Source: Pontibacter deserti (GTDB taxonomy: Bacteria; Bacteroidota; Bacteroidia; Cytophagales; Hymenobacteraceae). Taken from it: a stretch of 64,000 bases of DNA. Below are positions 1 through 64,000 of this stretch, one piece after another (position 1 is the first letter of the stretch; each line of letters starts with the position of its first letter). Under the pieces are notes generated by a model. The model did not search any database, was not told the origin of the DNA, and saw only the letters and a list, made by a program, of their open reading frames with translations. Location of the stretch: positions 310,001 through 374,000 of the forward strand of contig NZ_JALPRS010000001.1 of assembly GCF_023630255.1 (NCBI RefSeq), in the 5' to 3' direction. The position numbers and the translations under genes were made by a program.

Positions 1-3000
1 TAGCACGCACTTCACCTTCCAGAAAATCTTCGTACTGGTTGCGCTGGAAAGCCTGCACACGCAAACGCCCGTCTTCAGTTAAAGAATATTCTACGGCGAT
101 ATCCCCTGCATACCCACCCATATTGCTTTGCTCACGCTGGCCACCCTCCAGGCCAATATCTGTACCCACCCGAACGGTCATCCTGTCGTTCAGGAACTGC
201 TGGCGCAAGGCTACATTCAGGTCGGTGCGACCCTGTGCAGATCCGGATGAATAATCTTGATAAGAATCTATGCCAAGCTCCAGACCAAGACCACCCGCAT
301 AACGTTGTGTAAGGTTGCTTAACTGGTCAGACATGACCTGGCTCAGGCTGTTTCTGGCTGTGGATGCAAACCCGCCACCGGAACTGGTAAACGGATCCGG
401 GGCCATAAAGCGATTCAGTACCAGCAACGAGAATACTTGTTTGTTCATTTCTGCTTCATCAGAGCGCAGGTTGCCCAAACTGGTCATCACCTCCCGTGGC
501 ATCTGGGTGCGCTGTTGTTCCGGAGCCTGAATGTCAAATCCGATTTCCGGCTTCAGCATTTCGCCTTCCACATCCACAAATACCTGGAACGTAAACTGGT
601 TACGAAGTATAGGGTCCTGTGTGCCGCCAATCTGTGAAGCTACCAGTTCCATAGGGGCGGTCTCTACGTTATAAATGGCCGTTACCTGCATGTTGGCCTG
701 CAGCGGGTCGCCGGTCCAGGCTATGTAGCTGCCTTTCTCTATTGCCAGCTCCCGCGATACCAGGTCATAGAAGTCCATGCTATACTTGCCTTCTGTTATT
801 TCATAGCGCCCGGTCATGTTAATCTGCCCGCTAGGGGCCATGCCTATATACATAGGGTCTGCGGAGCCTTTTACAACTAAATTATCGCCCGTGGTAGGGT
901 CAAGGATTATGGTAATAGGGGTATCATCAGTTACAGAGATCTGCGTTTGTACATCTAAACCAACAAAGCCCGTAACCTGTGCTGTGTCAGTTTGCTTCTG
1001 CCCGCCAATGATGGCTGTGAGAGAGTCATTCAGGTTCACAAATTCAACTATACCTTCCCGTTCGGCAGCGCCCACTTCATCAGCCGGAATTACAATGGTA
1101 AATGCAGATCCCTCCAGTATCTGTACATTCGTCTTCACTACAGGTGTGGCCATATCGCCGGTTATAGTTGCACCGGCATCAATAAACACAGTACCATAGT
1201 AAAGTGGGTTATCTTTTGCTGTTGAGTTAAGCGCCAGGAACTTATCTGTATTGGCAGTCAGGTCAAAGCGGTAGTCGGTATAGTTCTGGGTATAAATGTT
1301 TCCATTCAGGTCAAGGGTATTACCAAGTGAATCGGTTAAAGTAAAGTCTGGTAAACTAATGCCGTTTTCGGTAAATAGCATGCGCTCGTTCTGCAACCTG
1401 TATAATGAACCTAATTGGGTAATGGTAAACTGTGTCTGGTTAAAGTTCAGGTCTCCCAGTATGTTTGGATCAGCTAAGGTGCCTGTTATGCGTAAATTCC
1501 CGCTGGCGGTGCCATCCATGTTTTTAACGGCTCCTGCAGTAAAGCCCTGCAGCGATTTTAAATTCAGGCTTGCAATGTTTCCTGTCAGGTTAAGCAGTGT
1601 GGCATTCGGCTGCATTTCTATAAAACCGTTTACCAGCATCTGGTTGCCTTCATCAGTCAGGCGGGCATCTATGGTATAGCGGTTGCCGGCAGCGGAACCT
1701 GCCACTAGTGCCAGGTCACCAACAGGCACACCTTCATAGGTAAAATCGGTAACGGTAATGTCGGAAGTGAAGCCTGGAGTGGATGTCATCAGGTTGCGCA
1801 GCGTGGCGTTCCCATTTATAGTTCCGGACATCAGGCTATCCTCTTTCTGGAAAGAGCGGGTAATGTACTCGATCTCAAAGTTCTGGAACGTTGCCACCAT
1901 AGGTGCCCCGGGCCCGACAGGCCCCTGACTATTTAGCCCCAGCGACATATTGTTGTGCTGCAACTGAATATTTTTGGCATAAATAAAATTGGTGTCGAAT
2001 TGTAGGTAATTGTCCTGAGGTACAGTCCAGGTATCGCCATTTATTACCAGTTGCTCGGGGTTAAAAGAGAACCGGTAACCACGGCCAAGGCTGTTGAGCA
2101 CACCACCAACTATAAACTTAGCGGCTGTACTGTCTTCTGCAATGGCCAACCGTAGCACCAGGTCGTTATCCCGTGCGGCGCCGGTTAGCGCCACATCTTT
2201 TGCCCGCAGTGATGGTGACAGTAGCTGCGTCAGGTCAGCGCTATAATTCATTTTTTCGCGGTCACCACGCACCTGCAGGGTCAGGCCATTCAACGTATAA
2301 TCGGTATACTTTATCCTGCTGAAGCCACCATCCATTTTAAAGGTCTGCGTCTGGCCGTCATAAGATGCGGTTAGTGGTGTGGTTGGCTGTAACTGCTGCA
2401 AGCCTGGAATGAAGGATGTTATAATTTCTGGCTTTTTGAGATCAATGGTTACAGCAAAATCTTTTAAGTTTAAGTTAGCAGGATAGGGAGGATCGGGCTG
2501 CAAATCAAAGTAATTGGAGAAGTGCTTCATAATAGCGGTTGGCAATGTCTCCAGAGAGTTACCAGATTTTATATTGGCTGCCATTACATCCGAACGAACC
2601 AGTATAGCTGTATTTCCGGCTTGCTGTTGCAGGTTCAGCATTAGTGAGTCTACGGGATATTCTTTGTTATTATGCTGCACTACCAGCTTTTGCCCATTCA
2701 GTTTTCCGTTTAGTGAGCCTAGATCTGCGCCCGTAAAGTTGCCTTGAAACTGCCCTTTTATACTTAGTGGCTCCGGGTACAGGTTTAGCGCCTGCAGGTT
2801 AGCTTCGTTCAGGTTCAGGTTAAATTTATAGTTGGTGTTTTTGGTGTCGCGCAGGTTAAATACGCCGTTCAGGGCCATGTTCAGGTTCGAGTCTGCGGCG
2901 CGGGCTTTTACATCGTAAATGTTTTTGTTAATGTCTACGTCTGCTACAAGGTTGTCATAAGTATAGTTGTTGTATTCAAATTTGGTCAGGTTTGCCTTTA

Positions 3001-4867
3001 CATCGGCTACCATAGTTTCTGGTGTCATGCCTTGGCCGTTGGCAGTTACCGTTCCGGCTATAGTTCCTAGCCCAAGGCTGTCGGTAAACAACTCATCCAG
3101 CGCAAAGCCGCCTGTTTTTATAGTTGCATTAAATGTTTCATTTTCGCCCATATCCACGTCGGCGGTCATGTTGCCAATAGATGAGTTTATAGTTGTCTGC
3201 GCATCAAAGTTGGTCAGGCTTCCTTCAATGGCTCCTTCTATACTTACACGTTCCGGAATGCGGATATTAGGTGGAATGGTGCCCGGCGGTGCAAAAGCCA
3301 GTATAGTTGCGCGGGTGGTTTGCAGCTGATTTACATCCAGGTCTAAGTATAAATTGTCAGGGTCGGTAGCGTTGCGAATGTTTCCGGTTACGTTAACCAG
3401 TGTGCCCTGCAAGCCTGATGCCCGCAGATTTCGCACGATCATATTGTCTACGCTGCCCTCCACGTCGCCGCTCAGTTGCAAAGTAGAGTTGGCTATACTT
3501 CTGAACGACGGATTTTGGCGCAGCTCCGGCATAAAGTATAAAACATCCTGCATCGCAATACGTGTGTCTACAATGTTCAGGTCGAGTTGCGTATTGCCCG
3601 GGTTTTCTGCAAGAGCATCCAGCGAACTATAGTGCATCGCCAGGTCGCGTTGTATATGACTTTTACCGGTTCTCAGATCCAGGTCAGTCAGCCTTGTCTC
3701 AACAGAATCGAATAGGATGTTAGCTTGGAAGTTCTCAACTCTGAAGCCGCTCTTCTCTTTTAGCTGCAGTTGGTTCAGGTCTACTTCTGTGCGGTTCAGG
3801 CTATACTTTAGGTCATTTGCCTGCAGTACTATATCTGTAAAGTAGAGGTGGTCATAGTCCATTCCGCGCGGCTGGGCTGGCGTATTAAAATTATCGAATT
3901 TAATATTGACACCTGAGATGTCTGTCTCTCCTAATGTTATCACCCAGTTTACCGGCTGCCCTTGGGTCTTTTCAACCGACTCATCGAGCTCACGCACAGT
4001 TTCGGCCGGATTTACAGCCAGTGAATCAGATGACTTATACTTTTCCTGGGCGTAGACAATAGTAGAGTTGTGCAGGTCCAGGTTGTCAAGGTCTACACGG
4101 GCATTTGGCAGATCAATTTTGTTTGAAGTAAGGTTCGCTTTGCCTAGGTCCAGTTCAATCCGCTGATCGGCAATTCGGTTAATGTAGCTGAGCTTTACCT
4201 TCTCCAGGTCCACCTTATTTAAACCGAAATCAAAAGTGATAGGTGTCGGCTCCGATTCAGGGGGAAGTTTGGTTTGTATATAGTTTATCCAGGTGTTCTT
4301 GAGCTCAACGTTATTTACCAGATATTTCTGCTCTTCTAGGTTCAACTCATCCATGGTAGTGGTTAGTTGCCCTACGTGCGTTTCAATATGGTTGCCACCA
4401 GCTTCATCATTAAAACTTACCCGCACATTATCCAGGTTTATGATATCCAGGTTTATGGCCATGGCAGCTGTGTCGGCCGGCGTGGTAGTAGCAGTGGTAT
4501 CAGTGGCAAAAGCCTCCATTAAAAAATCAAAGTTGGAGCTGCTGTCGGGGCGGATGTGCAGGTTTAGCCTGGCCTGGTCGAGATCAATTTTGCTGATATC
4601 GATCTTTCCGCTCAGTAAACCCATGATATTCATATCAACACCCAGGCGTTCGCTATACCACAGCGTATCTTGTTGCTGGTCTTCTATATACACGTCCTTC
4701 AGCACCATGGCATTGCGCCAGTCGGTGGTAAAGCCGCCGATCTTTACTTCAGTGTTTAACATGCCGCTCAGGTAATCAGCGCCTTCTTTAGCGGCATAGG
4801 TTTGCACGCGGGGGAACTGCAGCGCAATTACTATCACAATAACAAGGGTGATAATGAACAGCAGCAA
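1..4867 (-). CDS. TamB/AsmA-like translocation and assembly module protein (3' end cut by window)
   Basis: A single minus-strand frame stays open from about 4930 to the left edge, over 1,600 codons. The N-terminus is one hydrophobic anchor (LLLFIITLVIVIVIAL) followed by QFPRVQTYAAKEGADYLSG, the usual start of Bacteroidota AsmA/TamB giants. The body is a long succession of short beta-strand-like, Asp/Asn/Leu-rich units, and the last residues in the window (RVQAFQRNQYEDFLEGE) resemble the conserved TamB C-terminal domain, so only a short tail is missing. Family members are inner-membrane anchored, span the periplasm and help lipid or outer-membrane protein delivery. No ATG or GTG lies in frame before the anchor; I list the TTG at 4867, but the frame is open to 4930. 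The family is confident, the start is not. Confidence 0.85.
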   Translation of the reverse strand, partial: MLLFIITLVIVIVIALQFPRVQTYAAKEGADYLSGMLNTEVKIGGFTTDWRNAMVLKDVYIEDQQQDTLWYSERLGVDMNIMGLLSGKIDISKIDLDQARLNLHIRPDSSSNFDFLMEAFATDTTATTTPADTAAMAINLDIINLDNVRVSFNDEAGGNHIETHVGQLTTTMDELNLEEQKYLVNNVELKNTWINYIQTKLPPESEPTPITFDFGLNKVDLEKVKLSYINRIADQRIELDLGKANLTSNKIDLPNARVDLDNLDLHNSTIVYAQEKYKSSDSLAVNPAETVRELDESVEKTQGQPVNWVITLGETDISGVNIKFDNFNTPAQPRGMDYDHLYFTDIVLQANDLKYSLNRTEVDLNQLQLKEKSGFRVENFQANILFDSVETRLTDLDLRTGKSHIQRDLAMHYSSLDALAENPGNTQLDLNIVDTRIAMQDVLYFMPELRQNPSFRSIANSTLQLSGDVEGSVDNMIVRNLRASGLQGTLVNVTGNIRNATDPDNLYLDLDVNQLQTTRATILAFAPPGTIPPNIRIPERVSIEGAIEGSLTNFDAQTTINSSIGNMTADVDMGENETFNATIKTGGFALDELFTDSLGLGTIAGTVTANGQGMTPETMVADVKANLTKFEYNNYTYDNLVADVDINKNIYDVKARAADSNLNMALNGVFNLRDTKNTNYKFNLNLNEANLQALNLYPEPLSIKGQFQGNFTGADLGSLNGKLNGQKLVVQHNNKEYPVDSLMLNLQQQAGNTAILVRSDVMAANIKSGNSLETLPTAIMKHFSNYFDLQPDPPYPANLNLKDFAVTIDLKKPEIITSFIPGLQQLQPTTPLTASYDGQTQTFKMDGGFSRIKYTDYTLNGLTLQVRGDREKMNYSADLTQLLSPSLRAKDVALTGAARDNDLVLRLAIAEDSTAAKFIVGGVLNSLGRGYRFSFNPEQLVINGDTWTVPQDNYLQFDTNFIYAKNIQLQHNNMSLGLNSQGPVGPGAPMVATFQNFEIEYITRSFQKEDSLMSGTINGNATLRNLMTSTPGFTSDITVTDFTYEGVPVGDLALVAGSAAGNRYTIDARLTDEGNQMLVNGFIEMQPNATLLNLTGNIASLNLKSLQGFTAGAVKNMDGTASGNLRITGTLADPNILGDLNFNQTQFTITQLGSLYRLQNERMLFTENGISLPDFTLTDSLGNTLDLNGNIYTQNYTDYRFDLTANTDKFLALNSTAKDNPLYYGTVFIDAGATITGDMATPVVKTNVQILEGSAFTIVIPADEVGAAEREGIVEFVNLNDSLTAIIGGQKQTDTAQVTGFVGLDVQTQISVTDDTPITIILDPTTGDNLVVKGSADPMYIGMAPSGQINMTGRYEITEGKYSMDFYDLVSRELAIEKGSYIAWTGDPLQANMQVTAIYNVETAPMELVASQIGGTQDPILRNQFTFQVFVDVEGEMLKPEIGFDIQAPEQQRTQMPREVMTSLGNLRSDEAEMNKQVFSLLVLNRFMAPDPFTSSGGGFASTARNSLSQVMSDQLSNLTQRYAGGLGLELGIDSYQDYSSGSAQGRTDLNVALRQQFLNDRMTVRVGTDIGLEGGQREQSNMGGYAGDIAVEYSLTEDGRLRVQAFQRNQYEDFLEGEVRA

Positions 4868-5203
4868 GCCAAGTATAATTTTGGCTATAACTTTTCCGAT
4901 ATGTTTAGCAGTTGCGATATGTTTTCCGTTTCAGGTTCTGTTTTGCCTTTACGGAATTATACAAACAAGGATAGGGAGCTATAAGCCTGATCTGATGATT
5001 TTTGTAAAATTAAGTACAAATTCCAAGCAGGTTATATTTAAAAAGTATAATTACGGATGCAATTTAGCTCGGCCAGGAGCAAAAGTTGATGAAGTATAGG
5101 TAAGTGTCTACAACTTAAATTTTTATTGCCACTCCTGAATACATAAACTAAGAAAGTAACTATACTTTATTTTTCAGCTGTACTAGCTAATAGCTTTAAG
5201 TAT

Positions 5204-5242
5204 AAAAAAAGAGCCGCAATTTATAATTGCGGCTCTTTTTTT
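5204..5242. terminator. Bidirectional rho-independent terminator
   Basis: A perfect 11-bp stem (GAGCCGCAATT / AATTGCGGCTC) with a 3-nt loop, preceded by seven A and followed by seven T. It lies just downstream of the acyl-carrier-like gene on the minus strand. On the plus strand no gene reads into it. Confidence 0.85.
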
Positions 5243-5250
5243 AGCTGGGT

Positions 5251-5511
5251 TTAACTAGCTCTTTTTAAGGTATGATAGTAAACATAGTTTACAAAATCAT
5301 CTATCGTATACACCGGTACTTCATCCGGTATAGTAACCTGGTAGGTTTTCTCCACTTTCAAAATGATATCCACTACATCCAATATATCCAGCCCTAAAGT
5401 AGTCAGGTCGCGGACCTCGAGCAGGGTAGAAGGTTTAAGTCTGGTAACGGAGGTAATAATTCTTACTACTTCATTTTGAATTGCCTGTATGTTTGGAGTT
5501 ACAGTATTCAT
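5251..5511 (-). CDS. Acyl-carrier-like protein lacking the phosphopantetheine serine
   Basis: An 86-residue acidic protein with the size and helical pattern of an acyl carrier protein. Residues around 37-62 (LGLDILDVVDIILKVEKTY, then QVTIPDE) align with the helix II region of ACP, normally G-x-DSL-D followed by an acidic helix and IPDE. Here the serine that receives 4'-phosphopantetheine is isoleucine (DIL in place of DSL). The start ATG at 5511 is followed by a plausible N-terminal helix. It lies 107 bp downstream of the RND pump on the same strand and before a strong terminator, so it may be the last gene of that transcript. An apo-only carrier fold would act as a binding or structural protein rather than a prosthetic-group carrier; that role is inference. 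Confidence 0.75.
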   Translation of the reverse strand: MNTVTPNIQAIQNEVVRIITSVTRLKPSTLLEVRDLTTLGLDILDVVDIILKVEKTYQVTIPDEVPVYTIDDFVNYVYYHTLKRAS

Positions 5512-5618
5512 GGTATGTAAAAGGTAAAAGTAAATGTAGCTCAGTAAAAATTGCGAAGACCATCGGCCCCCGCAATTTCACCACTCAATACATATGTTTA
5601 GAATGCAGATAAAGAATA

Positions 5619-8600
5619 TTAATGCACTAGTTCGTGCTTCATTTTTCTCTCTTCCAATTCTTTGGTTTCGTGCTCCAGTTCTTCCAGCGATTTATCCACT
5701 AATTCAATCTTAGTCTTCTTATCCAGGCCAAATTTGGCAAGTATACGGTCGAAGCCGTAGTAGATAATCGGTACCACGATCAGGGTCAGGAACATTGAGG
5801 AACTCAGACCACCGATCAGTGCCCAGGCAAGACCGTTTTTGGTTGCGGCCACAGAGCCACCTGCCAACGCAATTGGTAACATACCAATCACCATTGCCAG
5901 CGTCGTCATCAGAATCGGACGGAAGCGGATTCTGATGGCTTCAATCAAAGCTTCTTTTACCGGTACACCTTCATCTTTCAGCTTGTTTGTAAAGTCTACC
6001 ACCATAATGGCGTTCTTTGCAACCAGACCAATCATCATAATGATACCAAGTATAGAGAAGATACTCAGTGACTGTGAAGCCAGCGCCAGGGCAAGCAAGG
6101 CACCGATGATCGCCAACGGTATAGAGAACAACACCACCAGCGGATATACATAAGAGTCATACAGCGCCACCATGATCAGGTACACGAAGATAATAGAGGC
6201 AAGCAAGGCAATACCCAGCGTACCGAAACCTTCGCTCTGGTTTTTCATGTCACCACCAAACTCATAGGTTACCCCTTTTGGAATTTTTACTTCAGCTAAC
6301 TTGGCCTGGATATCCGCACCGATAGAACCAGACGGACGACCAATTACCTGTGAGTTCACGTTTACAGAAGTTACACGGTTGTAGCGCTCCAACTGCGACG
6401 GGCCTGTAGACTGACGGATATCAGCGAACTGAGCCAGGCGTACAATCTCTCCTTTGTTATTCACGAAGCCCAGGTTACCGATATCAGTTACGCTACGACG
6501 GTCAAATTCATCCAGACGAATATTAATATCATAATCTTCAGTACCAGAACGGAAGGTTACATCGGAATTACCACTGAAGGCCAGCTGCATACTTGCACCT
6601 ACACTTTCTAGCGACAGCCCGACATTGGCCATCTTATCACGATCCACTACCACTTCAATTTCCGGGTTACCACCTTCCACTGATGTTTCCACGTCTACGG
6701 TACCAGGCACGTCTTCTGTAATCTTCATTACCTGCTGAGAGAAAGCCATCACAGAGTCCAGGTTTGATCCTGAAATAATGATCTGGATCGGCGCCTGTGC
6801 ATTACCTACCAGGCCTACTGGCACCGGAGTAACTTCCACATTCGGAACCTTGCTCTCGATATCAGCTTTTGCCTGACGGCTAAACTGGTTCGTACTAAAG
6901 CTACGCTCTTTTACATCTACCAGAGTTACGCCCACTTCTGCTTTGTATGCTGTGTTCTGGCCCTGCTGCGCTGAAGATGTAGTACCTACGGTGGTAAATA
7001 CTTTTTTAACTTCAGGTATAGTTTGCAGGTATTCTTCTACCTGGCGTGTAGCAAAGTTGGTCTGCTCTACTGTAGCGTTCTTTGGCAACTCCAGCTGCAA
7101 GCTTACCTGGCCACGGTCACCGGCAGGTATAAACTCCGAGCCTATAAAGCCAAACGGTACCAGCGCGAAGGAAGCAAACAACATAAGTATAGTGGCACCC
7201 AGTGTTATAAACTTATGGTTGAACGCCCACTTCAGGGCAGCTGTAAAGCCATCGATAATTCTGTCCAGGAAACGCTCGAAAGCAAGTATAAATCTGCCGA
7301 AGAAGTTTTTGTCCGAAATATGCTCCAGGCGCGAGAAACGGCTGGCAAGTAACGGAATAAGGGTAAACGCTACGAATAACGAGATCATAGTTGCTACCGC
7401 TACCACCACGGCAAACTGACGTAAAATATCAGATACCAGACCAGTAGAAAGTGCGATCGGGATAAATACTACCACAATTACCAGTGTAATGGAAGTAACT
7501 GTAGCCATAATTTCCCGGATACCATCGTAGGCAGCCTGAGCTGGCTTTTTACCCATTTCCATGTGGCGGTGAATGTTTTCGATCACCACAATGGCGTCAT
7601 CCACAAGAATACCTACCACCAGCGAAAGAGCCAGTAACGACATCAGGTTAAGTGAATAACCGAACAGGTACATGGCAATAAAAGTAGCTACCAACGAGGC
7701 CGGAATCGAGATCATAACTATAACGGCATTGCGTAGCGAGTGCAGGAACAGCAACATTACCACAGCCACAAGTATAACCGCAATTATCAGGTCATGTATT
7801 ACCGAGTCGGCTGCTTCCAGGGTAAAGTCGGAAGAGTCGTTGGCGATGTTAAATTTCAGGCCTTCGGAAGCATACGTCTTTTCCAGTTTGGCAAGCGCTT
7901 CTTTGGTAAGGCGGCTTACTTCCACGGCATTGGCATCCGATTGCTTCTGTATTGTTATACCTACCGAAGCTTTTCCGTTATTACGGTTCAGTACCTCGAT
8001 GTCTTTTTGTGTATCCTGTACTTCGGCTACGTCAGCAAGGCGCACAATGCCATTCTGGTCTTCGCGGATAATCAGGTTGTTTAGCTGCTCCAGCGACTGG
8101 AATTTACCAGCCAAACGAATCTGTGTCTGGCCGCTTTCCTGCTTTATTTTACCAGTAGGGAAGTCTAGGTTAGAATTACGGATCTTCTGCTGTACCTGAA
8201 GTATAGACAGGTTGTAAGCTTCCAGTTTGTTAGCATCAATATTCACCTTGATCTCACGCTCCTGTCCACCCAGTACTTTAATAGCAGCCATACCTTGTAT
8301 GCGCGAAAGCTCAGGTTTGATCTTTTTATCGATCAAGTCAAAGAACTCCGTTGCAGGAAGGTTAGACGTAGCGCCCATTTTAATTATAGGCAGGTCATCC
8401 AGGTCAAACTTGTTCAGGGTTGGTGCATCGGCATCTTCTGGTAGTCTGGCCAGTATGGTGTTGATCTTACGCTGAGCTTCCTGTAAACTTAAGTCCACAT
8501 CAGTGCCCTGGTTCAGGTTAATTACGATCATTGAAAAGCTCTCCAGGGAGGTACTCTTCATTTCTTTCACGTTCTCAAGCGATGCAAGAGCATCTTCGAT

Positions 8601-8798
8601 CTCTTTGGTTACAGAGTTCTCTACTTCATTTGGAGAAGCACCCGGGTAAATAGTAGTTATGGTAAGTACCGGCGGGTTGAACTTTGGTAAAAGCTCGTAA
8701 TTAAGCGATTGATAGCTGACGATCCCGAGTAGTGTGAGGACGGTAAACACCACCACCACCAGGGTTGATCGCTGTATCGATAATTTGGTTATGTTCAT
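5619..8798 (-). CDS. RND multidrug-type efflux pump inner-membrane subunit (HAE-1/AcrB family)
   Basis: A 1,059-residue protein, the normal length for RND permeases. The first transmembrane helix (about residues 10-30) is followed by a large periplasmic porter domain with YPGASPNEVENSVTKEIEDA, typical of the family. The proton-relay helix 4 carries GILVDDAIVVIENIHRHME, with both aspartates present. The second half repeats the topology and ends in a charged cytoplasmic tail rich in Glu and Lys. It should export amphiphilic or cationic compounds by proton antiport, working with the membrane fusion and TolC-like proteins encoded just upstream. It is separated from the fusion-protein gene by about 250 bp holding an inverted-repeat element. 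The substrate cannot be read from the sequence. Confidence 0.95.
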   Translation of the reverse strand: MNITKLSIQRSTLVVVVFTVLTLLGIVSYQSLNYELLPKFNPPVLTITTIYPGASPNEVENSVTKEIEDALASLENVKEMKSTSLESFSMIVINLNQGTDVDLSLQEAQRKINTILARLPEDADAPTLNKFDLDDLPIIKMGATSNLPATEFFDLIDKKIKPELSRIQGMAAIKVLGGQEREIKVNIDANKLEAYNLSILQVQQKIRNSNLDFPTGKIKQESGQTQIRLAGKFQSLEQLNNLIIREDQNGIVRLADVAEVQDTQKDIEVLNRNNGKASVGITIQKQSDANAVEVSRLTKEALAKLEKTYASEGLKFNIANDSSDFTLEAADSVIHDLIIAVILVAVVMLLFLHSLRNAVIVMISIPASLVATFIAMYLFGYSLNLMSLLALSLVVGILVDDAIVVIENIHRHMEMGKKPAQAAYDGIREIMATVTSITLVIVVVFIPIALSTGLVSDILRQFAVVVAVATMISLFVAFTLIPLLASRFSRLEHISDKNFFGRFILAFERFLDRIIDGFTAALKWAFNHKFITLGATILMLFASFALVPFGFIGSEFIPAGDRGQVSLQLELPKNATVEQTNFATRQVEEYLQTIPEVKKVFTTVGTTSSAQQGQNTAYKAEVGVTLVDVKERSFSTNQFSRQAKADIESKVPNVEVTPVPVGLVGNAQAPIQIIISGSNLDSVMAFSQQVMKITEDVPGTVDVETSVEGGNPEIEVVVDRDKMANVGLSLESVGASMQLAFSGNSDVTFRSGTEDYDINIRLDEFDRRSVTDIGNLGFVNNKGEIVRLAQFADIRQSTGPSQLERYNRVTSVNVNSQVIGRPSGSIGADIQAKLAEVKIPKGVTYEFGGDMKNQSEGFGTLGIALLASIIFVYLIMVALYDSYVYPLVVLFSIPLAIIGALLALALASQSLSIFSILGIIMMIGLVAKNAIMVVDFTNKLKDEGVPVKEALIEAIRIRFRPILMTTLAMVIGMLPIALAGGSVAATKNGLAWALIGGLSSSMFLTLIVVPIIYYGFDRILAKFGLDKKTKIELVDKSLEELEHETKELEERKMKHELVH

Positions 8799-8858
8799 TT
8801 CTAAATTCTCTTAAGAAAGAAGTTTTATACTTTGGAGTTTTAAGCTCCTAATGTTTTT

Positions 8859-9028
8859 TCATCCCCTGCCCCCTTCAAAGGGACTTTAGGCTACTACTTA
8901 TTCACTTTGTCATCCTGAAAGGATCTTAGTAGAAGGGAGGTTAAGCCGCTGCTATAACCCACCCTTAACCCCTCCAAGGAGGGGAATTATACTTGCGGAC
9001 AAGTCCCCCTTTGAAGGGGGTAGGATGA
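8859..9028. repeat. Intergenic inverted-repeat element (REP/MITE-like) inside the efflux operon
   Basis: The two ends are near-perfect inverted copies: left arm 8859-8886 (TCATCC...CCCCCTTCAAAGGG..ACTT) and right arm 9001-9028 (AAGTCCCCCTTTGAAGGGGG.AGGATGA). The interior holds a second small palindrome, CCCCTCCAAGGAGGGG, near 8969-8984. There is no ORF inside. Folded RNA would form a long stem between the fusion-protein and pump cistrons. The pattern resembles short palindromic repeats seen between Bacteroidota genes, but no second copy is present in this window. Confidence 0.7.
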
Positions 9029-9047
9029 TGACAATCGTAAGCGAATA

Positions 9048-10100
9048 TTAAAGCACAGACACCTTAATGCCTTCGCGCAGGTTGATCTGGCCACTTCTTA
9101 CAACTTGCTCACCAGGTTTTACACCTTCCAGTATCTCTACCTGATCTTGTGTAACTACACCTACTTTAACTGTGCGCTGGGTTGCCTTTCCGTCTTTCAC
9201 CACATATATGCTTGGGTTTTGAATGCTACCAACAATCGCTTCACGTGGCAACAAAAGGGCATCGCGCTGGTCATCCACTTTAAAGTAAGCAGTGCCATAC
9301 ATACCCGCTCTCAGGTTATTGTCTGCAGTGTTTTTCACTTCTATTTCCACATCAAACTTTAGCGTAGGGTCGGCTTGAGCAGCAATTGCTGTAACTATAC
9401 CTTCATATTCCTGACCTGAGCCTGCATCTGCTTTCACCGTTACTTTATCACCTTTGCTGATAAGCAATACTTCGCTTTCAGAAGCTCGTACCTGCAGCTT
9501 CAGTTTGTCCACGTTCACGATATCATATAGCTTGGTACCCATGTTCAGGTATGAGCCAACTTCAACATATATCTCGTTGATCTCTCCGCTGATAGGAGCT
9601 GTAATGCGTGTTTTGTTCAGGCGCTGGCGTGCAGCTACTAACTGTGCCTGCGTAGACTTGGCAGCTAAACGGGCATCTTCCAGCTGACGCTGTGTGATCG
9701 CATCGCCGGCAGCCAGGTTTTCGAAACGTTCCAGGTCTCTTTTTGCTTTCTCAGCATTGGTTTGTGCAGTAGCCAGGTCAGCAGCCATAGTGTTGCTTTC
9801 TACTTGTATCAGTAACTCGCCGGCTCTTACTTTGTCGCCTTTACGTTTTAACACACGCTGAATCTGGCCTTGTGTTTCGGATGAAAGCGGCAGGCTCTGA
9901 ATAGGAGCGAAGTTACCTTGTGCGGTAAAAGACTTATCCAGTTTAGCAGTTTTAACCTCTGTTACGGCAACCGGAATTGCATCACTTTTAATTTCTGCTA
10001 CTGCTGCATTGGCTGCCATTTGCTCTTTATTGCTCATCAGCTTAAAGCCAACAGCTACAAGTACCGCGATAACAACTACTATATAAATTATCTTCTTCAT
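9048..10100 (-). CDS. RND efflux periplasmic adaptor (membrane fusion protein)
   Basis: A 350-residue HlyD/AcrA-type adaptor. An uncleaved N-terminal membrane anchor (IIYIVVVIAVLVAVGFKL) precedes a biotinyl-lipoyl-like half (LSSETQGQIQRVLKRKGDKV), a coiled-coil hairpin from about residue 108 to 150 (rich in Ala, Glu, Arg, Gln), the second lipoyl half (ITAPISGEINEIYVEVG), a beta-barrel and a membrane-proximal domain ending REGIKVSVL. It should bridge the inner-membrane pump and the outer-membrane channel. It starts 19 bp after the stop of the TolC-like gene, so the two are co-transcribed. Confidence 0.94.
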   Translation of the reverse strand: MKKIIYIVVVIAVLVAVGFKLMSNKEQMAANAAVAEIKSDAIPVAVTEVKTAKLDKSFTAQGNFAPIQSLPLSSETQGQIQRVLKRKGDKVRAGELLIQVESNTMAADLATAQTNAEKAKRDLERFENLAAGDAITQRQLEDARLAAKSTQAQLVAARQRLNKTRITAPISGEINEIYVEVGSYLNMGTKLYDIVNVDKLKLQVRASESEVLLISKGDKVTVKADAGSGQEYEGIVTAIAAQADPTLKFDVEIEVKNTADNNLRAGMYGTAYFKVDDQRDALLLPREAIVGSIQNPSIYVVKDGKATQRTVKVGVVTQDQVEILEGVKPGEQVVRSGQINLREGIKVSVL

Positions 10101-10119
10101 TTTATTTTTGATGTATGTC

Positions 10120-11463
10120 TTATTTTGTAAGTGATTCCAATTCTCCTTTTGCTTTCAGATAATTAAGCTGGGCTATCTGGTATTTCAGCGTTTCGTTATT
10201 CAGGTTGGTTTGTGCCTCACGTAGCGATGTTTCTGCATTCAGCAGGTCACTTAGCGGAGATAAACCTTCTTTATAAAGCTTGTTGGTAGTGTCGTACACT
10301 TCCTGCGCCAGCTTCACATTTTCTTCCTGGGCGCTGATGTTGTTCTGGCTGTTGCCTAACAGGCTCAGAGCGTTGCTTAGCTCTAACTGTGTGTTCTTGT
10401 TGTATTGCTGTATGTCCAGGTCCAGCTTTTTCAGTTCAACCTCACGTTGCTGCACCTGAGACTTTTTGCGTAACCCATCAAAGATCGGGATGTTCAGCTG
10501 CAGGCCAACCTGTGAGTTCGGAAACCACATGGCACCGGAGTTGCCGATCATCCGCCCATCGTACTGAGACTGGTAGTTGTAGTTACCAAAAGCTGCCAAC
10601 GAAGGATAATAACCAGCTCTTATGTTCTCTACTTCCAGTGATTTCAGCTCTTTCTGTTTATTCAGGATCTTAAACTGGGCACGTTCAGTAGCTACTTCTT
10701 CCAGTCCTGCCATTGTAGGCTGCTCAACCAGCAGTTTATCTTCGACACCGCTTTTTAATGTTATCTGCTCTTCCAGTGGCATACCCATAAAAAACTTCAG
10801 CACATTCTGCTGCTGCTCATAGGCTGTCTGCAGGGTTTGTTTCTGGTTCTCGAGGTTAATTCTGCTAACTTTTATGCGGTTTACATCCACCTTTTTTACC
10901 AGGTCGTTCTTATACTGTAAAGTCAATATCTTTTCCAGCTGGTTTAGTTTATCTAAGTTGGCGTTGATGCTGTTGAACTGCTCTTTTGTTTGCAGCACCT
11001 GGTAATAAGCACTGCCTACATTGTAGATCACGTCTTCAGTAGCCATTTCTTTGCGGATGCGGTACAGGTCTTCGGCACTTTTAGCAGCTTTAAGACCTAC
11101 AAAGTATGATTTGTTAAACAGCAGCTGCGTTACTGAAATACCGGCCTGCACAGTATTGTCTGCACCAAATGGCCTGATAACTGGGGGAGCTCCCTCCTGA
11201 TTCCAAACAAACATCTGCTTCTCAAGGGTTCTTACTGCAGAGCCTTTTACTTCTACTTGCGGCAAGCCTGTACTTCTTACTTCATTAATCTGGTATTTAG
11301 AGCCAAGTTCGTCATAAGAGGCTTTCTTTATAGACTCATTATTCTCGAGCGCATAAGAAACCGCCTGTTGTAAGCTCAGCTCCTTTGCACCTGCCTGGCC
11401 TTGTGCAAAAGCCGGTGTCATGCTGAAGAGTGCTACTCCTACTAATAAGTGTCTGATCTTCAC
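10120..11463 (-). CDS. TolC-family outer-membrane efflux channel
   Basis: A 447-residue precursor when read from the GTG at 11463. This start is chosen because it gives an immediate signal peptide (KIRHLLVGVALFSMTPAFAQ, cleavage after AFA) and avoids overlap with the upstream regulator; an ATG at 11565 would add an unlikely Ser/Thr-rich tail and run through the operator. The mature part has two repeated long helical segments rich in Gln, Leu, Asn and Lys (for example the LEVENIRAGYYPSLAAFGNY section), the TolC duplication. It supplies the outer-membrane exit of the pump. First structural gene of the efflux operon and directly behind a MarR-type operator. Confidence 0.93.
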   Translation of the reverse strand: MKIRHLLVGVALFSMTPAFAQGQAGAKELSLQQAVSYALENNESIKKASYDELGSKYQINEVRSTGLPQVEVKGSAVRTLEKQMFVWNQEGAPPVIRPFGADNTVQAGISVTQLLFNKSYFVGLKAAKSAEDLYRIRKEMATEDVIYNVGSAYYQVLQTKEQFNSINANLDKLNQLEKILTLQYKNDLVKKVDVNRIKVSRINLENQKQTLQTAYEQQQNVLKFFMGMPLEEQITLKSGVEDKLLVEQPTMAGLEEVATERAQFKILNKQKELKSLEVENIRAGYYPSLAAFGNYNYQSQYDGRMIGNSGAMWFPNSQVGLQLNIPIFDGLRKKSQVQQREVELKKLDLDIQQYNKNTQLELSNALSLLGNSQNNISAQEENVKLAQEVYDTTNKLYKEGLSPLSDLLNAETSLREAQTNLNNETLKYQIAQLNYLKAKGELESLTK

Positions 11464-11495
11464 GATTATAGTTCTTTTAGTTTTGGTATTATTAG

Positions 11496-11519
11496 TTAGT
11501 TCAGAAAATTGTGAACTAA
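11496..11519. promoter_or_regulatory. Operator-like palindrome before the TolC-like gene
   Basis: A perfect dyad TTAGTTCA - 8 bp - TGAACTAA centred between the regulator stop and the TolC-like GTG start. The same arm sequence and spacing recur at 12058-12081 before the regulator itself, which points to binding by the regulator encoded at 11532-12005. The binding claim is inference. Confidence 0.75.
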
Positions 11520-11531
11520 ATGGGTAAAAAA

Positions 11532-12005
11532 TTATACTTTGTCTTTTATGTTTTCCTGTTCCCACTTCTCCATTAAGGTTGGTAGCTGGCTTTTCAGGTA
11601 ATCAAGGAAGCTGATAAAGCTTTTTAGTTTCTGGTCGTACACGGGATTATCTCTCTTTCTTACTTCCAGTACACGTTTCAGAATATCATTTAAACCACCA
11701 AGGTCTTCCATTTTCTTTGCGAAAAGGTCGCGCCAGTTAGATGATTTGATTCTGAAGTAACGCTTTCTGTCCCCGGAAAAAGTAGTGTATTCGATATGGT
11801 TTGTGTTGAGCAGCATGTTTAAAGCATTGCTGGTGGCACTTTTGCTAATATTCAAAGATTCTGAGATCTCATCAAAGGTAAGTTCCGGCCTGTCTGATAC
11901 CAGCAACAAACCCATAACACGCGCTACAGCAGGCTGAAAACCATTGTTTTCATGGTAAATCCCGATCTCTTCGATTAATTCCCGTTGTTTATCGCTTAAT
12001 GTCAT
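11532..12005 (-). CDS. GbsR/MarR-family transcriptional regulator of the efflux operon
   Basis: A 157-residue winged-helix protein. The helix-turn-helix and wing are visible at about residues 39-85: LTFDEISESLNISKSATSNA, then LLNTNHIEYTTFSGDRKRYF. The N-terminal part has the GbsR pattern (ELIEEIGIYHENNGFQPAVARVMGLLLV). The C-terminal helices (SFISFLDYLKSQLPTLMEKW) probably dimerise. Proteins of this family repress genes for transport or osmoprotection and are relieved by a small ligand. It is the first gene of the efflux cluster, preceded by a TACCTTTG -7 element and a palindrome, so autoregulation is likely. Confidence 0.9.
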   Translation of the reverse strand: MTLSDKQRELIEEIGIYHENNGFQPAVARVMGLLLVSDRPELTFDEISESLNISKSATSNALNMLLNTNHIEYTTFSGDRKRYFRIKSSNWRDLFAKKMEDLGGLNDILKRVLEVRKRDNPVYDQKLKSFISFLDYLKSQLPTLMEKWEQENIKDKV

Positions 12006-12036
12006 TTTAATTATCTGTTACAGAGGCTTAACAGTG

Positions 12037-12044
12037 CAAAGGTA
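12037..12044 (-). promoter_or_regulatory. Bacteroidota-type -7 element for the GbsR/MarR gene
   Basis: TACCTTTG on the minus strand matches TAnnTTTG. It lies about 30 bp upstream of the ATG at 12005 and immediately downstream of the palindrome at 12058-12081, so a bound repressor would cover the region between -33 and -7. No clear -33 TTG is visible. Confidence 0.6.
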
Positions 12045-12057
12045 GTACATTGTTCCG

Positions 12058-12081
12058 TTAGTTCATAATTTACAGAACTAA
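12058..12081. promoter_or_regulatory. Operator-like palindrome before the GbsR/MarR gene
   Basis: TTAGTTCA - 8 bp - AGAACTAA. It has the same 8-8-8 architecture as the site at 11496-11519 with one arm mismatch. The shared sequence at two regulated starts and nowhere else I noticed supports an operator for the local regulator. Confidence 0.75.
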
Positions 12082-12221
12082 ACTTTTGAAATGTTTATTC
12101 TGCCTCTCCGGCAGCAAACGGGGACGTACTATATAGCAAATAATTGAAGTCTTACACAGTATACCTATGCCGGTAGCTAGGTCTGATGAAGTTATACTTG
12201 CCGGTTTTATTAAACGATAAA

Positions 12222-12258
12222 CCCGCAGAAAAACCAAAGTATAAGCTTTCCTGCGGGA
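12222..12258 (-). terminator. Terminator-like stem after the DUF2200 gene
   Basis: On the minus strand CCCGCAGGAAA pairs with TTTCTGCGGG (one bulge) across a loop, just beyond the DUF2200 stop. The T tract after it is weak. The rest of the 280-bp gap to the regulator shows nothing else. Confidence 0.5.
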
Positions 12259-12288
12259 TTATAGTTGATGGTTAAATAGTCGGTCTCG

Positions 12289-12639
12289 TTATTTCCTTAA
12301 GATCTTTTCCATTGTCTTTCCTTTTGCCAGTTCATCTATGAGCTTATCCAGGTAACGGATCTGTTGCATGAGTGTGTCTTCAATTTCTTCCACACGACAG
12401 CCACAGATTACACCGGTTATTTTTGACACATTCGGGTTTAGTTGTGGTGCCTGTGCAAAGAAAGTCTCAAAATCATTCTTCAATTCGATCTGTTGCTGCA
12501 AGGCTTCCTGATTATATCCTGTAAGCCAGTTAATGATGGTATCTACCTCTGCCTTAGTGCGACCCTTCTTTTCCGCTTTTGCAACATAATGCGGATAAAC
12601 ACTTGCAAATGACATTTTAAATATTCTGTGCTTTTCCAT
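12289..12639 (-). CDS. DUF2200 family protein
   Basis: The segment starting [19 protein letters not shown] is the characteristic opening of DUF2200, followed by [20 protein letters not shown] and the conserved C-terminal [20 protein letters not shown]...EKILR. From the ATG at 12639 the protein has 116 residues, the usual family length. The frame extends 34 codons further to an ATG at 12741 (with another ATG at 12708), giving a Lys/Thr-rich extension that the family normally lacks, so I prefer the inner start. The biochemical function of the family is unknown; small soluble proteins of this kind occur singly. There is no operon context. Confidence 0.85.
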
Positions 12640-12777
12640 TTTCTTGGTTAATGCTTCCCGTGTGCTCTTTAGCATTTCTGTTTTAAATAATTTAGACTTG
12701 GTTGTCATGAACGTGCTAGTACCATAATATAGGCAAGGCATAGCCCAAGCCTGAATTATGCATTTTGTTAGGTGAAG

Positions 12778-13029
12778 TTATTTTTTAACTATCCATCTTT
12801 TCTTGAAACCAAATACTATCAGAGCTGCACCAATAAGAAAAAGGGTATCTGTAGGTGTAGAACCGCCGCTATTAATTTCATTATTAAAAGCACTTCTTGA
12901 GTTATGATATTGAGTAACCTCTACTCCTCGATAGCGCAGGGCAAGACCTAAAGTAATTAGCATGAACCCAAAGACTACAACTGAAATAGCACCATACTTA
13001 GCTAGTGCCTTAACAATCCAGTTCATCAT
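12778..13029 (-). CDS. Small hypothetical membrane protein
   Basis: An 83-residue protein with two predicted membrane helices (about residues 13-31, AISVVVFGFMLITLGLAL, and 62-75, TLFLIGAALIVFGF) separated by a polar Asn/Ser/Gly stretch and ending with KKRWIVKK. I do not recognise a family. It and the next gene upstream are visibly richer in A/T than their neighbours and sit 41 bp apart on the same strand, so they may be a transferred pair. Confidence 0.6.
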   Translation of the reverse strand: MMNWIVKALAKYGAISVVVFGFMLITLGLALRYRGVEVTQYHNSRSAFNNEINSGGSTPTDTLFLIGAALIVFGFKKRWIVKK

Positions 13030-13070
13030 GATTTCTTGATTTATGTCGCTATTATCAATTTAGAGTTTTG

Positions 13071-13526
13071 CTATAATTTAACATGACTTAAACTGCCTTG
13101 CCCCATTTTACCTTTTATTTCCCTCAATAATAGAAAAATAGGTATACCATATAATAACATGTCAATGAGTATATAGAACAGCCTGTGGTTAAGTATGTAC
13201 TGATAGTGAAATAGCGAGAATTCTCTCCAAAATATATTTAAAAATGAAATTACTAGCGCGATAAAAAGTATTTCATATCCTTTCTTATAGTTTATAATAA
13301 CAAGGAATGAACTAATACTTAATAGTAAATACATAAGTACAACGGAGTAGATCGAAATCATTTCAGGATGAGTAAAATCAGCTGGTAAATAGTTTCGCCC
13401 TATTAACAATTCCTGCTTTAAGTAATTAAAATAAATAGTTACTTGGATTCCACCTACGCCCATCAACAGGAAAAGCCAGGCAAACACCTTGATAAAAACT
13501 CTTCCCCAGTTGGTTCTATTTTTCAT
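13071..13526 (-). CDS. Hypothetical four-helix membrane protein
   Basis: A 151-residue integral membrane protein with four hydrophobic segments: FIKVFAWLFLLMGVGGIQVT, then VVLMYLLLSISSFLVII, EILFIALVISFLNIF and ILIDMLLYGIPIFLLL. I see no motif that names a function. Base composition is clearly lower in G+C than the flanking EcsC and DUF2200 genes, with many AAT, ATA and TTA codons. It probably shares a transcript with the downstream 83-residue gene. Confidence 0.6.
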   Translation of the reverse strand: MKNRTNWGRVFIKVFAWLFLLMGVGGIQVTIYFNYLKQELLIGRNYLPADFTHPEMISIYSVVLMYLLLSISSFLVIINYKKGYEILFIALVISFLNIFWREFSLFHYQYILNHRLFYILIDMLLYGIPIFLLLREIKGKMGQGSLSHVKL

Positions 13527-13646
13527 AATCCTTTGATTTCACCTAACTAAAGTATAAACGACAACATACGTTTATCTGCATTATGTCTGTAGAAGTATAT
13601 AATCTATAGTTTTGCTTTCAGTAGCAAGATAAATTAAATCTGTAAA

Positions 13647-14393
13647 CTATAATCTATACATTTCATGCCAGCGCAAACGATAAGCGTTCATAGCAGTGTA
13701 GCCTAGCTTGCGGATTAGTTTGATGTTGACAATAGCGCCTACCGGAGCACCGATGACAGGTATAAGTTGCGCCATTTTAGCCAGGTCAATATAATCACGG
13801 TACTCTTGCTGAAAGCCTCGCCAGTCAAACTCCTCCAGGTGGTTGGGGAGGTGCTGTTTGCGTGTTTCCCAGTCTGTAATCTGGAGGTATACTTCTCGAC
13901 GGTACTCATGGCTGCTGAATGCCAGCTGAAAGATATGGAGTAAGTAGATGCGCTCTTTATAATCGGTCACGTCGTAACCATACAACGCTGCGATCTCGAA
14001 AAGCATTTTAATCTTGATGCCCAACAGTAACGGGAAATCAGCCAGGCCCAGCAGAAAACCACCGGCTCCGGTTACGCCGCCTTCCAAAGCTGCTGCGTTT
14101 TTATAAAAGTTGATACGTTCCAGCACTTGTGCTTCCTGTAGTTGCAAGTTATGCGAAGTAGCAGGCTGGCGTGTTATCAGATTGGCTCCAAATAAGGTGG
14201 CACGCGTCATTTGCTTTATGGCAGCAGTTATAGCATTGTGTACTTTGTCCGGAATGTAACTATTAATCTTGTGCTGCGCTTTCCTTGCTAAGTTGTTTAA
14301 AAAGGAGGGTGGTTGTTGCATCTCTTCCTGCCAGGCAAGCAACTCCTGTAAAGCTTTCCGTTTATAGTTGTTTTCAGGAAGATGAGCTGTCAT
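13647..14393 (-). CDS. EcsC family protein
   Basis: A 248-residue protein with the EcsC signature: a Gly/Ala-rich segment AALEGGVTGAGGFLLGLADFP, then KIKMLFEIAALYGYDV and a second Gly-rich region VIGAPVGAIVNIKLIRKLGY near the C-terminus. EcsC proteins are probably membrane-associated and are named after the B. subtilis ecs locus, but their activity is not defined. It is monocistronic here, with small gaps on both sides. Confident as to family, uncertain as to role. Confidence 0.85.
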   Translation of the reverse strand: MTAHLPENNYKRKALQELLAWQEEMQQPPSFLNNLARKAQHKINSYIPDKVHNAITAAIKQMTRATLFGANLITRQPATSHNLQLQEAQVLERINFYKNAAALEGGVTGAGGFLLGLADFPLLLGIKIKMLFEIAALYGYDVTDYKERIYLLHIFQLAFSSHEYRREVYLQITDWETRKQHLPNHLEEFDWRGFQQEYRDYIDLAKMAQLIPVIGAPVGAIVNIKLIRKLGYTAMNAYRLRWHEMYRL

Positions 14394-14510
14394 CAGCAGG
14401 TTCGGATTATAGTTGAGACAAGTTAGTTAAGCTAATCTAATGATTTATACTTTAAGTCCAGTATAAAAGCTATACCTGGTGTTCTAAGAAATGAAGCCAA
14501 CTATAAAACA

Positions 14511-14543
14511 ACAAGCCGCTCCAATAAACTCGGAGCGGCTTGT
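14511..14543 (-). terminator. Terminator of the YceI-like gene
   Basis: A 12-bp perfect stem ACAAGCCGCTCC / GGAGCGGCTTGT with a 9-nt loop, followed on the minus strand by a T-rich run. It lies about 20 bp after the YceI-like stop. Confidence 0.75.
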
Positions 14544-14563
14544 CTATAAAACAGGAAAAGAAA

Positions 14564-15097
14564 TTATGCTTGTTTTACCAGTTGTATTTCGCAATGCAAT
14601 TTAATCTCATCGCTTACTACCACCTGGCCGGCTTCGGTTACAGCATTCCAGGTCAGGTTAAACTCTTTGCGGCTTACTTTGCCATCTACTGTAAAACCTG
14701 CTTTTGTCTGGCCATATGGGTCAACTACAATACCACCAAATTCTACATCCAGTGTAATCGGTTTTGTTACTTCTCTAATGGTCAGGTCCCCGTGCAGTTT
14801 GGCATTGTCGCCATGCGCTTCATACTTTCTACCAACAAAACGCAGTTGCTTGTGCTCTTCTGCATTAAAAAAGTCATTCGACTTTAAGTGCGTATCACGT
14901 TGTTCGTTGTTTGTATTGATAGAATCTATATCGGCTGTGAACTCGATACGGGAAGCCGTTGTAAAATCATCACCATCAGTTTCTACTTCCAAATTAAACG
15001 TTTTAAAGTACCCTGTTACAGTTGTAATCATCAGGTGTTTTACTTTAAACTGAATTTCACTGTGCGTAGGGTCAATTACCCATTTTGTAGTTGCCAT
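14564..15097 (-). CDS. YceI family lipocalin-like protein
   Basis: A 177-residue protein beginning TTKWVIDPTHSEIQFKVKHL, the hallmark YceI start, with the conserved sections ADIDSINTNNEQRDTHLKSNDFF, DLTIREVTKPITLDVEFGG and GKVSRKEFNLTWN. YceI proteins fold as lipocalin-like barrels that bind polyprenyl or other amphipathic molecules and are often linked to stress. It has no signal peptide, so this copy should be cytoplasmic, unlike the periplasmic E. coli type. It is a single gene with its own terminator. Confidence 0.92.
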   Translation of the reverse strand: MATTKWVIDPTHSEIQFKVKHLMITTVTGYFKTFNLEVETDGDDFTTASRIEFTADIDSINTNNEQRDTHLKSNDFFNAEEHKQLRFVGRKYEAHGDNAKLHGDLTIREVTKPITLDVEFGGIVVDPYGQTKAGFTVDGKVSRKEFNLTWNAVTEAGQVVVSDEIKLHCEIQLVKQA

Positions 15098-15284
15098 AAT
15101 TTAACGATCTGGTTTTAAATTTTTATAAACCCTTACTTACGTAAGTTTAGTGCAATGTATGAACATTTAATGTATATACATATAATTCACCTAAAATGTT
15201 TCAATCTTTGGTAACTAATAACTTATAGCATGATTTATACCTTGAAAGAGCAGCTTTAATTTAAGGTAGAAGTGCCTTTAAAGC

Positions 15285-15320
15285 AAAAAGCCGCCCTGGA
15301 GGATCCGGAGCGGCTTTTCA
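15285..15320 (-). terminator. Terminator of the coiled-coil membrane protein gene
   Basis: AAAAGCCGC...GCGGCTTTT, with the inner part CCTGGAGGATCCGGA able to extend the stem through TCCGGA-type pairing. It lies 20 bp beyond the stop of the gene at 15341. Confidence 0.65.
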
Positions 15321-15340
15321 GAAATTTCTATTTATAGAGA

Positions 15341-16021
15341 TTAAATATGCTGTCTTTTCTGAAGCGTAGCCAATTGCTGGCTTAGTTCTTCTGCACGGTT
15401 AAATTCTGTCTGCATTTCACGCTTCAGCTTCAGTTCGCGTTCGCGGGCAGCTTTCTTGTATTCGTTAAACTCGCTGTCGATGTCGTTAAAGGCTTTCTGT
15501 TTCTCAACAGCTACACTTTTGCTGCTCTTGTACTGCATCATAATTACGGCTAACACTATCAGCAGACCTAAAATAATCACAGAGTTCAGGATCACATAAA
15601 ACTGCTTGCCCATGTCTATACCTAAAACAGAGATATTGTTGATCAAGTGCTGGCTCTTCTGTACTTCCTGCTCTTTACGGGCAGTTTCTTCAGTAAGGGC
15701 TTTTAATTGTTTTTCCTGGGCAGCTACATTGGCACGTGCTTCTATCAGTTCTTTATCGGCACCTTTACGGGCATCTGCCAGTTTTTTACCAATTACCTGT
15801 AGGCTATCGTTTACGCTGCTATAAAATTTATTTAGCGTTGCCACATTCACCACCTTGTATTGCTGGCCGTTCTCATTGTAAGAGTTAGCTTTTTCTTTAA
15901 GGTTGTTGAACTGGCTCGATAACGAGTTTTTAGCTGGTGTGGCCTTCTGTGGAGCCGCATTCTGGGCTTGTACAGCGGTAAACATTACAACTAAGATGAA
16001 AGATAAAAAGGTTGATTTCAT
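15341..16021 (-). CDS. Signal-peptide, coiled-coil, single-TM protein of unknown function
   Basis: A 226-residue protein. A signal peptide (FLSFILVVMFTAVQA, then QN) is followed by a Lys/Asn-rich stretch (SLSSQFNNLKEKANSYNENG, then YKVV), a long coiled coil (about 70-125), one membrane helix (FYVILNSVIILGLLIVLAVI) and a charged C-terminal coiled coil. I recognise the pattern from Bacteroidota proteins that databases often label tRNA (guanine-N1)-methyltransferase; no SAM-binding knot motif is present, so that label would be wrong. A role as an envelope structural or scaffold protein is inference. Monocistronic. Confidence 0.75.
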   Translation of the reverse strand: MKSTFLSFILVVMFTAVQAQNAAPQKATPAKNSLSSQFNNLKEKANSYNENGQQYKVVNVATLNKFYSSVNDSLQVIGKKLADARKGADKELIEARANVAAQEKQLKALTEETARKEQEVQKSQHLINNISVLGIDMGKQFYVILNSVIILGLLIVLAVIMMQYKSSKSVAVEKQKAFNDIDSEFNEYKKAARERELKLKREMQTEFNRAEELSQQLATLQKRQHI

Positions 16022-16268
16022 GGTAAGATTGATTAAGGTCCGGATCCTATACCGGAGTAAACATAAAAGAAAGTGCTATACCGCGCAATTAAAATTAAAG
16101 GTGAACAAACTAATTTTCTGATTCCCCTACTAAACTCCAAGGATGGCTATTTATTGTGAGATCAGCTGATTTCAACTATAAAAGAGCCATTGCTGTTAGT
16201 TAGTTGCCTCACTATGAGCACTTTTATGGTATACATACATGCCAACTGGCATTTATAGTTCCTGAAAC

Positions 16269-16299
16269 AAAAAAGCTCTGCTGATTAGCAGAGCTTTTT
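16269..16299. terminator. Terminator of the nuclease lipoprotein gene
   Basis: AAAAAAGCTCTGCT-GATT-AGCAGAGCTTTTT, a near-perfect stem flanked by A and T runs. It lies about 45 bp after the nuclease stop on the minus strand. The rest of the 320-bp gap at 16022-16344 shows no gene or recognisable site. Confidence 0.8.
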
Positions 16300-16344
16300 G
16301 TACTATAGCTGGTTAATTAAGCTATCTGTAATGGGTAACGCTTG

Positions 16345-18189
16345 CTATAATGCGTCTACTGTCGCCTCGATAGTGTTCTCTACATTGTCGCTTACAAGGC
16401 TCAGGAAGTCATATCCTGTTTTTGCCTCAATGGCATCAACTGTAGTACGGTACGCTCTCCAGTCAGTACCAATGGCCTGATCGTTTGGCATATCTACTGC
16501 AATTACTCTGGTAGCAGTTGTAACGCGAGCTGCATCGTTTGTACCATCCGGAATAATTACAATCACTTTCCAGGTACGGTTAGGTACTGTTATTTTACCA
16601 CCGGCAAGTGTTTCTTTGTAGCCGGCACTACCGGTACCACCTATGCCATAACCACCAGAAATAATGTAGATTTCATAACCGCCGGTTAACATAGAACGGC
16701 AGTAGCCTTCCAGTGTAGCCCAGGCTCCCTGGTTGTTTTTTGGCGCCTGCGGTATCATATTGGTCATCAGGAAAGTAGCAGAGTTATCGGCTACAGTAGC
16801 AGTGCGGTCAGCTGACGGAGACATATGGCCTCTGTCGAAACCACTGCCAGTGTAATCTGTAGAACCTACCTGGTACCAGCCTGCTGGCAATGTATTGTCT
16901 GCTCTGAAATCGTCTTGGCGCGGCGTGCTGCCTAACCACGACTCATCCAGGTGCCAGCTTACCCAGTTAGCAGTACCTTTGTCGCGGCTGTAAGACATCA
17001 CAAACTGTGATTTCTGCAGCAGGTAGTTATTGATAAAGGTAACATCCGTTTTAGCACCAGATGGGTTACCCAAAGTCAGGTGCACACTGTTATAAGTGGT
17101 TGTATCAGTGCTGCCACCGCCACCAGTGCCTGGGTCAGTAGGGTCAGTTGGTTCTCCACCTGTAGCAGCCGAACCACTAATGGTAAAGTTGTCGATGTTG
17201 ATGCGCAGGCCACTGCCTGAAAGTTTTACTACTCTGAAACGAACTGCTGAAGTATAGTTTACAGCAAAAGTTGCTGTCTGAAGTGTAGCAGAAGAAGTTG
17301 TAATGGTGTTGCCTACTGCTGCCCAAGACGTACCTCCATTGGTAGAGGCTTGTAACTGCCAGGTACTGGCAGCGTCTGTTCCGTAAACCGCATGAGCTAT
17401 ACTTACCGATTGCGCACCCTGTACATCAAACTGCATTTCCAGTGAGCCTAAGTCACGGATGCGTACAGATTTAGTACCAGCTTTAGCGTCGCCGGTTAAT
17501 GTACCGATCAGAGCTTCGTTAAGGTACCAGTTACCAGTAGGAAGCGTTACAGAGCCCGCTGCATAGCTACCTTTAGAGCCTGTCTCGTAATCCTCAACCA
17601 CATCTGGTGTGGCAACTACAGGATTCGATTCTACCTGTACATCGTCAACATTTACGCGGTTGGTTGTGCCATCCGTCTTACGGATTTCGAAACGAACTGG
17701 GCCGGTTACATTAAGGGTGTAAGTTGTACTCTGAAGGCTGGTCTTGCTTACTGTAACAGCTGTTCCGGCACTGGTCCAGGTAGAGCCGCTATTGGTAGAA
17801 TAGTACACCTGCAGCGTCGTGTTGGCATCGGTACCATACTTGGCATAGCTCATTTTAAACGACCTGGCACCATCCGGAAGATCAAAAGACATGGTTAGCT
17901 TCCCGCTGTTACGCACACGGGCAGACTGTGAGCCTGTTTTTCTGTCAGATGTAGTGTTGCCGGTTAAAGCATCGGCAAAGTTCCAGGTACCATTGGCAAA
18001 GGCGACTGGGGCAGTAGTATAGCTGCTTTTATAAACGCCTTCAAATCCTTCGTCATAAAAGGTTGAAGCTGTGACAGCATTGGGAGAAACCTCAATCTGA
18101 GGGGCAATTTCCTGGTCTCTTTCGCAGGCTGTAAACGTAAAAAATGCCGTCAGGATAAAGATCCACTTGGACATGTAACTGTGTTTCAT
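16345..18189 (-). CDS. Secreted DNA/RNA non-specific endonuclease lipoprotein with two beta-sandwich repeats
   Basis: Read from the ATG at 18189, the 614-residue precursor opens with a lipoprotein signal (SKWIFILTAFFTFTAC, Cys as the lipidated residue). Two related modules of about 135 residues follow, each opening with a Y-E-G-like motif, a GSQSARVR / GTKSVRIR strand and ending with a VDD or IDN strand, like jelly-roll adhesion modules. A Gly/Thr/Pro/Asp linker leads to a NUC1-type nuclease: DRGHMSPSADR contains the catalytic His, and TNMIPQAPKNNQGAW supplies the metal-binding Asn. Family enzymes cut DNA and RNA without sequence preference using Mg2+. Likely role: extracellular nucleic acid use or defence at the cell surface. 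An ATG at 18234 would only add an unlikely prefix. Confidence 0.9.
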   Translation of the reverse strand: MKHSYMSKWIFILTAFFTFTACERDQEIAPQIEVSPNAVTASTFYDEGFEGVYKSSYTTAPVAFANGTWNFADALTGNTTSDRKTGSQSARVRNSGKLTMSFDLPDGARSFKMSYAKYGTDANTTLQVYYSTNSGSTWTSAGTAVTVSKTSLQSTTYTLNVTGPVRFEIRKTDGTTNRVNVDDVQVESNPVVATPDVVEDYETGSKGSYAAGSVTLPTGNWYLNEALIGTLTGDAKAGTKSVRIRDLGSLEMQFDVQGAQSVSIAHAVYGTDAASTWQLQASTNGGTSWAAVGNTITTSSATLQTATFAVNYTSAVRFRVVKLSGSGLRINIDNFTISGSAATGGEPTDPTDPGTGGGGSTDTTTYNSVHLTLGNPSGAKTDVTFINNYLLQKSQFVMSYSRDKGTANWVSWHLDESWLGSTPRQDDFRADNTLPAGWYQVGSTDYTGSGFDRGHMSPSADRTATVADNSATFLMTNMIPQAPKNNQGAWATLEGYCRSMLTGGYEIYIISGGYGIGGTGSAGYKETLAGGKITVPNRTWKVIVIIPDGTNDAARVTTATRVIAVDMPNDQAIGTDWRAYRTTVDAIEAKTGYDFLSLVSDNVENTIEATVDAL

Positions 18190-18262
18190 TTGTATGGATG
18201 TTAGAGTTGATAATACAAAGTCGGGGAACAGCACTAAGGAATATCAACTATATTCCATGCGG

Positions 18263-18270
18263 CAAATATA
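18263..18270 (-). promoter_or_regulatory. Possible -7 element of the nuclease gene
   Basis: TATATTTG on the minus strand fits TAnnTTTG, about 75 bp upstream of the lipoprotein ATG. No -33 TTG at the right distance. The remaining part of the 300-bp divergent gap to the mqo gene shows nothing else. Confidence 0.35.
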
Positions 18271-18533
18271 GTTTATTAGTAATTATAAATATTGCATAAA
18301 GTACTGACAATGTGTCGGTTGGTGTTGCAACTTGCTTATTTCACTAATAATGATAACCGTTTCGGGTAAAGTACAGGGGATGGACGTTTTTTACAGGTAA
18401 GAAGACCATAATTGATGGTGAGGGACAACATATTGGCAGAAGCAGGACTATAAATACAGATTAAAAAGAGTGTTTATCGTATTCTGATAAATGTGCTCTG
18501 TGAACAGAGAACTTTAATCAGATATCTAAAGCC

Positions 18534-20072
18534 ATGATAAAAGATAACAATACCTTCGACGAAAACCCTGATGTGATTCTGATAGGTGCAGGTATAATGA
18601 GTGCCACCCTGGGCATGATGCTAAAAGAACTACAGCCTGATATAAAGATCGAAATTTTTGAAAGACTGAATGTAGCCGCTGCTGAGAGCTCCGATGCCTG
18701 GAATAATGCCGGAACCGGGCATTCAGCCTTTTGCGAACTTAACTATACCCCCGAACGTCCGGATGGCTCAGTTGACACATCCAAAGCTGTAAAAATTGCG
18801 GAGTCTTTTGAAGTTTCGAAACAACTGTGGGCATACCTGATTCAGCAGGAGCACATTAAATTGCCGGAGTATTTTATTAAAAGTATACCGCATATCAGCT
18901 TTGTGTGGGGAGACAATAATGTGGAGTTCCTGAGAAAACGCTACGAAGCGTTAACCAGGTGCCACCTGTTTAAGGGCATGCAATACTCTGAAAGTCCGAT
19001 GCAGCTAAAAGAATGGATGCCTCTGGTAATGGAAGGCCGTAACCCGAATGAGAAAGTGGCAGCTACCCGTATGGAGATCGGTACAGATGTGAACTTCGGG
19101 GCATTAACCCGCTGCATGCTGGATGAGCTACAGGAAAGAGGAAATGTAAACCTCCATTTCGGGCATGAAGTGCGCAAACTTCGTAAAACCAGCACAGGAT
19201 ACTGGCGGTTAAAGGTAAAAGACCTGAAAACCGGGAATAAAAGGAAGATCTTTTCCAAGTTCGTTTTCATAGGTGCTGGCGGTGGGTCGCTGCCTTTGCT
19301 GTTAAAGTCCGATATTCCGGAGGGGAACGGGTACGGCGGTTTCCCGGTGAGCGGGCAGTGGCTGCGATGTACCAATCCTGAAGTAATAGAAAAACATAAA
19401 GCGAAAGTATACGGCAAAGCATCGGTAGGGTCGCCGCCCATGTCTGTTCCCCATCTGGACACCCGGTTTATAAACGGAAAGCAGGAGCTACTCTTCGGGC
19501 CCTATGCCGGTTTTTCTACCAGGTTTCTTAAAAACGGGTCATTACTCGACTTAGCACTTTCTGTTAGACCGGATAACCTGCGCCCCATGATATCTGCAGG
19601 GATAAAGAACATACCACTCACGCAATACCTTATAAACCAGGTGCGGCAGGAGCCCGAAGACAGGCTCCAGGCGCTGCGCGAATATTTCCCGAATGCCAGA
19701 AACGAAGACTGGGAGCTTGAAATAGCGGGCCAGCGGGTACAGGTAATTAAAAAAGGGCCAAAAGGCGGCGGTGTGCTGGAATTTGGTACTGAAATGATTA
19801 CTGCAGCTGACGGTTCGCTGGCCGCTTTGTTAGGTGCTTCTCCTGGAGCTTCTACGGCTGTGTCGGTTATGGTGGAACTCCTGGAGCGCTGCTTCCCTGA
19901 AAAAGTTAAATCGCCTGAATGGCAGGCCAAGTTAAAAGAAATGATTCCATCGTATGGGCAATCGTTAGCTGAAGATGCAGAACTTTTACAGCAGGTACGT
20001 TCGTGGACCAGCGATACCCTGGGGTTGCCTCGAATAGGAGCAAACTATAAACAGGAAGCCGGTAAACTATAA
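18534..20072 (+). CDS. mqo: Malate:quinone oxidoreductase
   Basis: A 512-residue FAD enzyme that oxidises malate to oxaloacetate and passes electrons to the quinone pool at the inner face of the membrane. The dinucleotide fold is at residues 9-30 ([20 protein letters not shown]), followed by the Mqo-specific [20 protein letters not shown] and the C-terminal glycine-rich FAD contact [17 protein letters not shown]. Length and motifs match bacterial Mqo throughout. It is a single gene after a divergent gap. This gives the organism an NAD-independent malate step in the TCA cycle. Confidence 0.96.
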
Positions 20073-20321
20073 TAGATTATAGTTACCGGAAATTGCCAGT
20101 TGCCGGGCCACTGATACTGTGGCATCTGCCATCTAATTGTAAATTATAAAGGAAGGCATATGTTAATAATAAAAAACAATAAGTATAATGCTATTTAAAT
20201 ATGCTGTAAAAGAGATTCTTTTATATATGTTTAAAAAATAACAGCAGGAAGTGAAATTACTCGTGCAATTGCATTATCTTTCTATCTTATTACTAACAAA
20301 AGGTTAATCAGTTTTTATTCA

Positions 20322-22439
20322 ATGGCTTTATCAGGTACAGAAAACAAAGTTAGTAATAGCCCTGCTTTTTTACAGGATGGTGGTGAGATGGGAGCTTTGA
20401 TGCGAGCTTATGACTGGGATAGTCACCCTCTGGGCAACCCTGAAAACTGGCCACAAAGCCTGAAGATCCAGATCAGAACTTTACTGAACTCTGCCTTCCC
20501 GATGTTTGTGTGGTGGACGGATAAACTATACATGTTCCATAACGATGCATATCTGCCCGCTCTTGGTAACAAACACCCCCAGGCATTGGGAGCAAGTGCC
20601 CGTAAAATGTGGTCAGAGATATGGGGAGATATCGGAAATGTAGTAGAAGATATCCTTAAAAATGGAAGCCAGTTCTATGCTAAGGATCTATACCTGGCAC
20701 TTGAGCGAAAAGGTTTTTCGGAAGAAACCTACTGGACATTTTCATACAGCCCGGTTTTTGATGATGCTGGTAAAGTAAACGGGGTTTTCTGCGCCTGCAC
20801 AGAAGTAACCAGCACCGTGCTGGGGCAGCGGCGTATGCGCACCCTGAAGGATATTTCAGAGGCAACTGCACTGGTTCAAACGCTGGAGCAGGCTTGCCAG
20901 ACAGCAAGTGATATACTTAACCATAACTCTCAGGATATACCATTTAACCTGATCTACCTGTTGGAGAACCAGGGAATCGAGGCCAGGTTATTCGGCAAAG
21001 CAGGTGATGGAAAAGTAGATCACGCTCCTGCATCTTTAAACTTAAACAATCTTGATGCAAACCACCCGCTATCGGTTATAAAACTGGCTAAGCAACCAAT
21101 TATAATTGATCACGCGGCAAATGAACAGGTAAGTATAAAATCTATACTTGGTTTCGATTTTCCCGAAAAAGTTATCATACTTCCGATCATCAGACCTGGG
21201 CAAGACTACCTGATCGGGTTCTGTATAACAGGTATAAATAGTGCACTTGAGTATGATTGTGATTATAGTGGCTTCCACCATTTAATGATCATGCAGATCG
21301 CTACATCCATTACAAGTGTGCATGTACGCGAGGAAGCAGTTAAACAGCAGGCATACCTGAAAGAGATCTTTCAGCAAGCTCCCGTAGGTATAACTATACT
21401 TCGGGGCCAGGATTATGTTATTGACCTTGCCAACCCGAATATATGCGAAATATGGGGCCGAAAACAGGAAGATGTATTGGGTCTCCCGGTTTTAGAAGCA
21501 CTACCTGAAGTAAGCGAGCAATCTATTAAAGAGTTACTGGATGGTGTGTTTTATACTGGTAAGCCATTTGTAGCAGATGAGTTGCCGGTAAATTTAATGC
21601 GCAATGGCTCCCTGGAAACAGTATACCTGAACTTTGTGTACCATCCGAAGAAGGACTCACATGGGGTAATAACCGGTATTATAGCAGTAGCTATAGATAT
21701 TACCGAACAGGTGGAGGCTCGCAAGAAAATTGAAGGCATGAATAAGCAACTGCTGGCTATTAATGCCGACCTGGATAACTTCGTGTACTCTGCTTCTCAT
21801 GACCTGAAAGCACCAATTTCGAATATTGAAGGATTAATGCATGCATTAGTAGAATTCCTGCCTCATGAAACGCTGCACTCCGAAGGGGTACAGCATGTAT
21901 TAAGGCTAATCGAAAATTCTATAAACCGGTTTAAGCGTGCGATAGCTGACCTTACGGAGGTTGCAAAAATTCAGCGGGAAGGCGATGAAGATATAGTTAG
22001 GGTTAACTTGTCAGAGGTTGTGGAAGATGTGAAGCTCGATTTTGAAAATCTGATAAGGGAAAAAGGAGCACATATCGACGTAAGCCTTGCTCCTGATTCT
22101 GAACTGGAATTTTCGGCTAAAAATATTAGAAGTATAGTTTATAACCTGGTAAGCAATGCTCTTAAGTATAGTTCCCCTGCCCGAAATCCCCACATCATAA
22201 TATCTACCGAAACCACACCTGACTATACTATTCTTACAGTAGCCGATAATGGCCTAGGATTTAATCCTGCCGATGAGATTAAAATATTCTCGATGTTCAA
22301 GCGCCTGCACGACCATGTGGAAGGTTCTGGCATTGGGTTGTACATAGTAAAACGAATAGTGGAAAATGCAGGCGGGCACATAGAACTTGACAGCGAACCA
22401 GGTAAAGGCTCTACATTCAGAGTTTACTTCAAACGCTAA
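20322..22439 (+). CDS. PAS/GAF sensor histidine kinase
   Basis: A 705-residue soluble kinase with no membrane segment. The N-terminal PAS begins GEMGALMRAYDWDSHPLG, a common Bacteroidota opening; a GAF-like domain lies at about 170-340, a second PAS at about 345-470 (FQQAPVGITILRGQDYVIDL), then the HisKA box NFVYSASHDLKAPISNIEG with the phospho-His and a HATPase domain with N (NLVSNALKYSS), G1 (DNGLGF) and G2 (GSGIGLYIVKRI) boxes. No response regulator is adjacent, so it is an orphan. Its closest relative in this window is the C-terminal half of the CheB/CheR fusion kinase, which shares the same HisKA type. Confidence 0.93.
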   Translation: MALSGTENKVSNSPAFLQDGGEMGALMRAYDWDSHPLGNPENWPQSLKIQIRTLLNSAFPMFVWWTDKLYMFHNDAYLPALGNKHPQALGASARKMWSEIWGDIGNVVEDILKNGSQFYAKDLYLALERKGFSEETYWTFSYSPVFDDAGKVNGVFCACTEVTSTVLGQRRMRTLKDISEATALVQTLEQACQTASDILNHNSQDIPFNLIYLLENQGIEARLFGKAGDGKVDHAPASLNLNNLDANHPLSVIKLAKQPIIIDHAANEQVSIKSILGFDFPEKVIILPIIRPGQDYLIGFCITGINSALEYDCDYSGFHHLMIMQIATSITSVHVREEAVKQQAYLKEIFQQAPVGITILRGQDYVIDLANPNICEIWGRKQEDVLGLPVLEALPEVSEQSIKELLDGVFYTGKPFVADELPVNLMRNGSLETVYLNFVYHPKKDSHGVITGIIAVAIDITEQVEARKKIEGMNKQLLAINADLDNFVYSASHDLKAPISNIEGLMHALVEFLPHETLHSEGVQHVLRLIENSINRFKRAIADLTEVAKIQREGDEDIVRVNLSEVVEDVKLDFENLIREKGAHIDVSLAPDSELEFSAKNIRSIVYNLVSNALKYSSPARNPHIIISTETTPDYTILTVADNGLGFNPADEIKIFSMFKRLHDHVEGSGIGLYIVKRIVENAGGHIELDSEPGKGSTFRVYFKR

Positions 22440-22627
22440 GAGCTATACTTTTAAAGAAATTACGCAAGGCTGTGTAACAAGACCTCTAACTTTGTATTCT
22501 GATTATCAGGAGGAAGTATAGTTTTTTATGCTATTATAGTTGGGCATGGAATTAAGACCGCAGTATTTAGGTTTTCAACTTACGCCTGGTTGGTAAAAAA
22601 TATAATTAAACGTTTCTTTGCAGCTAC

Positions 22628-23443
22628 ATGCAACTGCAGATCACATCATTAAATTCGGGAAGTAACGGTAACTGTTATTACATAGGTAACGAGCGCGAAG
22701 CGGTGCTGGTGGATGCCGGTATTTCCTGTCTGGAAACCGAAAAGCGTATGAAGCGGCTGGGCCTTTCGATGCGTAAGGTTAAGGCCATCTTTATTTCCCA
22801 TGAGCACTCCGATCACATCAGGGGGGTATCCGTTATTGCCCGAAAATATGAAATCCCGGTTTACATAACACCAGATACGCTGTACCATGGCCGCTTAACC
22901 AACGAGAAGTTTGTAGCTATACCTTTTCAGGCCTTTGAGCCGGTGCAGGTAGGCGAGCTAACTATAACTGCCTTTCCAAAGTTTCACGATGCTGCCGATC
23001 CGCATAGTTTTATCGTAAGCTATCAGGACATAAATATTGGTGTGTTTACAGATATTGGCTCTCCCTGCGAACATGTGATCAGGCACTTCAGCCAATGCCA
23101 TGCTGCTTTCCTGGAAGCGAACTATGATGATGGCTTGCTGGACAGCGGACGATACCCATATTACCTGAAACAACGCATTCGGGGTAACTATGGGCACCTA
23201 TCAAACGAGCAGGCGCTTACACTCTTTACGGAGCATAAACCACCGTTTATGAGCCATATCCTGTTATCTCATTTATCGAAAGATAACAATTGCCCTAAAT
23301 TACTGAAGCAGCTTTTCGACCTGAATGCAGGCAACACTGAAGTTGTTATTGCTTCACGTTTCCAGGAAACGCCTGTTTATACTATAACTAACTCAGTTAT
23401 ACCTGTAAAGCATTATAAAGGGGAGCAACTGCAGCTTTTATAG
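22628..23443 (+). CDS. MBL-fold metallo-hydrolase, YycJ/WalJ-like
   Basis: A 271-residue metallo-beta-lactamase-fold protein. It begins with the YycJ-type sequence LNSGSNGNCYYIGNE, has the metal site SHEHSDH (residues about 58-64), then GVFTDIG and LLSHLSKDNN near the end. Relatives are Zn-dependent nucleases or phosphodiesterases tied to cell-wall or DNA metabolism. There is no partner operon here; it follows the orphan kinase after 190 bp and ends at a shared terminator. Confidence 0.9.
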   Translation: MQLQITSLNSGSNGNCYYIGNEREAVLVDAGISCLETEKRMKRLGLSMRKVKAIFISHEHSDHIRGVSVIARKYEIPVYITPDTLYHGRLTNEKFVAIPFQAFEPVQVGELTITAFPKFHDAADPHSFIVSYQDINIGVFTDIGSPCEHVIRHFSQCHAAFLEANYDDGLLDSGRYPYYLKQRIRGNYGHLSNEQALTLFTEHKPPFMSHILLSHLSKDNNCPKLLKQLFDLNAGNTEVVIASRFQETPVYTITNSVIPVKHYKGEQLQLL

Positions 23444-23464
23444 TTTGCTGATAGTTAACAAAAT

Positions 23465-23505
23465 AAAAAAAGCCCCGCCTGAGCTATACTTCAGGCGGGG
23501 CTTTT
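23465..23505. terminator. Shared bidirectional terminator
   Basis: AAAAGCCCCGCCTGA / TCAGGCGGGGCTTTT, a perfect 15-bp stem with an 8-nt loop. It lies between the convergent MBL hydrolase (plus) and sugar transporter (minus). Confidence 0.9.
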
Positions 23506-23521
23506 ACTTATTATGTGTGTG

Positions 23522-24796
23522 TTACCTCAATTTGTGGCCTTTAGTAGCATAAAACCAGATGAACAGGTAAGCTGGCACCATTATCCAGTAAGCCTGCTGT
23601 GCATTGGTAAGGTCGGTAAGTTTGCCATAGATAAGCGGAAGTATAGCACCGCCGGCAATACCCATAATAAGCAACGACGAACCAATTTTGGTAAAGCGAC
23701 CCAAGCCAGCAATAGCCAGCGGCCAGATAGCAGGCCACATCAGCGAGTTAGCCAGGCCCAGCAAAGCTATAAACAGCACCGAAATGTAACCATCAGTAAG
23801 TATGGCAGCAATAGAAAATAGCACGCCCAGCACCGCTGAGATCTTTAAGGCCACATCCTGCTTCAGGTATTTAGGTATGGTTATAATGCCGATAAAGTAA
23901 CCCACCAGCATAGCGCCTAAGGTAAAGGAAGAAAAGAATTTAGCAGTAGATAACTCAATACCCTGCTCAGTGCCATAGTTGATGATCGTGTCGCCGGCCA
24001 TAACTTCTACACCCACATACAGGAAAATAGCCAGTACACCCAGCACCAGGTTCGGGAACTGTAGCACACTTGTTTTACCGGTATTGGCAGTAGCTACGGT
24101 CTCGTCTTCCGCGTCAGTATCGATCTCAGGTAAAGATGAAATCAGTACAAGTATAGCCAGTATTACCAGCGATACCGCCACAAAAATATAAGGCGTAATT
24201 ACACGATGAGCCAGTGCATCCAGCTCCTGTGCTTTCTGCTGCAGGCTCATAGTATCGAGCTGTTTTACAAGGGCATCAGCATCCAGAAAAAGTATGGCAC
24301 CAAGCGCCAGGGGTGCCAGTATACCACCTATTTTATTACATATACCCATCACACTGATGCGCTTTGCAGCACTATCAGCCGGGCCAAGTATAGTTATGTA
24401 AGGGTTAGAAGCGGTCTGTAGTAAAGCAAGTCCGGTTCCCTGCACAAACAACCCCAGCAGGAATATTTCATAAGTTCGGTTAAGTGCGGCAGGTATAAAA
24501 ATCAGGGCACCCACAGCCATAACGGCCAATCCGGTAGCCATACCTTTTTTGAAGCCGGTCGCCTTTAGCACCCACGCTGACGGAATAGCCATCACGAAGT
24601 AAGAAATAAAAAACGCGAAGGTAACGAAGTAGGCCTCGAAGTTGGTAAGCTCACAAGCCAGACGCAGGTAAGGGATCAGTACCGAGTTTAGCCAGGTAAC
24701 AGAGCCAAAAATAAAGAACAGGGCGCCGATTATCAGGATAGCACGGGAATCGTTACGCGTTGCCTGAGACATCATAGGTTCAGTTTTAACAGACAT
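23522..24796 (-). CDS. Sugar MFS transporter, FucP/glucose-galactose type
   Basis: A 424-residue 12-helix major facilitator. Typical FucP-family features are the early FFIFGSVTWLNSVLIPYLR, the LGLFVQGTGLALLQTASNPY segment in helix 4 and MWPAIWPLAIAGLGRFTKIG in helix 10. Such carriers take up fucose, glucose or galactose by proton symport. It lies downstream of the cyanophycinase gene on the same strand after 175 bp, with a possible weak hairpin (TGCCGCA / TGCGGCA, 24908-24942) between them. Substrate not resolvable from sequence. Confidence 0.92.
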   Translation of the reverse strand: MSVKTEPMMSQATRNDSRAILIIGALFFIFGSVTWLNSVLIPYLRLACELTNFEAYFVTFAFFISYFVMAIPSAWVLKATGFKKGMATGLAVMAVGALIFIPAALNRTYEIFLLGLFVQGTGLALLQTASNPYITILGPADSAAKRISVMGICNKIGGILAPLALGAILFLDADALVKQLDTMSLQQKAQELDALAHRVITPYIFVAVSLVILAILVLISSLPEIDTDAEDETVATANTGKTSVLQFPNLVLGVLAIFLYVGVEVMAGDTIINYGTEQGIELSTAKFFSSFTLGAMLVGYFIGIITIPKYLKQDVALKISAVLGVLFSIAAILTDGYISVLFIALLGLANSLMWPAIWPLAIAGLGRFTKIGSSLLIMGIAGGAILPLIYGKLTDLTNAQQAYWIMVPAYLFIWFYATKGHKLR

Positions 24797-24971
24797 AAAA
24801 AGTGTAGATAAATCTGTTCAAGATAATCTAATTTTTTAATAACTCCTTTGTTTGCAGTACCTGAACTATAAAAAATATGTGCGATAGCAGCCTAGCTATA
24901 ATTTGTTTGTGCCGCAGGTAGAAGGCCTATACTTTGCGGCAGGTTGTGTAGCAGGTGTTATAGTTAGTGAT

Positions 24972-25817
24972 TTACATGAATTCACCAGATGGGATATGAT
25001 AGGAGCGGCCTTTAGGCAACACGTGCATGATCAGGTTCTCAACACAAAGGGCTTGTCCTTTTTCTATACTGTTATAGTTGTTCTCCTCCAGTTTCCGCCC
25101 ATCAATTACAACTACCAACCCTGAGCCTATAGTTTCGATGCAGTTGTTTTCAGTTATCATAATACCTGTGTCTTCGCCAAGCCCAATACCAATGTGGGTA
25201 GGGTGGCCGGCAATAGCTTCGATAAGGCGAGGTATGCGACGGCGGTTTACAAAATGTGTATCAATGATAACATGGTCCAGTATACCCAAGCCTGGAGCTA
25301 ATTCCACGGTACCTTTAATGAGCGGGTCAGTCTGCAGAGAACCACTTATCATGATCCGGGATAAAGCCATGGCACCGGCACTGGTTCCTGAGATAAGAAA
25401 TTTATCTTCCTGCTGGTAGCGTGTTTTCAGGATATGGAGTGCTTCTGAGTTCTCAAAAATCGGGATGATCCGACACTGATCACCTCCGGTAAACATAACC
25501 GCATCTGCTTTCCGTAGCCGTTCCAAAAAGTCTGGTCGCTTAGTATCTTCAGGTTGCTGAATGGGCAAAACACCTACGTTGTCGCACCCAAGTAGTAAGA
25601 AAGCATCTGTATAGATCTGGCCTGCCGCTTCCGGGGTTATGGTTGCTGAAGTCACTACTTCGATGCGGGTGCCCAAGCCATGCAGTTCATCGTGTATGCG
25701 TTTTAGAATCCCTTCATCTACAGCATTTTGATGGTGAACTATACCTTCTGATACCGATTCATTGCCTTTCTTTTCGTTGCCACCTATGGCTACTATTTTT
25801 CCTTTGGGTACCTCCAT
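24972..25817 (-). CDS. cphB: Cyanophycinase (peptidase family S51)
   Basis: A 281-residue protein opening PKGKIVAIGGNEKKGNE, with AVMFTGGDQCRII and the nucleophile elbow FLISGTSAGAMALS holding the catalytic serine, then LGLGILDHVIIDTHFVNRRR and GIGLGEDTGIMI, all standard for cyanophycinases. The enzyme hydrolyses multi-L-arginyl-poly-L-aspartate into beta-Asp-Arg dipeptides. Intracellular (no signal peptide). The matching polymer synthetase is in the same window at 54652-57282, 29 kb away, which supports a real storage cycle in this organism. Confidence 0.94.
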   Translation of the reverse strand: MEVPKGKIVAIGGNEKKGNESVSEGIVHHQNAVDEGILKRIHDELHGLGTRIEVVTSATITPEAAGQIYTDAFLLLGCDNVGVLPIQQPEDTKRPDFLERLRKADAVMFTGGDQCRIIPIFENSEALHILKTRYQQEDKFLISGTSAGAMALSRIMISGSLQTDPLIKGTVELAPGLGILDHVIIDTHFVNRRRIPRLIEAIAGHPTHIGIGLGEDTGIMITENNCIETIGSGLVVVIDGRKLEENNYNSIEKGQALCVENLIMHVLPKGRSYHIPSGEFM

Positions 25818-25931
25818 AACCTGCAGTTGTTTAAGTATAAATCTATCAGAAGCAGCATGACTAACGCGTTATACTTTATACGTTAGATGAAGCTTTTACC
25901 CAAAGGTTACGATGTTTGGAATACCCAGCCA

Positions 25932-26678
25932 TTACAGGTTCAGGATCATGTCGTTTAGTTTGCGGGCATCGAGTACAGCATTACCTAAAATGGTGTTGTT
26001 AAAGAAAACCCATACCTGCTTTTCATCCTCCAGCCACTCTTTCACCATATAGGCATAACGTTCCAGTTTATCATCGGAATAAGCAGAGGAGTACATTTTC
26101 TCGTCGCCGTGCAGGCGTAGGTAGGCAATGTTGGTAGTTGTTACCTCAGTACCCGGAAAGCGTTTGCCTGCGCTGGCAATTACAGTGGTAATGTCATAGT
26201 CTCGCAGCAGGTCCAGCGACTCATCAGTAAACCACGATACATGGCGGGCTTCCAAAGCAAAAGCCTGATCCGGGTATTTATCGCGGAGCAACCTGTAAAA
26301 CGATTCTGCTGTTGGCCTATGGAAACGGAAGCTGCCCGCGATCTGCACCAGTACCGGGCCAAGGCGATCACCCATTAAACTATAGCTGGCCATAAATTTG
26401 TCCAGCGGGGCCTCAGCATCTGTAAACTTGCGTTTATGGGTTATTTCCTGGTTTAACTTTGGTGCAAATTTGAAGTAGGACGGAGTAGTAGCCAGCCATT
26501 TCTCCACAGTTTTAGCCATCGTGAAATGATAAAAGCTGCTGTTTATCTCGGTTGAATTGAAATGGGTAGCATAGTAGGATAGCCGTTCCGCGGATTTCAG
26601 CTCTGGAGGGTATAGTACTTCCAGCCAGCGATAGCTCCATCCCGATGTGCCCATGTATAAGTTTGGTATATGTTCCAT
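25932..26678 (-). CDS. DUF72 family protein
   Basis: A 248-residue TIM-barrel-like protein: YMGTSGWSYRWLEVLYP at the N-terminus, YATHFNSTEINSSFY, FKFAPKLNQEITHKR and YLRLHGDEKMYSSAYSDD are the family landmarks. DUF72 proteins have no proven activity. I use the ATG at 26678 because the family normally starts a few residues before GTSGW; an ATG 12 bases further out is equally possible. It precedes cyanophycinase by 114 bp on the same strand, but nothing else links the two. Confidence 0.88.
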   Translation of the reverse strand: MEHIPNLYMGTSGWSYRWLEVLYPPELKSAERLSYYATHFNSTEINSSFYHFTMAKTVEKWLATTPSYFKFAPKLNQEITHKRKFTDAEAPLDKFMASYSLMGDRLGPVLVQIAGSFRFHRPTAESFYRLLRDKYPDQAFALEARHVSWFTDESLDLLRDYDITTVIASAGKRFPGTEVTTTNIAYLRLHGDEKMYSSAYSDDKLERYAYMVKEWLEDEKQVWVFFNNTILGNAVLDARKLNDMILNL

Positions 26679-26832
26679 AGTATAGCGCAAGGTGTTGCAG
26701 CTACCTACGTTTGGAAAACCGGGCAGTTAAAAGTATAGCTTACTTAATTTAATGAGAAGCAAACGTTAGAATATGTATGTGATTTTAATTCAGTTGTTTA
26801 GGCTTGCTGTTGAGATGTTTTTACTATCTGGG

Positions 26833-26865
26833 TTTGCATTATTAAAAGCTTGGGCCTTACCTTTG
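26833..26865 (+). promoter_or_regulatory. Bacteroidota-type promoter of the riboswitch-leader-permease unit
   Basis: TTTG (26833-26836) and TACCTTTG (26858-26865) are separated by 21 bp and match the Bacteroidota -33/-7 consensus. The expected start, about 26871-26873, coincides with the first base of the riboswitch-like structure. Confidence 0.75.
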
Positions 26866-26870
26866 CAGCA

Positions 26871-26983
26871 TCTTTATCAAGATTTATAAAGAAGAGGGGA
26901 GAGAGCAGGCTCCGCGAACCTCTAGCAACCAGCAAAACAAATTGAAATGGTGCTAACTCCTGCCCAGTTTTGGGATATATAAA
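26871..26983 (+). ncRNA. SAM riboswitch-like aptamer (S-box family, variant)
   Basis: The conserved core elements of S-box RNA are present in order: TTATCAAGA, a purine-rich P2 region (GAGG...CCTC, with GCAGG able to pair with CCTGC), TAGCAACC, a variable P3 loop, GGTGCTAACTCCTGCC, a P4 stem CCCA-GTTTT-GGG and a closing GATA that pairs with the 5' TATC. GCAACC and GGTGC pair as P3. The P2 arm is shorter than in classic SAM-I, so it may belong to a variant of the SAM-I/IV clan. It starts at the predicted transcription start and precedes a gene of the family containing MetT-type methionine permeases. Assigned by eye; a covariance search was not possible. Confidence 0.65.
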
Positions 26984-26991
26984 TTAGTAGC

Positions 26992-27090
26992 ATGTTAGCA
27001 AAATCAACAAAAACAGCCTTTTATTTACCAGCATCATTCTTTAAAGTAGCACCTGCCACTTCATGTTGCTGCTGTTGCTGTTGCTGTTAA
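26992..27090 (+). CDS. 32-residue leader peptide ending in eight consecutive cysteines
   Basis: An ATG directly after the aptamer opens a 32-codon frame: MLAKSTKTAFYLPASFFK, then VAPATS and eight Cys codons (mixed TGT and TGC), then TAA. The cysteine run sits at 27064-27087. No protein family is known to me for it. The mixed codons argue for selection on amino acid rather than a simple repeat expansion, though the TGTTGC unit is partly repetitive. Known poly-Cys leader ORFs in actinobacteria act as cysteine-responsive attenuators; by analogy, slow ribosome movement here when Cys-tRNA is scarce could govern the downstream permease. A small metal-binding peptide is the alternative. Confidence 0.6.
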   Translation: MLAKSTKTAFYLPASFFKVAPATSCCCCCCCC

Positions 27091-27111
27091 TCCATATCTT
27101 TTTCTTGCTTA

Positions 27112-27139
27112 AGCTGCACATACCAAACCGGTAGCAGCT
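27112..27139 (+). promoter_or_regulatory. Attenuator-like alternative stems after the poly-Cys codons
   Basis: AGCTGC (27112-27117) can pair with GCAGCT (27134-27139). The overlapping AGCAGC (27133-27138) can instead pair with GCTGCT (27068-27073) inside the cysteine codons. The two pairings exclude each other, as expected when ribosome position chooses the fold. No classical T tract follows immediately. Confidence 0.35.
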
Positions 27140-27235
27140 GCACTTTATACTTTCAATTCATTTTAATTTTTATTTCCAGGCCTGTTGTTACCGGAGTTAC
27201 TCTGGGCAGCTAAAGGTATTATTTCTTCAGTTTTT

Positions 27236-28585
27236 ATGGATCAGATCAAAAAGACAGGTGGAACAGCTCTCGTTCCATTTTTGGTGTTTGTTGTATTATT
27301 TCTTGGCGCCGGTTTAGCGTTAGACGACTTTTATGCTTTGCCTTCGCCGGTGGCGGTAGTGTGCGGTATTATCGCTGCATTTATACTTTTAAAAGGAAGT
27401 ATAAATGCTAAAGTTGATGCCTTTATAAAAGGATGCGGCGATTCACAGATCATCACAATGTGTGTAATTTATTTGTTAGCCGGTGCATTTGCAGCTGTTT
27501 CTGAAGCAATAGGTGGCGTAGATGCCACAGTAAATCTCGGGTTAACTTACATTCCGGTGCAGTACCTTGCCTTAGGTGTGTTTTTACTGGCTTCTTTTTT
27601 ATCTACTGCTACCGGTACGTCGGTTGGGGCTATAGTGGCCTTAGGGCCTATAGTTGTGGGGCTGGCCGAACAAAGTGGCTCTCCGCTACCAATTATGTTA
27701 GGTGCTTTGCTGGGCGGAGCCATGTTTGGTGATAACCTTTCTTTTATCTCAGATACCACCATTGCTGCTACCCAGACCCAGGATTGCGACATGAAAGATA
27801 AATTCAGGGTGAACCTGCTGATTGCCGGGCCTGCCGCTTTTGTAACAATTGGTCTTTTACTTTTTGCAGGATTACAGACTACTGCTGCGCAGGAGGTATT
27901 GCCTGTAGCAAAGGAAATTGATTTTCTGAAAATAGCACCTTATTTACTTGTGCTGTTCCTGGCAGTATATGGCATAAATGTATTTGTGGTATTGGTGTTA
28001 GGTATACTTGCTTCAGGTGTAGTAGGTATAGCCGGCGGTGATCTGGATGTGTTGCTGTTCAGTAAGAAAGTTTATGAAGGCTTTACCAGCATGACCGAAA
28101 TATTTCTGCTTTCGATGCTTACAGGTGGACTGGCAGAAATGGTAAGACAGGCTGGGGGTATTCAGTTTCTATTGAACAACGCCAACAAGATGATTAATGG
28201 CTATCGCTCTGCACAACTGGGAATAGGTCTGTTAGTGAGCGGCGTGAACAGTGCTATTGCTAACAACACAGTATCCATAGTTGTAACCGGGCCGGTTGCA
28301 AAAGAGATCAGCCAGCGGTATGCTATCAAAAGACTGAAAACAGCTGCTATCATTGATATCTTTGCCTGCATTGTGCAGGGATTGCTTCCTTACGGCGCAC
28401 AAATACTGATCATGCTTAATTTTACTGGTGGTAAGGTTCAATTTCTGGATGTGCTGCCTTATGCGTGGTATCTGTACCTGTTGCTTTTATTTACTTTGCT
28501 GGCCATTTATACCCCTTTTGTAGACAGGTTCTTACTTAAAAAAGAGGTTAATAAATTACAGGCAAGGGAAACTGTTGCTAATTAG
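27236..28585 (+). CDS. NhaC-family permease, probable methionine or sulfur-amino-acid transporter (MetT-like)
   Basis: A 449-residue integral membrane protein with about 11-12 helices. NhaC-family landmarks are TATGTSVGAIVALGPIVVGL, GGAMFGDNLSFISDTTIAAT and LVSGVNSAIANNTVSIVVTG. I start it at the ATG at 27236 (DQIKKTGGTALVPFLVF); an upstream TTG at 27185 would add 17 unlikely residues. NhaC homologues include Na+/H+ antiporters and the predicted methionine permease MetT, which is regulated by S-box RNAs in several bacteria. The SAM-riboswitch-like and poly-Cys leader upstream make sulfur amino acid uptake the best guess. Confidence 0.88.
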   Translation: MDQIKKTGGTALVPFLVFVVLFLGAGLALDDFYALPSPVAVVCGIIAAFILLKGSINAKVDAFIKGCGDSQIITMCVIYLLAGAFAAVSEAIGGVDATVNLGLTYIPVQYLALGVFLLASFLSTATGTSVGAIVALGPIVVGLAEQSGSPLPIMLGALLGGAMFGDNLSFISDTTIAATQTQDCDMKDKFRVNLLIAGPAAFVTIGLLLFAGLQTTAAQEVLPVAKEIDFLKIAPYLLVLFLAVYGINVFVVLVLGILASGVVGIAGGDLDVLLFSKKVYEGFTSMTEIFLLSMLTGGLAEMVRQAGGIQFLLNNANKMINGYRSAQLGIGLLVSGVNSAIANNTVSIVVTGPVAKEISQRYAIKRLKTAAIIDIFACIVQGLLPYGAQILIMLNFTGGKVQFLDVLPYAWYLYLLLLFTLLAIYTPFVDRFLLKKEVNKLQARETVAN

Positions 28586-28612
28586 ACGTGAGTCGAGAAC
28601 AACCTTGTTAAT

Positions 28613-28652
28613 AAAAAAGAGCCGCTTAACTACGTGTTAAGCGGCTCTTTTT
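28613..28652. terminator. Shared bidirectional terminator
   Basis: AAGAGCCGCTTAAC / GTTAAGCGGCTCTT stem with a 5-nt loop and A/T runs on both sides. It separates the permease (plus) from the STAS-like genes (minus). Confidence 0.9.
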
Positions 28653-28672
28653 AGTCTGTAGCTATCAGCTGA

Positions 28673-29122
28673 TTAACGTACCTGAAACAACCACTCCAAG
28701 GCTTCTTCTGTAGTTGTGAAAACTTCCAGCTGTGTGTTTCTTTCAAATGGCAATTGCTCCAGCATCGCATAAATTCGTGTCGAATCCATCAATGAAAGAC
28801 TTTCCAGGGTACTCAGGCGTGCAAACTTTTTAAGCGCAACCTTAGGCAGTAGTGGTGCTACATGCTCCAATATCCAGTTCTGGTCCGCGAACTCAATGTA
28901 ATGTATAGCCCGTGAATCACTTAACCAGTACTCATATTTGTTTTCAACGGTAAGCTCTGCTGCCTTCAAAAAGCTTTTTCGAAACTCTTCGCTCTTAGGG
29001 TGCTGTGTCCATTTTACAAAAATATACTTTGCACGATCATCAGCTTCAATCTTTACATATTCGTCCTGGTATATAGTGCATAGTTGCAAGGCAACAGCAT
29101 TATAGGTTTCTCCTTCTTGCAT
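28673..29122 (-). CDS. STAS/SEC14-like single-domain protein
   Basis: A 149-residue protein I recognise only by fold pattern. A strand of the type YIFVKWTQHPKSEEFRKSF, a helix, a central strand YWLSDSRAIHYIEFADQNWI, further helix and strand, and the C-terminal VFTTTEEALEWLF, together resemble the small STAS/SEC14-like regulators of Bacteroidota. The same pattern occurs twice in the next gene (29134-30171) and once at 34388-34810. It follows that gene by 11 bp, so the pair is one operon. Function is unknown; a partner or modulator of nearby kinases is inference. Confidence 0.65.
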   Translation of the reverse strand: MQEGETYNAVALQLCTIYQDEYVKIEADDRAKYIFVKWTQHPKSEEFRKSFLKAAELTVENKYEYWLSDSRAIHYIEFADQNWILEHVAPLLPKVALKKFARLSTLESLSLMDSTRIYAMLEQLPFERNTQLEVFTTTEEALEWLFQVR

Positions 29123-29133
29123 ATTATTTTTTA

Positions 29134-30171
29134 TTACTCATTATCTGTTGTAAGTAGCCAGCCTGTTGCTTCTGCCTCCGATAAAAAAAGCTGAGACGAA
29201 AAAGCCAGGTTTGCTTTCTTCATCCGGGCATCTATCGCCTCGCTGGTCATTTGTTGTATGGCATCTGCCGAGTTTATGATAGCCAGTTTCTGAAGGTTAC
29301 TTTTGGATAATACAGCCACCGAGTTTGAAACAAACCACGTTTGGTCTGCCAAAGTTAATATTCCTCTGCGATGGTTGTTTATCAGCAACAACTCTATCTT
29401 GTTTTCCAGCAGGGCACGAACTGCTTTTAAAATTCCATACCTGTATTCTCTGCTCGACGCAATTCTCAGCCACCTGAGCACTAACAACTTTTTATTCAGA
29501 TCAATTACAATCTCCATAAAGTCTGTGCGGCAAACGGTTGTGTTTGTAGCTTCTTCTTTGGCCTCATCCTGCACCTCCGCAGTAGCAGTTACTTCAGATG
29601 CCGCTAAACTACGTAGTATTTTATGGTTGCAATCCACAGGAATCCAGATGCTGTCTCTGGAGCAGATGTTTTCTGACTGTTGAGGAAGGAGCCATTTCTT
29701 CCCTTCTTCGGTACTATAAAAAACCTTCACTTGGTAAGGCAATTTTATACCTTCCTCTTCAATAGATTTATGTACCCGGAACTGTTGTTCATCTCCTGAA
29801 AGTACTCTGGCACTTCGTACTAAGGTAGTATTCAAAAGTGCTTTCTGTAAAAAGTCAGATGTGCTTTTCTGATCAACTAGAGTCGGGTTACCAAACTTAG
29901 TAAAATCGATCAGAATGTACTTTATTTTTAGTAGTGCAATACAAATACCTACAAACCGAATATGATGTCGGTATTCCAGACTGCTTACTGGTTGTTGCCA
30001 TGCCGCCTCAAGGTATTTAAGAGAAGGGCAATAGCTTATTTTAAGAGCATCTGCATCTGTGCCGCATGCTGTTTTGTTGTTTTCTTTTACATAGCACAAT
30101 TTGCCCATTGATTGATTTACCGGGGTTTCATTTCTGGTTACTTTTCCTGAATAAGATGTTGGATACTGCAT
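29134..30171 (-). CDS. Tandem double STAS/SEC14-like protein
   Basis: A 345-residue protein made of two related halves. Half one runs from about residue 40 to 170 (HHIRFVGICIALLKIKYILI ... KVFYSTEEGKKWLL) and half two from about 215 to 345 (IVIDLNKKLLVLRWLRIASS ... QLFLSEAEATGWLL). Each ends in the same STEE/SEAE-x-x-x-W-LL signature and has the conserved LVDQ / LADQ motif after the central strand, as in the neighbouring 149-residue protein (FADQ). It is divergent from the PAS kinase at 30725 across a 550-bp gap. Function unknown. Confidence 0.65.
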   Translation of the reverse strand: MQYPTSYSGKVTRNETPVNQSMGKLCYVKENNKTACGTDADALKISYCPSLKYLEAAWQQPVSSLEYRHHIRFVGICIALLKIKYILIDFTKFGNPTLVDQKSTSDFLQKALLNTTLVRSARVLSGDEQQFRVHKSIEEEGIKLPYQVKVFYSTEEGKKWLLPQQSENICSRDSIWIPVDCNHKILRSLAASEVTATAEVQDEAKEEATNTTVCRTDFMEIVIDLNKKLLVLRWLRIASSREYRYGILKAVRALLENKIELLLINNHRRGILTLADQTWFVSNSVAVLSKSNLQKLAIINSADAIQQMTSEAIDARMKKANLAFSSQLFLSEAEATGWLLTTDNE

Positions 30172-30524
30172 TACAAAATACTCCTGCTTCCAGACATTCC
30201 GAAAGCTAAAATTAAATGGTTTTACTATCTATAAATCAATTAATTAACCGGATACGGTCTTATTAACTAACTATAAACGCTACAGGTTCAATTGTTTTAT
30301 TTGTTCTTGCAATAGTTATATAGGTGGTAAGTTCTGAAAACTATAAATTAACAGTAAGTGCATGCAGAAACCATACATTATACTTCATAAAGCCATTATG
30401 TTTCTCATCAAACTCCTGAAATTCGGAGAAGCAAAATCTGAAATTCTATGAATTGTTAAAAAGCAAAAAGTCAGTCAATTGGAAGCCTGGTTTTAGAATG
30501 ATCAACTGTTTCTTAAAACTGTTC

Positions 30525-30556
30525 TTGGAGAGAAGAAAAGTTGTCTATTATTTTTG
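30525..30556 (+). promoter_or_regulatory. Possible promoter of the PAS kinase at 30725
   Basis: TTG (30525-30527) and TATTTTTG (30549-30556) are 21 bp apart, fitting the Bacteroidota promoter. The rest of the AT-rich 30172-30724 gap holds no ORF or hairpin I can support. Confidence 0.45.
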
Positions 30557-30724
30557 TAAAATGGTTCAACGCGGGGCTAAAATAATTTCTAAAACGATAT
30601 AGGCTGGCACTATTTTTAGCAATAGCATGTTAAGAGGCTTCTATGCTTCTATTTTATACCAGTTTTTTTGAACTGTAATTCCTTTAAACAGGAATGCCTA
30701 AACTAACTCTAAAGCCACCCGCCT

Positions 30725-33403
30725 ATGAAGGATCTTCAAAAATCTCTCTCTACAACAGGTGATGTCAGCAAAAGGAACAATATACCTTCTGTTGAACTAC
30801 AAGAAATGATTGGAGTATTGCTCCCCTTTAAGAAGACCTTCGAAGCACAATCAGGTCTGAGCCTTTTACTTTCCCCGGACCTGACCATACTGGCTATTAC
30901 AGATTCTTTACTCAAAGAAATTTACAGATCGCGCAGGGAAATAGTAGGTGGCTATTTGTTCGATGTTTTCCCCGATAACCCTGATGCACCGCAAGCTTCT
31001 GCTACAAGCAACATGAAAGCTTCTATGGAAAAGGTGCTGGCAACGGGTTTACCACATAAAATAGATTTTCAGCAATACGACATTCGTGATCCTGAAAACC
31101 CGGCTTCGTTTATAGAGCGTTACTGGAGTACAATTACTATTCCTATTCTAAATGATGATGGAAGTACAGCCTATATTCTGCACGAAACGGTTAATATCAC
31201 AGAAGAAGTAAAGGCTAAGCAACAGCTACAAGAGAGTAAGGAAAGAGAACAGACTGCAGTTGCCCATGCAGAACAGCAACGGTTACGCCTGAAACGCCTG
31301 TTCGACCATGCACCGGCTGGGCTCGCTATAGTTGAGGGGCCCGACCTTGTCTTCAAAGAAGTCAATGACACATATCAGCAGCTGTTTCCGGGGCGGGAGT
31401 TTCTGGGGCTCCCGTTAACCGAAGCGCTTCCGGAATTACTTCACCATCCTGCAGGCGATGCTGTCAGGAAAGTATACGAAACAGGTGAAACATATGAAGG
31501 GAAAGAAGTGCTTATCCCAATGGTCCGATACAAGGACCAACCGGAGGACTTATACTGGAACTTCATAAACCAGGCCATTTACGACCCACAGGGTAACATT
31601 AGTGGTATTTTACTTTTTGCACTGGATGTAACAGAATTTGTAGAGGCGCGCCGGCAGGTAGAGAAAGGCTCAGAGGCGGTACAGGCTCTGAACCAAGAGT
31701 TGGAAGAACGGGTAAAACAGCGTACAAAAGAATTGCAACATGCTGAAGCCGAAGCCGACAGGCAAAGTAAACGCCTGAAAGATTTGTTTATGCATGCGCC
31801 TGCTGCCATTTGTATTTTAGACGGACCTGAACTGGTTTACGAACTGGTAAATCCGGTTTATGAGCAGCTATTTCCCGGGCGTACTCTTTTAGGAAAACCG
31901 ATTCTGGAAGTATTGCCGGAAATAAAAGACAACCCCGTTTATAAACATTTCAGGGAAGTATACGAAACAGGAAAAACACATGAAGAGTCAGAGCTTCTGA
32001 TTCCGTTCATCCGCCCGGAAGATGGTGCACTCGAGAACAGGTATTTCAGGTTTATACAGCAGGCACGCTGTAATGAGCAGGAGCAGATAGACGGGATTAT
32101 TGTTTTTGCACTGGAGGTAACAGAACAGGTAGCAGCACGCAAAGCTGTAGAAACAAGTGAGCAGCAATTAAGGCTGGTTACAAATGCGCTACCTGTACTT
32201 ATAGGCTACCTGGATAAGGAAGAGAAATACAGGTTTGCCAACAAAGCTTATGAACACTGGTTCCCGCTGAAATCTGAAGACCTGATAGGCAGGTACCTTC
32301 GTGATATAATTGGAGAAGAGGCTTATAGAAATGTAAAAGAATATATTGAACAGGGATTTGCTGGCCAAGCCGTTAGTTTTGAGGCCCGAATGCCTTACCG
32401 GGCAGATTTTGTAAAGCATATTCAAACCAATTACGTTCCTGATCTGAAAGATGGAGTGGTGCAGGGGTTTTATACATTGGTAACTGATGTTACAGATCAG
32501 GTACTTATCAGGGAAGCACTGGAAGAAAGCGAGCAAAAAGCTAACATAATAGCTGAGAAACTAGCTATTGCAAACCAGAGTCTTAAAATAGCAAACAAAG
32601 AGTTAGGCAACTATAACACTGAACTGGAACAGCGGGTAGCAGAACGTACTGCTGCACTTCTGGAAACTAACAGGTTGCTGAAAGATCAGATAGAAGAGAA
32701 CAAGCGTGCTGAAGATTCGCTGTCGAAATCGCACAGGCAGTTGCAGGCTCTTACCAAACACCTGCAGGAGATGCGCGAAGAAGAGCGTAAGTATATTGCC
32801 CGCGAACTGCACGATGAACTGGGACAATCTTTTACTGCACTTAAAATAGATGTAGCACTGCTTTTGAAAAAACTAAAAGGTGGTAAAATAGATCAGGCAT
32901 TCCTGTCTAAAGAGCTGCAATCTATGATGAAAACGATTAACGGTGCGATTACTTCGGTGCGGGAGATAGTAGCAACTCTTCGGCCTGCCGTGTTGGATAA
33001 CTTCGGATTATTATCGGAGATAGAGTCGCAGGCACAGGATTTTCAGAAGCGCACTTCTGTTGCTGTAGATGTTATTACTGACCTGGAATATATCCCATTA
33101 GAGCAGGAAACATCTATCGAAGTATTCCGGATCATACAGGAATCAATGACAAACATTGCACGTCATGCAGCGGCTACTTTTGCAACTATAACAATAGATG
33201 AAACAGCTGAAGGATTTAATTTTACGGTAGCAGATAACGGAAAAGGTATAAAAGCTGAGAACCTATCAGAAATAAGAACGTTTGGGCTACTCGGTATGCA
33301 GGAAAGAGCAGAACGTATCGGTGCTACACTGGCAATTGATACTAAGCCTTACTCTGGCACCCGGATTACTTTAGAGGTACCATCTACAGTAACACCACAG
33401 TAA
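30725..33403 (+). CDS. Multi-PAS sensor histidine kinase, NarX/DegS (HisKA_3) type
   Basis: An 892-residue soluble kinase. There are four PAS domains at about 30-160, 185-315, 350-480 and 485-610; PAS 2 and 3 are close duplicates (FDHAPAGLAIVEGPDLVFKE and FMHAPAAICILDGPELVYEL). A long coiled coil (residues about 610-690, rich in Glu, Gln, Leu) leads to the HisKA_3 box EERKYIARELHDELGQSFTA with the phospho-His, then a HATPase with FRIIQESMTNIARHAA and ADNGKGI. It should phosphorylate the LuxR-type regulator encoded 29 bp downstream. No membrane helix, so it senses an internal or redox/ligand signal. Confidence 0.93.
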   Translation: MKDLQKSLSTTGDVSKRNNIPSVELQEMIGVLLPFKKTFEAQSGLSLLLSPDLTILAITDSLLKEIYRSRREIVGGYLFDVFPDNPDAPQASATSNMKASMEKVLATGLPHKIDFQQYDIRDPENPASFIERYWSTITIPILNDDGSTAYILHETVNITEEVKAKQQLQESKEREQTAVAHAEQQRLRLKRLFDHAPAGLAIVEGPDLVFKEVNDTYQQLFPGREFLGLPLTEALPELLHHPAGDAVRKVYETGETYEGKEVLIPMVRYKDQPEDLYWNFINQAIYDPQGNISGILLFALDVTEFVEARRQVEKGSEAVQALNQELEERVKQRTKELQHAEAEADRQSKRLKDLFMHAPAAICILDGPELVYELVNPVYEQLFPGRTLLGKPILEVLPEIKDNPVYKHFREVYETGKTHEESELLIPFIRPEDGALENRYFRFIQQARCNEQEQIDGIIVFALEVTEQVAARKAVETSEQQLRLVTNALPVLIGYLDKEEKYRFANKAYEHWFPLKSEDLIGRYLRDIIGEEAYRNVKEYIEQGFAGQAVSFEARMPYRADFVKHIQTNYVPDLKDGVVQGFYTLVTDVTDQVLIREALEESEQKANIIAEKLAIANQSLKIANKELGNYNTELEQRVAERTAALLETNRLLKDQIEENKRAEDSLSKSHRQLQALTKHLQEMREEERKYIARELHDELGQSFTALKIDVALLLKKLKGGKIDQAFLSKELQSMMKTINGAITSVREIVATLRPAVLDNFGLLSEIESQAQDFQKRTSVAVDVITDLEYIPLEQETSIEVFRIIQESMTNIARHAAATFATITIDETAEGFNFTVADNGKGIKAENLSEIRTFGLLGMQERAERIGATLAIDTKPYSGTRITLEVPSTVTPQ

Positions 33404-33432
33404 AACAAATTAGAAATTATTACCTGAGAGAG

Positions 33433-34065
33433 ATGATAAAATTATTGATTGCAGACGACTTTGTGCTGATCAGGGAAGGACTTAAAAAAGTGCTTAAAAA
33501 TGAGCAGGGCATTACCGTGGTGGCAGAAGCAGAAAGCGGTGCTGAAGTGCTGAACAAGGTGAAAAAAAGCGAGGCCAACTTTGTGGTGCTTGATATAAAC
33601 ATGCCGGTTAAAAGCGGGCTTGATGTACTGCTGGATCTGAAGCGCCTGCACCCGCAGGTACCGGTTCTGATCTTAAGCATGTACCCTGAAAAGACGTATG
33701 CGCTACGTTCTCTGAAAGCTGGTGCAGCCGGTTATCTTTCAAAAGAAAGTGCCGCCGACGAATTGGTAACTGCCATACAAAAGATATGGAATGGAGGGAA
33801 GTATATTTCGGGTTCGCTGGCAGAGCTGCTTGCCGAAACTGTAGTGAACAAAAACACGCCTGAAGTGGCTCACGAAATACTCTCTGACAGGGAGTTCCAG
33901 ATACTGTGCAAGATTGGCGAAGGTGAGTCGCTTAAAAGTATAGCAGATAATTTAAGCCTTACTTTAAGTACGGTTAACACCTACCGTAACCGCATTTTTA
34001 TGAAGATGAGGTTTACCTCCAATACAGATCTTATTCGTTATTGCCTTGCCAACGAACTGGCGTAA
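33433..34065 (+). CDS. NarL/FixJ-type response regulator
   Basis: A 210-residue protein with a receiver domain (IADDFVLIREGLKKVL, phospho-acceptor Asp in VLDINMP, Lys in AGYLSKESAADE) and a C-terminal LuxR helix-turn-helix (LSDREFQILCKIGEGESLKS, then LSLTLSTVNTYRNRIFMK). It is the cognate partner of the upstream kinase by position and type. It probably activates transcription when phosphorylated; targets unknown. Confidence 0.94.
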   Translation: MIKLLIADDFVLIREGLKKVLKNEQGITVVAEAESGAEVLNKVKKSEANFVVLDINMPVKSGLDVLLDLKRLHPQVPVLILSMYPEKTYALRSLKAGAAGYLSKESAADELVTAIQKIWNGGKYISGSLAELLAETVVNKNTPEVAHEILSDREFQILCKIGEGESLKSIADNLSLTLSTVNTYRNRIFMKMRFTSNTDLIRYCLANELA

Positions 34066-34118
34066 AATGCTCTTCTATACCTGAATAAGGTAGATTTTCT
34101 AATCTTGAATCACACATT

Positions 34119-34164
34119 AAATTAAGTTCATGTCGTATTTTTTGCGACATGAACTTAATTTTTT
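34119..34164 (+). terminator. Terminator after the kinase/regulator operon
   Basis: AATTAAGTTCATGTCG / CGACATGAACTTAATT, a perfect 16-bp stem followed by a T run. It lies about 55 bp after the response regulator. Confidence 0.85.
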
Positions 34165-34195
34165 AGTGACAAACCTTTAGTGTTTCCCCTTCTGT

Positions 34196-34223
34196 TTTGC
34201 GGGCCCTGTAAAGAGTAACTTTG
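34196..34223 (+). promoter_or_regulatory. Possible promoter of the STAS-like gene at 34388
   Basis: TTTG (34196-34199) and TAACTTTG (34216-34223), 16 bp apart, which is somewhat short for the Bacteroidota consensus. The -7 match is perfect. Confidence 0.4.
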
Positions 34224-34387
34224 TAAATCGTGCTCAGTAACTAGTACGCGATAGTTCAAGCATTCAGTATTTAGCTGTAGTTCACCAGTTGTGAAGTGCA
34301 AAGCACCTGCTGGTAATTCAGTTTAAAACTCTTAATACTCAACTCATAGAAAATAACCTGCTGGTACCTGCCAATCAAGCCACTACT

Positions 34388-34810
34388 ATGGAAAAGGAAT
34401 TCATCAACGAATTTGGCAAAATCTATAGCAAAGTAATTTACCTCCCGAAGCATTATGCAGTGGTGGTAGAATGGTATGGCTATACCACCAGAGCACAGGT
34501 AGAGCTGGTTGGTAACTTTATTCAGGAGTGGGGTAAAGGGCATACATTTACTGTATTTGTTAATGATTGCACAAATATTATTTCTGTCTGGGAAGATTCA
34601 ATTGAGTGGTTCTCTCGTATATGGGTGCAACGAATGAAAGGGAGAGGACTGAAGAAATTTATACATATCGCAAAATCAGGCAGTTTTGGGGAGCAGATCG
34701 GAGAACAGCTCTACCAGATACTGAAAGAACAAATGCAATTTTATAGTTACAAAAACAGGGCTGATGCCATGTATTTTGTTGAAAGCAGTAAAACATCTTT
34801 AAATAATTAA
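34388..34810 (+). CDS. STAS/SEC14-like protein
   Basis: A 140-residue protein with the same pattern as the minus-strand pair at 28.7-30.2 kb: YAVVVEWYGYTTRAQVELVG, a central strand FTVFVNDCTNIISVWEDSIEW, KKFIHIAKSGSF and a C-terminal ADAMYFVESSK. Divergence is greater than between the other copies. It sits between the PAS kinase/regulator operon and the bacteriophytochrome gene, 120 bp before the latter, on the same strand. Function unknown. Confidence 0.6.
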   Translation: MEKEFINEFGKIYSKVIYLPKHYAVVVEWYGYTTRAQVELVGNFIQEWGKGHTFTVFVNDCTNIISVWEDSIEWFSRIWVQRMKGRGLKKFIHIAKSGSFGEQIGEQLYQILKEQMQFYSYKNRADAMYFVESSKTSLNN

Positions 34811-34931
34811 TTATCTTTAAATCGTAGCTACTGCCTGTTTGCCTTCGCGTTTGAGAGATCTGTTTTAAGATCCTGTAACATTTAAGCAACAAACTGTTTT
34901 TACATGTACTAGCACGAACGTTCAACTATTT

Positions 34932-36524
34932 ATGAAGCCTCAGCAGGCTATTCACCTATTAGCTTACAGAATGAATCAAAGAGTAGCACCAGTAAATGTA
35001 ACCATAGAAAAGAACTATGATTCTGAAGTTTGTGGAAGTATACCGTTACATTTAGTTAATCTCATACAACCACACGGCGTATTGCTGGTACTAGAAAAAG
35101 ACAATTATCGTATTGTGCAGGCCAGCGAAAATGTAAGCAGCTTTTTAAATGTAACTGCTGAAGAACTGCTCGACCAGGACCTGTCCAACTACCTGCCTGC
35201 AGTACAAATGCAGGAAATAAAGGATAAGATTAAAGGACAGGCCAACCATAATAAAATACCCCTTACTTTAACATTTACAGTGGCTGGCAATGAGGTAGCT
35301 TTTACTGCGAGTTTACTTCCGCAGGATGAGTTTATTTTGTTAGAACTGGAAGCATCTGAACCTGCTCTGCAGTTACAGTTTATAAGTCTTTACCAGCAGA
35401 TAAAGTATAGTACCTCTTTGCTAAAGCAGGCGGCTACCATTCATGAAACTGCCCAGATTGCCACCGAAGAACTAAAGAAGTTTACCGGTTTCGATAAGGT
35501 AATGATATATCAGTTCGATCCGAACTGGAACGGTATCGTGATAGCGCAGGCAAAGGAAGATGATATGGATGATTACATGGATCTTCGCTTTCCGGCCTCT
35601 GACGTACCGAAACAGGCGCGTGAACTATACTTTAAAAATCCATACCGCCTGATTCCTACCCGCAGTTACGAAGCAGTGCGTTTGATCCCTATTATAAACC
35701 CCATTACACAGCGTTTTACCGATCTGGCCGAGTGCAGCCTAAGAAGTGTGGCAAAAGTGCATTTAGAGTATCTTACCAATATGAAGATCGATGCCTCTAT
35801 GTCGCTGCCACTAATCATCGATAATAAGCTGTGGGGACTTATCTCATGCCATCATAAAACACCGAAATATCCGTCTTATGAAATACGCTCTGCTATGGAA
35901 CTGCTGGCCGGTATACTTTCGGCACAGATAGAGGCAAAGCACATAGAAGAAAACCTAGCCCTGCGGGTGCAACTGCGCAATAAGCATGTACTGCTGGTAG
36001 AACAATTGTTTAGTAATGCAAGTTTTGCAGATGGTATACTGGAAGGGTCAACTACAATCATGGATCTGCTGGGGCTTTCAGGAGCGGCTGTTGTATTTGA
36101 AGGCAACATATCTACAGGAGGTAATACACCCAGCTTACAGGAAATAAAAGAACTGGTATCATGGCTGCGCCGCACAAAACCAAACGGACTATTTGCAACA
36201 GATACGCTGCCGGTGCTATACCCGCACAGTAAAAATTATAATGCCAAAGCCAGCGGTTTAATATCGATGCCGATAAATGCTGAGCAAAGCGAGTTTATAC
36301 TTGGTTTCAGGCAGGAAGTGGAGCAGACAGTGCATTGGGGCGGCGACCCGAATAATGCCATCCAGATGGAGCCGGATGGGAAGAACTATCACCCGCGCAA
36401 CTCTTTTGCAATCTATAAAGAGACGGTGAAGTATACTTCGTTGCCATGGCTGCAGGAAGAGCAGGAAGCCGCAGAAGCGCTGCGCAATGCAGTGCTGGAA
36501 AAAATTAGCAGAGACCGATATTAG
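34932..36524 (+). CDS. Bacteriophytochrome photosensory core without kinase output
   Basis: A 530-residue PAS-GAF-PHY protein. The biliverdin-attaching Cys is in SEVCGSIPLHLVNLIQPHG near residue 34; the GAF domain has FPASDVPKQARELYFKN and the chromophore-contacting His in LISCHHKTPKYPSYE; the PHY tongue is marked by HWGGDP and HPRNSFAIYK (the PRxSF motif). It ends a few residues after PHY, whereas typical bacteriophytochromes continue into a histidine kinase. The next gene, 22 bp on, encodes a CheB-CheR-PAS-kinase, so output is probably passed to a separate protein. Red/far-red light sensing is well supported by the motifs. Confidence 0.94.
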   Translation: MKPQQAIHLLAYRMNQRVAPVNVTIEKNYDSEVCGSIPLHLVNLIQPHGVLLVLEKDNYRIVQASENVSSFLNVTAEELLDQDLSNYLPAVQMQEIKDKIKGQANHNKIPLTLTFTVAGNEVAFTASLLPQDEFILLELEASEPALQLQFISLYQQIKYSTSLLKQAATIHETAQIATEELKKFTGFDKVMIYQFDPNWNGIVIAQAKEDDMDDYMDLRFPASDVPKQARELYFKNPYRLIPTRSYEAVRLIPIINPITQRFTDLAECSLRSVAKVHLEYLTNMKIDASMSLPLIIDNKLWGLISCHHKTPKYPSYEIRSAMELLAGILSAQIEAKHIEENLALRVQLRNKHVLLVEQLFSNASFADGILEGSTTIMDLLGLSGAAVVFEGNISTGGNTPSLQEIKELVSWLRRTKPNGLFATDTLPVLYPHSKNYNAKASGLISMPINAEQSEFILGFRQEVEQTVHWGGDPNNAIQMEPDGKNYHPRNSFAIYKETVKYTSLPWLQEEQEAAEALRNAVLEKISRDRY

Positions 36525-36546
36525 AAGATCACCCTACATCCAAAAC

Positions 36547-39500
36547 ATGAGTTCAGGACAAGAGCAGATACAGATTACAGCAAAAGCTCCATTTATGACC
36601 GAGACCACCAAACCTGCCGATCACTACCTGGTAGGTATAGGGGCATCTGCGGGTGGGCTTGAAGCTATTCATCAGCTGTTCGATCATTTCCCGAATAACT
36701 CCAGCTTTTCTTTTGTAATTATACAACACCTCTCTCCAGACCATAAAAGCCTGATGACGGAGTTGCTCTCGAAGCACACCAGTATGCAGGTGCTGGAAGC
36801 GGAGGACAATATGTTTACGAAGCCAAACTGTGTTTATGTGCTTCCGAGTGGCAAACAACTTACCATGGAACACGGGCGGTTGCGCCTGGCAGACAAAGAA
36901 CGTGGTCGTGAGCCTAATTTTGCCATAGATATCTTCTTTGAGTCTATGGCTAAAAGCAGGGGAAAGTATGCGATAGGTATAGTGCTTTCAGGTACCGGAA
37001 CAGACGGCACAAAAGGCTCTAAAGCCATTAAAAAAGCCGGTGGTATGGTAGTGGTGCAGGAGCCCGAAACAGCTAAGTTTGATGGCATGCCACGCAGTGC
37101 CATTAATTCAGGTTATGTAGATTATGTGCTTCCGCCTGAGCAGATGCCGGAAGAAATTATAGATTACACCCGCAAATTCCCGCTGGTAAAAACAATTATT
37201 GCCAATACGGAGCAGGAAAAGGATGACTTGGTTCTGAAAGAGATTCTGGACCTTGTTTGCACCCACACCCAAACCGATTTTACAAACTATAAGCAGGCAA
37301 CCATAAACCGCAGAGTACATAAAAGGATAAACCACCTGAAGTTAAATAGCCTGACGGAATATCTTACTTACCTGCACGAAAACCCTGCGGAGATCAGGAA
37401 ACTCTGCCAAGAGTTTTTCATAAATGTTACCCGTTTTTTCCGTGATCCGGAAGCCTTTGAACTGCTGGAACAGCAGGTAATACCGCAAATACTGGAAGAT
37501 AAGCGTGAAAATGAGTCAGTAAAAGTATGGGTAGCTGCCTGCAGCACCGGCGAAGAAGTATACTCGCTGGCAATGCTTTTCTGTGAAGCTTATAAAAAGC
37601 TGAACCGCGAACCTAACATTAAGTTATTTGCTACTGATATTGATCAGCAGGCTATTACACAGGCATCAAAAGGCAGCTATCCGATATCCATTGCCAAAGA
37701 CCTTACACCGGAAAGGCTGGAGCGTTTCTTCACGTTTAAAAACAACCGGTACCAGGTAAAAGACGAGATCAGGAAGCTGGTTGTGTTTGCACAACACGAC
37801 TTGCAGAAAGATCCTCCATACAGCCGCATTGACCTGATCACTTGCCGCAACATGCTTATCTACCTGAACCCGGATCAGCAGAATAAAGTGATTGCGCTAT
37901 TCCCATATGCATTGAACCTCGACGGCTACCTGCTGTTGGGCCCAAGTGAGCACATCGGGGATATGGGTAGTTATTTTTCGGAAGAGAACCGAAAGTGGAA
38001 GCTATACCGCAAAATAAAGGAAGGAGTAGGCAGGCACAAAACGTACGGCATTACAGATTACAACTATAATGCAACACCACTGAGTCAGTCAACACAATAC
38101 AAGAATTTGTCTTTGGCTAAGTATAACGACTCCTTTATGGATGCCGTGGCCGAAGATTTTAAAGTAACAGCCTTATACGTAGATGAGCAGTACCAGCTGC
38201 TGCATGGTATAGGGGATATTAACCGTTTCCTGAAGTTCCCGGATAAGCGCCTGCACTTTAACCTGATCAAGATGGTGCCTGAGGAGCTGGCTGTAACGCT
38301 GAGCGTAGGTATCCGGAAGGCACTGAAACAGGACCGTAAAGTAGTTGCCCGGCAGGTAAAGGTTAAGATAGAGAAGAAAGAGCAAATGGTGCATGTTTCT
38401 ATCCGTCCGTTAACACTGGAGAAGGGGCAGGCTAAAATCATACTTATACTGCTGCAGGAAATGGGCGAAGTAACGCCATTGCCTAAAATTTCTGATCTAT
38501 CGTTTGTTTCTGATTCTGACTATTACCAGCAGCTTTCTGCCCTGGAAATGGAGCTGAAGGAAGCGCGTGAAAGTTTGAATTTAACAGTACAGGATCTAAG
38601 TACATCAAACGAGGAACTGCAGTCGAGCAACGAGGAACTGATGTCATCTAACGAAGAGCTGCAAAGCTCTAACGAAGAGATGCAGTCCCTGAACGAAGAA
38701 TTGCATACAGTTAATTCAGAACACCAGTTAAAGATAAAAGAACTACAGGAACTTAACGAAGACCTGGATAACTACATCAGAAGCTCAAACATCGGGCAGC
38801 TGTTTGTAGATCATGATCTGACGATCCGTAAGTTCACACCTTCCATCAATGGGCTTATCAATATTATTGAAAGTGATTTAGGCAGGCCGATCCACCACTT
38901 GTCGCATAACCTGAAGTATACCCACTGGCTGGAAGACATTAAACATGTAAACAACACTTCAGCAGAAGTAGAGCAGGAAGTAGAGACACAGGATGGCAAA
39001 TACTACCTGATGCGCATTATACCTTACCTGAAGCACGATGGCAACAAAGATGGTGTAGTGATCAGTTTTGTAGAAGTTACGACGCTTAAAACGCTTACCA
39101 ATGTGGTGCAGGGTGTACTGAACAGTTCCCTGAACAGTATTATGGCCTTTCAGGCAGTGCGGAATGAGAAGAATGAAATTTCTGATTTCTCCTGGACACT
39201 GCTAAATAAAAAAACGGAAGATCTGTTAGGGGTATCGCAAACAGATCTGCTGCACACCAGCGTGCAGCAAGTTATGCCGTTTTTGAAGAAGAGCGGACTG
39301 TTCCGGAAGCTGGCAAACGTAGTAGAGAAGGGGCAGCCTTTCCACATAGAGCAGCAACTGGAAGTAAACGACCAGAAAGCATGGTATGAGATTGCAGCTG
39401 TTAAAATGGGAGATGGCGTAACCGTCACTATGGGTGACATCACCGAGAAAAAGAGCAGCGACGATAAGGTGCTGATGGCTTATGAAGAGCTGAAAGCCGC

Positions 39501-40665
39501 CGAAGAGAACCTTATAAAATTGAATAATGAGCTGGAGAAAAGAGTGATGGAACGTACGCAGGCACTTGCTGCCAGCGAAGAACGTTTCAGGCTGGTTTCG
39601 ATGGCTACCAACGATGTGATCTGGGACTGGAACCTGGTTACGAATGAGGTATGGTGGAGCGACAGCTTAACTTCCATGCTGCACTACAGTGCGGAGCAGA
39701 TGGGCAAAGGTGTAAATGCCTGGTTCGGGATGATACACCCCGATGACAAGAATGAAGTGGAGAAAGGCATTAACAAAGCTATAAACCATGGTAAAGACCA
39801 GTGGGCAGGAGAGTATAGGATTAAAAAAGGCGATGGCACTTATGCCTATGTATCTAACAGGGCTTATATTATGCACAACGAATACCAGATGCCTTACCGC
39901 GTGCTGGGCTCGTTTATAGACCTGACCGACCTGAAGCAAACGCAGGAGAAACTACAGCAGACAAACGAACACCTGCTGCGCGTTATAGAAGACCTCGATA
40001 CGTTTGTTTATACTGCATCTCATGACCTGAAATCACCGATTGGGAACATAGAAGGCCTGATGTTGCTGCTCGAAGAACAGATCGAATCAGCAGGGCCGAT
40101 ACCAGGTGAACCAACGGCGCCTGTTTTTGGAATGATTAAAGGCGCGATCAGAAGGTTTAAGAACGTGATAAAAGATCTTACTGATATTGCCAAAGTACAG
40201 CGCGATATAGACGGAGAAGTAGAGCAGGTAGATGTGCAGGAAGTGTTTAAAATTGTAAAAGATAACATGCAGGAGCTGCTTGCCAGCGAAAAGGCTAAAT
40301 TTAAAGTTGATTTTAAGGAGGCACCGCAAATAACTTTTTCTAAAAAGAACCTGCACAGTGTGCTTTATAACCTGATAAGCAATGCCGTTAAGTATAAATC
40401 AAAAGACAGAGCCCCTGAAATTGAGATAAAGACCAAACGCATAGATGGTTATGTGCTGCTCACTGTAAAAGACAACGGACTTGGTATCAGCGCTGATAAC
40501 ATCTCTAAGCTGTTTACATTATTTAAGCGTTTCCATACGCATGTAGATGGTACAGGCATGGGCTTATACATTGTAAAACGATTAATTGATAATGCCAACG
40601 GATTTATAGAAGTAAAAAGTGAAGTAGGCAAAGGCACGACTTTTGAACTGTATTTTAAAGTATAG
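36547..40665 (+). CDS. CheB-CheR-PAS-histidine kinase fusion
   Basis: A 1,372-residue multidomain protein from the ATG at 36547 (an ATG at 36487 lies inside the phytochrome gene). Order: CheB methylesterase without receiver (GIGASAGGLEAIHQLFDHFP, HLSPDHKSL, LSGTGTDGTKGSKAI), CheR methyltransferase (FINVTRFFRDPEAFELLE, WVAACSTGEEVYSLAMLF, TCRNMLIYLNPDQQ), a repeat-like coiled coil (SNEELQSSNEELMSSNEEL), three PAS domains and a HisKA/HATPase kinase (VYTASHDLKSPIGNIEG, NLISNAVKYKSKD, TGMGLYIVKRL). Such fusions signal by phosphorylation and possibly self-methylation rather than chemotaxis. By spacing it should receive the light signal from the preceding phytochrome and pass phosphate to the REC protein that follows. 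Confidence 0.94.
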   Translation: MSSGQEQIQITAKAPFMTETTKPADHYLVGIGASAGGLEAIHQLFDHFPNNSSFSFVIIQHLSPDHKSLMTELLSKHTSMQVLEAEDNMFTKPNCVYVLPSGKQLTMEHGRLRLADKERGREPNFAIDIFFESMAKSRGKYAIGIVLSGTGTDGTKGSKAIKKAGGMVVVQEPETAKFDGMPRSAINSGYVDYVLPPEQMPEEIIDYTRKFPLVKTIIANTEQEKDDLVLKEILDLVCTHTQTDFTNYKQATINRRVHKRINHLKLNSLTEYLTYLHENPAEIRKLCQEFFINVTRFFRDPEAFELLEQQVIPQILEDKRENESVKVWVAACSTGEEVYSLAMLFCEAYKKLNREPNIKLFATDIDQQAITQASKGSYPISIAKDLTPERLERFFTFKNNRYQVKDEIRKLVVFAQHDLQKDPPYSRIDLITCRNMLIYLNPDQQNKVIALFPYALNLDGYLLLGPSEHIGDMGSYFSEENRKWKLYRKIKEGVGRHKTYGITDYNYNATPLSQSTQYKNLSLAKYNDSFMDAVAEDFKVTALYVDEQYQLLHGIGDINRFLKFPDKRLHFNLIKMVPEELAVTLSVGIRKALKQDRKVVARQVKVKIEKKEQMVHVSIRPLTLEKGQAKIILILLQEMGEVTPLPKISDLSFVSDSDYYQQLSALEMELKEARESLNLTVQDLSTSNEELQSSNEELMSSNEELQSSNEEMQSLNEELHTVNSEHQLKIKELQELNEDLDNYIRSSNIGQLFVDHDLTIRKFTPSINGLINIIESDLGRPIHHLSHNLKYTHWLEDIKHVNNTSAEVEQEVETQDGKYYLMRIIPYLKHDGNKDGVVISFVEVTTLKTLTNVVQGVLNSSLNSIMAFQAVRNEKNEISDFSWTLLNKKTEDLLGVSQTDLLHTSVQQVMPFLKKSGLFRKLANVVEKGQPFHIEQQLEVNDQKAWYEIAAVKMGDGVTVTMGDITEKKSSDDKVLMAYEELKAAEENLIKLNNELEKRVMERTQALAASEERFRLVSMATNDVIWDWNLVTNEVWWSDSLTSMLHYSAEQMGKGVNAWFGMIHPDDKNEVEKGINKAINHGKDQWAGEYRIKKGDGTYAYVSNRAYIMHNEYQMPYRVLGSFIDLTDLKQTQEKLQQTNEHLLRVIEDLDTFVYTASHDLKSPIGNIEGLMLLLEEQIESAGPIPGEPTAPVFGMIKGAIRRFKNVIKDLTDIAKVQRDIDGEVEQVDVQEVFKIVKDNMQELLASEKAKFKVDFKEAPQITFSKKNLHSVLYNLISNAVKYKSKDRAPEIEIKTKRIDGYVLLTVKDNGLGISADNISKLFTLFKRFHTHVDGTGMGLYIVKRLIDNANGFIEVKSEVGKGTTFELYFKV

Positions 40666-40740
40666 CACCCGTTAAGCAGCATGCTATAGGGCTGCCGGCA
40701 GGTTTATACTACAGAAGCAATTAAAATCAAAGAAACTTAG

Positions 40741-41196
40741 ATGAAGAAAATCCCTTCCATATTACTTGTTGACGACGATGAAACTACCAACTACATCAAT
40801 AAGCTGATCATAAACAGAGCGGCTATTACCGATGATTTGCTTATTGCTACTAATGGTAAGGATGCCATAGAGCTTGTTCGGGAGCGTTTCAATTCTACGG
40901 GAGGGAAGGATTATGCAGGCGTGCCGAAACTGATTTTGCTGGACATTAATATGCCTATTATGGATGGCTTTGGATTTTTGGATACTATTAAATCAGAAGT
41001 ATGTTTTAAAGACCCGTCTATGGTGGTGGCGGTACTTACTACCTCGCTTAACCCACAGGATATTGAGAGAGTAAGAGAGGCGGGTGTAAAGGAGTTTGTT
41101 AACAAACCGCTCACTAAACAAAGCCTTGAGAACTTGATCGAAAAGTATTTTGAGAAAAACTCATCGGTTCCGGAAGCCGGGGGAGCTGACGTATAA
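40741..41196 (+). CDS. Single-domain response regulator (Rcp1-like)
   Basis: A 151-residue receiver domain with no DNA-binding part: LLVDDDETTNYINKLII, phospho-Asp in LILLDINMPIMDGFGFL, Thr in VAVLTTSLNP and Lys in EFVNKPLTKQS. The length and the extended loop before the Asp strand fit the Rcp1 class that partners phytochrome kinases. It closes the phytochrome-kinase cluster, 75 bp after the kinase stop. It would relay phosphate to protein targets. Confidence 0.92.
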   Translation: MKKIPSILLVDDDETTNYINKLIINRAAITDDLLIATNGKDAIELVRERFNSTGGKDYAGVPKLILLDINMPIMDGFGFLDTIKSEVCFKDPSMVVAVLTTSLNPQDIERVREAGVKEFVNKPLTKQSLENLIEKYFEKNSSVPEAGGADV

Positions 41197-41247
41197 GCAG
41201 CAATTGAAATTATAGTAAGGTGCCGACTGTTTACAAACTAAAGGAGA

Positions 41248-41445
41248 ATGAATATTAGGATGGAGATGACAGAAGAAGAGTTTGATACAAGGTATAAAGC
41301 AGCACTGGATAGCGTTTTAGAAGCAATGGCCGAAAACTCGGAAGTAGATGTTAAGCAGTTTTACAGTTTAGCCTGCGTTTTAGAAAATATAAGTTTCTTT
41401 AGCCCGGTATTTTATGGTATAATCCAGAACGCAAAAAAGAAATAA
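41248..41445 (+). CDS. Small hypothetical protein downstream of the phytochrome cluster
   Basis: A 65-residue acidic-then-hydrophobic protein (MEMTEEEFDTRYKAALDSVL ... FFSPVFYGIIQNAKKK). I recognise no family. The start is supported by a Shine-Dalgarno-like AAAGGAG six bases before the ATG, uncommon in Bacteroidota. It is 51 bp after the response regulator and before a strong terminator, so it is probably the last gene of that operon. Confidence 0.6.
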   Translation: MNIRMEMTEEEFDTRYKAALDSVLEAMAENSEVDVKQFYSLACVLENISFFSPVFYGIIQNAKKK

Positions 41446-41506
41446 TTGTAGCTAAAGCTATACTTGTAAATATAACGAGTGAAGCCCTAAGCAAAATCCT
41501 CAGATT

Positions 41507-41542
41507 AAAAAAGCCCCTGTTTTAGTTAACAGGGGCTTTTTT
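41507..41542 (+). terminator. Terminator of the phytochrome operon
   Basis: AAAAGCCCCTGTT / AACAGGGGCTTTT stem with a 6-nt loop and flanking A/T runs. Confidence 0.88.
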
Positions 41543-41599
41543 GTTTAGTTATCCCTATATCAAGTGCTAAAATTTATAATTAAATTAAAGTTTTTAATC

Positions 41600-41651
41600 C
41601 TAATCCATTAGTTTTCGTACTAATGGATTAGGAGTTGTCCTAATTTATTAG
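41600..41651. promoter_or_regulatory. Three BlaI-type operator dyads spaced 20 bp apart
   Basis: CTAAT-NN-ATTAG occurs three times: 41600-41611 (CC spacer), 41620-41631 (GG) and 41640-41651 (TT), each start exactly 20 bp after the last. The first two also form a perfect 13-bp-arm inverted repeat. They lie 26-77 bp before the BlaI-like ATG. The dyad shape and position match operators of BlaI/MecI repressors; occupancy is inference. Confidence 0.8.
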
Positions 41652-41676
41652 TAGTATTGAATAAACAAAATTGGTT

Positions 41677-42042
41677 ATGCAGAAATTAGGGAAAAGAGAA
41701 GAACAGATAATGCAGGTAGTATGGCAGCTGGAGAAAGCATTTATAAAAGATATTATAGATGAATTACCTGAGCCTAAACCGCATTACAACACAATTGCTA
41801 CTATGGTGAAGATCTTAACAGAGAAAGGTTTTCTGAATGCAGAGAAGATTGGAAATACTTATATGTATACCCCTTTAGTAACCCTGGCAGAATACCGGCA
41901 GCAGGATGTAGCAACTATAAAGCGAAAATACTTTGGTAATTCTTTTACAAAAATGATCGCTCATTTCGCAAAGGAAGAAAAACTGTCGGATGAAGAATTA
42001 GATGAGCTGGTACGCATTATAAAATCACAGAAAACTACCTAA
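41677..42042 (+). CDS. BlaI/MecI/CopY-family transcriptional repressor
   Basis: A 121-residue winged-helix repressor: LGKREEQIMQVVWQLEKAFI, DELPEPKPHYNTIATMVKIL and TEKGFLNAEKIGNTYMY give the helix-turn-helix and wing, and the C-terminal helices (KRKYFGNSFTKMIAHF) carry the usual dimer and cleavage region. I start it at the ATG at 41677 rather than the TTG two codons earlier. It is co-transcribed with the M56 peptidase 11 bp downstream. Members repress beta-lactamase or envelope-stress genes until cleaved. Confidence 0.93.
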   Translation: MQKLGKREEQIMQVVWQLEKAFIKDIIDELPEPKPHYNTIATMVKILTEKGFLNAEKIGNTYMYTPLVTLAEYRQQDVATIKRKYFGNSFTKMIAHFAKEEKLSDEELDELVRIIKSQKTT

Positions 42043-42053
42043 CTGACAAAGCT

Positions 42054-44441
42054 ATGTTCGAGTTACTGTTAAAATCATCTTTTGCCATTGGCATTGCATT
42101 TCTGTTCTACAAGCTATTGCTGCAGCAGGAAAGCTTTTTCGCAACAAATAGGTTTTACCTGATCGGCTGTCTGGCGCTTGCTTTTGCGCTACCCTTTGTC
42201 TCCTTACCTAAACTCATCAGCCATCAGGGGTATTTAGCTACAGTTTTTCAACAAGCAGAATCAGTAGATGAAAGTATAGCTGAGGAAAGTATAGCCCCAA
42301 CCGGCACTTACTCACAGCAAAGCATTTCAGTACCAGAAAGAGCTTCGCAGAGAAGCGAAGTAAAACCACCGCAGACTGCACCAGCTAGTGCTGCAACTCA
42401 AGTAGCAGAAGCAACACAGACTGCTACCAGTGAAATTAGCTGGGGATTCTGGGTATTGATACTCTACCTGTTTGGTGTAGCTGTATTTGCGCTTAGTCTG
42501 CTCTTCCAGGTTGGCTCCATCTTTTATAAAATCTTTACTGCCACAGATAAAATCGAGGATGGCGATTGTGTGATAGTTAATACAACCAGGCATCAGGCTC
42601 CATGCTCTTTCTTTAAGTATATCTTTATTTACCCCGACGACTATGACTATGAAACTTACGAGCAGATCATTGCTCATGAAAAAGTACACGCCCGGCTGGG
42701 ACACAGCTTCGATCTTTTAGTTGCTGAAATAGCAGTAGTTATACTTTGGTTTAACCCGCTTGTGTGGCTATTTAAACGCGAGATTGAGAAGAATAATGAG
42801 TACCAGACAGATGCTTTACTTTTAGAGAAAGAGCAGGTAAAGAAAGATCAGTACCAGTTAAATCTCCTGCAGATTGCCGTTCCGAACAAGCCGTTAAGCA
42901 TAACTACTAACTATAATCAATCATTATTAAAACAGAGAATTATGATGATGAATGCAAAGAAATCTACCGCACATGCCTATTGGAAATACGCCTTTATGGT
43001 TCCGCTTTTCTTTGGAGCTATCCTATTTATGAATGAGCCTGCTAACAGCTATACTGCACCAATAAGCGCCTTGAATGGTGGCGAGCAAATGCAGACCTTA
43101 GAGGAACAGATAATAAAAAATCTAGGAGCGCCTTCTGTAAAAGAAGCAAAACCTGAAGCAGTAGCTAAAACTGTAGATCCAAAACAAGAACCAGCCAAAC
43201 AGGAGGTAATAGCCGGGAAAGAGGACCTTAAGAGAAGTATAAAAAATAAGGTCAAAAACAAGGTAAAGCAAGGCTCATTGCTTAGTATAAACGGCAAAGA
43301 TGTAGACATGTCGGAGGGGTACTGGTACAGCAACAGAGAAGGAGATAAGTATTGTATCAGTTTTAAAGGCAGCAAAAGCAACTCTAGCTGGAACATGTCG
43401 GATTGCTATGACAGCAAGCTCTTTAAAAAGCAGGGCAACGATGTGTTTGTAGTTACAAAAGAAACCGGCACGTTGCAGTTAACTGGTAACCTGGATGCGG
43501 AAGTAGGGCAGGGTAAGTATAAATTCACAGAAGATGCGTCTTTTAAAAGCTACCTTGCCAGTAAGAACATCACCAGCAATAACAAGAACCTGATGTTTCA
43601 TCTGTTCTTTGGCGATGTAGATAAAAAGTATGTTGATTACCTGAAGAAAAACTATAGCGATATAAGTGGTAACCGCCTGATAGAGTTAGCCATTCATGGT
43701 ATTTCACAGCAGGATTTTCAGCAGTACCTGGCCCTGTATCAGCAGTATAACAACAGCAAGCCCACAACACAGGATATAATTGCCGCACGCATTCATGGCA
43801 TAGATCAGGAATATATAAAAGAAATAAAAGCTGCGGGTTTTAAAGACCTAAGCATGAATAAAATAATGGAGGCTAAGATACATGGCGTAGATGCAGCTTT
43901 TGTGGAGAGCCTCAAAAAAGCCGGATTTAAAAATTTAACTATGGATAAAATCATTTCGGCCAAAATTCATGGTATAAATCCGGCTTCGATCAAAGAAGTG
44001 CAGGCACTTGGTTTCGGAGAATTATCGTTGGATAAGATCATAGAAGTAAAAATACATGGAGTTGATGCTGCCTATGTAAAAGAGCTCCGGACAGCAGGCT
44101 TTAAAGACCTGAGCCTGGATCAATATATGCAGGCAAAGATTCATGGTCTGGATGCTGCTTCGGTAAAAGATATCAAAGCATTGGGTTATAAAGATGCCGA
44201 CTTCAGAGACCTGTTATCAGCACAAATACATGGCGTAGATAAGGCATACATAGATGACCTGAAGAAGGCTGGCTTAAAAGACTTTAGCCTGGAAGAAGCC
44301 GTTTCAGCAAAGATCCACGGCATTAACAGCGACTTCATCAAAAAAGCCAAAAAGAACGGGTACGACCTGAACAGCATCGATAAATACATTTCACTCAAGA
44401 TCCATGGCATGGCGATGGAATCTCTGAAAGAAAAAGACTAA
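42054..44441 (+). CDS. BlaR1-like M56 metallopeptidase with nine IHG repeats
   Basis: A 795-residue membrane peptidase. Four hydrophobic helices lie in the first 320 residues; the zinc site is HEKVHARLGHSFDLL (HExxH) with the third-ligand region NEYQTDALLLEKEQVKKD. The membrane part ends near residue 330. Then comes a Lys/Glu linker, a lipocalin-like strand-rich section (GKDVDMSEGYWYSNREGDKY) and a C-terminal array of nine IHG motifs in about 29-residue units (pattern KIHGVDAAFVESLKKAGFK). It replaces the penicillin-binding sensor of BlaR1. It should cleave the adjacent BlaI repressor when its external domain senses a signal. The sensed ligand is unknown. Confidence 0.92.
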   Translation: MFELLLKSSFAIGIAFLFYKLLLQQESFFATNRFYLIGCLALAFALPFVSLPKLISHQGYLATVFQQAESVDESIAEESIAPTGTYSQQSISVPERASQRSEVKPPQTAPASAATQVAEATQTATSEISWGFWVLILYLFGVAVFALSLLFQVGSIFYKIFTATDKIEDGDCVIVNTTRHQAPCSFFKYIFIYPDDYDYETYEQIIAHEKVHARLGHSFDLLVAEIAVVILWFNPLVWLFKREIEKNNEYQTDALLLEKEQVKKDQYQLNLLQIAVPNKPLSITTNYNQSLLKQRIMMMNAKKSTAHAYWKYAFMVPLFFGAILFMNEPANSYTAPISALNGGEQMQTLEEQIIKNLGAPSVKEAKPEAVAKTVDPKQEPAKQEVIAGKEDLKRSIKNKVKNKVKQGSLLSINGKDVDMSEGYWYSNREGDKYCISFKGSKSNSSWNMSDCYDSKLFKKQGNDVFVVTKETGTLQLTGNLDAEVGQGKYKFTEDASFKSYLASKNITSNNKNLMFHLFFGDVDKKYVDYLKKNYSDISGNRLIELAIHGISQQDFQQYLALYQQYNNSKPTTQDIIAARIHGIDQEYIKEIKAAGFKDLSMNKIMEAKIHGVDAAFVESLKKAGFKNLTMDKIISAKIHGINPASIKEVQALGFGELSLDKIIEVKIHGVDAAYVKELRTAGFKDLSLDQYMQAKIHGLDAASVKDIKALGYKDADFRDLLSAQIHGVDKAYIDDLKKAGLKDFSLEEAVSAKIHGINSDFIKKAKKNGYDLNSIDKYISLKIHGMAMESLKEKD

Positions 44442-44450
44442 CTGACCAGT

Positions 44451-44509
44451 AAGCAACCCGGGTGAAGATCCGAGAAAAATAAGGTAAAGCCTTCACCTGG
44501 GTTGTGCTT
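44451..44509 (+). terminator. Stem after the BlaR1-like gene
   Basis: AAGCAACCCGGGTGAAG pairs with CTTCACCTGGGTTGTGCTT (one G:T-type and two unpaired positions) across a 23-nt loop. There is no T tract, so this may be an RNA-stability stem rather than a terminator. Confidence 0.5.
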
Positions 44510-44687
44510 ACAGAATAGCTATGTTTTATACGTTAGCCCTCTTCAAAATATAGTTGTCCGGTAGCTGCCGATGAAGAAAATTTTTACCTGTATTATAAAA
44601 TACGTGCAACTTCTAATCAGAACTTTTGTCTTTACTGCATAACTGCTAAACCTACCTTAAACACATACAAATTCTAACTTTAGTACT

Positions 44688-47156
44688 ATGAAAAAGAGGA
44701 TACTTTTTTTGCTGGGATTGCTATGCCTATACTTTAGCAGTTCCGTAACCGGTTTTACCCAAGGAAACCAGGCTCCGGCAGGCGTTGGTAAAATTTCCGG
44801 AGTTCTTACCGATTCCATTACAAACAAACCTGTTGAATATGCAACGGTTGCCTTGTTGAAGAATGGCTCCACACAATCAACCGATGTAAAGCTCACCGAC
44901 GCTACAGGTCTGTTCCAGTTTCAGGGTGTGGAGAATGGCAATTATGAGTTAGTGATCAGCTTTATCGGGTATAAAACGAAGGAAGTAAAACAACTCTCTG
45001 TTACAGATCAGAATCCTGAAATTAACTTAAAGAAAATCAGTTTCAGCCCGGTTGCCACCCAGCTTAAGGAAGTTAATGTGCAGGCATTGCGGCCAACTAT
45101 AGTTCAGGAAGCAGACAAGATGGTGGTAAGCCTTGAAGGTACCGCACTGGTGGCAGGTAAAACCGCTTACGATGTACTCTCAACCGCCCCGGGTGTGTAT
45201 GTAGATGACCAGGGAAATATTCAACTGAATGGCCGATCCGGTGCCACCGTAATGATAGACGGAAAACTGACCTACCTTACTGCCAGAGATCTTCGCTCCA
45301 TGCTGGAGTCGATGTCTGCAGAAAATATAAAGAACATCGAGATCATTACCAATCCATCTGCCAAGTATGATGCAGAAGGCTCATCCGGTATCCTGAACAT
45401 CAACCTGAAAAAGAATACCATGTTTGGGATCAACGGTAATGCCTCTGTGGGGTCGACTTACAATGGTAAACAGCTGGGCTATAACACAACTGCAAGTATA
45501 AACTATAAAACTGGTAAGTGGAATTCTTTCCTGAACCTGGATATGGCGCGCCGGGCCGGCGGTCGTGAAGCTACTTTTACCAGAGTGTTTAAAGGAGCTG
45601 AAGAGACGATTTACTACGACCAGGTTGCTGAAGGTAATTTTGAAGTGCAGGGACCTCCATTTGTGCGCTTAGGCTCAGACTATAGCCTGAATGATAAGAG
45701 CACCTTTGGCTTTATGACCTACTTCGGAACGAACAAACTGCAAGGCGATTTTTTAACGGATACCTATATTGGCAGCGCACTAGGGCAGCCGGAGATGTTT
45801 ATTGAAGCAAATAACTATAACACCAACCGCTATTCTAATTTTACATCTAACCTGCACTACGTTGGCAAGTTCGATACGTTAGGTACTTCACTGTCTGCTG
45901 ACCTGGACTATGTACGGATCACGAACAGGGGTTACGCGAACTTTTATAATTATTATGATTCGCTCACCTCAGATGGCCCTGTGATACAGGATTTTCTGTA
46001 CACCGAAACACCTGGCGGGTTTGATATTTTCTCTGCTAAAGTAGATTATGTTCTCCCTTTTGCAAAAGATCGTAAGGTGGAATTCGGGCTGAAGGCAAGC
46101 AAGGTAATATCAGATAGCGATTCCCGTTTTTTCTTCAACAATGGCGATGAACCTGTACCGGACCCACGCCGGACCAACCACTTTATTTATGATGAGAACA
46201 TCTATGCCGGGTATGTGAACTGGAGCAGTAAATTTGGCAAGACAGTAACCGTACAGGCCGGCTTACGGGCAGAGCAGACCGTATCGGAGGGCGAGCTTAT
46301 AACTACCGGGCAGGTTAACGACAAAAGCTACCTGGACCTGTTTCCGAGCCTGTTCGTGCAGCAAAAAGTGAACGACAACTATGAAATAAACTATAACTAT
46401 AGCCGCCGTATCTACCGACCTAATTACGGGCAGTTAAACCCTTTCTTTGCCTACCGAGATCCTTATACTTACTGGCTGGGAAATCCGGGCCTGCGTCCGC
46501 AGTATACACATTCTGTTGGCGTAACGCAGGTATTTAAGAAGACCTACAACCTGGTGCTCAACTACCAGCATGTTAAGGATGTAATTGCTGAAATTCCTAT
46601 CATTATACCAGAAGATACCACTACGGTCTATACTATAGGCAACGCCGACGATTCCAGAAGTTTGAGCTTAACAGCCATTGCACCTGTCAAAATACATAAG
46701 AACTGGGATACCAATAACACCCTGCTGGTTTCTTACAACGAATACAACACTACAGTAGATGAAAAACAGGTAATGACCGACCAGGTATTCTACATGCTGC
46801 AGACAAACCATAACATTATTTTACCTTATAAGCTCAGAATGGAAGTAAATGGCGTGTACCAGGGAAAAGGAGTTCATGCTTTATACATCGTGGAACCGCG
46901 TTGGTGGGTAAACCTGGGCTTTAAACGTAGCTTCCTGGATGATAAACTGGATGTTTCGGTAAATATGAATGATATCTTTAAAAGCCAGCGCCTGAAGCTG
47001 GCTGCAAAAGTAGGGGAAGGTAACGTAAACGATTTCGACCAATACTTCAGGTTCCGGAACATAGGTTTTACGCTGCGTTATAAATTCAGCAAAGGCCAGA
47101 AAGTGGAAGACAGAAGAAATACTAACCTGGAAGAATTAAACCGCACAGGCGGATGA
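44688..47156 (+). CDS. Outer-membrane beta-barrel protein, TonB-receptor-like (OMP_b-brl_3 type)
   Basis: An 822-residue precursor with signal peptide (ILFLLGLLCLYFSSSVTGFT), then a carboxypeptidase-regulatory-like domain (GVLTDSITNKPVEYATVALL ... VISFIGYKTKEV), a plug domain (TAYDVLSTAPGVYVDDQGNI, IEIITNPSAKYDAEGSSG) and a C-terminal barrel ending FRNIGFTLRYKFSKGQK. Related proteins import polymers or siderophores or act as structural barrels. No SusD-like partner or sugar enzyme lies nearby, so the substrate is open. Confidence 0.92.
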   Translation: MKKRILFLLGLLCLYFSSSVTGFTQGNQAPAGVGKISGVLTDSITNKPVEYATVALLKNGSTQSTDVKLTDATGLFQFQGVENGNYELVISFIGYKTKEVKQLSVTDQNPEINLKKISFSPVATQLKEVNVQALRPTIVQEADKMVVSLEGTALVAGKTAYDVLSTAPGVYVDDQGNIQLNGRSGATVMIDGKLTYLTARDLRSMLESMSAENIKNIEIITNPSAKYDAEGSSGILNINLKKNTMFGINGNASVGSTYNGKQLGYNTTASINYKTGKWNSFLNLDMARRAGGREATFTRVFKGAEETIYYDQVAEGNFEVQGPPFVRLGSDYSLNDKSTFGFMTYFGTNKLQGDFLTDTYIGSALGQPEMFIEANNYNTNRYSNFTSNLHYVGKFDTLGTSLSADLDYVRITNRGYANFYNYYDSLTSDGPVIQDFLYTETPGGFDIFSAKVDYVLPFAKDRKVEFGLKASKVISDSDSRFFFNNGDEPVPDPRRTNHFIYDENIYAGYVNWSSKFGKTVTVQAGLRAEQTVSEGELITTGQVNDKSYLDLFPSLFVQQKVNDNYEINYNYSRRIYRPNYGQLNPFFAYRDPYTYWLGNPGLRPQYTHSVGVTQVFKKTYNLVLNYQHVKDVIAEIPIIIPEDTTTVYTIGNADDSRSLSLTAIAPVKIHKNWDTNNTLLVSYNEYNTTVDEKQVMTDQVFYMLQTNHNIILPYKLRMEVNGVYQGKGVHALYIVEPRWWVNLGFKRSFLDDKLDVSVNMNDIFKSQRLKLAAKVGEGNVNDFDQYFRFRNIGFTLRYKFSKGQKVEDRRNTNLEELNRTGG

Positions 47157-47183
47157 TAAGTAAATAAAGTGTGAATCCTGCTT

Positions 47184-47214
47184 CAAAAGGCTCCCATAAA
47201 AGAGGAGCCTTTTG
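47184..47214 (+). terminator. Terminator of the outer-membrane receptor gene
   Basis: CAAAAGGCTCC / GGAGCCTTTTG perfect stem with a 9-nt loop, 27 bp after the receptor stop; T-rich after. Confidence 0.82.
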
Positions 47215-47245
47215 TGTTACCTTTTGTGTTATAAGTATAGATCTG

Positions 47246-48133
47246 TCAGGGTTTAATGTCCTGTATTGCTTTTGCCAGCATATTATCTACTTTGATTTTA
47301 TTGGAGGGGTGTGGGATGGTATTGCTGGTAATTATACTTGCAGCGCCAACCTGTTGCAATGCCTCGTAAGCACCTTCTGCAAATACAGCATGTACACCTA
47401 TACAAACTGGTGGTGTAGTGGTTAGTTTTTTTAGCTGCTGTACCGTTTCTATCATGGTTCTGGCTGTTGAAATTATGTCATCTACAAGCACGGGTGTATG
47501 GTTCGGGTATGCGCTTATTTCTGGTTGTGTTACCTGTACTTCTCTGTCTCCCAACCTGGTTTTGTTAAGTATAAGATAAGGTGCATTTGCAAGGTCGGCT
47601 ACTTCAGATACCCATTGTATACTTTCCTCATCAGGACCTACAAGTAAAGGTTGCAGTATATGTTGTTTTATATAGTTGGCAAGGGTAGGGGCAGCATGCA
47701 GTGCAGTGGCAGGAATGTTATAAAGCTGGTGCATATGGTGGTACCTGTGCAGGTGCGGGTCTATCGTTACCAGGCTGTCGGCAATGCTGGAAATAAGTGC
47801 TGCAAAGTACCGTGAGGTAACAGCTTCACCGGGGTTAAATTGCTTGTCCTGGCGCATGTAGGCCAAATACGGAGCTACTAAACAAATATGTGCGGCTCCC
47901 AGCTCACGAACTGTTTTAGCAACAAAGTATAGCGGCAACAACTTCTGATCTGGTAAGTGAAGCGTACAAACAAGCACTACTTTCTTTTCCCGTACATCAG
48001 AAAGTATACGCACATAGCTTTCGCCATCGGGGAAGCGCTTAAAAGTGGCCTCACCTGTTTCTGCCTGAAGTATAGCTGTTAAAGAACCTGCCAGCTCTTC
48101 GTTTCCGGGTAAGGCAAATACGATCGTTTTCAT
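47246..48133 (-). CDS. Ribose-phosphate pyrophosphokinase-like protein
   Basis: A 295-residue PRPP-synthetase homologue: FPDGESYVRI, LVAPYLAYMRQDKQFNPGEA and the PRPP loop TPVLVDDIISTARTMIE are present, as are the ATP-flag residues KTRLGDREV. It is shorter than canonical Prs (about 310-320 residues) and has diverged, so it is probably a second, specialised copy. Its ATG overlaps the TGA of the phosphorylase gene by 4 bp (48130-48133), so the two are translationally coupled. Likely role: a salvage route linking ribose phosphates and the adjacent phosphorylase; this is inference. Confidence 0.88.
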   Translation of the reverse strand: MKTIVFALPGNEELAGSLTAILQAETGEATFKRFPDGESYVRILSDVREKKVVLVCTLHLPDQKLLPLYFVAKTVRELGAAHICLVAPYLAYMRQDKQFNPGEAVTSRYFAALISSIADSLVTIDPHLHRYHHMHQLYNIPATALHAAPTLANYIKQHILQPLLVGPDEESIQWVSEVADLANAPYLILNKTRLGDREVQVTQPEISAYPNHTPVLVDDIISTARTMIETVQQLKKLTTTPPVCIGVHAVFAEGAYEALQQVGAASIITSNTIPHPSNKIKVDNMLAKAIQDIKP

Positions 48134-49641
48134 GCGGGAGTCAGCTCTACAATATGGTCAGAACTGTGGAGAAAGGTAAGGGCATAACTAAGCTCGCCCT
48201 GGGTTTCGGAATAGATGGTATACAGGGGATCCCCTTTCTGAATATACTTACCAATTTTCGCTCTGAAAAAAATACCTGCACCCGGGGACTTAGGCGCACC
48301 CGCCAGTTTTGCAACCTTAGCCAGCTTACGATTATCTACTGATTTTACATACCCGCTTGTAAGCGCTGTTACATCGTGGTGGAGCATGGCAGGAGCTGGC
48401 TCACTAAAACCTCCCTGGGCATGGCAGATGCGGTAGAACTTATCTAGAGCCTGACCACTATCCAGTATCTCGAGTGCACGATTTACTCCCTCGCCTTTTG
48501 GAGTTACTCCTGCTCTCTCCAGCATAAGAGATGCCAGTTGTACGGCCCGGTCTTTCAGGTCGGCAGGTGCGTCCGGTTCGTTACGCAAAACAGCCAGTAC
48601 ATCCATCGCCTCCAGAGCCGGACCTATGCCTCGTCCAACAGGTTGCGACCCGTCTGTGATCAAAACCTCCACTTCCATCCCTATCGATAAACCTACTGCC
48701 TTAAAATAATACTCCAGCAGAAAAGCCTCTTCTTTAGACCGGACTTTGGCCGTTGGGCCTACCGGAATGTCGATGATAGTATGAGTTGAGCCAGCGGCTA
48801 CTTTTTTGGAGATCACGGAAGCAATCATTTGTCCTGCACTGTCAACATCCAGGGCCTTTTCAACAGAAATGATAATGTCATCTACCGGGCTGAGTTTTAC
48901 GGCACCTCCCCAGGTCATGCATCCGTTCTCCTTGCGTACTACCTCCTTAATCTGTTTCAGTGTCAGGTCTACGGGAGTCATGGTTTCAATTACATCGGCG
49001 GTACCTGCAGGAGATGTTATAGCCCTGGATGAGGTTTTAGGTATAATAAGCCCGGCAGCAGCTACAATAGGTACAACTATAGGGGTCGTTCGGTTGCCCG
49101 GCAATCCACCCACACAGTGTTTATCCATAATCATCTTACTATCCCAGGTAAGCCTTGACCCGGAGTTAACCATGGCTTTGGTAAGATAAATAACTTCATC
49201 CAAGGCCAGGTTATCACCGGAGCAGACAGTAACAAAAGCCGCAATCTCGATCTTGGAATATAACCCTTTGGTGATGTCTGAAATGATGCGAATGATAGCG
49301 TTCTCGTTAAACTTTTTGCCAAACATTTTGGCCCGTACATTACTGAAAGAAAGTATAGGCTGCAGGTGTGTAACTGTAATCAGGTCGCCTTCCTGTACGT
49401 TCAGGTTTTTGAACCCTTCTTCAGAGAGTACTGCCTCGCCATCGTCTATTATTTCTGAAGTGATGACATTTAAGGTAGCTATAATACTGTGATTACCGCT
49501 GTTTACAGAAACTCTGGTATTAGCTGTAAAACCCTCCGAACGGCAAACCTGACTATCAGCCCGTAAAAAGATTATATTTTCGGTATGGGTATCTATACCT
49601 AGCTTACGAAGCTTTAATATGTTGCCATTATCCTGTATCAT
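48130..49641 (-). CDS. AMP/thymidine phosphorylase-like enzyme (archaeal-type DeoA)
   Basis: A 503-residue protein of the long phosphorylase family: DKHCVGGLPGNRTTPIVVPI, TSSRAITSPAGTADVIETMT, GGAVKLSPVDDIII and GRGIGPALEAMDVL are all conserved. The extra N-terminal double-psi-like domain (about residues 1-85) is the mark of AMP phosphorylase-type enzymes, unlike the shorter thymidine phosphorylases. It splits nucleosides or AMP with phosphate, releasing base and ribose (1,5-bis)phosphate. Coupling to a PRPP-synthetase-like gene suggests nucleotide recycling. AMP or thymidine specificity cannot be decided from sequence. Confidence 0.88.
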   Translation of the reverse strand: MIQDNGNILKLRKLGIDTHTENIIFLRADSQVCRSEGFTANTRVSVNSGNHSIIATLNVITSEIIDDGEAVLSEEGFKNLNVQEGDLITVTHLQPILSFSNVRAKMFGKKFNENAIIRIISDITKGLYSKIEIAAFVTVCSGDNLALDEVIYLTKAMVNSGSRLTWDSKMIMDKHCVGGLPGNRTTPIVVPIVAAAGLIIPKTSSRAITSPAGTADVIETMTPVDLTLKQIKEVVRKENGCMTWGGAVKLSPVDDIIISVEKALDVDSAGQMIASVISKKVAAGSTHTIIDIPVGPTAKVRSKEEAFLLEYYFKAVGLSIGMEVEVLITDGSQPVGRGIGPALEAMDVLAVLRNEPDAPADLKDRAVQLASLMLERAGVTPKGEGVNRALEILDSGQALDKFYRICHAQGGFSEPAPAMLHHDVTALTSGYVKSVDNRKLAKVAKLAGAPKSPGAGIFFRAKIGKYIQKGDPLYTIYSETQGELSYALTFLHSSDHIVELTPA

Positions 49642-49702
49642 ACCGGCTTTAATAGAGGTACGTATGGCAGGAGGTTAGGTGTAGTTTTTAGGTGGTGCCG
49701 TC

Positions 49703-50539
49703 TTAGCTACCGCACAATCCCTGCACTTCAGTCAGTACACTTGTTATATGGTTCTCTTTGACGCCTGCTTTAAGCAGTGCAGTTGTATTATGCAGCAGCT
49801 CTTTGCACAGTACATACTTCATGTCAAGCAATTTTTGTTTTTCGCTCTGCGAGAGCGTGGTGAGGCAGGTAAGCGGGTATAGATCAGATGAGTTTACGAG
49901 GTCTTTTATACCGCCTTTATCCGGGTAATCCCAGCCTATAAGGTGCAGGTTCATGCAGGTGGCAAACCGGATAGCATCATCGGTAAAACGGGTATTCGTC
50001 ACCACCCAACCCTGGTGAAACCGCACTTCGTACTCATGTTCTGATACCCGTACTTTTTCTACATCCTTAAACCTGGACAGGATATACATCGGGATTTTTA
50101 CATCAGATTTAACACCGCTCAGGTTGTGGTATTTGCATTCAATCATGTAACGTTTCCCATCTTTAGCGGCTATAACATCAATTTCATGCCGTATGCAACG
50201 GCCATCCATAAATACACCAATCTGTGTAGCATAACCCTGAACTTTAAGTAGCTCAGCAATGAATTTTTCGAAAGGAAAACCAGTTGGACCAAGCTGCATA
50301 ATGCCGTGCTTCAGGCTATACCGGGCAGCTGTGGTTTTAGACATCCTTTTAAGGATATCGAAGGCATGTTTGTAGATCTGCTTGGTGCTTATACCTTCAT
50401 AGAGATAAGGCTCCAGGAGGCGTAGCACTTCCCTGATCATTACTTCATCTGCTCCTGATCTACGCAATGACAGCTGCAGCTTCGCAATAGAGAACTTTGC
50501 TTTTTCGCCGGATGCTTTCGTTATGATCAGTTGTTCCAT
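49703..50539 (-). CDS. ATP-cone and Mrr-like restriction-endonuclease-fold fusion
   Basis: A 278-residue protein. The first 90 residues form an ATP-cone (TKASGEKAKFSIAKLQLSLR ... ISTKQIYKHAFDILKR), the nucleotide-sensing domain best known from ribonucleotide reductases and NrdR. The middle is a PD-(D/E)xK nuclease fold: CIRHEIDVIAAKDGKRYMIE with E-C-K as the catalytic stretch. The C-terminus is helical. It is on the same strand as, and 61 bp upstream of, the phosphorylase, so a nucleotide-responsive nuclease may share this operon. Confidence 0.85.
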   Translation of the reverse strand: MEQLIITKASGEKAKFSIAKLQLSLRRSGADEVMIREVLRLLEPYLYEGISTKQIYKHAFDILKRMSKTTAARYSLKHGIMQLGPTGFPFEKFIAELLKVQGYATQIGVFMDGRCIRHEIDVIAAKDGKRYMIECKYHNLSGVKSDVKIPMYILSRFKDVEKVRVSEHEYEVRFHQGWVVTNTRFTDDAIRFATCMNLHLIGWDYPDKGGIKDLVNSSDLYPLTCLTTLSQSEKQKLLDMKYVLCKELLHNTTALLKAGVKENHITSVLTEVQGLCGS

Positions 50540-50710
50540 AGTACAAGCTGTTAAACAAAGAATACGCTTACCTGAAGTGTGATGCTGTAAGTATAGGTAC
50601 TGCTACTGTTTTATTAATTTCTGCAATTGATGCCATATATCCAATTTATACTTTATACCTGGCTGAGCCTTTCTTAAACAGCTTCGTTTCAAGTATAAGT
50701 TAGCTTTTAT

Positions 50711-50760
50711 GGGTGTTGTCAAATAAAACACCCACTCCAGGTTTTGCTGAGGTGGGTGTT
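50711..50760 (-). terminator. Terminator region with competing stems after the PRC-barrel gene
   Basis: AACACCCAC (50727-50735) pairs with GTGGGTGTT (50752-50760), and also with GGGTGTT at 50711-50717. The two stems exclude each other. Located 20 bp after the PRC-barrel stop on the minus strand. Confidence 0.55.
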
Positions 50761-50781
50761 GACTATAAGTTATGCGGCCTG

Positions 50782-51516
50782 CTACAGGTTGAGTGCTCTT
50801 TTCTTTAGTAAGATAAACTCTTCTTCTGTGATAGAGCCTCTTTCCCGTAAACTCTCCAGGCGCTCTATAGTTGAGATAGAATCTTCTACCGATTTCGGTT
50901 TTCGCTCTTCGCTGTGCAGGTCAGCAGTATCGGTATCATTGTGCACACCTGTGGTATAGGTTCTGTCTCTGTATACTTCCTGGTTCGAAGTATAAAAACG
51001 ATCCTCGTTGTAAGCATCTGTATTGTAGAAATCCTCAGAGATTGTGCGCGTACCAGTTGGCTGACGATGCATGGCTTCATCAAATTCAGTTCTGTGGTCG
51101 GTTGTGGTTCCTGGTAGCACATCTCGCTGCGACTGCTGGAAAGTATCCCGAACGGCATATTCATAATCTTCAGGTATAGCCCCACCCTGGTACACAGGGT
51201 AACGGCCAATATTATTTGAATCGATGGAGGATACAAATATCTTGCGTCCAGCCTTATCAAGTGCAGCTGCGCCGATAGGTACCAGCATGTACTGGTCGTT
51301 TTCTGTGTTAAAAAATCTTCTGTCAGCTACTACCGATAAGTAGCGGGCCTTCATTGCCTTCAGGTCCACAATCAGGTCTCTGACCATGCCCAGGCTTTCG
51401 CCATCGGCTCCTACTACCCGCCAGCCTAGCACATCCGGATTGTCTTTGGCCACCTTGTAGTCTTTTAAAGAACTAAGCGGCATCAGTCGTTCATTTCTTG
51501 TTTCGTCGTTTTTCAT
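50782..51516 (-). CDS. PRC-barrel domain protein with SHOCT tail
   Basis: A 244-residue soluble protein. A PRC-barrel lies at residues about 14-100 (DVLGWRVVGADGESLGMVRD ... MKARYLSVVADRRFF). The middle is polar and disordered-looking (Thr, Asp, Arg, Tyr-rich). The last 35 residues (IERLESLRERGSITEEEFIL, then LKK) are a SHOCT domain. Such proteins are common stress-related accessories in Bacteroidota, possibly oligomerising through SHOCT. A small membrane protein gene precedes it by 21 bp on the same strand. Confidence 0.85.
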   Translation of the reverse strand: MKNDETRNERLMPLSSLKDYKVAKDNPDVLGWRVVGADGESLGMVRDLIVDLKAMKARYLSVVADRRFFNTENDQYMLVPIGAAALDKAGRKIFVSSIDSNNIGRYPVYQGGAIPEDYEYAVRDTFQQSQRDVLPGTTTDHRTEFDEAMHRQPTGTRTISEDFYNTDAYNEDRFYTSNQEVYRDRTYTTGVHNDTDTADLHSEERKPKSVEDSISTIERLESLRERGSITEEEFILLKKRALNL

Positions 51517-51537
51517 AGCTTTTTGCTTTATTTATGT

Positions 51538-51738
51538 TTAGGCGGTAACATGGTAAGTAGCAGGAGGCATAGTTTCCAGCGGCACTACCATGCCTGTCTC
51601 AGCACTTTCCTCCACATCAGTTTCATCCCGGTCGCTCAGCATTTCATAAAGTGCCCAGGCCAGTAGTGCTAAAATGATCAGTAGAAGTATCCAGGGCCAC
51701 ACGGGGCGCTTTTTACGTTCGATGTTTATTTCTGCCAT
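51538..51738 (-). CDS. Small single-TM hypothetical protein
   Basis: A 66-residue protein: charged start (AEINIERKKRP), one membrane helix (VWPWILLLIILALLAWALYE) and an acidic tail. Such small one-helix proteins often precede PRC-barrel genes of this kind; I cannot name it. Same strand as, and probably co-transcribed with, the PRC-barrel gene. Confidence 0.6.
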   Translation of the reverse strand: MAEINIERKKRPVWPWILLLIILALLAWALYEMLSDRDETDVEESAETGMVVPLETMPPATYHVTA

Positions 51739-52010
51739 AGTTTTATTTTTTTATGCGGGTTCCTACTTACAACTGCAAAGCTGCAAGTATAAAGTACAGG
51801 TTTTGAGTTTAATACGCTGCTGACATTATGAATGTTGAAAGTATAGTTACCTATAAAAAATGCCTTGGCCTGATACAGGTAAGCAGGTATAAGTATGGCT
51901 GGGAATAGCCTTGGCATTAGTAGTATAGTGAGGGAGGGGGGTATCTGAACAGCATAGTAAAAGTAACGTTGCTTATACCCTCTGAAATGCTGCCGTTCGT
52001 ATAAACCAGT

Positions 52011-52118
52011 ATGGAAAGATTAGTTATTCTTATAGTTTTAGCAATCTACGGAGTTGGGTACCTGATCTATTATCTATATGGTAATAATGAGCCTCCACAG
52101 GAGTTTTACGACCAGTAG
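52011..52118 (+). CDS. Very small membrane protein (35 residues)
   Basis: An ATG at 52011 opens a 35-codon frame, MERLVILIVLAIYGVGYLIY, then YLYGNNEPPQEFYDQ and TAG. It is one hydrophobic helix with a short polar tail, a shape that recurs among real bacterial micro-proteins. It stands alone between 51739 and 52314. No homologue known to me; ribosome profiling or conservation would decide. Confidence 0.45.
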   Translation: MERLVILIVLAIYGVGYLIYYLYGNNEPPQEFYDQ

Positions 52119-52314
52119 TATAGTTGTTTATACTGGTATTGCAGTCTGCCAGAACTGGAAGTAGGAAGTATAAACCCATGGCTTATTTCATTTATTCAGC
52201 AACTGTCAGCTATACCTAAGAGCCTGCGGGTAAATCTGTTCTTATTCATCACAAACTTCCGGGCTTTCATCACTTTTATTATATTCCGTCATTGGTTTAT
52301 ATTAACATTGGTGC

Positions 52315-53832
52315 ATGAATGATCTGGCAATAAAAAACTTTATAGCAGAACCTATCCAACGGAATAAGGTAGAGTTCTGGGCGGCTACCACCATTTTTGT
52401 ATTTGCGCTGTTTTCGCTTTCAGTGGAGAACAGCCCGAACAGGCCGGCTTTTGAAGAAGCGGGCATCAGGCACTTATTCTATGAGCATTACTTTTGGCCG
52501 CAGCTCATCCGGTTTACGGTTATTTACATGGCCTTCCTGCTGCTGAATTTTAAAGTGGTGCCTAACCTGATCCGGAAGAATAGAATATGGTTAAATGTTT
52601 TCCTGATCCTGATCACGTTTATAGGAGTAGGATTGATGACCGGCATTACTGATACATACTATAAAGCGTACCATTTCAGCAGGTTCGAATCAGAGCAAGC
52701 AACCTGGGACTATATTTTTCAGGGAAGTTTTTACGGCGCTTTCAGGTTGCTGCTGATGTTTGGCTTCTATACAGTAATTAAGTATACGGGCTTGTATCTC
52801 ATATCAAATTCTGTTGCCATACAGTCGAGGTACCGCATGATTACGCAGGACGTGCTGACTGCTTTTATAGTCTGGATGGTTAGTGTGTTTATACTGCTGG
52901 TATTTAACATAGGCGAAGAAATTACAGTGGTCTGGGCTGTTATTTCGTTGTGTGCCCTATTGTTGTATTGTATCTCTTTTTATGCCATCATTCCAAAATC
53001 ATTAGCTGCAAAACACCCTTTAAGAGCTTATGCCATAAGAGTTATACTTATACAGGTTGTGGCTTATCTGCCGGTTGCTTTCCTGCTGTTGCCGTTGCTG
53101 AACAGCGAGGACGCTGCCTTTGGTATCAGTTTCTTTAATGCCTTATTTCAGTTGTTTATTACAGCGCCTGGAGCATGGGTGTTGTACAAGCGCCAGCTTA
53201 AAGGCAAAGAAGAAGTTTATGTACTAAGAAAGGAGCTCGGAAATTCAACTGCCAACCTCGATTTTCTGAGATCGCAGATAAACCCGCACTTTCTGTTTAA
53301 TGCATTGAACACACTTTATGGTACAGCGCTACAGGAAAACAGCGAGCGCACGGCGCAAGGTATACAGATGCTGGGCGACATGATGCGCTTTATGCTACAT
53401 GAGAACATGCAGCAGAAGATACTGCTCTCCCGCGAAACAGAGTATCTGCGTAACTATATCGATCTGCAGTTGCTGCGCACTTCTGCCTCTCCGGTTATAG
53501 CTATTGAAACCAACATAGAAGACGTGCTGGAACAGAAGTATATAGCCCCGATGCTGCTTATCCCTTTCGTGGAGAATGCCTTTAAGCACGGCATCAGCCT
53601 TCAGCAAAAGTCATGGATCAGGATTAGCCTGCACTCCGACAGGAACAAACTATACTTTGATGTTTACAACAGCACCCATAAAAAATCAGAACATGATCCG
53701 GAAAAGAATACATCGGGTATCGGGCTGGTAAACGTGAAGCAGCGCCTCGAATTACTGTACCCTGAAAAACATGAGCTGATCATCCGTGAAACCCCTGAAG
53801 AATTCTTTGTGCACTTAACACTGGAGTTGTAA
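52315..53832 (+). CDS. LytS/YehU-type membrane sensor histidine kinase
   Basis: A 505-residue kinase with about eight N-terminal membrane helices (residues 20-295) and a compact cytoplasmic His_kinase domain: DFLRSQINPHFLFNALNTLY contains the phospho-His, with the ATP-binding IPFVENAFKHGISLQQK and TSGIGLVNVKQRLELLYP. This is the LytTR-partnering class. Signal would be sensed in or at the membrane. It is followed after 48 bp by its LytTR regulator. Confidence 0.93.
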   Translation: MNDLAIKNFIAEPIQRNKVEFWAATTIFVFALFSLSVENSPNRPAFEEAGIRHLFYEHYFWPQLIRFTVIYMAFLLLNFKVVPNLIRKNRIWLNVFLILITFIGVGLMTGITDTYYKAYHFSRFESEQATWDYIFQGSFYGAFRLLLMFGFYTVIKYTGLYLISNSVAIQSRYRMITQDVLTAFIVWMVSVFILLVFNIGEEITVVWAVISLCALLLYCISFYAIIPKSLAAKHPLRAYAIRVILIQVVAYLPVAFLLLPLLNSEDAAFGISFFNALFQLFITAPGAWVLYKRQLKGKEEVYVLRKELGNSTANLDFLRSQINPHFLFNALNTLYGTALQENSERTAQGIQMLGDMMRFMLHENMQQKILLSRETEYLRNYIDLQLLRTSASPVIAIETNIEDVLEQKYIAPMLLIPFVENAFKHGISLQQKSWIRISLHSDRNKLYFDVYNSTHKKSEHDPEKNTSGIGLVNVKQRLELLYPEKHELIIRETPEEFFVHLTLEL

Positions 53833-53880
53833 GTATAAACGAGGTATAAGTATATTACACCTTAAAGTATAAAAGCAGGT

Positions 53881-54555
53881 ATGAAAGCAATTGCGATAGA
53901 CGATGAGCCAATGGCGCTGGAAGTAGTACGGTCACATGCTGCTAAGGTACCTTTTCTGGAGCTGGTTGCCTGCTTTACCGATGCCTTTAAAGCACTGGAA
54001 TACCTGCAGCAGGAGCCTGTAGACCTGTTGTTCCTGGATATTAAAATGCCTGACATTTCGGGGCTGGAGTTTGTGACGAGTCTGCAGAAAAAGCCGATGG
54101 TTATATTTACCACAGCTTATACAGAACATGCCGTTACCAGCTTTGAACTTGATGCTATTGATTACCTGCTAAAACCTTTCTCGCTGCCCAGGTTTATAAA
54201 AGCCTGTAACAAAGCACAGGAACTGCTTCAGTTACGTGGCACAACATCAACGGCTAAAGATTACCTTTTCCTGAAGACAGGTTATGAACAGGTGAAAGTA
54301 TATTATGACGAGATTTTATACTTAGAGGCAGCCGGTAATTATGTAACGTTCGTGCTTTCGGATAAAAAGCTGCTAACCCGCATGACCATCAGTGAAGCCA
54401 CTGACATGCTGCCAGCCGATAAATTTATCAGGGTGCACCGTTCCTATATCGTTGCTAAAAATAAAATTGATAAAATAGAGCGTCACCAGGTATGCATCAA
54501 AGGCAACGAAGTACCGGTAGGGGCATCTTATATGCAGCAGTTGCAGATCGTGTAA
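53881..54555 (+). CDS. LytTR-family response regulator
   Basis: A 224-residue protein with a receiver domain (IAIDDEPMALEVVRSHA, phospho-Asp in LLFLDIKMPDISGLEF, Lys in DYLLKPFSLPRF) and a C-terminal LytTR DNA-binding domain (ILYLEAAGNYVTFVL, IRVHRSYIVAKNKIDKIERH, VPVGASYMQQL). It is the partner of the preceding membrane kinase. LytTR regulators bind pairs of direct repeats; none are obvious next to this gene. Confidence 0.94.
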   Translation: MKAIAIDDEPMALEVVRSHAAKVPFLELVACFTDAFKALEYLQQEPVDLLFLDIKMPDISGLEFVTSLQKKPMVIFTTAYTEHAVTSFELDAIDYLLKPFSLPRFIKACNKAQELLQLRGTTSTAKDYLFLKTGYEQVKVYYDEILYLEAAGNYVTFVLSDKKLLTRMTISEATDMLPADKFIRVHRSYIVAKNKIDKIERHQVCIKGNEVPVGASYMQQLQIV

Positions 54556-54600
54556 GCGTACTGTGCTCTTACAGATAAAATTAAGTTTAGTGTTTGTTGT

Positions 54601-54633
54601 AAAAAAGGGAAGCAGTTTTATGCTTCCCTTTTT
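54601..54633. terminator. Shared terminator of the LytTR operon and cphA
   Basis: AAAAAGGGAAGCA / TGCTTCCCTTTTT stem with a 6-nt loop, between the convergent genes ending at 54555 and 54652. Confidence 0.88.
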
Positions 54634-54651
54634 GTTATAGTGCCTGTGAAC

Positions 54652-57282
54652 TTATTGCTCCGCGTTTAATTTACGGTGCTGTATTATCCTGAAGTTCTCA
54701 ACCAACTTAACTGCCTCGTGTATGTCTTCTGAAAAGAGAGCTATAAAAGCACTTTCCGGTGCATATTCCAAGGCATAAGCCAGCGCACTCGATTCCTGTT
54801 TAATTTCTTTAGGTTCAAGTTCAGGTTTTACAGAGAAAATGCCTTCTTTCAGGAGGTTGTTTATTTCCTTGCCATCACGACCGCGCAAGTCTTTATCCTG
54901 CCTGATGATGATCTCATCGAAAATCTCTGCAGCAATGCGGCCCACCTCTTTCATATCCTCGTCGCGCCTGTCGCCTATACCTGCAATAATGCCTATTTTA
55001 GGAAAAGCTTCAGTATTCTTGATGAAATCTCCGATAGCCTGCATACTTGCCATATTGTGTGCATAGTCAATCAATACTTCGGCTTTTGGTAACTTAAACA
55101 GGTTCATACGTCCCGGGGTAGTTTCAGGGGAAGGTATAAAGGTGCGCAGCGCTGTTTTGATCTCGTTTATCTCCAGGTGAGAAATGTAAGCCGTTAAAGT
55201 GGCGGCCAGCACATTGTAGATATTGAACCTGGCTTTACCTCCGAAAGTAAGCGGAATATCTGCTACCCGGTCTACGCGTATCTTGTAAGTGTTTTTAAAT
55301 ATCGATACATATCCGTGCTCATAAACAGCAGCCAAGCCACCTTTAGAGATATGCTCTATAATGCGCGGGTTATTTTCATCTAAACTGAAGAAAGCGACTT
55401 TGCAGCGCAGGCCGGTAGCCATGTCGTATACCAGGTCATCATCTGCATTCAACACAGCATAGCCTTCCGAGCAAACAGTTTTAGGTACAACAGCTTTCAC
55501 TTTTGCCATATCCTCCACAGTGTGGATGTCGCCCAACCCAAGGTGGTCTTCTGAAACGTTCATGACGATACCAACATCACATTGCGTAAAAGCTAGCCCT
55601 GAACGCAGCATACCGCCACGGGCAACTTCAAGTACAGCATAATTTACGGTTGGGTCTTTCAGCACAAACTCGCTGCTGTAGGCGCCGGTCGTATCTCCTT
55701 TAATGATCTTTTTGCCTTGTATGTAAATACCATCTGTGGTGGTAAAACCTACCTTGTGGCCTTTAAAGTTAAGTATATGCGATATCAGCCTGGACGTGGT
55801 CGTTTTACCATTTGTACCGGTTACGGCAATGATCGGAATACGGGAAGGGCTGTTGTAAGGAAACAGCATATCGATGATCGGCTCTGCAACGTTTCGTGGC
55901 AAACCTTCGGTTGGAGAAATGTGCATCCTGAGTCCCGGAGCGGCATTAACCTCAATAACAGCACCTCTGGTATCCGGCAGCGGTATGGCTATGTCGGTGG
56001 TCATTACATCTATCCCGCATATATCCAGCCCAATTATACCGGCTATTCTTTCAGCCATCAGTACGTTATATGGATCTACAATATCAGTTACATCGGTAGC
56101 TGTACCACCGGTGCTCAGGTTAGCTGTTTTCTTTAAGAATAGTTCTTCCCCGTAAGGAAGTATAGTTTGCAGGCTTATACCTTTCTCCCGAAGTATGCCA
56201 CGGGTGATGCGGTCAACTTTTATGTGTGTCAGCTCTTTTTCGTGGCCAACACCCCGCCTTGGGTCTTTGTTTACCTGATTAATTAACTGCCTTATACTAG
56301 ATACGCCATCGCCTGTAACCATAGCAGGTGTACGTTTGGCGGCAGCAACAAACTTACCGTTTATAACCAGCAGCCTATAGTCGAAGCCTTGAATAAACTG
56401 CTCTACCATAACTGCCTGCGAGTAGCGTTGTGCCTCTGCAAACCCTTTGGCTGCGTCCTTCCAGGTCTGTATGTTTATACTTGCTCCTTTGCCCTGATTG
56501 CCATCCAGCGGTTTGGTAACTATAGGGTAGTCAAGTTCATCGATAGCTTCTTCCAGTTCACGCAACGAGTAAACTATCCGGCCTTTAGGTACAGGTATGC
56601 CAGCTTCTTCCAGAATATGCTTGGTCATGTTTTTATTGCCGGCATTCTCAACTCCGAAAAACGAAGTATGGCTGCTCATGGCTGCCTGAATGCGTTGCTG
56701 GTAAATACCATACCCAAGATGGATATGACCGCTTTGCCTGTTCTGGATGTATGGAATATTACGGTTGATGGCTTCCTGCACAATAGCTTCTGTAGTTGGA
56801 CCGAAATACTCGTCTTCCCTGATCTGGTGCAGTTTGGCTACATCCTGGATCACGCTTACTTTTTCGCCGTTGGCTAAGGCTTCTGTTATGCGTACGGCTG
56901 CTTCGGCGGCATATTCACCTGCCCGTTCTTCCTGGTAAGAGAAAACAATGGTGTCAATGTTAGGTTCGCTGGTGGCGTAGCGTCTGCCGTAACCGCTGTC
57001 CATACCTGCCATTGTCTGCAGTTCCAGCGCGATATGCTGTACTACTTTGCTTAAGGTGGTTCCTTCCTCTATTAATCTGATAAAGCCTCCTTCGGTACCC
57101 TCAGATGAACGGTGTTTGTACATGCCGGGGAATAGTTTCTGAAGCTTTTGAGAAAAATTTGGGATCTCGTTGGTCAGTACATGCTGTTTGTCCTCAAGGT
57201 CTAGTTTAAGCACAATAATTTTGGGATGCTTGATAGACCAGAAGTTAGGCCCACGCATTATTTTCAGTTCGACGATCTTCAT
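54652..57282 (-). CDS. cphA: Cyanophycin synthetase
   Basis: An 876-residue enzyme, the family length. N-terminal domain (KIVELKIMRGPNFWSIKHPK), central ATP-grasp domain for Asp addition (YPIVTKPLDGNQGKGASINI, VEQFIQGFDYRLLVINGKFV, EVNAAPGLRMHISP) and C-terminal Mur-ligase-like domain for Arg addition (IIAVTGTNGKTTTSRLISHI, VLEVARGGMLRSGLAF, LIDYAHNMASM). It polymerises Asp and Arg into cyanophycin, a nitrogen-rich cytoplasmic polymer. It is monocistronic here and unlinked to cyanophycinase at 25 kb. Confidence 0.95.
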   Translation of the reverse strand: MKIVELKIMRGPNFWSIKHPKIIVLKLDLEDKQHVLTNEIPNFSQKLQKLFPGMYKHRSSEGTEGGFIRLIEEGTTLSKVVQHIALELQTMAGMDSGYGRRYATSEPNIDTIVFSYQEERAGEYAAEAAVRITEALANGEKVSVIQDVAKLHQIREDEYFGPTTEAIVQEAINRNIPYIQNRQSGHIHLGYGIYQQRIQAAMSSHTSFFGVENAGNKNMTKHILEEAGIPVPKGRIVYSLRELEEAIDELDYPIVTKPLDGNQGKGASINIQTWKDAAKGFAEAQRYSQAVMVEQFIQGFDYRLLVINGKFVAAAKRTPAMVTGDGVSSIRQLINQVNKDPRRGVGHEKELTHIKVDRITRGILREKGISLQTILPYGEELFLKKTANLSTGGTATDVTDIVDPYNVLMAERIAGIIGLDICGIDVMTTDIAIPLPDTRGAVIEVNAAPGLRMHISPTEGLPRNVAEPIIDMLFPYNSPSRIPIIAVTGTNGKTTTSRLISHILNFKGHKVGFTTTDGIYIQGKKIIKGDTTGAYSSEFVLKDPTVNYAVLEVARGGMLRSGLAFTQCDVGIVMNVSEDHLGLGDIHTVEDMAKVKAVVPKTVCSEGYAVLNADDDLVYDMATGLRCKVAFFSLDENNPRIIEHISKGGLAAVYEHGYVSIFKNTYKIRVDRVADIPLTFGGKARFNIYNVLAATLTAYISHLEINEIKTALRTFIPSPETTPGRMNLFKLPKAEVLIDYAHNMASMQAIGDFIKNTEAFPKIGIIAGIGDRRDEDMKEVGRIAAEIFDEIIIRQDKDLRGRDGKEINNLLKEGIFSVKPELEPKEIKQESSALAYALEYAPESAFIALFSEDIHEAVKLVENFRIIQHRKLNAEQ

Positions 57283-58077
57283 AAAACAAGGAATTGAACT
57301 TTGTATACTTATAAGCTTAGTTGTATTAAGTATAGAGTATCTATATATAGTTAAAAGGAAGGAAAAAGTTAAAATAGGTCTATTTAGCTATACGTGCTGC
57401 TAGTGATTGCGTAAAAAAAAGATGTGATAAATACGTAATAGTGCTCACAGAATTAGTAGTATAAGGGCTAAACTAAGTATAAACACCTACAAATTCTGGT
57501 CTGCTATAGTATAATCCGGGCCTGTTTATAGGTTGGGCAGCAGTTTCTTCAGGATGTGGGAGTTAAGGATCTGACCCCGTTGTCTGGTATCTGCAAATAA
57601 GCATTTACACATAATTTGCAGTAGCAGCTGCTTTGTATAAATTGTCATTTTCCAATAGTCCTTGCTGAACACATGCTGTCTGCACCTCAAAGCAATTCTA
57701 ACTTATTACTAAACGATAACCACTTTCATTTCAAGATCATTTCCAGCAGAAACTTTTTCTGTTACCAGGTATAAATCCAACCGGAACTGCTTTTACAGGA
57801 ATACAACAATGGTAACTATAAATAAAGAAACCGATACTTAGCGTTAACCTGCAGGCTACCTTAAAGCTTTTAAAAACAATGCAGGCGGCAAGTTTATAGT
57901 CTGGATAAAGCTCTTAAAATTTAATTCCGGTAGTATACCGGGTACCTTGAAGGCAGTTGGTATAAGTACCTATCGGGGTGCGGCTAATCCGTATTTGCAT
58001 GTATAAAGGCTGTAAATACATTAACAATTATAGCTGCCTGCTTAAAGGCATCGTAAATTCAATTATTAAAACTTTCT

Positions 58078-58143
58078 ATGGAATGTAACTTCTCGGAAGA
58101 GGGTTGCAGTTCGCCCTTAAAGATTGAGAGTGGCCATACCTGA
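58078..58143 (+). CDS. Possible 21-residue leader ORF overlapping a terminator stem
   Basis: ATG GAA TGT opens MECNFSEEGCSSPLKIESGH, Thr, then TGA. Its last seven codons form the 5' arm of the stem at 58121-58178. That arrangement resembles an attenuator leader, in which translation melts the terminator. A weak RBS-like TTAAAAC lies 12 bases upstream. No gene follows closely, so the role is uncertain. Confidence 0.3.
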   Translation: MECNFSEEGCSSPLKIESGHT

Positions 58144-58178
58144 TTAGGTGCTGAGGATGGCCCTCTCACATCTTTTTC
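58121..58178 (+). terminator. Terminator-like stem in the gene-free stretch
   Basis: AGATTGAGAGTGGCCAT pairs with ATGGCCCTCTCACATCT (bulges only), enclosing a small ACCT-GATT-AGGT hairpin, and is followed by TTTTTCT. It ends some transcript that carries no recognised gene. Confidence 0.65.
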
Positions 58179-58253
58179 TGTTGAAACAATAAATGATGTG
58201 TTTAGAGCAACAGCTTCTTAAGAATAAATAGGGTGTTTGTTTAGCACCTCCCG

Positions 58254-58289
58254 ATAAGCACTGGTAACCCTTACTGGTGCTTTTTTATT
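58254..58289 (+). terminator. Second terminator-like stem in the gene-free stretch
   Basis: AAGCACTGGTAA / TTACTGGTGCTT with two G:T wobble pairs and a 3-nt loop, then TTTTTT. It lies 262 bp before the regulator at 58552. Confidence 0.65.
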
Positions 58290-58551
58290 TAGTCAATTCT
58301 GAAGAAGAGTAGTATAGGGGTAATAGATTGATTCATCATAAATAATGGCTTACCTTGTCTGTAAATACAAAAACAGAGTATAAAGTAAAAGAGGCTTTGG
58401 CTACCTAAAGAAGTAAAGGCCTGGTTCTCTCTATTTTCCGAACCAGTTATACTTGATCGGTAAAACCATTAGCAGGTGCAGCTACTATACTTACAAGGTA
58501 TGTAAAGGTATATATTAAAGCACAGTACATTTTTAAGGAGTAAATAACGGT

Positions 58552-59226
58552 ATGGAAGCACAGGAAGTAATCAGAGTCATAATTGCGGAAGATCATGTGA
58601 TATTGCGCCAGGGACTCAAAATGCTTTTAGATGAAGATAAAGAAATTGAAGTAGTAGGGGAGGCTGGTAACGGTACTGAGTTACTGGAGATGTTATCGAA
58701 AACACCTGTAGATGTAGTGCTAATGGATATAAACATGCCTGAAATGAACGGCTTCGAGGCTACAGAGCGTGTGGTTAAAGAATTTCCGGACACAAAGGTA
58801 ATAGCCCTCTCGATGCTTAATAACCTGCCGTTTGTACAAAAGATTCTACAGTGTGGGGCTTCGGGTTACCTGCTTAAAACTACCGGAAAAGATGAGCTCC
58901 GTTCAGCTATAAAATTAGTGGCAGGCGGTACAAACTATATCTGTAGCGAACTCTCTATAAACATGCTTTCTAATTCATTTGGAGGAGGGCCTGTGGTAGT
59001 GGAACATGAAGACCATGCCGGCTTATCTAAAAGAGAAATAGAGGTACTAGGCTTAATTGCAGAGGGCTTTACAAACGCTGAGATAGCAGATAAGCTTTTT
59101 ACCAGTAAGCGCACGATAGAAACGCACCGCCAGAACATACTGGAAAAAACAGGAGCAAAAAATACAGCCAATCTTATAAAGTATGCCATTGGGCACAAGA
59201 TAATTGCTGCTGATATGCCGGAGTAA
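58552..59226 (+). CDS. NarL/FixJ-type response regulator
   Basis: A 224-residue regulator with receiver (VIIAEDHVILRQGLKMLL, phospho-Asp in VVLMDINMPEMNGFEAT, Lys in GYLLKTTGKDELR) and LuxR DNA-binding domain (LSKREIEVLGLIAEGFTNAE, then TSKRTIETHRQNILEKTGAK). A HisKA_3-type kinase lies convergent at 59741-62062, separated by a 100-residue unknown protein, and is the best candidate partner. Confidence 0.93.
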   Translation: MEAQEVIRVIIAEDHVILRQGLKMLLDEDKEIEVVGEAGNGTELLEMLSKTPVDVVLMDINMPEMNGFEATERVVKEFPDTKVIALSMLNNLPFVQKILQCGASGYLLKTTGKDELRSAIKLVAGGTNYICSELSINMLSNSFGGGPVVVEHEDHAGLSKREIEVLGLIAEGFTNAEIADKLFTSKRTIETHRQNILEKTGAKNTANLIKYAIGHKIIAADMPE

Positions 59227-59250
59227 GCTGTATACAGCGATTGCTTATTT

Positions 59251-59553
59251 TTAGAAAGCGGAGTTACCTGATTTGTTTGCCATGCGCTCTAATGTGCAGT
59301 GGGCATTCAGTAAGCTTTTAAGAGTTGCGTAATCGAAGGAGCCGAAGGTAATAAATTGTATATCAGAGAAGAAAATTTCCAGTGAGTTTTGCAGATCAGG
59401 AGCCAGGCTTATACTTTTTGCTTCATCAGATGCAGAAGGTTCAGGCAGGACCTGTAAGCTCTCGTCTAGTATCTTAACTATAAAAGTTTTAATCTTACCC
59501 GCGGCCTGCTTATCCTCATACTCCTGAAGCAACGCATGCACTTTTTCTACCAT
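59251..59553 (-). CDS. Hypothetical protein between a response regulator and a kinase
   Basis: A 100-residue mostly helical protein (VHALLQEYEDKQAAGKIKTF ... ILDESLQVLPEPSASDE ... LKSLLNAHCTLERMA). I recognise no family. It is convergent with the response regulator (24 bp apart) and on the same strand as the kinase 188 bp upstream, so it could be transcribed with the kinase. Confidence 0.55.
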   Translation of the reverse strand: MVEKVHALLQEYEDKQAAGKIKTFIVKILDESLQVLPEPSASDEAKSISLAPDLQNSLEIFFSDIQFITFGSFDYATLKSLLNAHCTLERMANKSGNSAF

Positions 59554-59740
59554 CGGAACCTCTGCTGTTTGTTCAACCTTCTGTTTTATACTTTGCCTGT
59601 TTACGAGTCTGTACTATTTGCCAGTGCATGCTAAGCATATAAAGGTACTTTTAAAAATAAATTCATACATCGGTATCAATACTGAAATAACAGCTCAGTA
59701 TAAAACGAAGAAGTCACTCTTATATCAGGAGTTTATACTT

Positions 59741-62062
59741 TTAAACGGAAGGGCCTGCTTCGGCATGTAGCGGTAAACGAATCTCGATAAGGGTACCTTT
59801 ACCAGGAGAGGCGGTTATTTTAAAAGAGCCGTTCAGTAAATTTACCCTATTCTTTATAGAACTTAAACCAATGCCCTGGCTATCCACATGCTCCGCATTA
59901 AACCCTTCCCCATTGTCTTCTGCCAGCAGCACAAGTTTATCAGCCTGTTTTCGTAATAGCAGTTGTGCTTCAGTGGCCTTCGAGTGTTTTACAATATTGT
60001 TCGCCAATTCCTGAGCTATGCGGTACACCACTATCTGCAGGTATTTCTCAAGTTTATCTGGCAGGCTGAGCACCTGGCAATTTATATGTAAGAACGGGCT
60101 GCTAAGCGAAACCCCGATTTCATGAAAGGCTGTAATAAGACCGAATTGCTCCAGCACTACAGGCGTAAGCTCGTGGGAAAGACTGCGGGTTTGGCTTATA
60201 GCTGTCTGCAATATTTTATCTACCTGCAAAAAGTTAGCTGCTATATCCGGGGCATTACTTATACTTTGTCCGCGTAAGCGGTCGAGGTTAATTTTAGCTG
60301 CATACAATACCTGGCCGACACCATTATGTAAAGCTTCGGATATCCTTCTTCGTTCTTCTTCCTGGGCATCCATTATAGCTAATAGCAGATTCTTTTGCTG
60401 ATTCAGGCGTATCTCCAGGTTTTCCTGTGCCAGCTGCTTCACTTCTGTAATATCCAGGTCTATGCCAAGTACTTTTTCTGTTTCACCAAAAGTATTGCGG
60501 AGCGGTAAGGTCTTTATTCGTATTGTGTGTACTTTTTCTTTTACAGTAACCCGAAATACATTTTCCAGGGGCTCTTGGCTTTTCAGTATCTGGCGGATGA
60601 TCTTTTTTACCAGCGGGAGGTCTTCAGGAAGAGTAAAGGCAAGGTATGTATTCAGGTTGATGGGACTACCTGCCGGTAAATTAAACATACGATACATACC
60701 ATCAGACCACGTAAGTTTCCGGGTTATTACATTATATTCCCAGCTACCCATGCATGCCACTTCTTCGGCCTGCTTCAGCACATGGTATTGTTTTGTGAGT
60801 TCCTGCTCTGCCAGTTTATACTTGGTAATGTCTTGTACAATGCTGATATAATGTGTGGGCTTCCCGTTTTTATCGCGGTTAAATACTTTACCACGGGTGC
60901 GGTACCAGATCACTTTATTTTTATCTACAACACGGTAATCTAACGTATGGATTTCATCGTTGGCAGCAGTCCTGAATTTTTCTATAAAACAATGCAGGCT
61001 ATTTCTATCGTCAGGGTGGGCTCTGGCTAAAATCTGGTCATAGCTAATAGCTAAGGTTTCCTGGTAACGCTCCTCGTTTTCCTGGTAAGGTCTCCGGTTC
61101 ACGAAATCGAGCTTATTGGTCAGCAGATTAAACAACATAATAAAATCAGGGGTGGCAGCCATGATCTGCTCAATAAACAACATGCTATCCCGTAGCGCTA
61201 TTTCTGTGTTCTTCCGCTCCGTTATTTCCGATGTAATAGTAACCACGCCATCATTCAGCTTTACAACTGACTGATGAAACCACCCATCAAACTGCTCAAA
61301 ATTATAATGTTGATCATACTGTAACGGTTGGCCTGTTTCTGTTACTTTAACCAGCTTACCAAATATACCTGTCTCCTTTACGCCGGGGTTCAGGGTTAAC
61401 AGGCTTTTGCCTATTACATCTCCATACATCTCAAAAGACTTTTGGTTATTCAGCTCCCAGGTAAAATCGATTATCTTGTTATCAGCATTCCTTACTGCTT
61501 TAAATACTTGTATCATATCAGGAGAACTATCCAGCGTTGCCTGAAGAAAATGCCTGTTTATACTTTCCTCTTCGGTGCCCTGTTGCTGGCTCTCCAATGT
61601 ATTGTGCTCTTTTTCCTGATCAATAAGCTGTTCAGGAGCTATACTTTGAGCTTGTCGAACGTCCAGGTTATTGGTTTCAATCTTGTGTATAATATAAAGC
61701 ACTTCTCCCTGTGCATCTAACACAGGAGTGTTTAAACAACTGAAGGAGTTGGTTTTAGCGCGGGGAGGAGTTTTTGTACCAAAAGGGCTGTACTGATTTA
61801 CGCTGATGCGATGCGGTTTTTTAGTAAGAAGCACCTTTTGAAGTGAAGCTACCATATCAGCATTAGCTTGCGAAGTCTGGACGTTGTCCGGGAAGGCAGC
61901 AAATATACTTTTGTCTTTTAGCTCGTCTCTTAAAGTATAAGTTGCTGCCAAATAAGCGTCAGAGGCTGTTAAGACAGTTAGCTCTGGCGAAAGTATAAGA
62001 TAAGAATCCGGAACCTGTTCAAATACTTTCAGAAACTCGGTGGGCAGGGTGGCAGTTGACAT
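59741..62062 (-). CDS. Multi-PAS sensor histidine kinase, HisKA_3 type
   Basis: A 773-residue soluble kinase: an N-terminal PAS (LKVFEQVPDSYLILSPELTV), like that of the kinase at 30725, then three more PAS/PAC units at about 170-290, 295-420 and 430-555 (VVTITSEITERKNTE; YISIVQDITKYKLAEQEL), a HisKA_3 box (EERRRISEALHNGVGQVLYA, phospho-His) and a HATPase domain (AQELANNIVKHSKATEA, AEDNGEGF, GIGLSSIKNRVNLLNG). The H-box reads LHNGVGQ where the common form is LHDxxGQ. Partner most likely the LuxR-type regulator at 58552. Confidence 0.92.
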   Translation of the reverse strand: MSTATLPTEFLKVFEQVPDSYLILSPELTVLTASDAYLAATYTLRDELKDKSIFAAFPDNVQTSQANADMVASLQKVLLTKKPHRISVNQYSPFGTKTPPRAKTNSFSCLNTPVLDAQGEVLYIIHKIETNNLDVRQAQSIAPEQLIDQEKEHNTLESQQQGTEEESINRHFLQATLDSSPDMIQVFKAVRNADNKIIDFTWELNNQKSFEMYGDVIGKSLLTLNPGVKETGIFGKLVKVTETGQPLQYDQHYNFEQFDGWFHQSVVKLNDGVVTITSEITERKNTEIALRDSMLFIEQIMAATPDFIMLFNLLTNKLDFVNRRPYQENEERYQETLAISYDQILARAHPDDRNSLHCFIEKFRTAANDEIHTLDYRVVDKNKVIWYRTRGKVFNRDKNGKPTHYISIVQDITKYKLAEQELTKQYHVLKQAEEVACMGSWEYNVITRKLTWSDGMYRMFNLPAGSPINLNTYLAFTLPEDLPLVKKIIRQILKSQEPLENVFRVTVKEKVHTIRIKTLPLRNTFGETEKVLGIDLDITEVKQLAQENLEIRLNQQKNLLLAIMDAQEEERRRISEALHNGVGQVLYAAKINLDRLRGQSISNAPDIAANFLQVDKILQTAISQTRSLSHELTPVVLEQFGLITAFHEIGVSLSSPFLHINCQVLSLPDKLEKYLQIVVYRIAQELANNIVKHSKATEAQLLLRKQADKLVLLAEDNGEGFNAEHVDSQGIGLSSIKNRVNLLNGSFKITASPGKGTLIEIRLPLHAEAGPSV

Positions 62063-62482
62063 AAAGTATTATTGCTTTGGAAAATCTGAAAAGCAGTGTA
62101 ATTGGGTAAGGTAAGTATAAATAGTGCTATCTACAACATTGCACCCTATGGAGTAAATTGTACAAGCGGTTTAGCTTTGTTTAAGTATCAAACAGTAAAG
62201 TATGGTAGTTATCTGAACGTAATCAAGAAGCACCGGTTACGCTTGCAGGCAGCTACAGAGTTTGTATTGTTTGCAGGGGCTGCTTTATAAATTTTATAAT
62301 TGATTGCTGTAACAACTGTTTTTGAGAATCGTTCTTCCATTCTGAAGAAGTCAATCATAACTTTAAATTTGCAACTACGCTAACAGAAGTTATATATAAG
62401 ATGATTCTTACCGCTACTTAATTAGTAAAAATGGCTGAAGATTCTTGTTAGAAAGCCATAGATAACCTTTATTTACATTATT
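62063..62482. other. Divergent intergenic region
   Basis: About 420 bp between the kinase (minus) and cupin (plus). A 62-codon open frame at 62102-62290 lacks coding character or a plausible RBS, and I see no clear promoter or hairpin. Confidence 0.5.
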
Positions 62483-63007
62483 ATGAGTAACACCCTTACC
62501 ACAATGAGTTTAGAAGAAGCCAAGCAAACGTTGTTCACCGAAATAGAGAGAGAGCTTGCTGATCAAGGCTTTAACATAGAGAAGAAAGACATGAGCAGGC
62601 CCTGGGGCGGCTTTTTTGTAATAGATGAAAAACAGGCACCCCGATTTGCCGAAGTATACTTTAACCAGGTACCAGTTGATGAGCTAAAGATATCCGGTAA
62701 GCTTAGTCCGAAGATATTGGTGGTGGCACCGGCCAAAAGATTATCCTGGCAATACCATTTTCGGCGTGCTGAGATATGGAAAGTATTGAAAGGAGAAGTA
62801 GGCGTTGTAACAAGTGAAACTGACGAAGAAGGTGAACTTCAGAAATTGGCACCTGAAGCATTGATAACTTTAAAACAAGGCGAACGCCACCGGCTGGTTG
62901 GCTTAACTGACTGGGGCGTTCTGGCTGAAATCTGGCGCCATACCGATGCCGAAAAACCCTCAGACGAAGAGGACATTGTCCGGCTGCAGGATGATTTTGG
63001 CAGATAA
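62483..63007 (+). CDS. Cupin-domain protein, mannose-6-phosphate isomerase type II-like
   Basis: A 174-residue cupin: SRPWGGFFVIDEKQAPRFAE at residues 39-58, then VAPAKRLSWQYHFRRAEIWK with the cupin metal-site His and Glu, and ITLKQGERHRLVGLTDWGVL, then EIW in the second cupin motif. This matches the C-terminal phosphomannose isomerase domain of ManC-type proteins, here without the nucleotidyltransferase. It may isomerise a sugar phosphate or simply bind sugars. Single gene with its own terminator. Confidence 0.82.
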   Translation: MSNTLTTMSLEEAKQTLFTEIERELADQGFNIEKKDMSRPWGGFFVIDEKQAPRFAEVYFNQVPVDELKISGKLSPKILVVAPAKRLSWQYHFRRAEIWKVLKGEVGVVTSETDEEGELQKLAPEALITLKQGERHRLVGLTDWGVLAEIWRHTDAEKPSDEEDIVRLQDDFGR

Positions 63008-63020
63008 GTATAGCATACCC

Positions 63021-63053
63021 AAAAAAAGCCTCTTACCAAGAGGCTTTTTTTTT
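63021..63053 (+). terminator. Terminator of the cupin gene
   Basis: AAAAAAAGCCTCTT-ACC-AAGAGGCTTTTTTTTT stem, 14 bp after the cupin stop. Confidence 0.9.
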
Positions 63054-63144
63054 GGTAAAAATTAATTTAGGTTGGGAAGTATAAAAGCTAACCCTATACT
63101 AACTATAACACCATTCACTTTAACTAACAGTTGATACATAGCAG

Positions 63145-64000
63145 ATGATCGAACGGCAGGTTTACCGGATGCCCAAAGCAGGCTCTATTAAAGATCTTAA
63201 AGTACAGACAGAGAGGTTAGAGCAACCTGAAGCTGATGAAGTTTGCGTAAAGGTTAAGGCCATTGGATTAAACTTCGCAGATATTTTTGCTATGCAAGGG
63301 TTATATAGTGCCACTCCTGCGGGTTCTTTCATACCTGGGCTGGAATTTTCAGGAGAGATTATCGCTGTTGGTAATGCCGTTGAAGGAGAATGGAAAGTGG
63401 GAGACAGGGTGATGGGAGTTACTAAATTTGGTGGTTATGTGTCGCATATCATTATAAACCATAGGTATGTAATACCACTCCCTGATAGCTGGAGTTATGA
63501 AGAAGGAGCAGGGTTTTTAGTGCAGGGGCTTACAGCCTATTATGCCCTTAAAGAGCTTGGTAATCTGCAGCAAGGCATGGCCGTACTTATCCATAGTGCA
63601 GCAGGCGGGGTGGGCATTCTGGCGAACCGTATTTGTAAAAAGTACGAAGCTTATACTATCGGCACAGTAGGAAATTCTCAAAAGGTAGTGTTTCTGAGAG
63701 AAGAAGAGAATTATGATGAAGTAATTGTGCGGGATAGCGAATTCTTTGGTAAACTAAGAAAGGTACTTGGTGAGCGTCCGTTGCAACTGATTATGGAGTG
63801 CATAGGCGGCAAAATACTGGAACAAGGTTGGAAAGCTATGGCGCCGATGGGACGGATGGTAGTGTATGGCAATGCCAGCTTTACGAGCCATGGTTCCAGG
63901 CCTAACTACCCAAAGTTGATCTGGAAATTTCTGAAGCGACCAAAAATAGATCCCTTGCGTTTGCCTACCGAAAATAAATCCCTCATGGGGTTTAACTTAA
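63145..64000 (+). CDS. Zinc-independent quinone oxidoreductase-like protein (3' end cut by window)
   Basis: At least 285 codons from the ATG at 63145 to the window edge. It is a medium-chain dehydrogenase/reductase of the quinone reductase group: VKAIGLNFADIFAMQGLYSA, PGLEFSGEIIAVGNAVEG, GAGFLVQGLTAYYALKELG and the NADPH fold VLIHSAAGGVGILANRI. No structural-zinc Cys cluster is present, as expected for quinone reductases. It reduces quinones or enones with NADPH. The last part of the C-terminal domain lies outside the window. Confidence 0.9.
   Translation, partial: MIERQVYRMPKAGSIKDLKVQTERLEQPEADEVCVKVKAIGLNFADIFAMQGLYSATPAGSFIPGLEFSGEIIAVGNAVEGEWKVGDRVMGVTKFGGYVSHIIINHRYVIPLPDSWSYEEGAGFLVQGLTAYYALKELGNLQQGMAVLIHSAAGGVGILANRICKKYEAYTIGTVGNSQKVVFLREEENYDEVIVRDSEFFGKLRKVLGERPLQLIMECIGGKILEQGWKAMAPMGRMVVYGNASFTSHGSRPNYPKLIWKFLKRPKIDPLRLPTENKSLMGFNL

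What the first reader, a model, noticed from the sequence alone, without database searches (positions are those of the whole stretch)
26992..27090. Leader ORF ending in eight consecutive cysteine codons
Directly after a riboswitch-like aptamer there is a 32-codon ORF whose last eight residues are all Cys, coded by mixed TGT/TGC, followed at once by TAA. Poly-Cys leader ORFs acting as cysteine-responsive attenuators are described in mycobacteria; I know of no described example in Bacteroidota. Here it precedes a permease gene, so scarcity of Cys-tRNA could stall ribosomes and change expression of a transporter.
Basis: partly seen in the sequence, partly recalled or inferred. Interest (0 to 1): 0.88.

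Follow-up and report, generated by a model that had tools for sequence, protein, structure and literature searches.

The report
Cysteine-codon switch gated by SAM riboswitch
In Pontibacter and related bacteria a SAM riboswitch is followed within a few bases by a short reading frame that ends in a run of cysteine codons, mostly ahead of sulfur-metabolism genes, and the pair is predicted to work as one switch that checks both SAM and cysteine supply before the genes are turned on.

Summary
Window 26992-27090 is an ATG ORF of 32 codons ending in eight Cys codons and TAA. Six bases separate it from a SAM-I riboswitch (RF00162, 76 bits); an NhaC-family permease gene follows.
It is not a one-off. 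Of the 118 SAM-I leaders found in 39 genomes, 76 carry such a Cys-tailed ORF, 73 of them starting 6-14 nt after the aptamer. With two wider, partly read samples the total is 103 of 267 leaders, in 11 families. Downstream are metY, cysH, sulfite/nitrite reductase, nhaC and other genes; 0 of 61 metH leaders have it.
Frame, start, Cys run and stop are kept while the middle of the peptide drifts. 101 of the 103 have one P1 type, whose 3' strand ends a few bases before the ORF's start codon.
I infer a two-input switch in series: SAM-bound P1 blocks translation of the ORF; at low SAM, Cys-tRNA shortage stalls the ribosome and frees the downstream gene. Translation, stalling and the last step are untested; intrinsic terminators are not enriched. 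Ten literature searches listed no description of it.

The parts
26858..26865 (+). promoter -7-like box TACCTTTG (consensus TAnnTTTG of Bacteroidota sigma-A)
   Evidence: read; consensus as printed in PMC9723704 (passage). TAnnTTTG lies within 45 nt upstream of the aptamer in 48 of 76 uORF+ leaders and 13 of 42 uORF- leaders, against 3 of 118 control windows. Transcription start untested.
26881..26985 (+). SAM-I riboswitch aptamer (S box)
   Evidence: RF00162, 76.1 bits, gathering 44.4; ligand binding not tested
26881..26888 (+). 5' strand of helix P1 (GATTTATA)
   Evidence: complementary to 26978-26985 (one G-U); pairing pattern over 81 leaders. An unconstrained minimum-energy fold of the leader does not show this helix.
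26978..26985 (+). 3' strand of helix P1 (TATAAATT), ends 6 nt before the uORF start codon
26992..27090 (+). leader ORF (uORF), 32 codons, MLAKSTKTAFYLPASFFKVAPATSCCCCCCCC, stop TAA
   Evidence: a Cys-tailed ORF in this slot in 76 of 118 SAM-I leaders
27064..27087 (+). run of eight Cys codons (TGT/TGC mixed), flush with the stop codon
27091..27235 (+). spacer between uORF stop and permease start; no intrinsic terminator found in it
   Evidence: scan (four sites in the region, all inside the permease gene); 15 of 75 spacers of sample 1 terminator-like against 12.1 expected
27236..28585 (+). NhaC-family permease gene (MDQIKKTGG...), the presumed controlled gene
   Evidence: PF03553 79.8 bits; most relatives in the genus start at a similar MxxIxxxGG. 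A TTG at 27185 in frame is a possible earlier start.

Best explanation
The leader holds a SAM-I riboswitch whose closing helix P1 ends 6 bases before the start codon of a 32-codon ORF with eight terminal Cys codons; SAM binding would likely block translation of that ORF, and when SAM is low a ribosome is predicted to stall on the Cys codons if Cys-tRNA is short, which would turn on the downstream gene. Step 1 (geometry shown, effect inferred): the SAM-bound aptamer stabilises P1, whose 3' strand lies in the uORF initiation region, so high SAM keeps the uORF untranslated and the gene off. Step 2 (sequence signature shown, effect inferred): at low SAM the uORF is translated and its last codons test Cys-tRNA. 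Step 3 (inferred, weakest): a ribosome that reaches the stop leaves the gene off, while one held on the Cys run changes the fold or Rho access of the spacer and lets transcription go on. The gene would be on only when SAM and cysteine are both scarce; metH, which has the aptamer but another platform and no uORF, would answer to SAM alone.
For: 76 of 118 SAM-I leaders in 39 genomes carry the uORF, 73 of them at +6 to +14 after the aptamer. Unbiased frame test: 75 runs in frame 0, 0 in frame 1, 8 in frame 2. Targets fit a sulfur signal: in the 39 genomes metY 28 of 29, cysH 10 of 10 by N-terminal motif (a further cysH-type leader, L093, fails), sulfite/nitrite reductase 11 of 11, nhaC 11 of 11 (examples named by HMM); metH 0 of 61 over all samples. 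P1 type TATAAR: 101 of 136 leaders uORF+; other P1: 2 of 131. P1 extends outward towards the uORF, with all six standard pair types at one position, and ends 3-9 nt before the first ATG in 72 of 81. In three leaders with that P1 a gene starts in the uORF's own slot: an O-succinylhomoserine sulfhydrylase-like gene (L073, L076) and an alpha/beta-hydrolase gene that I take for metX (L191). metH leaders of the 39 genomes carry a competing copy of the P1 strand in 25 of 31, uORF+ leaders in 1 of 76 (1.6 expected). In 22 closest pairs, changes by codon position are 14/16/46 in codons with Cys and 209/187/197 in the others.
Against: No translation, SAM-binding or expression data. The spacer shows no common terminator, and pairing of the Cys run with the spacer exceeds shuffles clearly only in the sulfite-reductase group, so step 3 has no shown device. 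35 of 136 leaders with this P1 lack an ATG Cys uORF (five of those have one from GTG by a loose rule). L028, a metY leader of the same genus, has lost the Cys run, and L093, before a PAPS reductase, ends only in HCCRY. Outside the first sample metY leaders often lack it: 31 of 35 and 5 of 17. An unconstrained fold of the window leader does not form P1 and is no more stable than shuffles (z -0.28). The codon-position test leans on a protein alignment that places Cys on Cys, and in metY alone the third-position excess is weak (46/36/73).
Confidence: 0.6

Rival explanations
1. SAM gates a translated leader and the Cys run only slows or positions the terminating ribosome; cysteine supply is not read. 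Translation of the uORF, whenever SAM is low, protects the RNA from Rho and the gene is on.
For: In M. tuberculosis an Mbox controls a uORF together with Rho termination, and uORFs modulate two B12-riboswitch genes (PMC12810186, abstract and discussion; PMC11260477, abstract). No intrinsic-terminator enrichment. Spacers are richer in C (26.2%) than in G (18.1%).
Against: Cys is what recurs at the end of otherwise unrelated peptides, and most genes behind it make sulfide, homocysteine or cysteine. A mere spacer ORF would not need 3-8 Cys codons.
Confidence: 0.2
2. The product is a working small Cys-rich protein (metal or thiol binding) co-regulated with sulfur genes.
For: Up to eight Cys; found in many genomes.
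Against: Apart from a few N-terminal residues within a gene group and the Cys tail, the sequence drifts at all codon positions; length varies from 27 to 51 residues; the L002 peptide finds no relative among predicted proteins (three shared 5-residue words are required, one peptide tried).
Confidence: 0.07
3. The TGY run is an RNA element that pairs with the spacer; the reading frame is incidental.
For: In the sulfite-reductase leaders the run pairs with the spacer better than with shuffles (11 leaders, mean z -1.87; control stretch -0.06), often at elements such as ACAGCAGCAA.
Against: Other groups show little (mean z +0.07 to -0.77, in metY no more than the control stretch at -0.87); frame 0 in 75 of 83 runs, ending at or near an in-frame stop.
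Confidence: 0.08
4. Chance, or a trinucleotide repeat that expanded in one locus.
For: TGY arrays occur elsewhere in such genomes.
Against: Same slot in unrelated leaders and 11 families, mixed codons, frame and stop kept; 1 of 30 TPP leaders.
Confidence: 0.02

Closest known systems
Polycysteine short-ORF attenuators of mycobacteria (Canestrari et al. 2020, Mol Microbiol; paper not held, seen only as cited in PMC9094748 and PMC13236596)
   Same: Cys-codon-rich uORF before cysteine genes, read as a cysteine sensor; PMC13236596 calls it translation attenuation (passages).
   Different: There leaderless ORFs (by the title) in another phylum, and no riboswitch is mentioned in the passages that I saw; here the ORF lies behind a SAM-I aptamer and, by inference, under its control.
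B12-riboswitch/uORF interplay of M. tuberculosis metE and ppe2 (PMC11260477, abstract)
   Same: Riboswitch and translated uORF act together in one leader.
   Different: Other ligand; no control codons for an amino acid named in the abstract.
Mbox-controlled uORF rv1805A with Rho termination (PMC12810186, abstract and discussion)
   Same: Aptamer controls initiation of a uORF, coupled with transcription termination.
   Different: Mg2+ sensor; the uORF product is conserved and suspected to act as a peptide; no amino-acid sensing in what I read.
SAM-I riboswitch of Xanthomonas that also senses uncharged initiator tRNA (PMC7270179, abstract)
   Same: SAM-I element with a second, tRNA-related input for sulfur amino acids.
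   Different: tRNA binds the RNA directly; no uORF or codon run in the abstract.
SAM-I riboswitches with the RBS in the 3' side of P1 (PMC2258182, passages)
   Same: P1 itself hides the initiation region.
   Different: Described for a gene's RBS; here the ORF is a short leader with Cys codons.
his/leu/trp leader-peptide attenuators (recalled)
   Same: Run of control codons near the end of a short leader ORF.
   Different: Those rest on a terminator/antiterminator; none found here as a rule; no aptamer.

Membership tests
SAM-I (S-box) riboswitch | Match to the RF00162 covariance model above gathering score | tested here: met
   76.1 against 44.4 bits
SAM-I (S-box) riboswitch | Binds SAM and changes expression | not testable with these tools
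   needs in-line probing or reporters
SAM-I (S-box) riboswitch | Sits before methionine/sulfur genes | tested here: met
   for the group: metY, cysH, sulfite/nitrite reductase, metH; the window's own gene is a permease of unknown substrate
Ribosome-mediated amino-acid attenuator | Short ORF with a run of codons for a relevant amino acid before a related gene | tested here: met
Ribosome-mediated amino-acid attenuator | Codon run conserved while the rest of the peptide drifts | tested here: met
   (with the alignment caveat; weaker in metY: 46/36/73 by position)
Ribosome-mediated amino-acid attenuator | Mutually exclusive terminator and antiterminator in the spacer | tested here: inconclusive
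   no terminator enrichment, 15 of 75 against 12.1; a shared hairpin in 13 metY spacers, 4 of 10 pairs with double changes, 5 of 29 in another 8; none of 23 in a 7-sequence subset
Mycobacterial polycysteine attenuator | Leaderless ORF starting at the transcript's 5' end | tested here: not met
   the ORF starts 111 nt after the aptamer start; transcript start itself not mapped
Riboswitch-controlled uORF | Aptamer helix occludes the uORF initiation region | tested here: inconclusive
   P1 ends 3-9 nt before the first ATG in 72 of 81. With P1 forced, the -18..+3 region is 0.36 unpaired, with its 5' strand removed 0.67, higher in 81 of 81; forcing P1 makes this partly true by construction

The most novel reading that the evidence does not exclude
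A natural two-input RNA switch wired in series: a SAM riboswitch decides whether a Cys-codon attenuator is read at all, so that a whole sulfur-assimilation regulon (sulfate reduction, sulfide incorporation, uptake) opens only when both SAM and charged Cys-tRNA are low, in Cytophagales and at least one further order. It would be the first known riboswitch whose output is an amino-acid-sensing leader peptide.
Probability: 0.5. Interest if true: 0.92.

Novelty: new variant of a known kind. Interest (0 to 1): 0.83.

Why it matters
Riboswitches and leader-peptide attenuators are usually treated as separate ways to sense metabolites. Here they recur as one unit, in the same order and spacing, before sulfur genes of many species. 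If the reading is right, it shows how a bacterium computes on two pools of one pathway (SAM and cysteine) with a single RNA and no protein regulator, and it gives Bacteroidota, whose mRNAs lack Shine-Dalgarno sites (PMC6847099, abstract), a translational riboswitch platform that can be tested directly. It also supplies about 100 natural variants for such tests and points to short ORFs that annotation may miss.

Tried and rejected
Streptolysin-S family hit of the peptide in NCBIfam (18 bits, cut-off 35): an effect of the Cys run, rejected. Poly-Leu reading of the same letters in another frame: the Cys frame, not the Leu frame, starts at the shared ATG slot and ends at the stop. Intrinsic terminators in the spacers: no enrichment (one of 76 leaders, with no usable spacer, was dropped). 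Pairing of the Cys run with the spacer as a general rule: only the sulfite-reductase group. Occlusion of the main gene's start: its -20..+12 region is if anything more open (0.60) than the rest of the spacer (0.48), which speaks against translational attenuation at the main gene (75 leaders). Ribosome-position folds for nine leaders: suggestive only. Genome-wide places of TGYTGYTGYTRA in the 39 genomes: the listing was cut short, so it could not be used for positions; such words are common (62 in the own genome, 9 for the reversed pattern). Cys uORF without aptamer: of 14 cysH-type loci in 13 of 23 genomes searched, the two with a Cys uORF (L314, L315) also have an S-box motif, one other (L324, the L093 leader) has the motif alone, and 11 have neither. 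NhaC relatives: 56 of 59 loci, all outside Pontibacter, show neither the S-box motif used nor a Cys-tailed ORF within 700 nt upstream (two loci hold less upstream DNA; the motif is strict and missed the aptamer of L283, which Rfam found). Protein search with the L002 peptide: none.

Full report
What is there. The window carries, on +, a SAM-I aptamer at 26881-26985 (RF00162, 76.1 bits, the only Rfam match over its gathering score in the window), then an ATG ORF at 26992-27090 that ends in eight Cys codons and TAA, then a 145-nt spacer, then an NhaC-family permease with ATG at 27236.

It recurs within the genome. Of the four SAM-I aptamers of the own genome, three are followed by a Cys-tailed ORF: the window (CCCCCCCC), L001 before a RimK-like ATP-grasp gene (CCCCCCC) and L002 before metY (CCCCCC); the fourth, before metH, has none. 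Of the places in this genome with five or more TGY codons in a row (16 overlapping matches), only these three are seen to belong to an ATG ORF that stops right after the run.

Census. The 118 SAM-I matches of 39 genomes (25 of the genus, 14 of other families of the order; 36 of the 39 have a match) were all fetched (plus loci given) and read with one rule: ATG ORF of 12-89 codons (10-89 in the later samples) starting from 20 nt before to 60 nt after the aptamer end, at least three Cys in the last 12 residues. 76 of 118 pass; 72 pass a stricter rule, CCC within the last six residues. Start: 73 of 76 at +6 to +14; stops TAA 48, TAG 22, TGA 6; Cys codons TGT 280, TGC 192. By downstream gene: metY 28 of 29, cysH 10 of 10, sulfite/nitrite reductase 11 of 11, nhaC 11 of 11, ATP-grasp 7 of 7, others 9 of 19, metH 0 of 31. 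The groups were set by N-terminal motifs and one member of each was checked by HMM. The grouping hides two cysH-type leaders in 'others': L113, which passes (its gene was found as L314), and L093 (PAPS reductase, PF01507), which does not (it ends in HCCRY).

Breadth. A phylum-wide sample (128 genomes, 111 with a match) was read in part: 90 leaders of 64 genomes, namely the 30 loci given and 60 chosen (the listed matches of the same class, order or family other than the own genome's, and eight distant ones; the listing was cut and at least two class-level matches were not in it). 5 of 90 pass (3 by the strict rule), in another genus of the family, in f16 of the same order and in three genomes of f17 of another order; none of the 35 more distant phylum-level leaders passes. 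An order-wide sample (59 genomes, 46 with a match) was read for 59 further leaders of 24 genomes (19 given, 40 chosen): 22 of 59 pass, 20 strictly. Together 103 of 267 leaders, in ten families of the order (f1, f2, f4, f5, f9, f14, f16, f46, f47, f50; f16 only by the loose rule) and one outside it (f17). Five more leaders, in a sister genus, have such an ORF from a GTG by a loose rule. Outside the first sample many metY leaders lack it: 4 of 35 and 12 of 17 have it; metH leaders never do, 0 of 61 in all. Further genes seen behind it include PAPS reductase (L359, L365), sulfite/nitrite reductase (L350), an NhaC-family permease (L362), a class-V aminotransferase that I take for a cysteine desulfurase (L354, weak Cys tail), a Cys/Met-metabolism PLP enzyme (L379), a SusC/RagA-type receptor (L075) and a zinc carboxypeptidase (L118).

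Is it coding? Starting from the first ATG behind the P1 strand in the 99 TATAAR leaders of the first two samples (5 have no ATG within 25 nt) and looking for any run of three or more TGY within 180 nt, 75 of 83 runs are in frame 0, none in frame 1, 8 in frame 2; from other ATGs further down the same loci, 1 run in 75 loci. TPP leaders of the same genomes: 1 of 30 read (of 51 matches) by the loose rule, not at the end of the ORF. Within a gene group the middle of the peptide changes about equally at all three codon positions, while codons with Cys change mostly at the third: 3/4/32 (sulfite reductase), 4/0/10 (cysH), but only 46/36/73 in metY; the nhaC and ATP-grasp groups gave too few changes. 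In 22 non-overlapping closest pairs: 14/16/46 with Cys, 209/187/197 without, Fisher p 6e-6; since the alignment was made on protein, this test leans somewhat towards the result. This is the pattern expected of a control-codon leader and not of a working peptide.

Coupling to the aptamer. Of 136 leaders whose P1 3' strand is TATAAR, 101 have the uORF; of 131 with another P1, 2 do. The P1 helix continues outward towards the uORF (median three further pairs, up to nine) and ends 3-9 nt before the first ATG in 72 of 81; one outward position shows all six standard pair types (outward pairs were counted only while they pair). The metH leaders use a different device: 25 of 31 have a downstream 9-mer complementary to the P1 5' strand, against 1 of 76 uORF+ leaders with 1.6 expected. 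In three leaders with the TATAAA-type P1 a gene starts directly in the slot: an O-succinylhomoserine sulfhydrylase-like gene (L073, L076) and an alpha/beta-hydrolase gene that I take for metX (L191). Together this suggests that in this platform P1 covers the initiation region of whatever ORF follows. SAM-I riboswitches with the RBS in P1 are known (PMC2258182, passages), and initiation in Bacteroidota is tuned by mRNA structure without Shine-Dalgarno sites (PMC6847099, abstract). Against it: the unconstrained fold of the window's leader does not show P1, which happens for aptamers folded without ligand (general knowledge).

The last step. Spacers fold better than mononucleotide shuffles (group means of z -1.1 to -3.2). 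Thirteen metY spacers share a hairpin with a GCAG/CUGC core in which 4 of 10 pairs have double changes, and eight others of the genus a related fold with 5 of 29; two of the 23 metY leaders of the genus were left out of both. A 7-sequence subset adds an outer helix starting just after the uORF stop, but without covariation. Intrinsic terminators are not enriched (15 of 75 against 12.1). The start region of the main gene is not hidden. I therefore lean to a Rho- or pausing-based device that a ribosome held at the end of the uORF blocks, but this is inference; antitermination and mRNA stability are not excluded.

Literature. Ten searches of the held library listed, by title and start of abstract, no paper that describes Cys-codon leaders in Bacteroidota or a SAM riboswitch joined to one; subscription papers are mostly not held, and the key mycobacterial paper (Canestrari 2020) could not be read. 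A Flavobacterium psychrophilum transcriptome paper reports strong clues for leader-peptide attenuation before amino-acid biosynthesis operons without naming these in the passages that I saw (PMC9723704); a Bacteroides thetaiotaomicron map mentions short ORFs in long 5' UTRs that recall leader peptides (PMC7366714, passages); their supplements were not open to me. A comparative study of RNA-motif regulons covers SAM (RF00162) and Bacteroidaceae (PMC3766115, passages). Closest in mechanism are riboswitch/uORF pairs of M. tuberculosis (PMC11260477 abstract; PMC12810186 abstract and discussion) and the Xanthomonas SAM-I element that also senses initiator tRNA (PMC7270179 abstract).

Verdict. A real, recurrent composite leader: SAM-I aptamer plus Cys-codon uORF, mostly before sulfur genes. 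Both halves are known kinds; their junction in series is, as far as I could search, new.

Noticed in passing
L068/L118 (G013), L085/L119 (G014), L100/L130 (G015): Back-to-back divergent SAM-I riboswitches, each with its own Cys-tailed uORF: a receptor-type gene (like L075, SusC/RagA family) on one side and a zinc-carboxypeptidase-like gene (L118, PF00246) on the other.
   Followed up: partly
L165, L346, L348, L371, L372 (sister genus g16): Same platform with ATATAAAAACAA before a GTG: the Cys-tailed ORF starts at GTG (loose rule).
   Followed up: partly
L028 (G007): A metY leader of the same genus where the uORF start is kept but the Cys run is gone; a natural loss variant.
   Followed up: no
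G038:C5:10749-14259: TGCTGCTGTTAA-type matches spaced by 234 bp or multiples of it: an apparent tandem repeat array.
   Followed up: no
L001 (own genome C1:1492763-1495865): A RimK-like ATP-grasp gene is under SAM aptamer plus Cys uORF in 7 of 7 leaders of its group in the first sample; its role in sulfur metabolism is unknown.
   Followed up: partly
window 24972-25817 and 25932-26690, strand -: Upstream neighbours: a peptidase S51 family protein (cyanophycinase-like, name recalled) and a DUF72 protein.
   Followed up: yes
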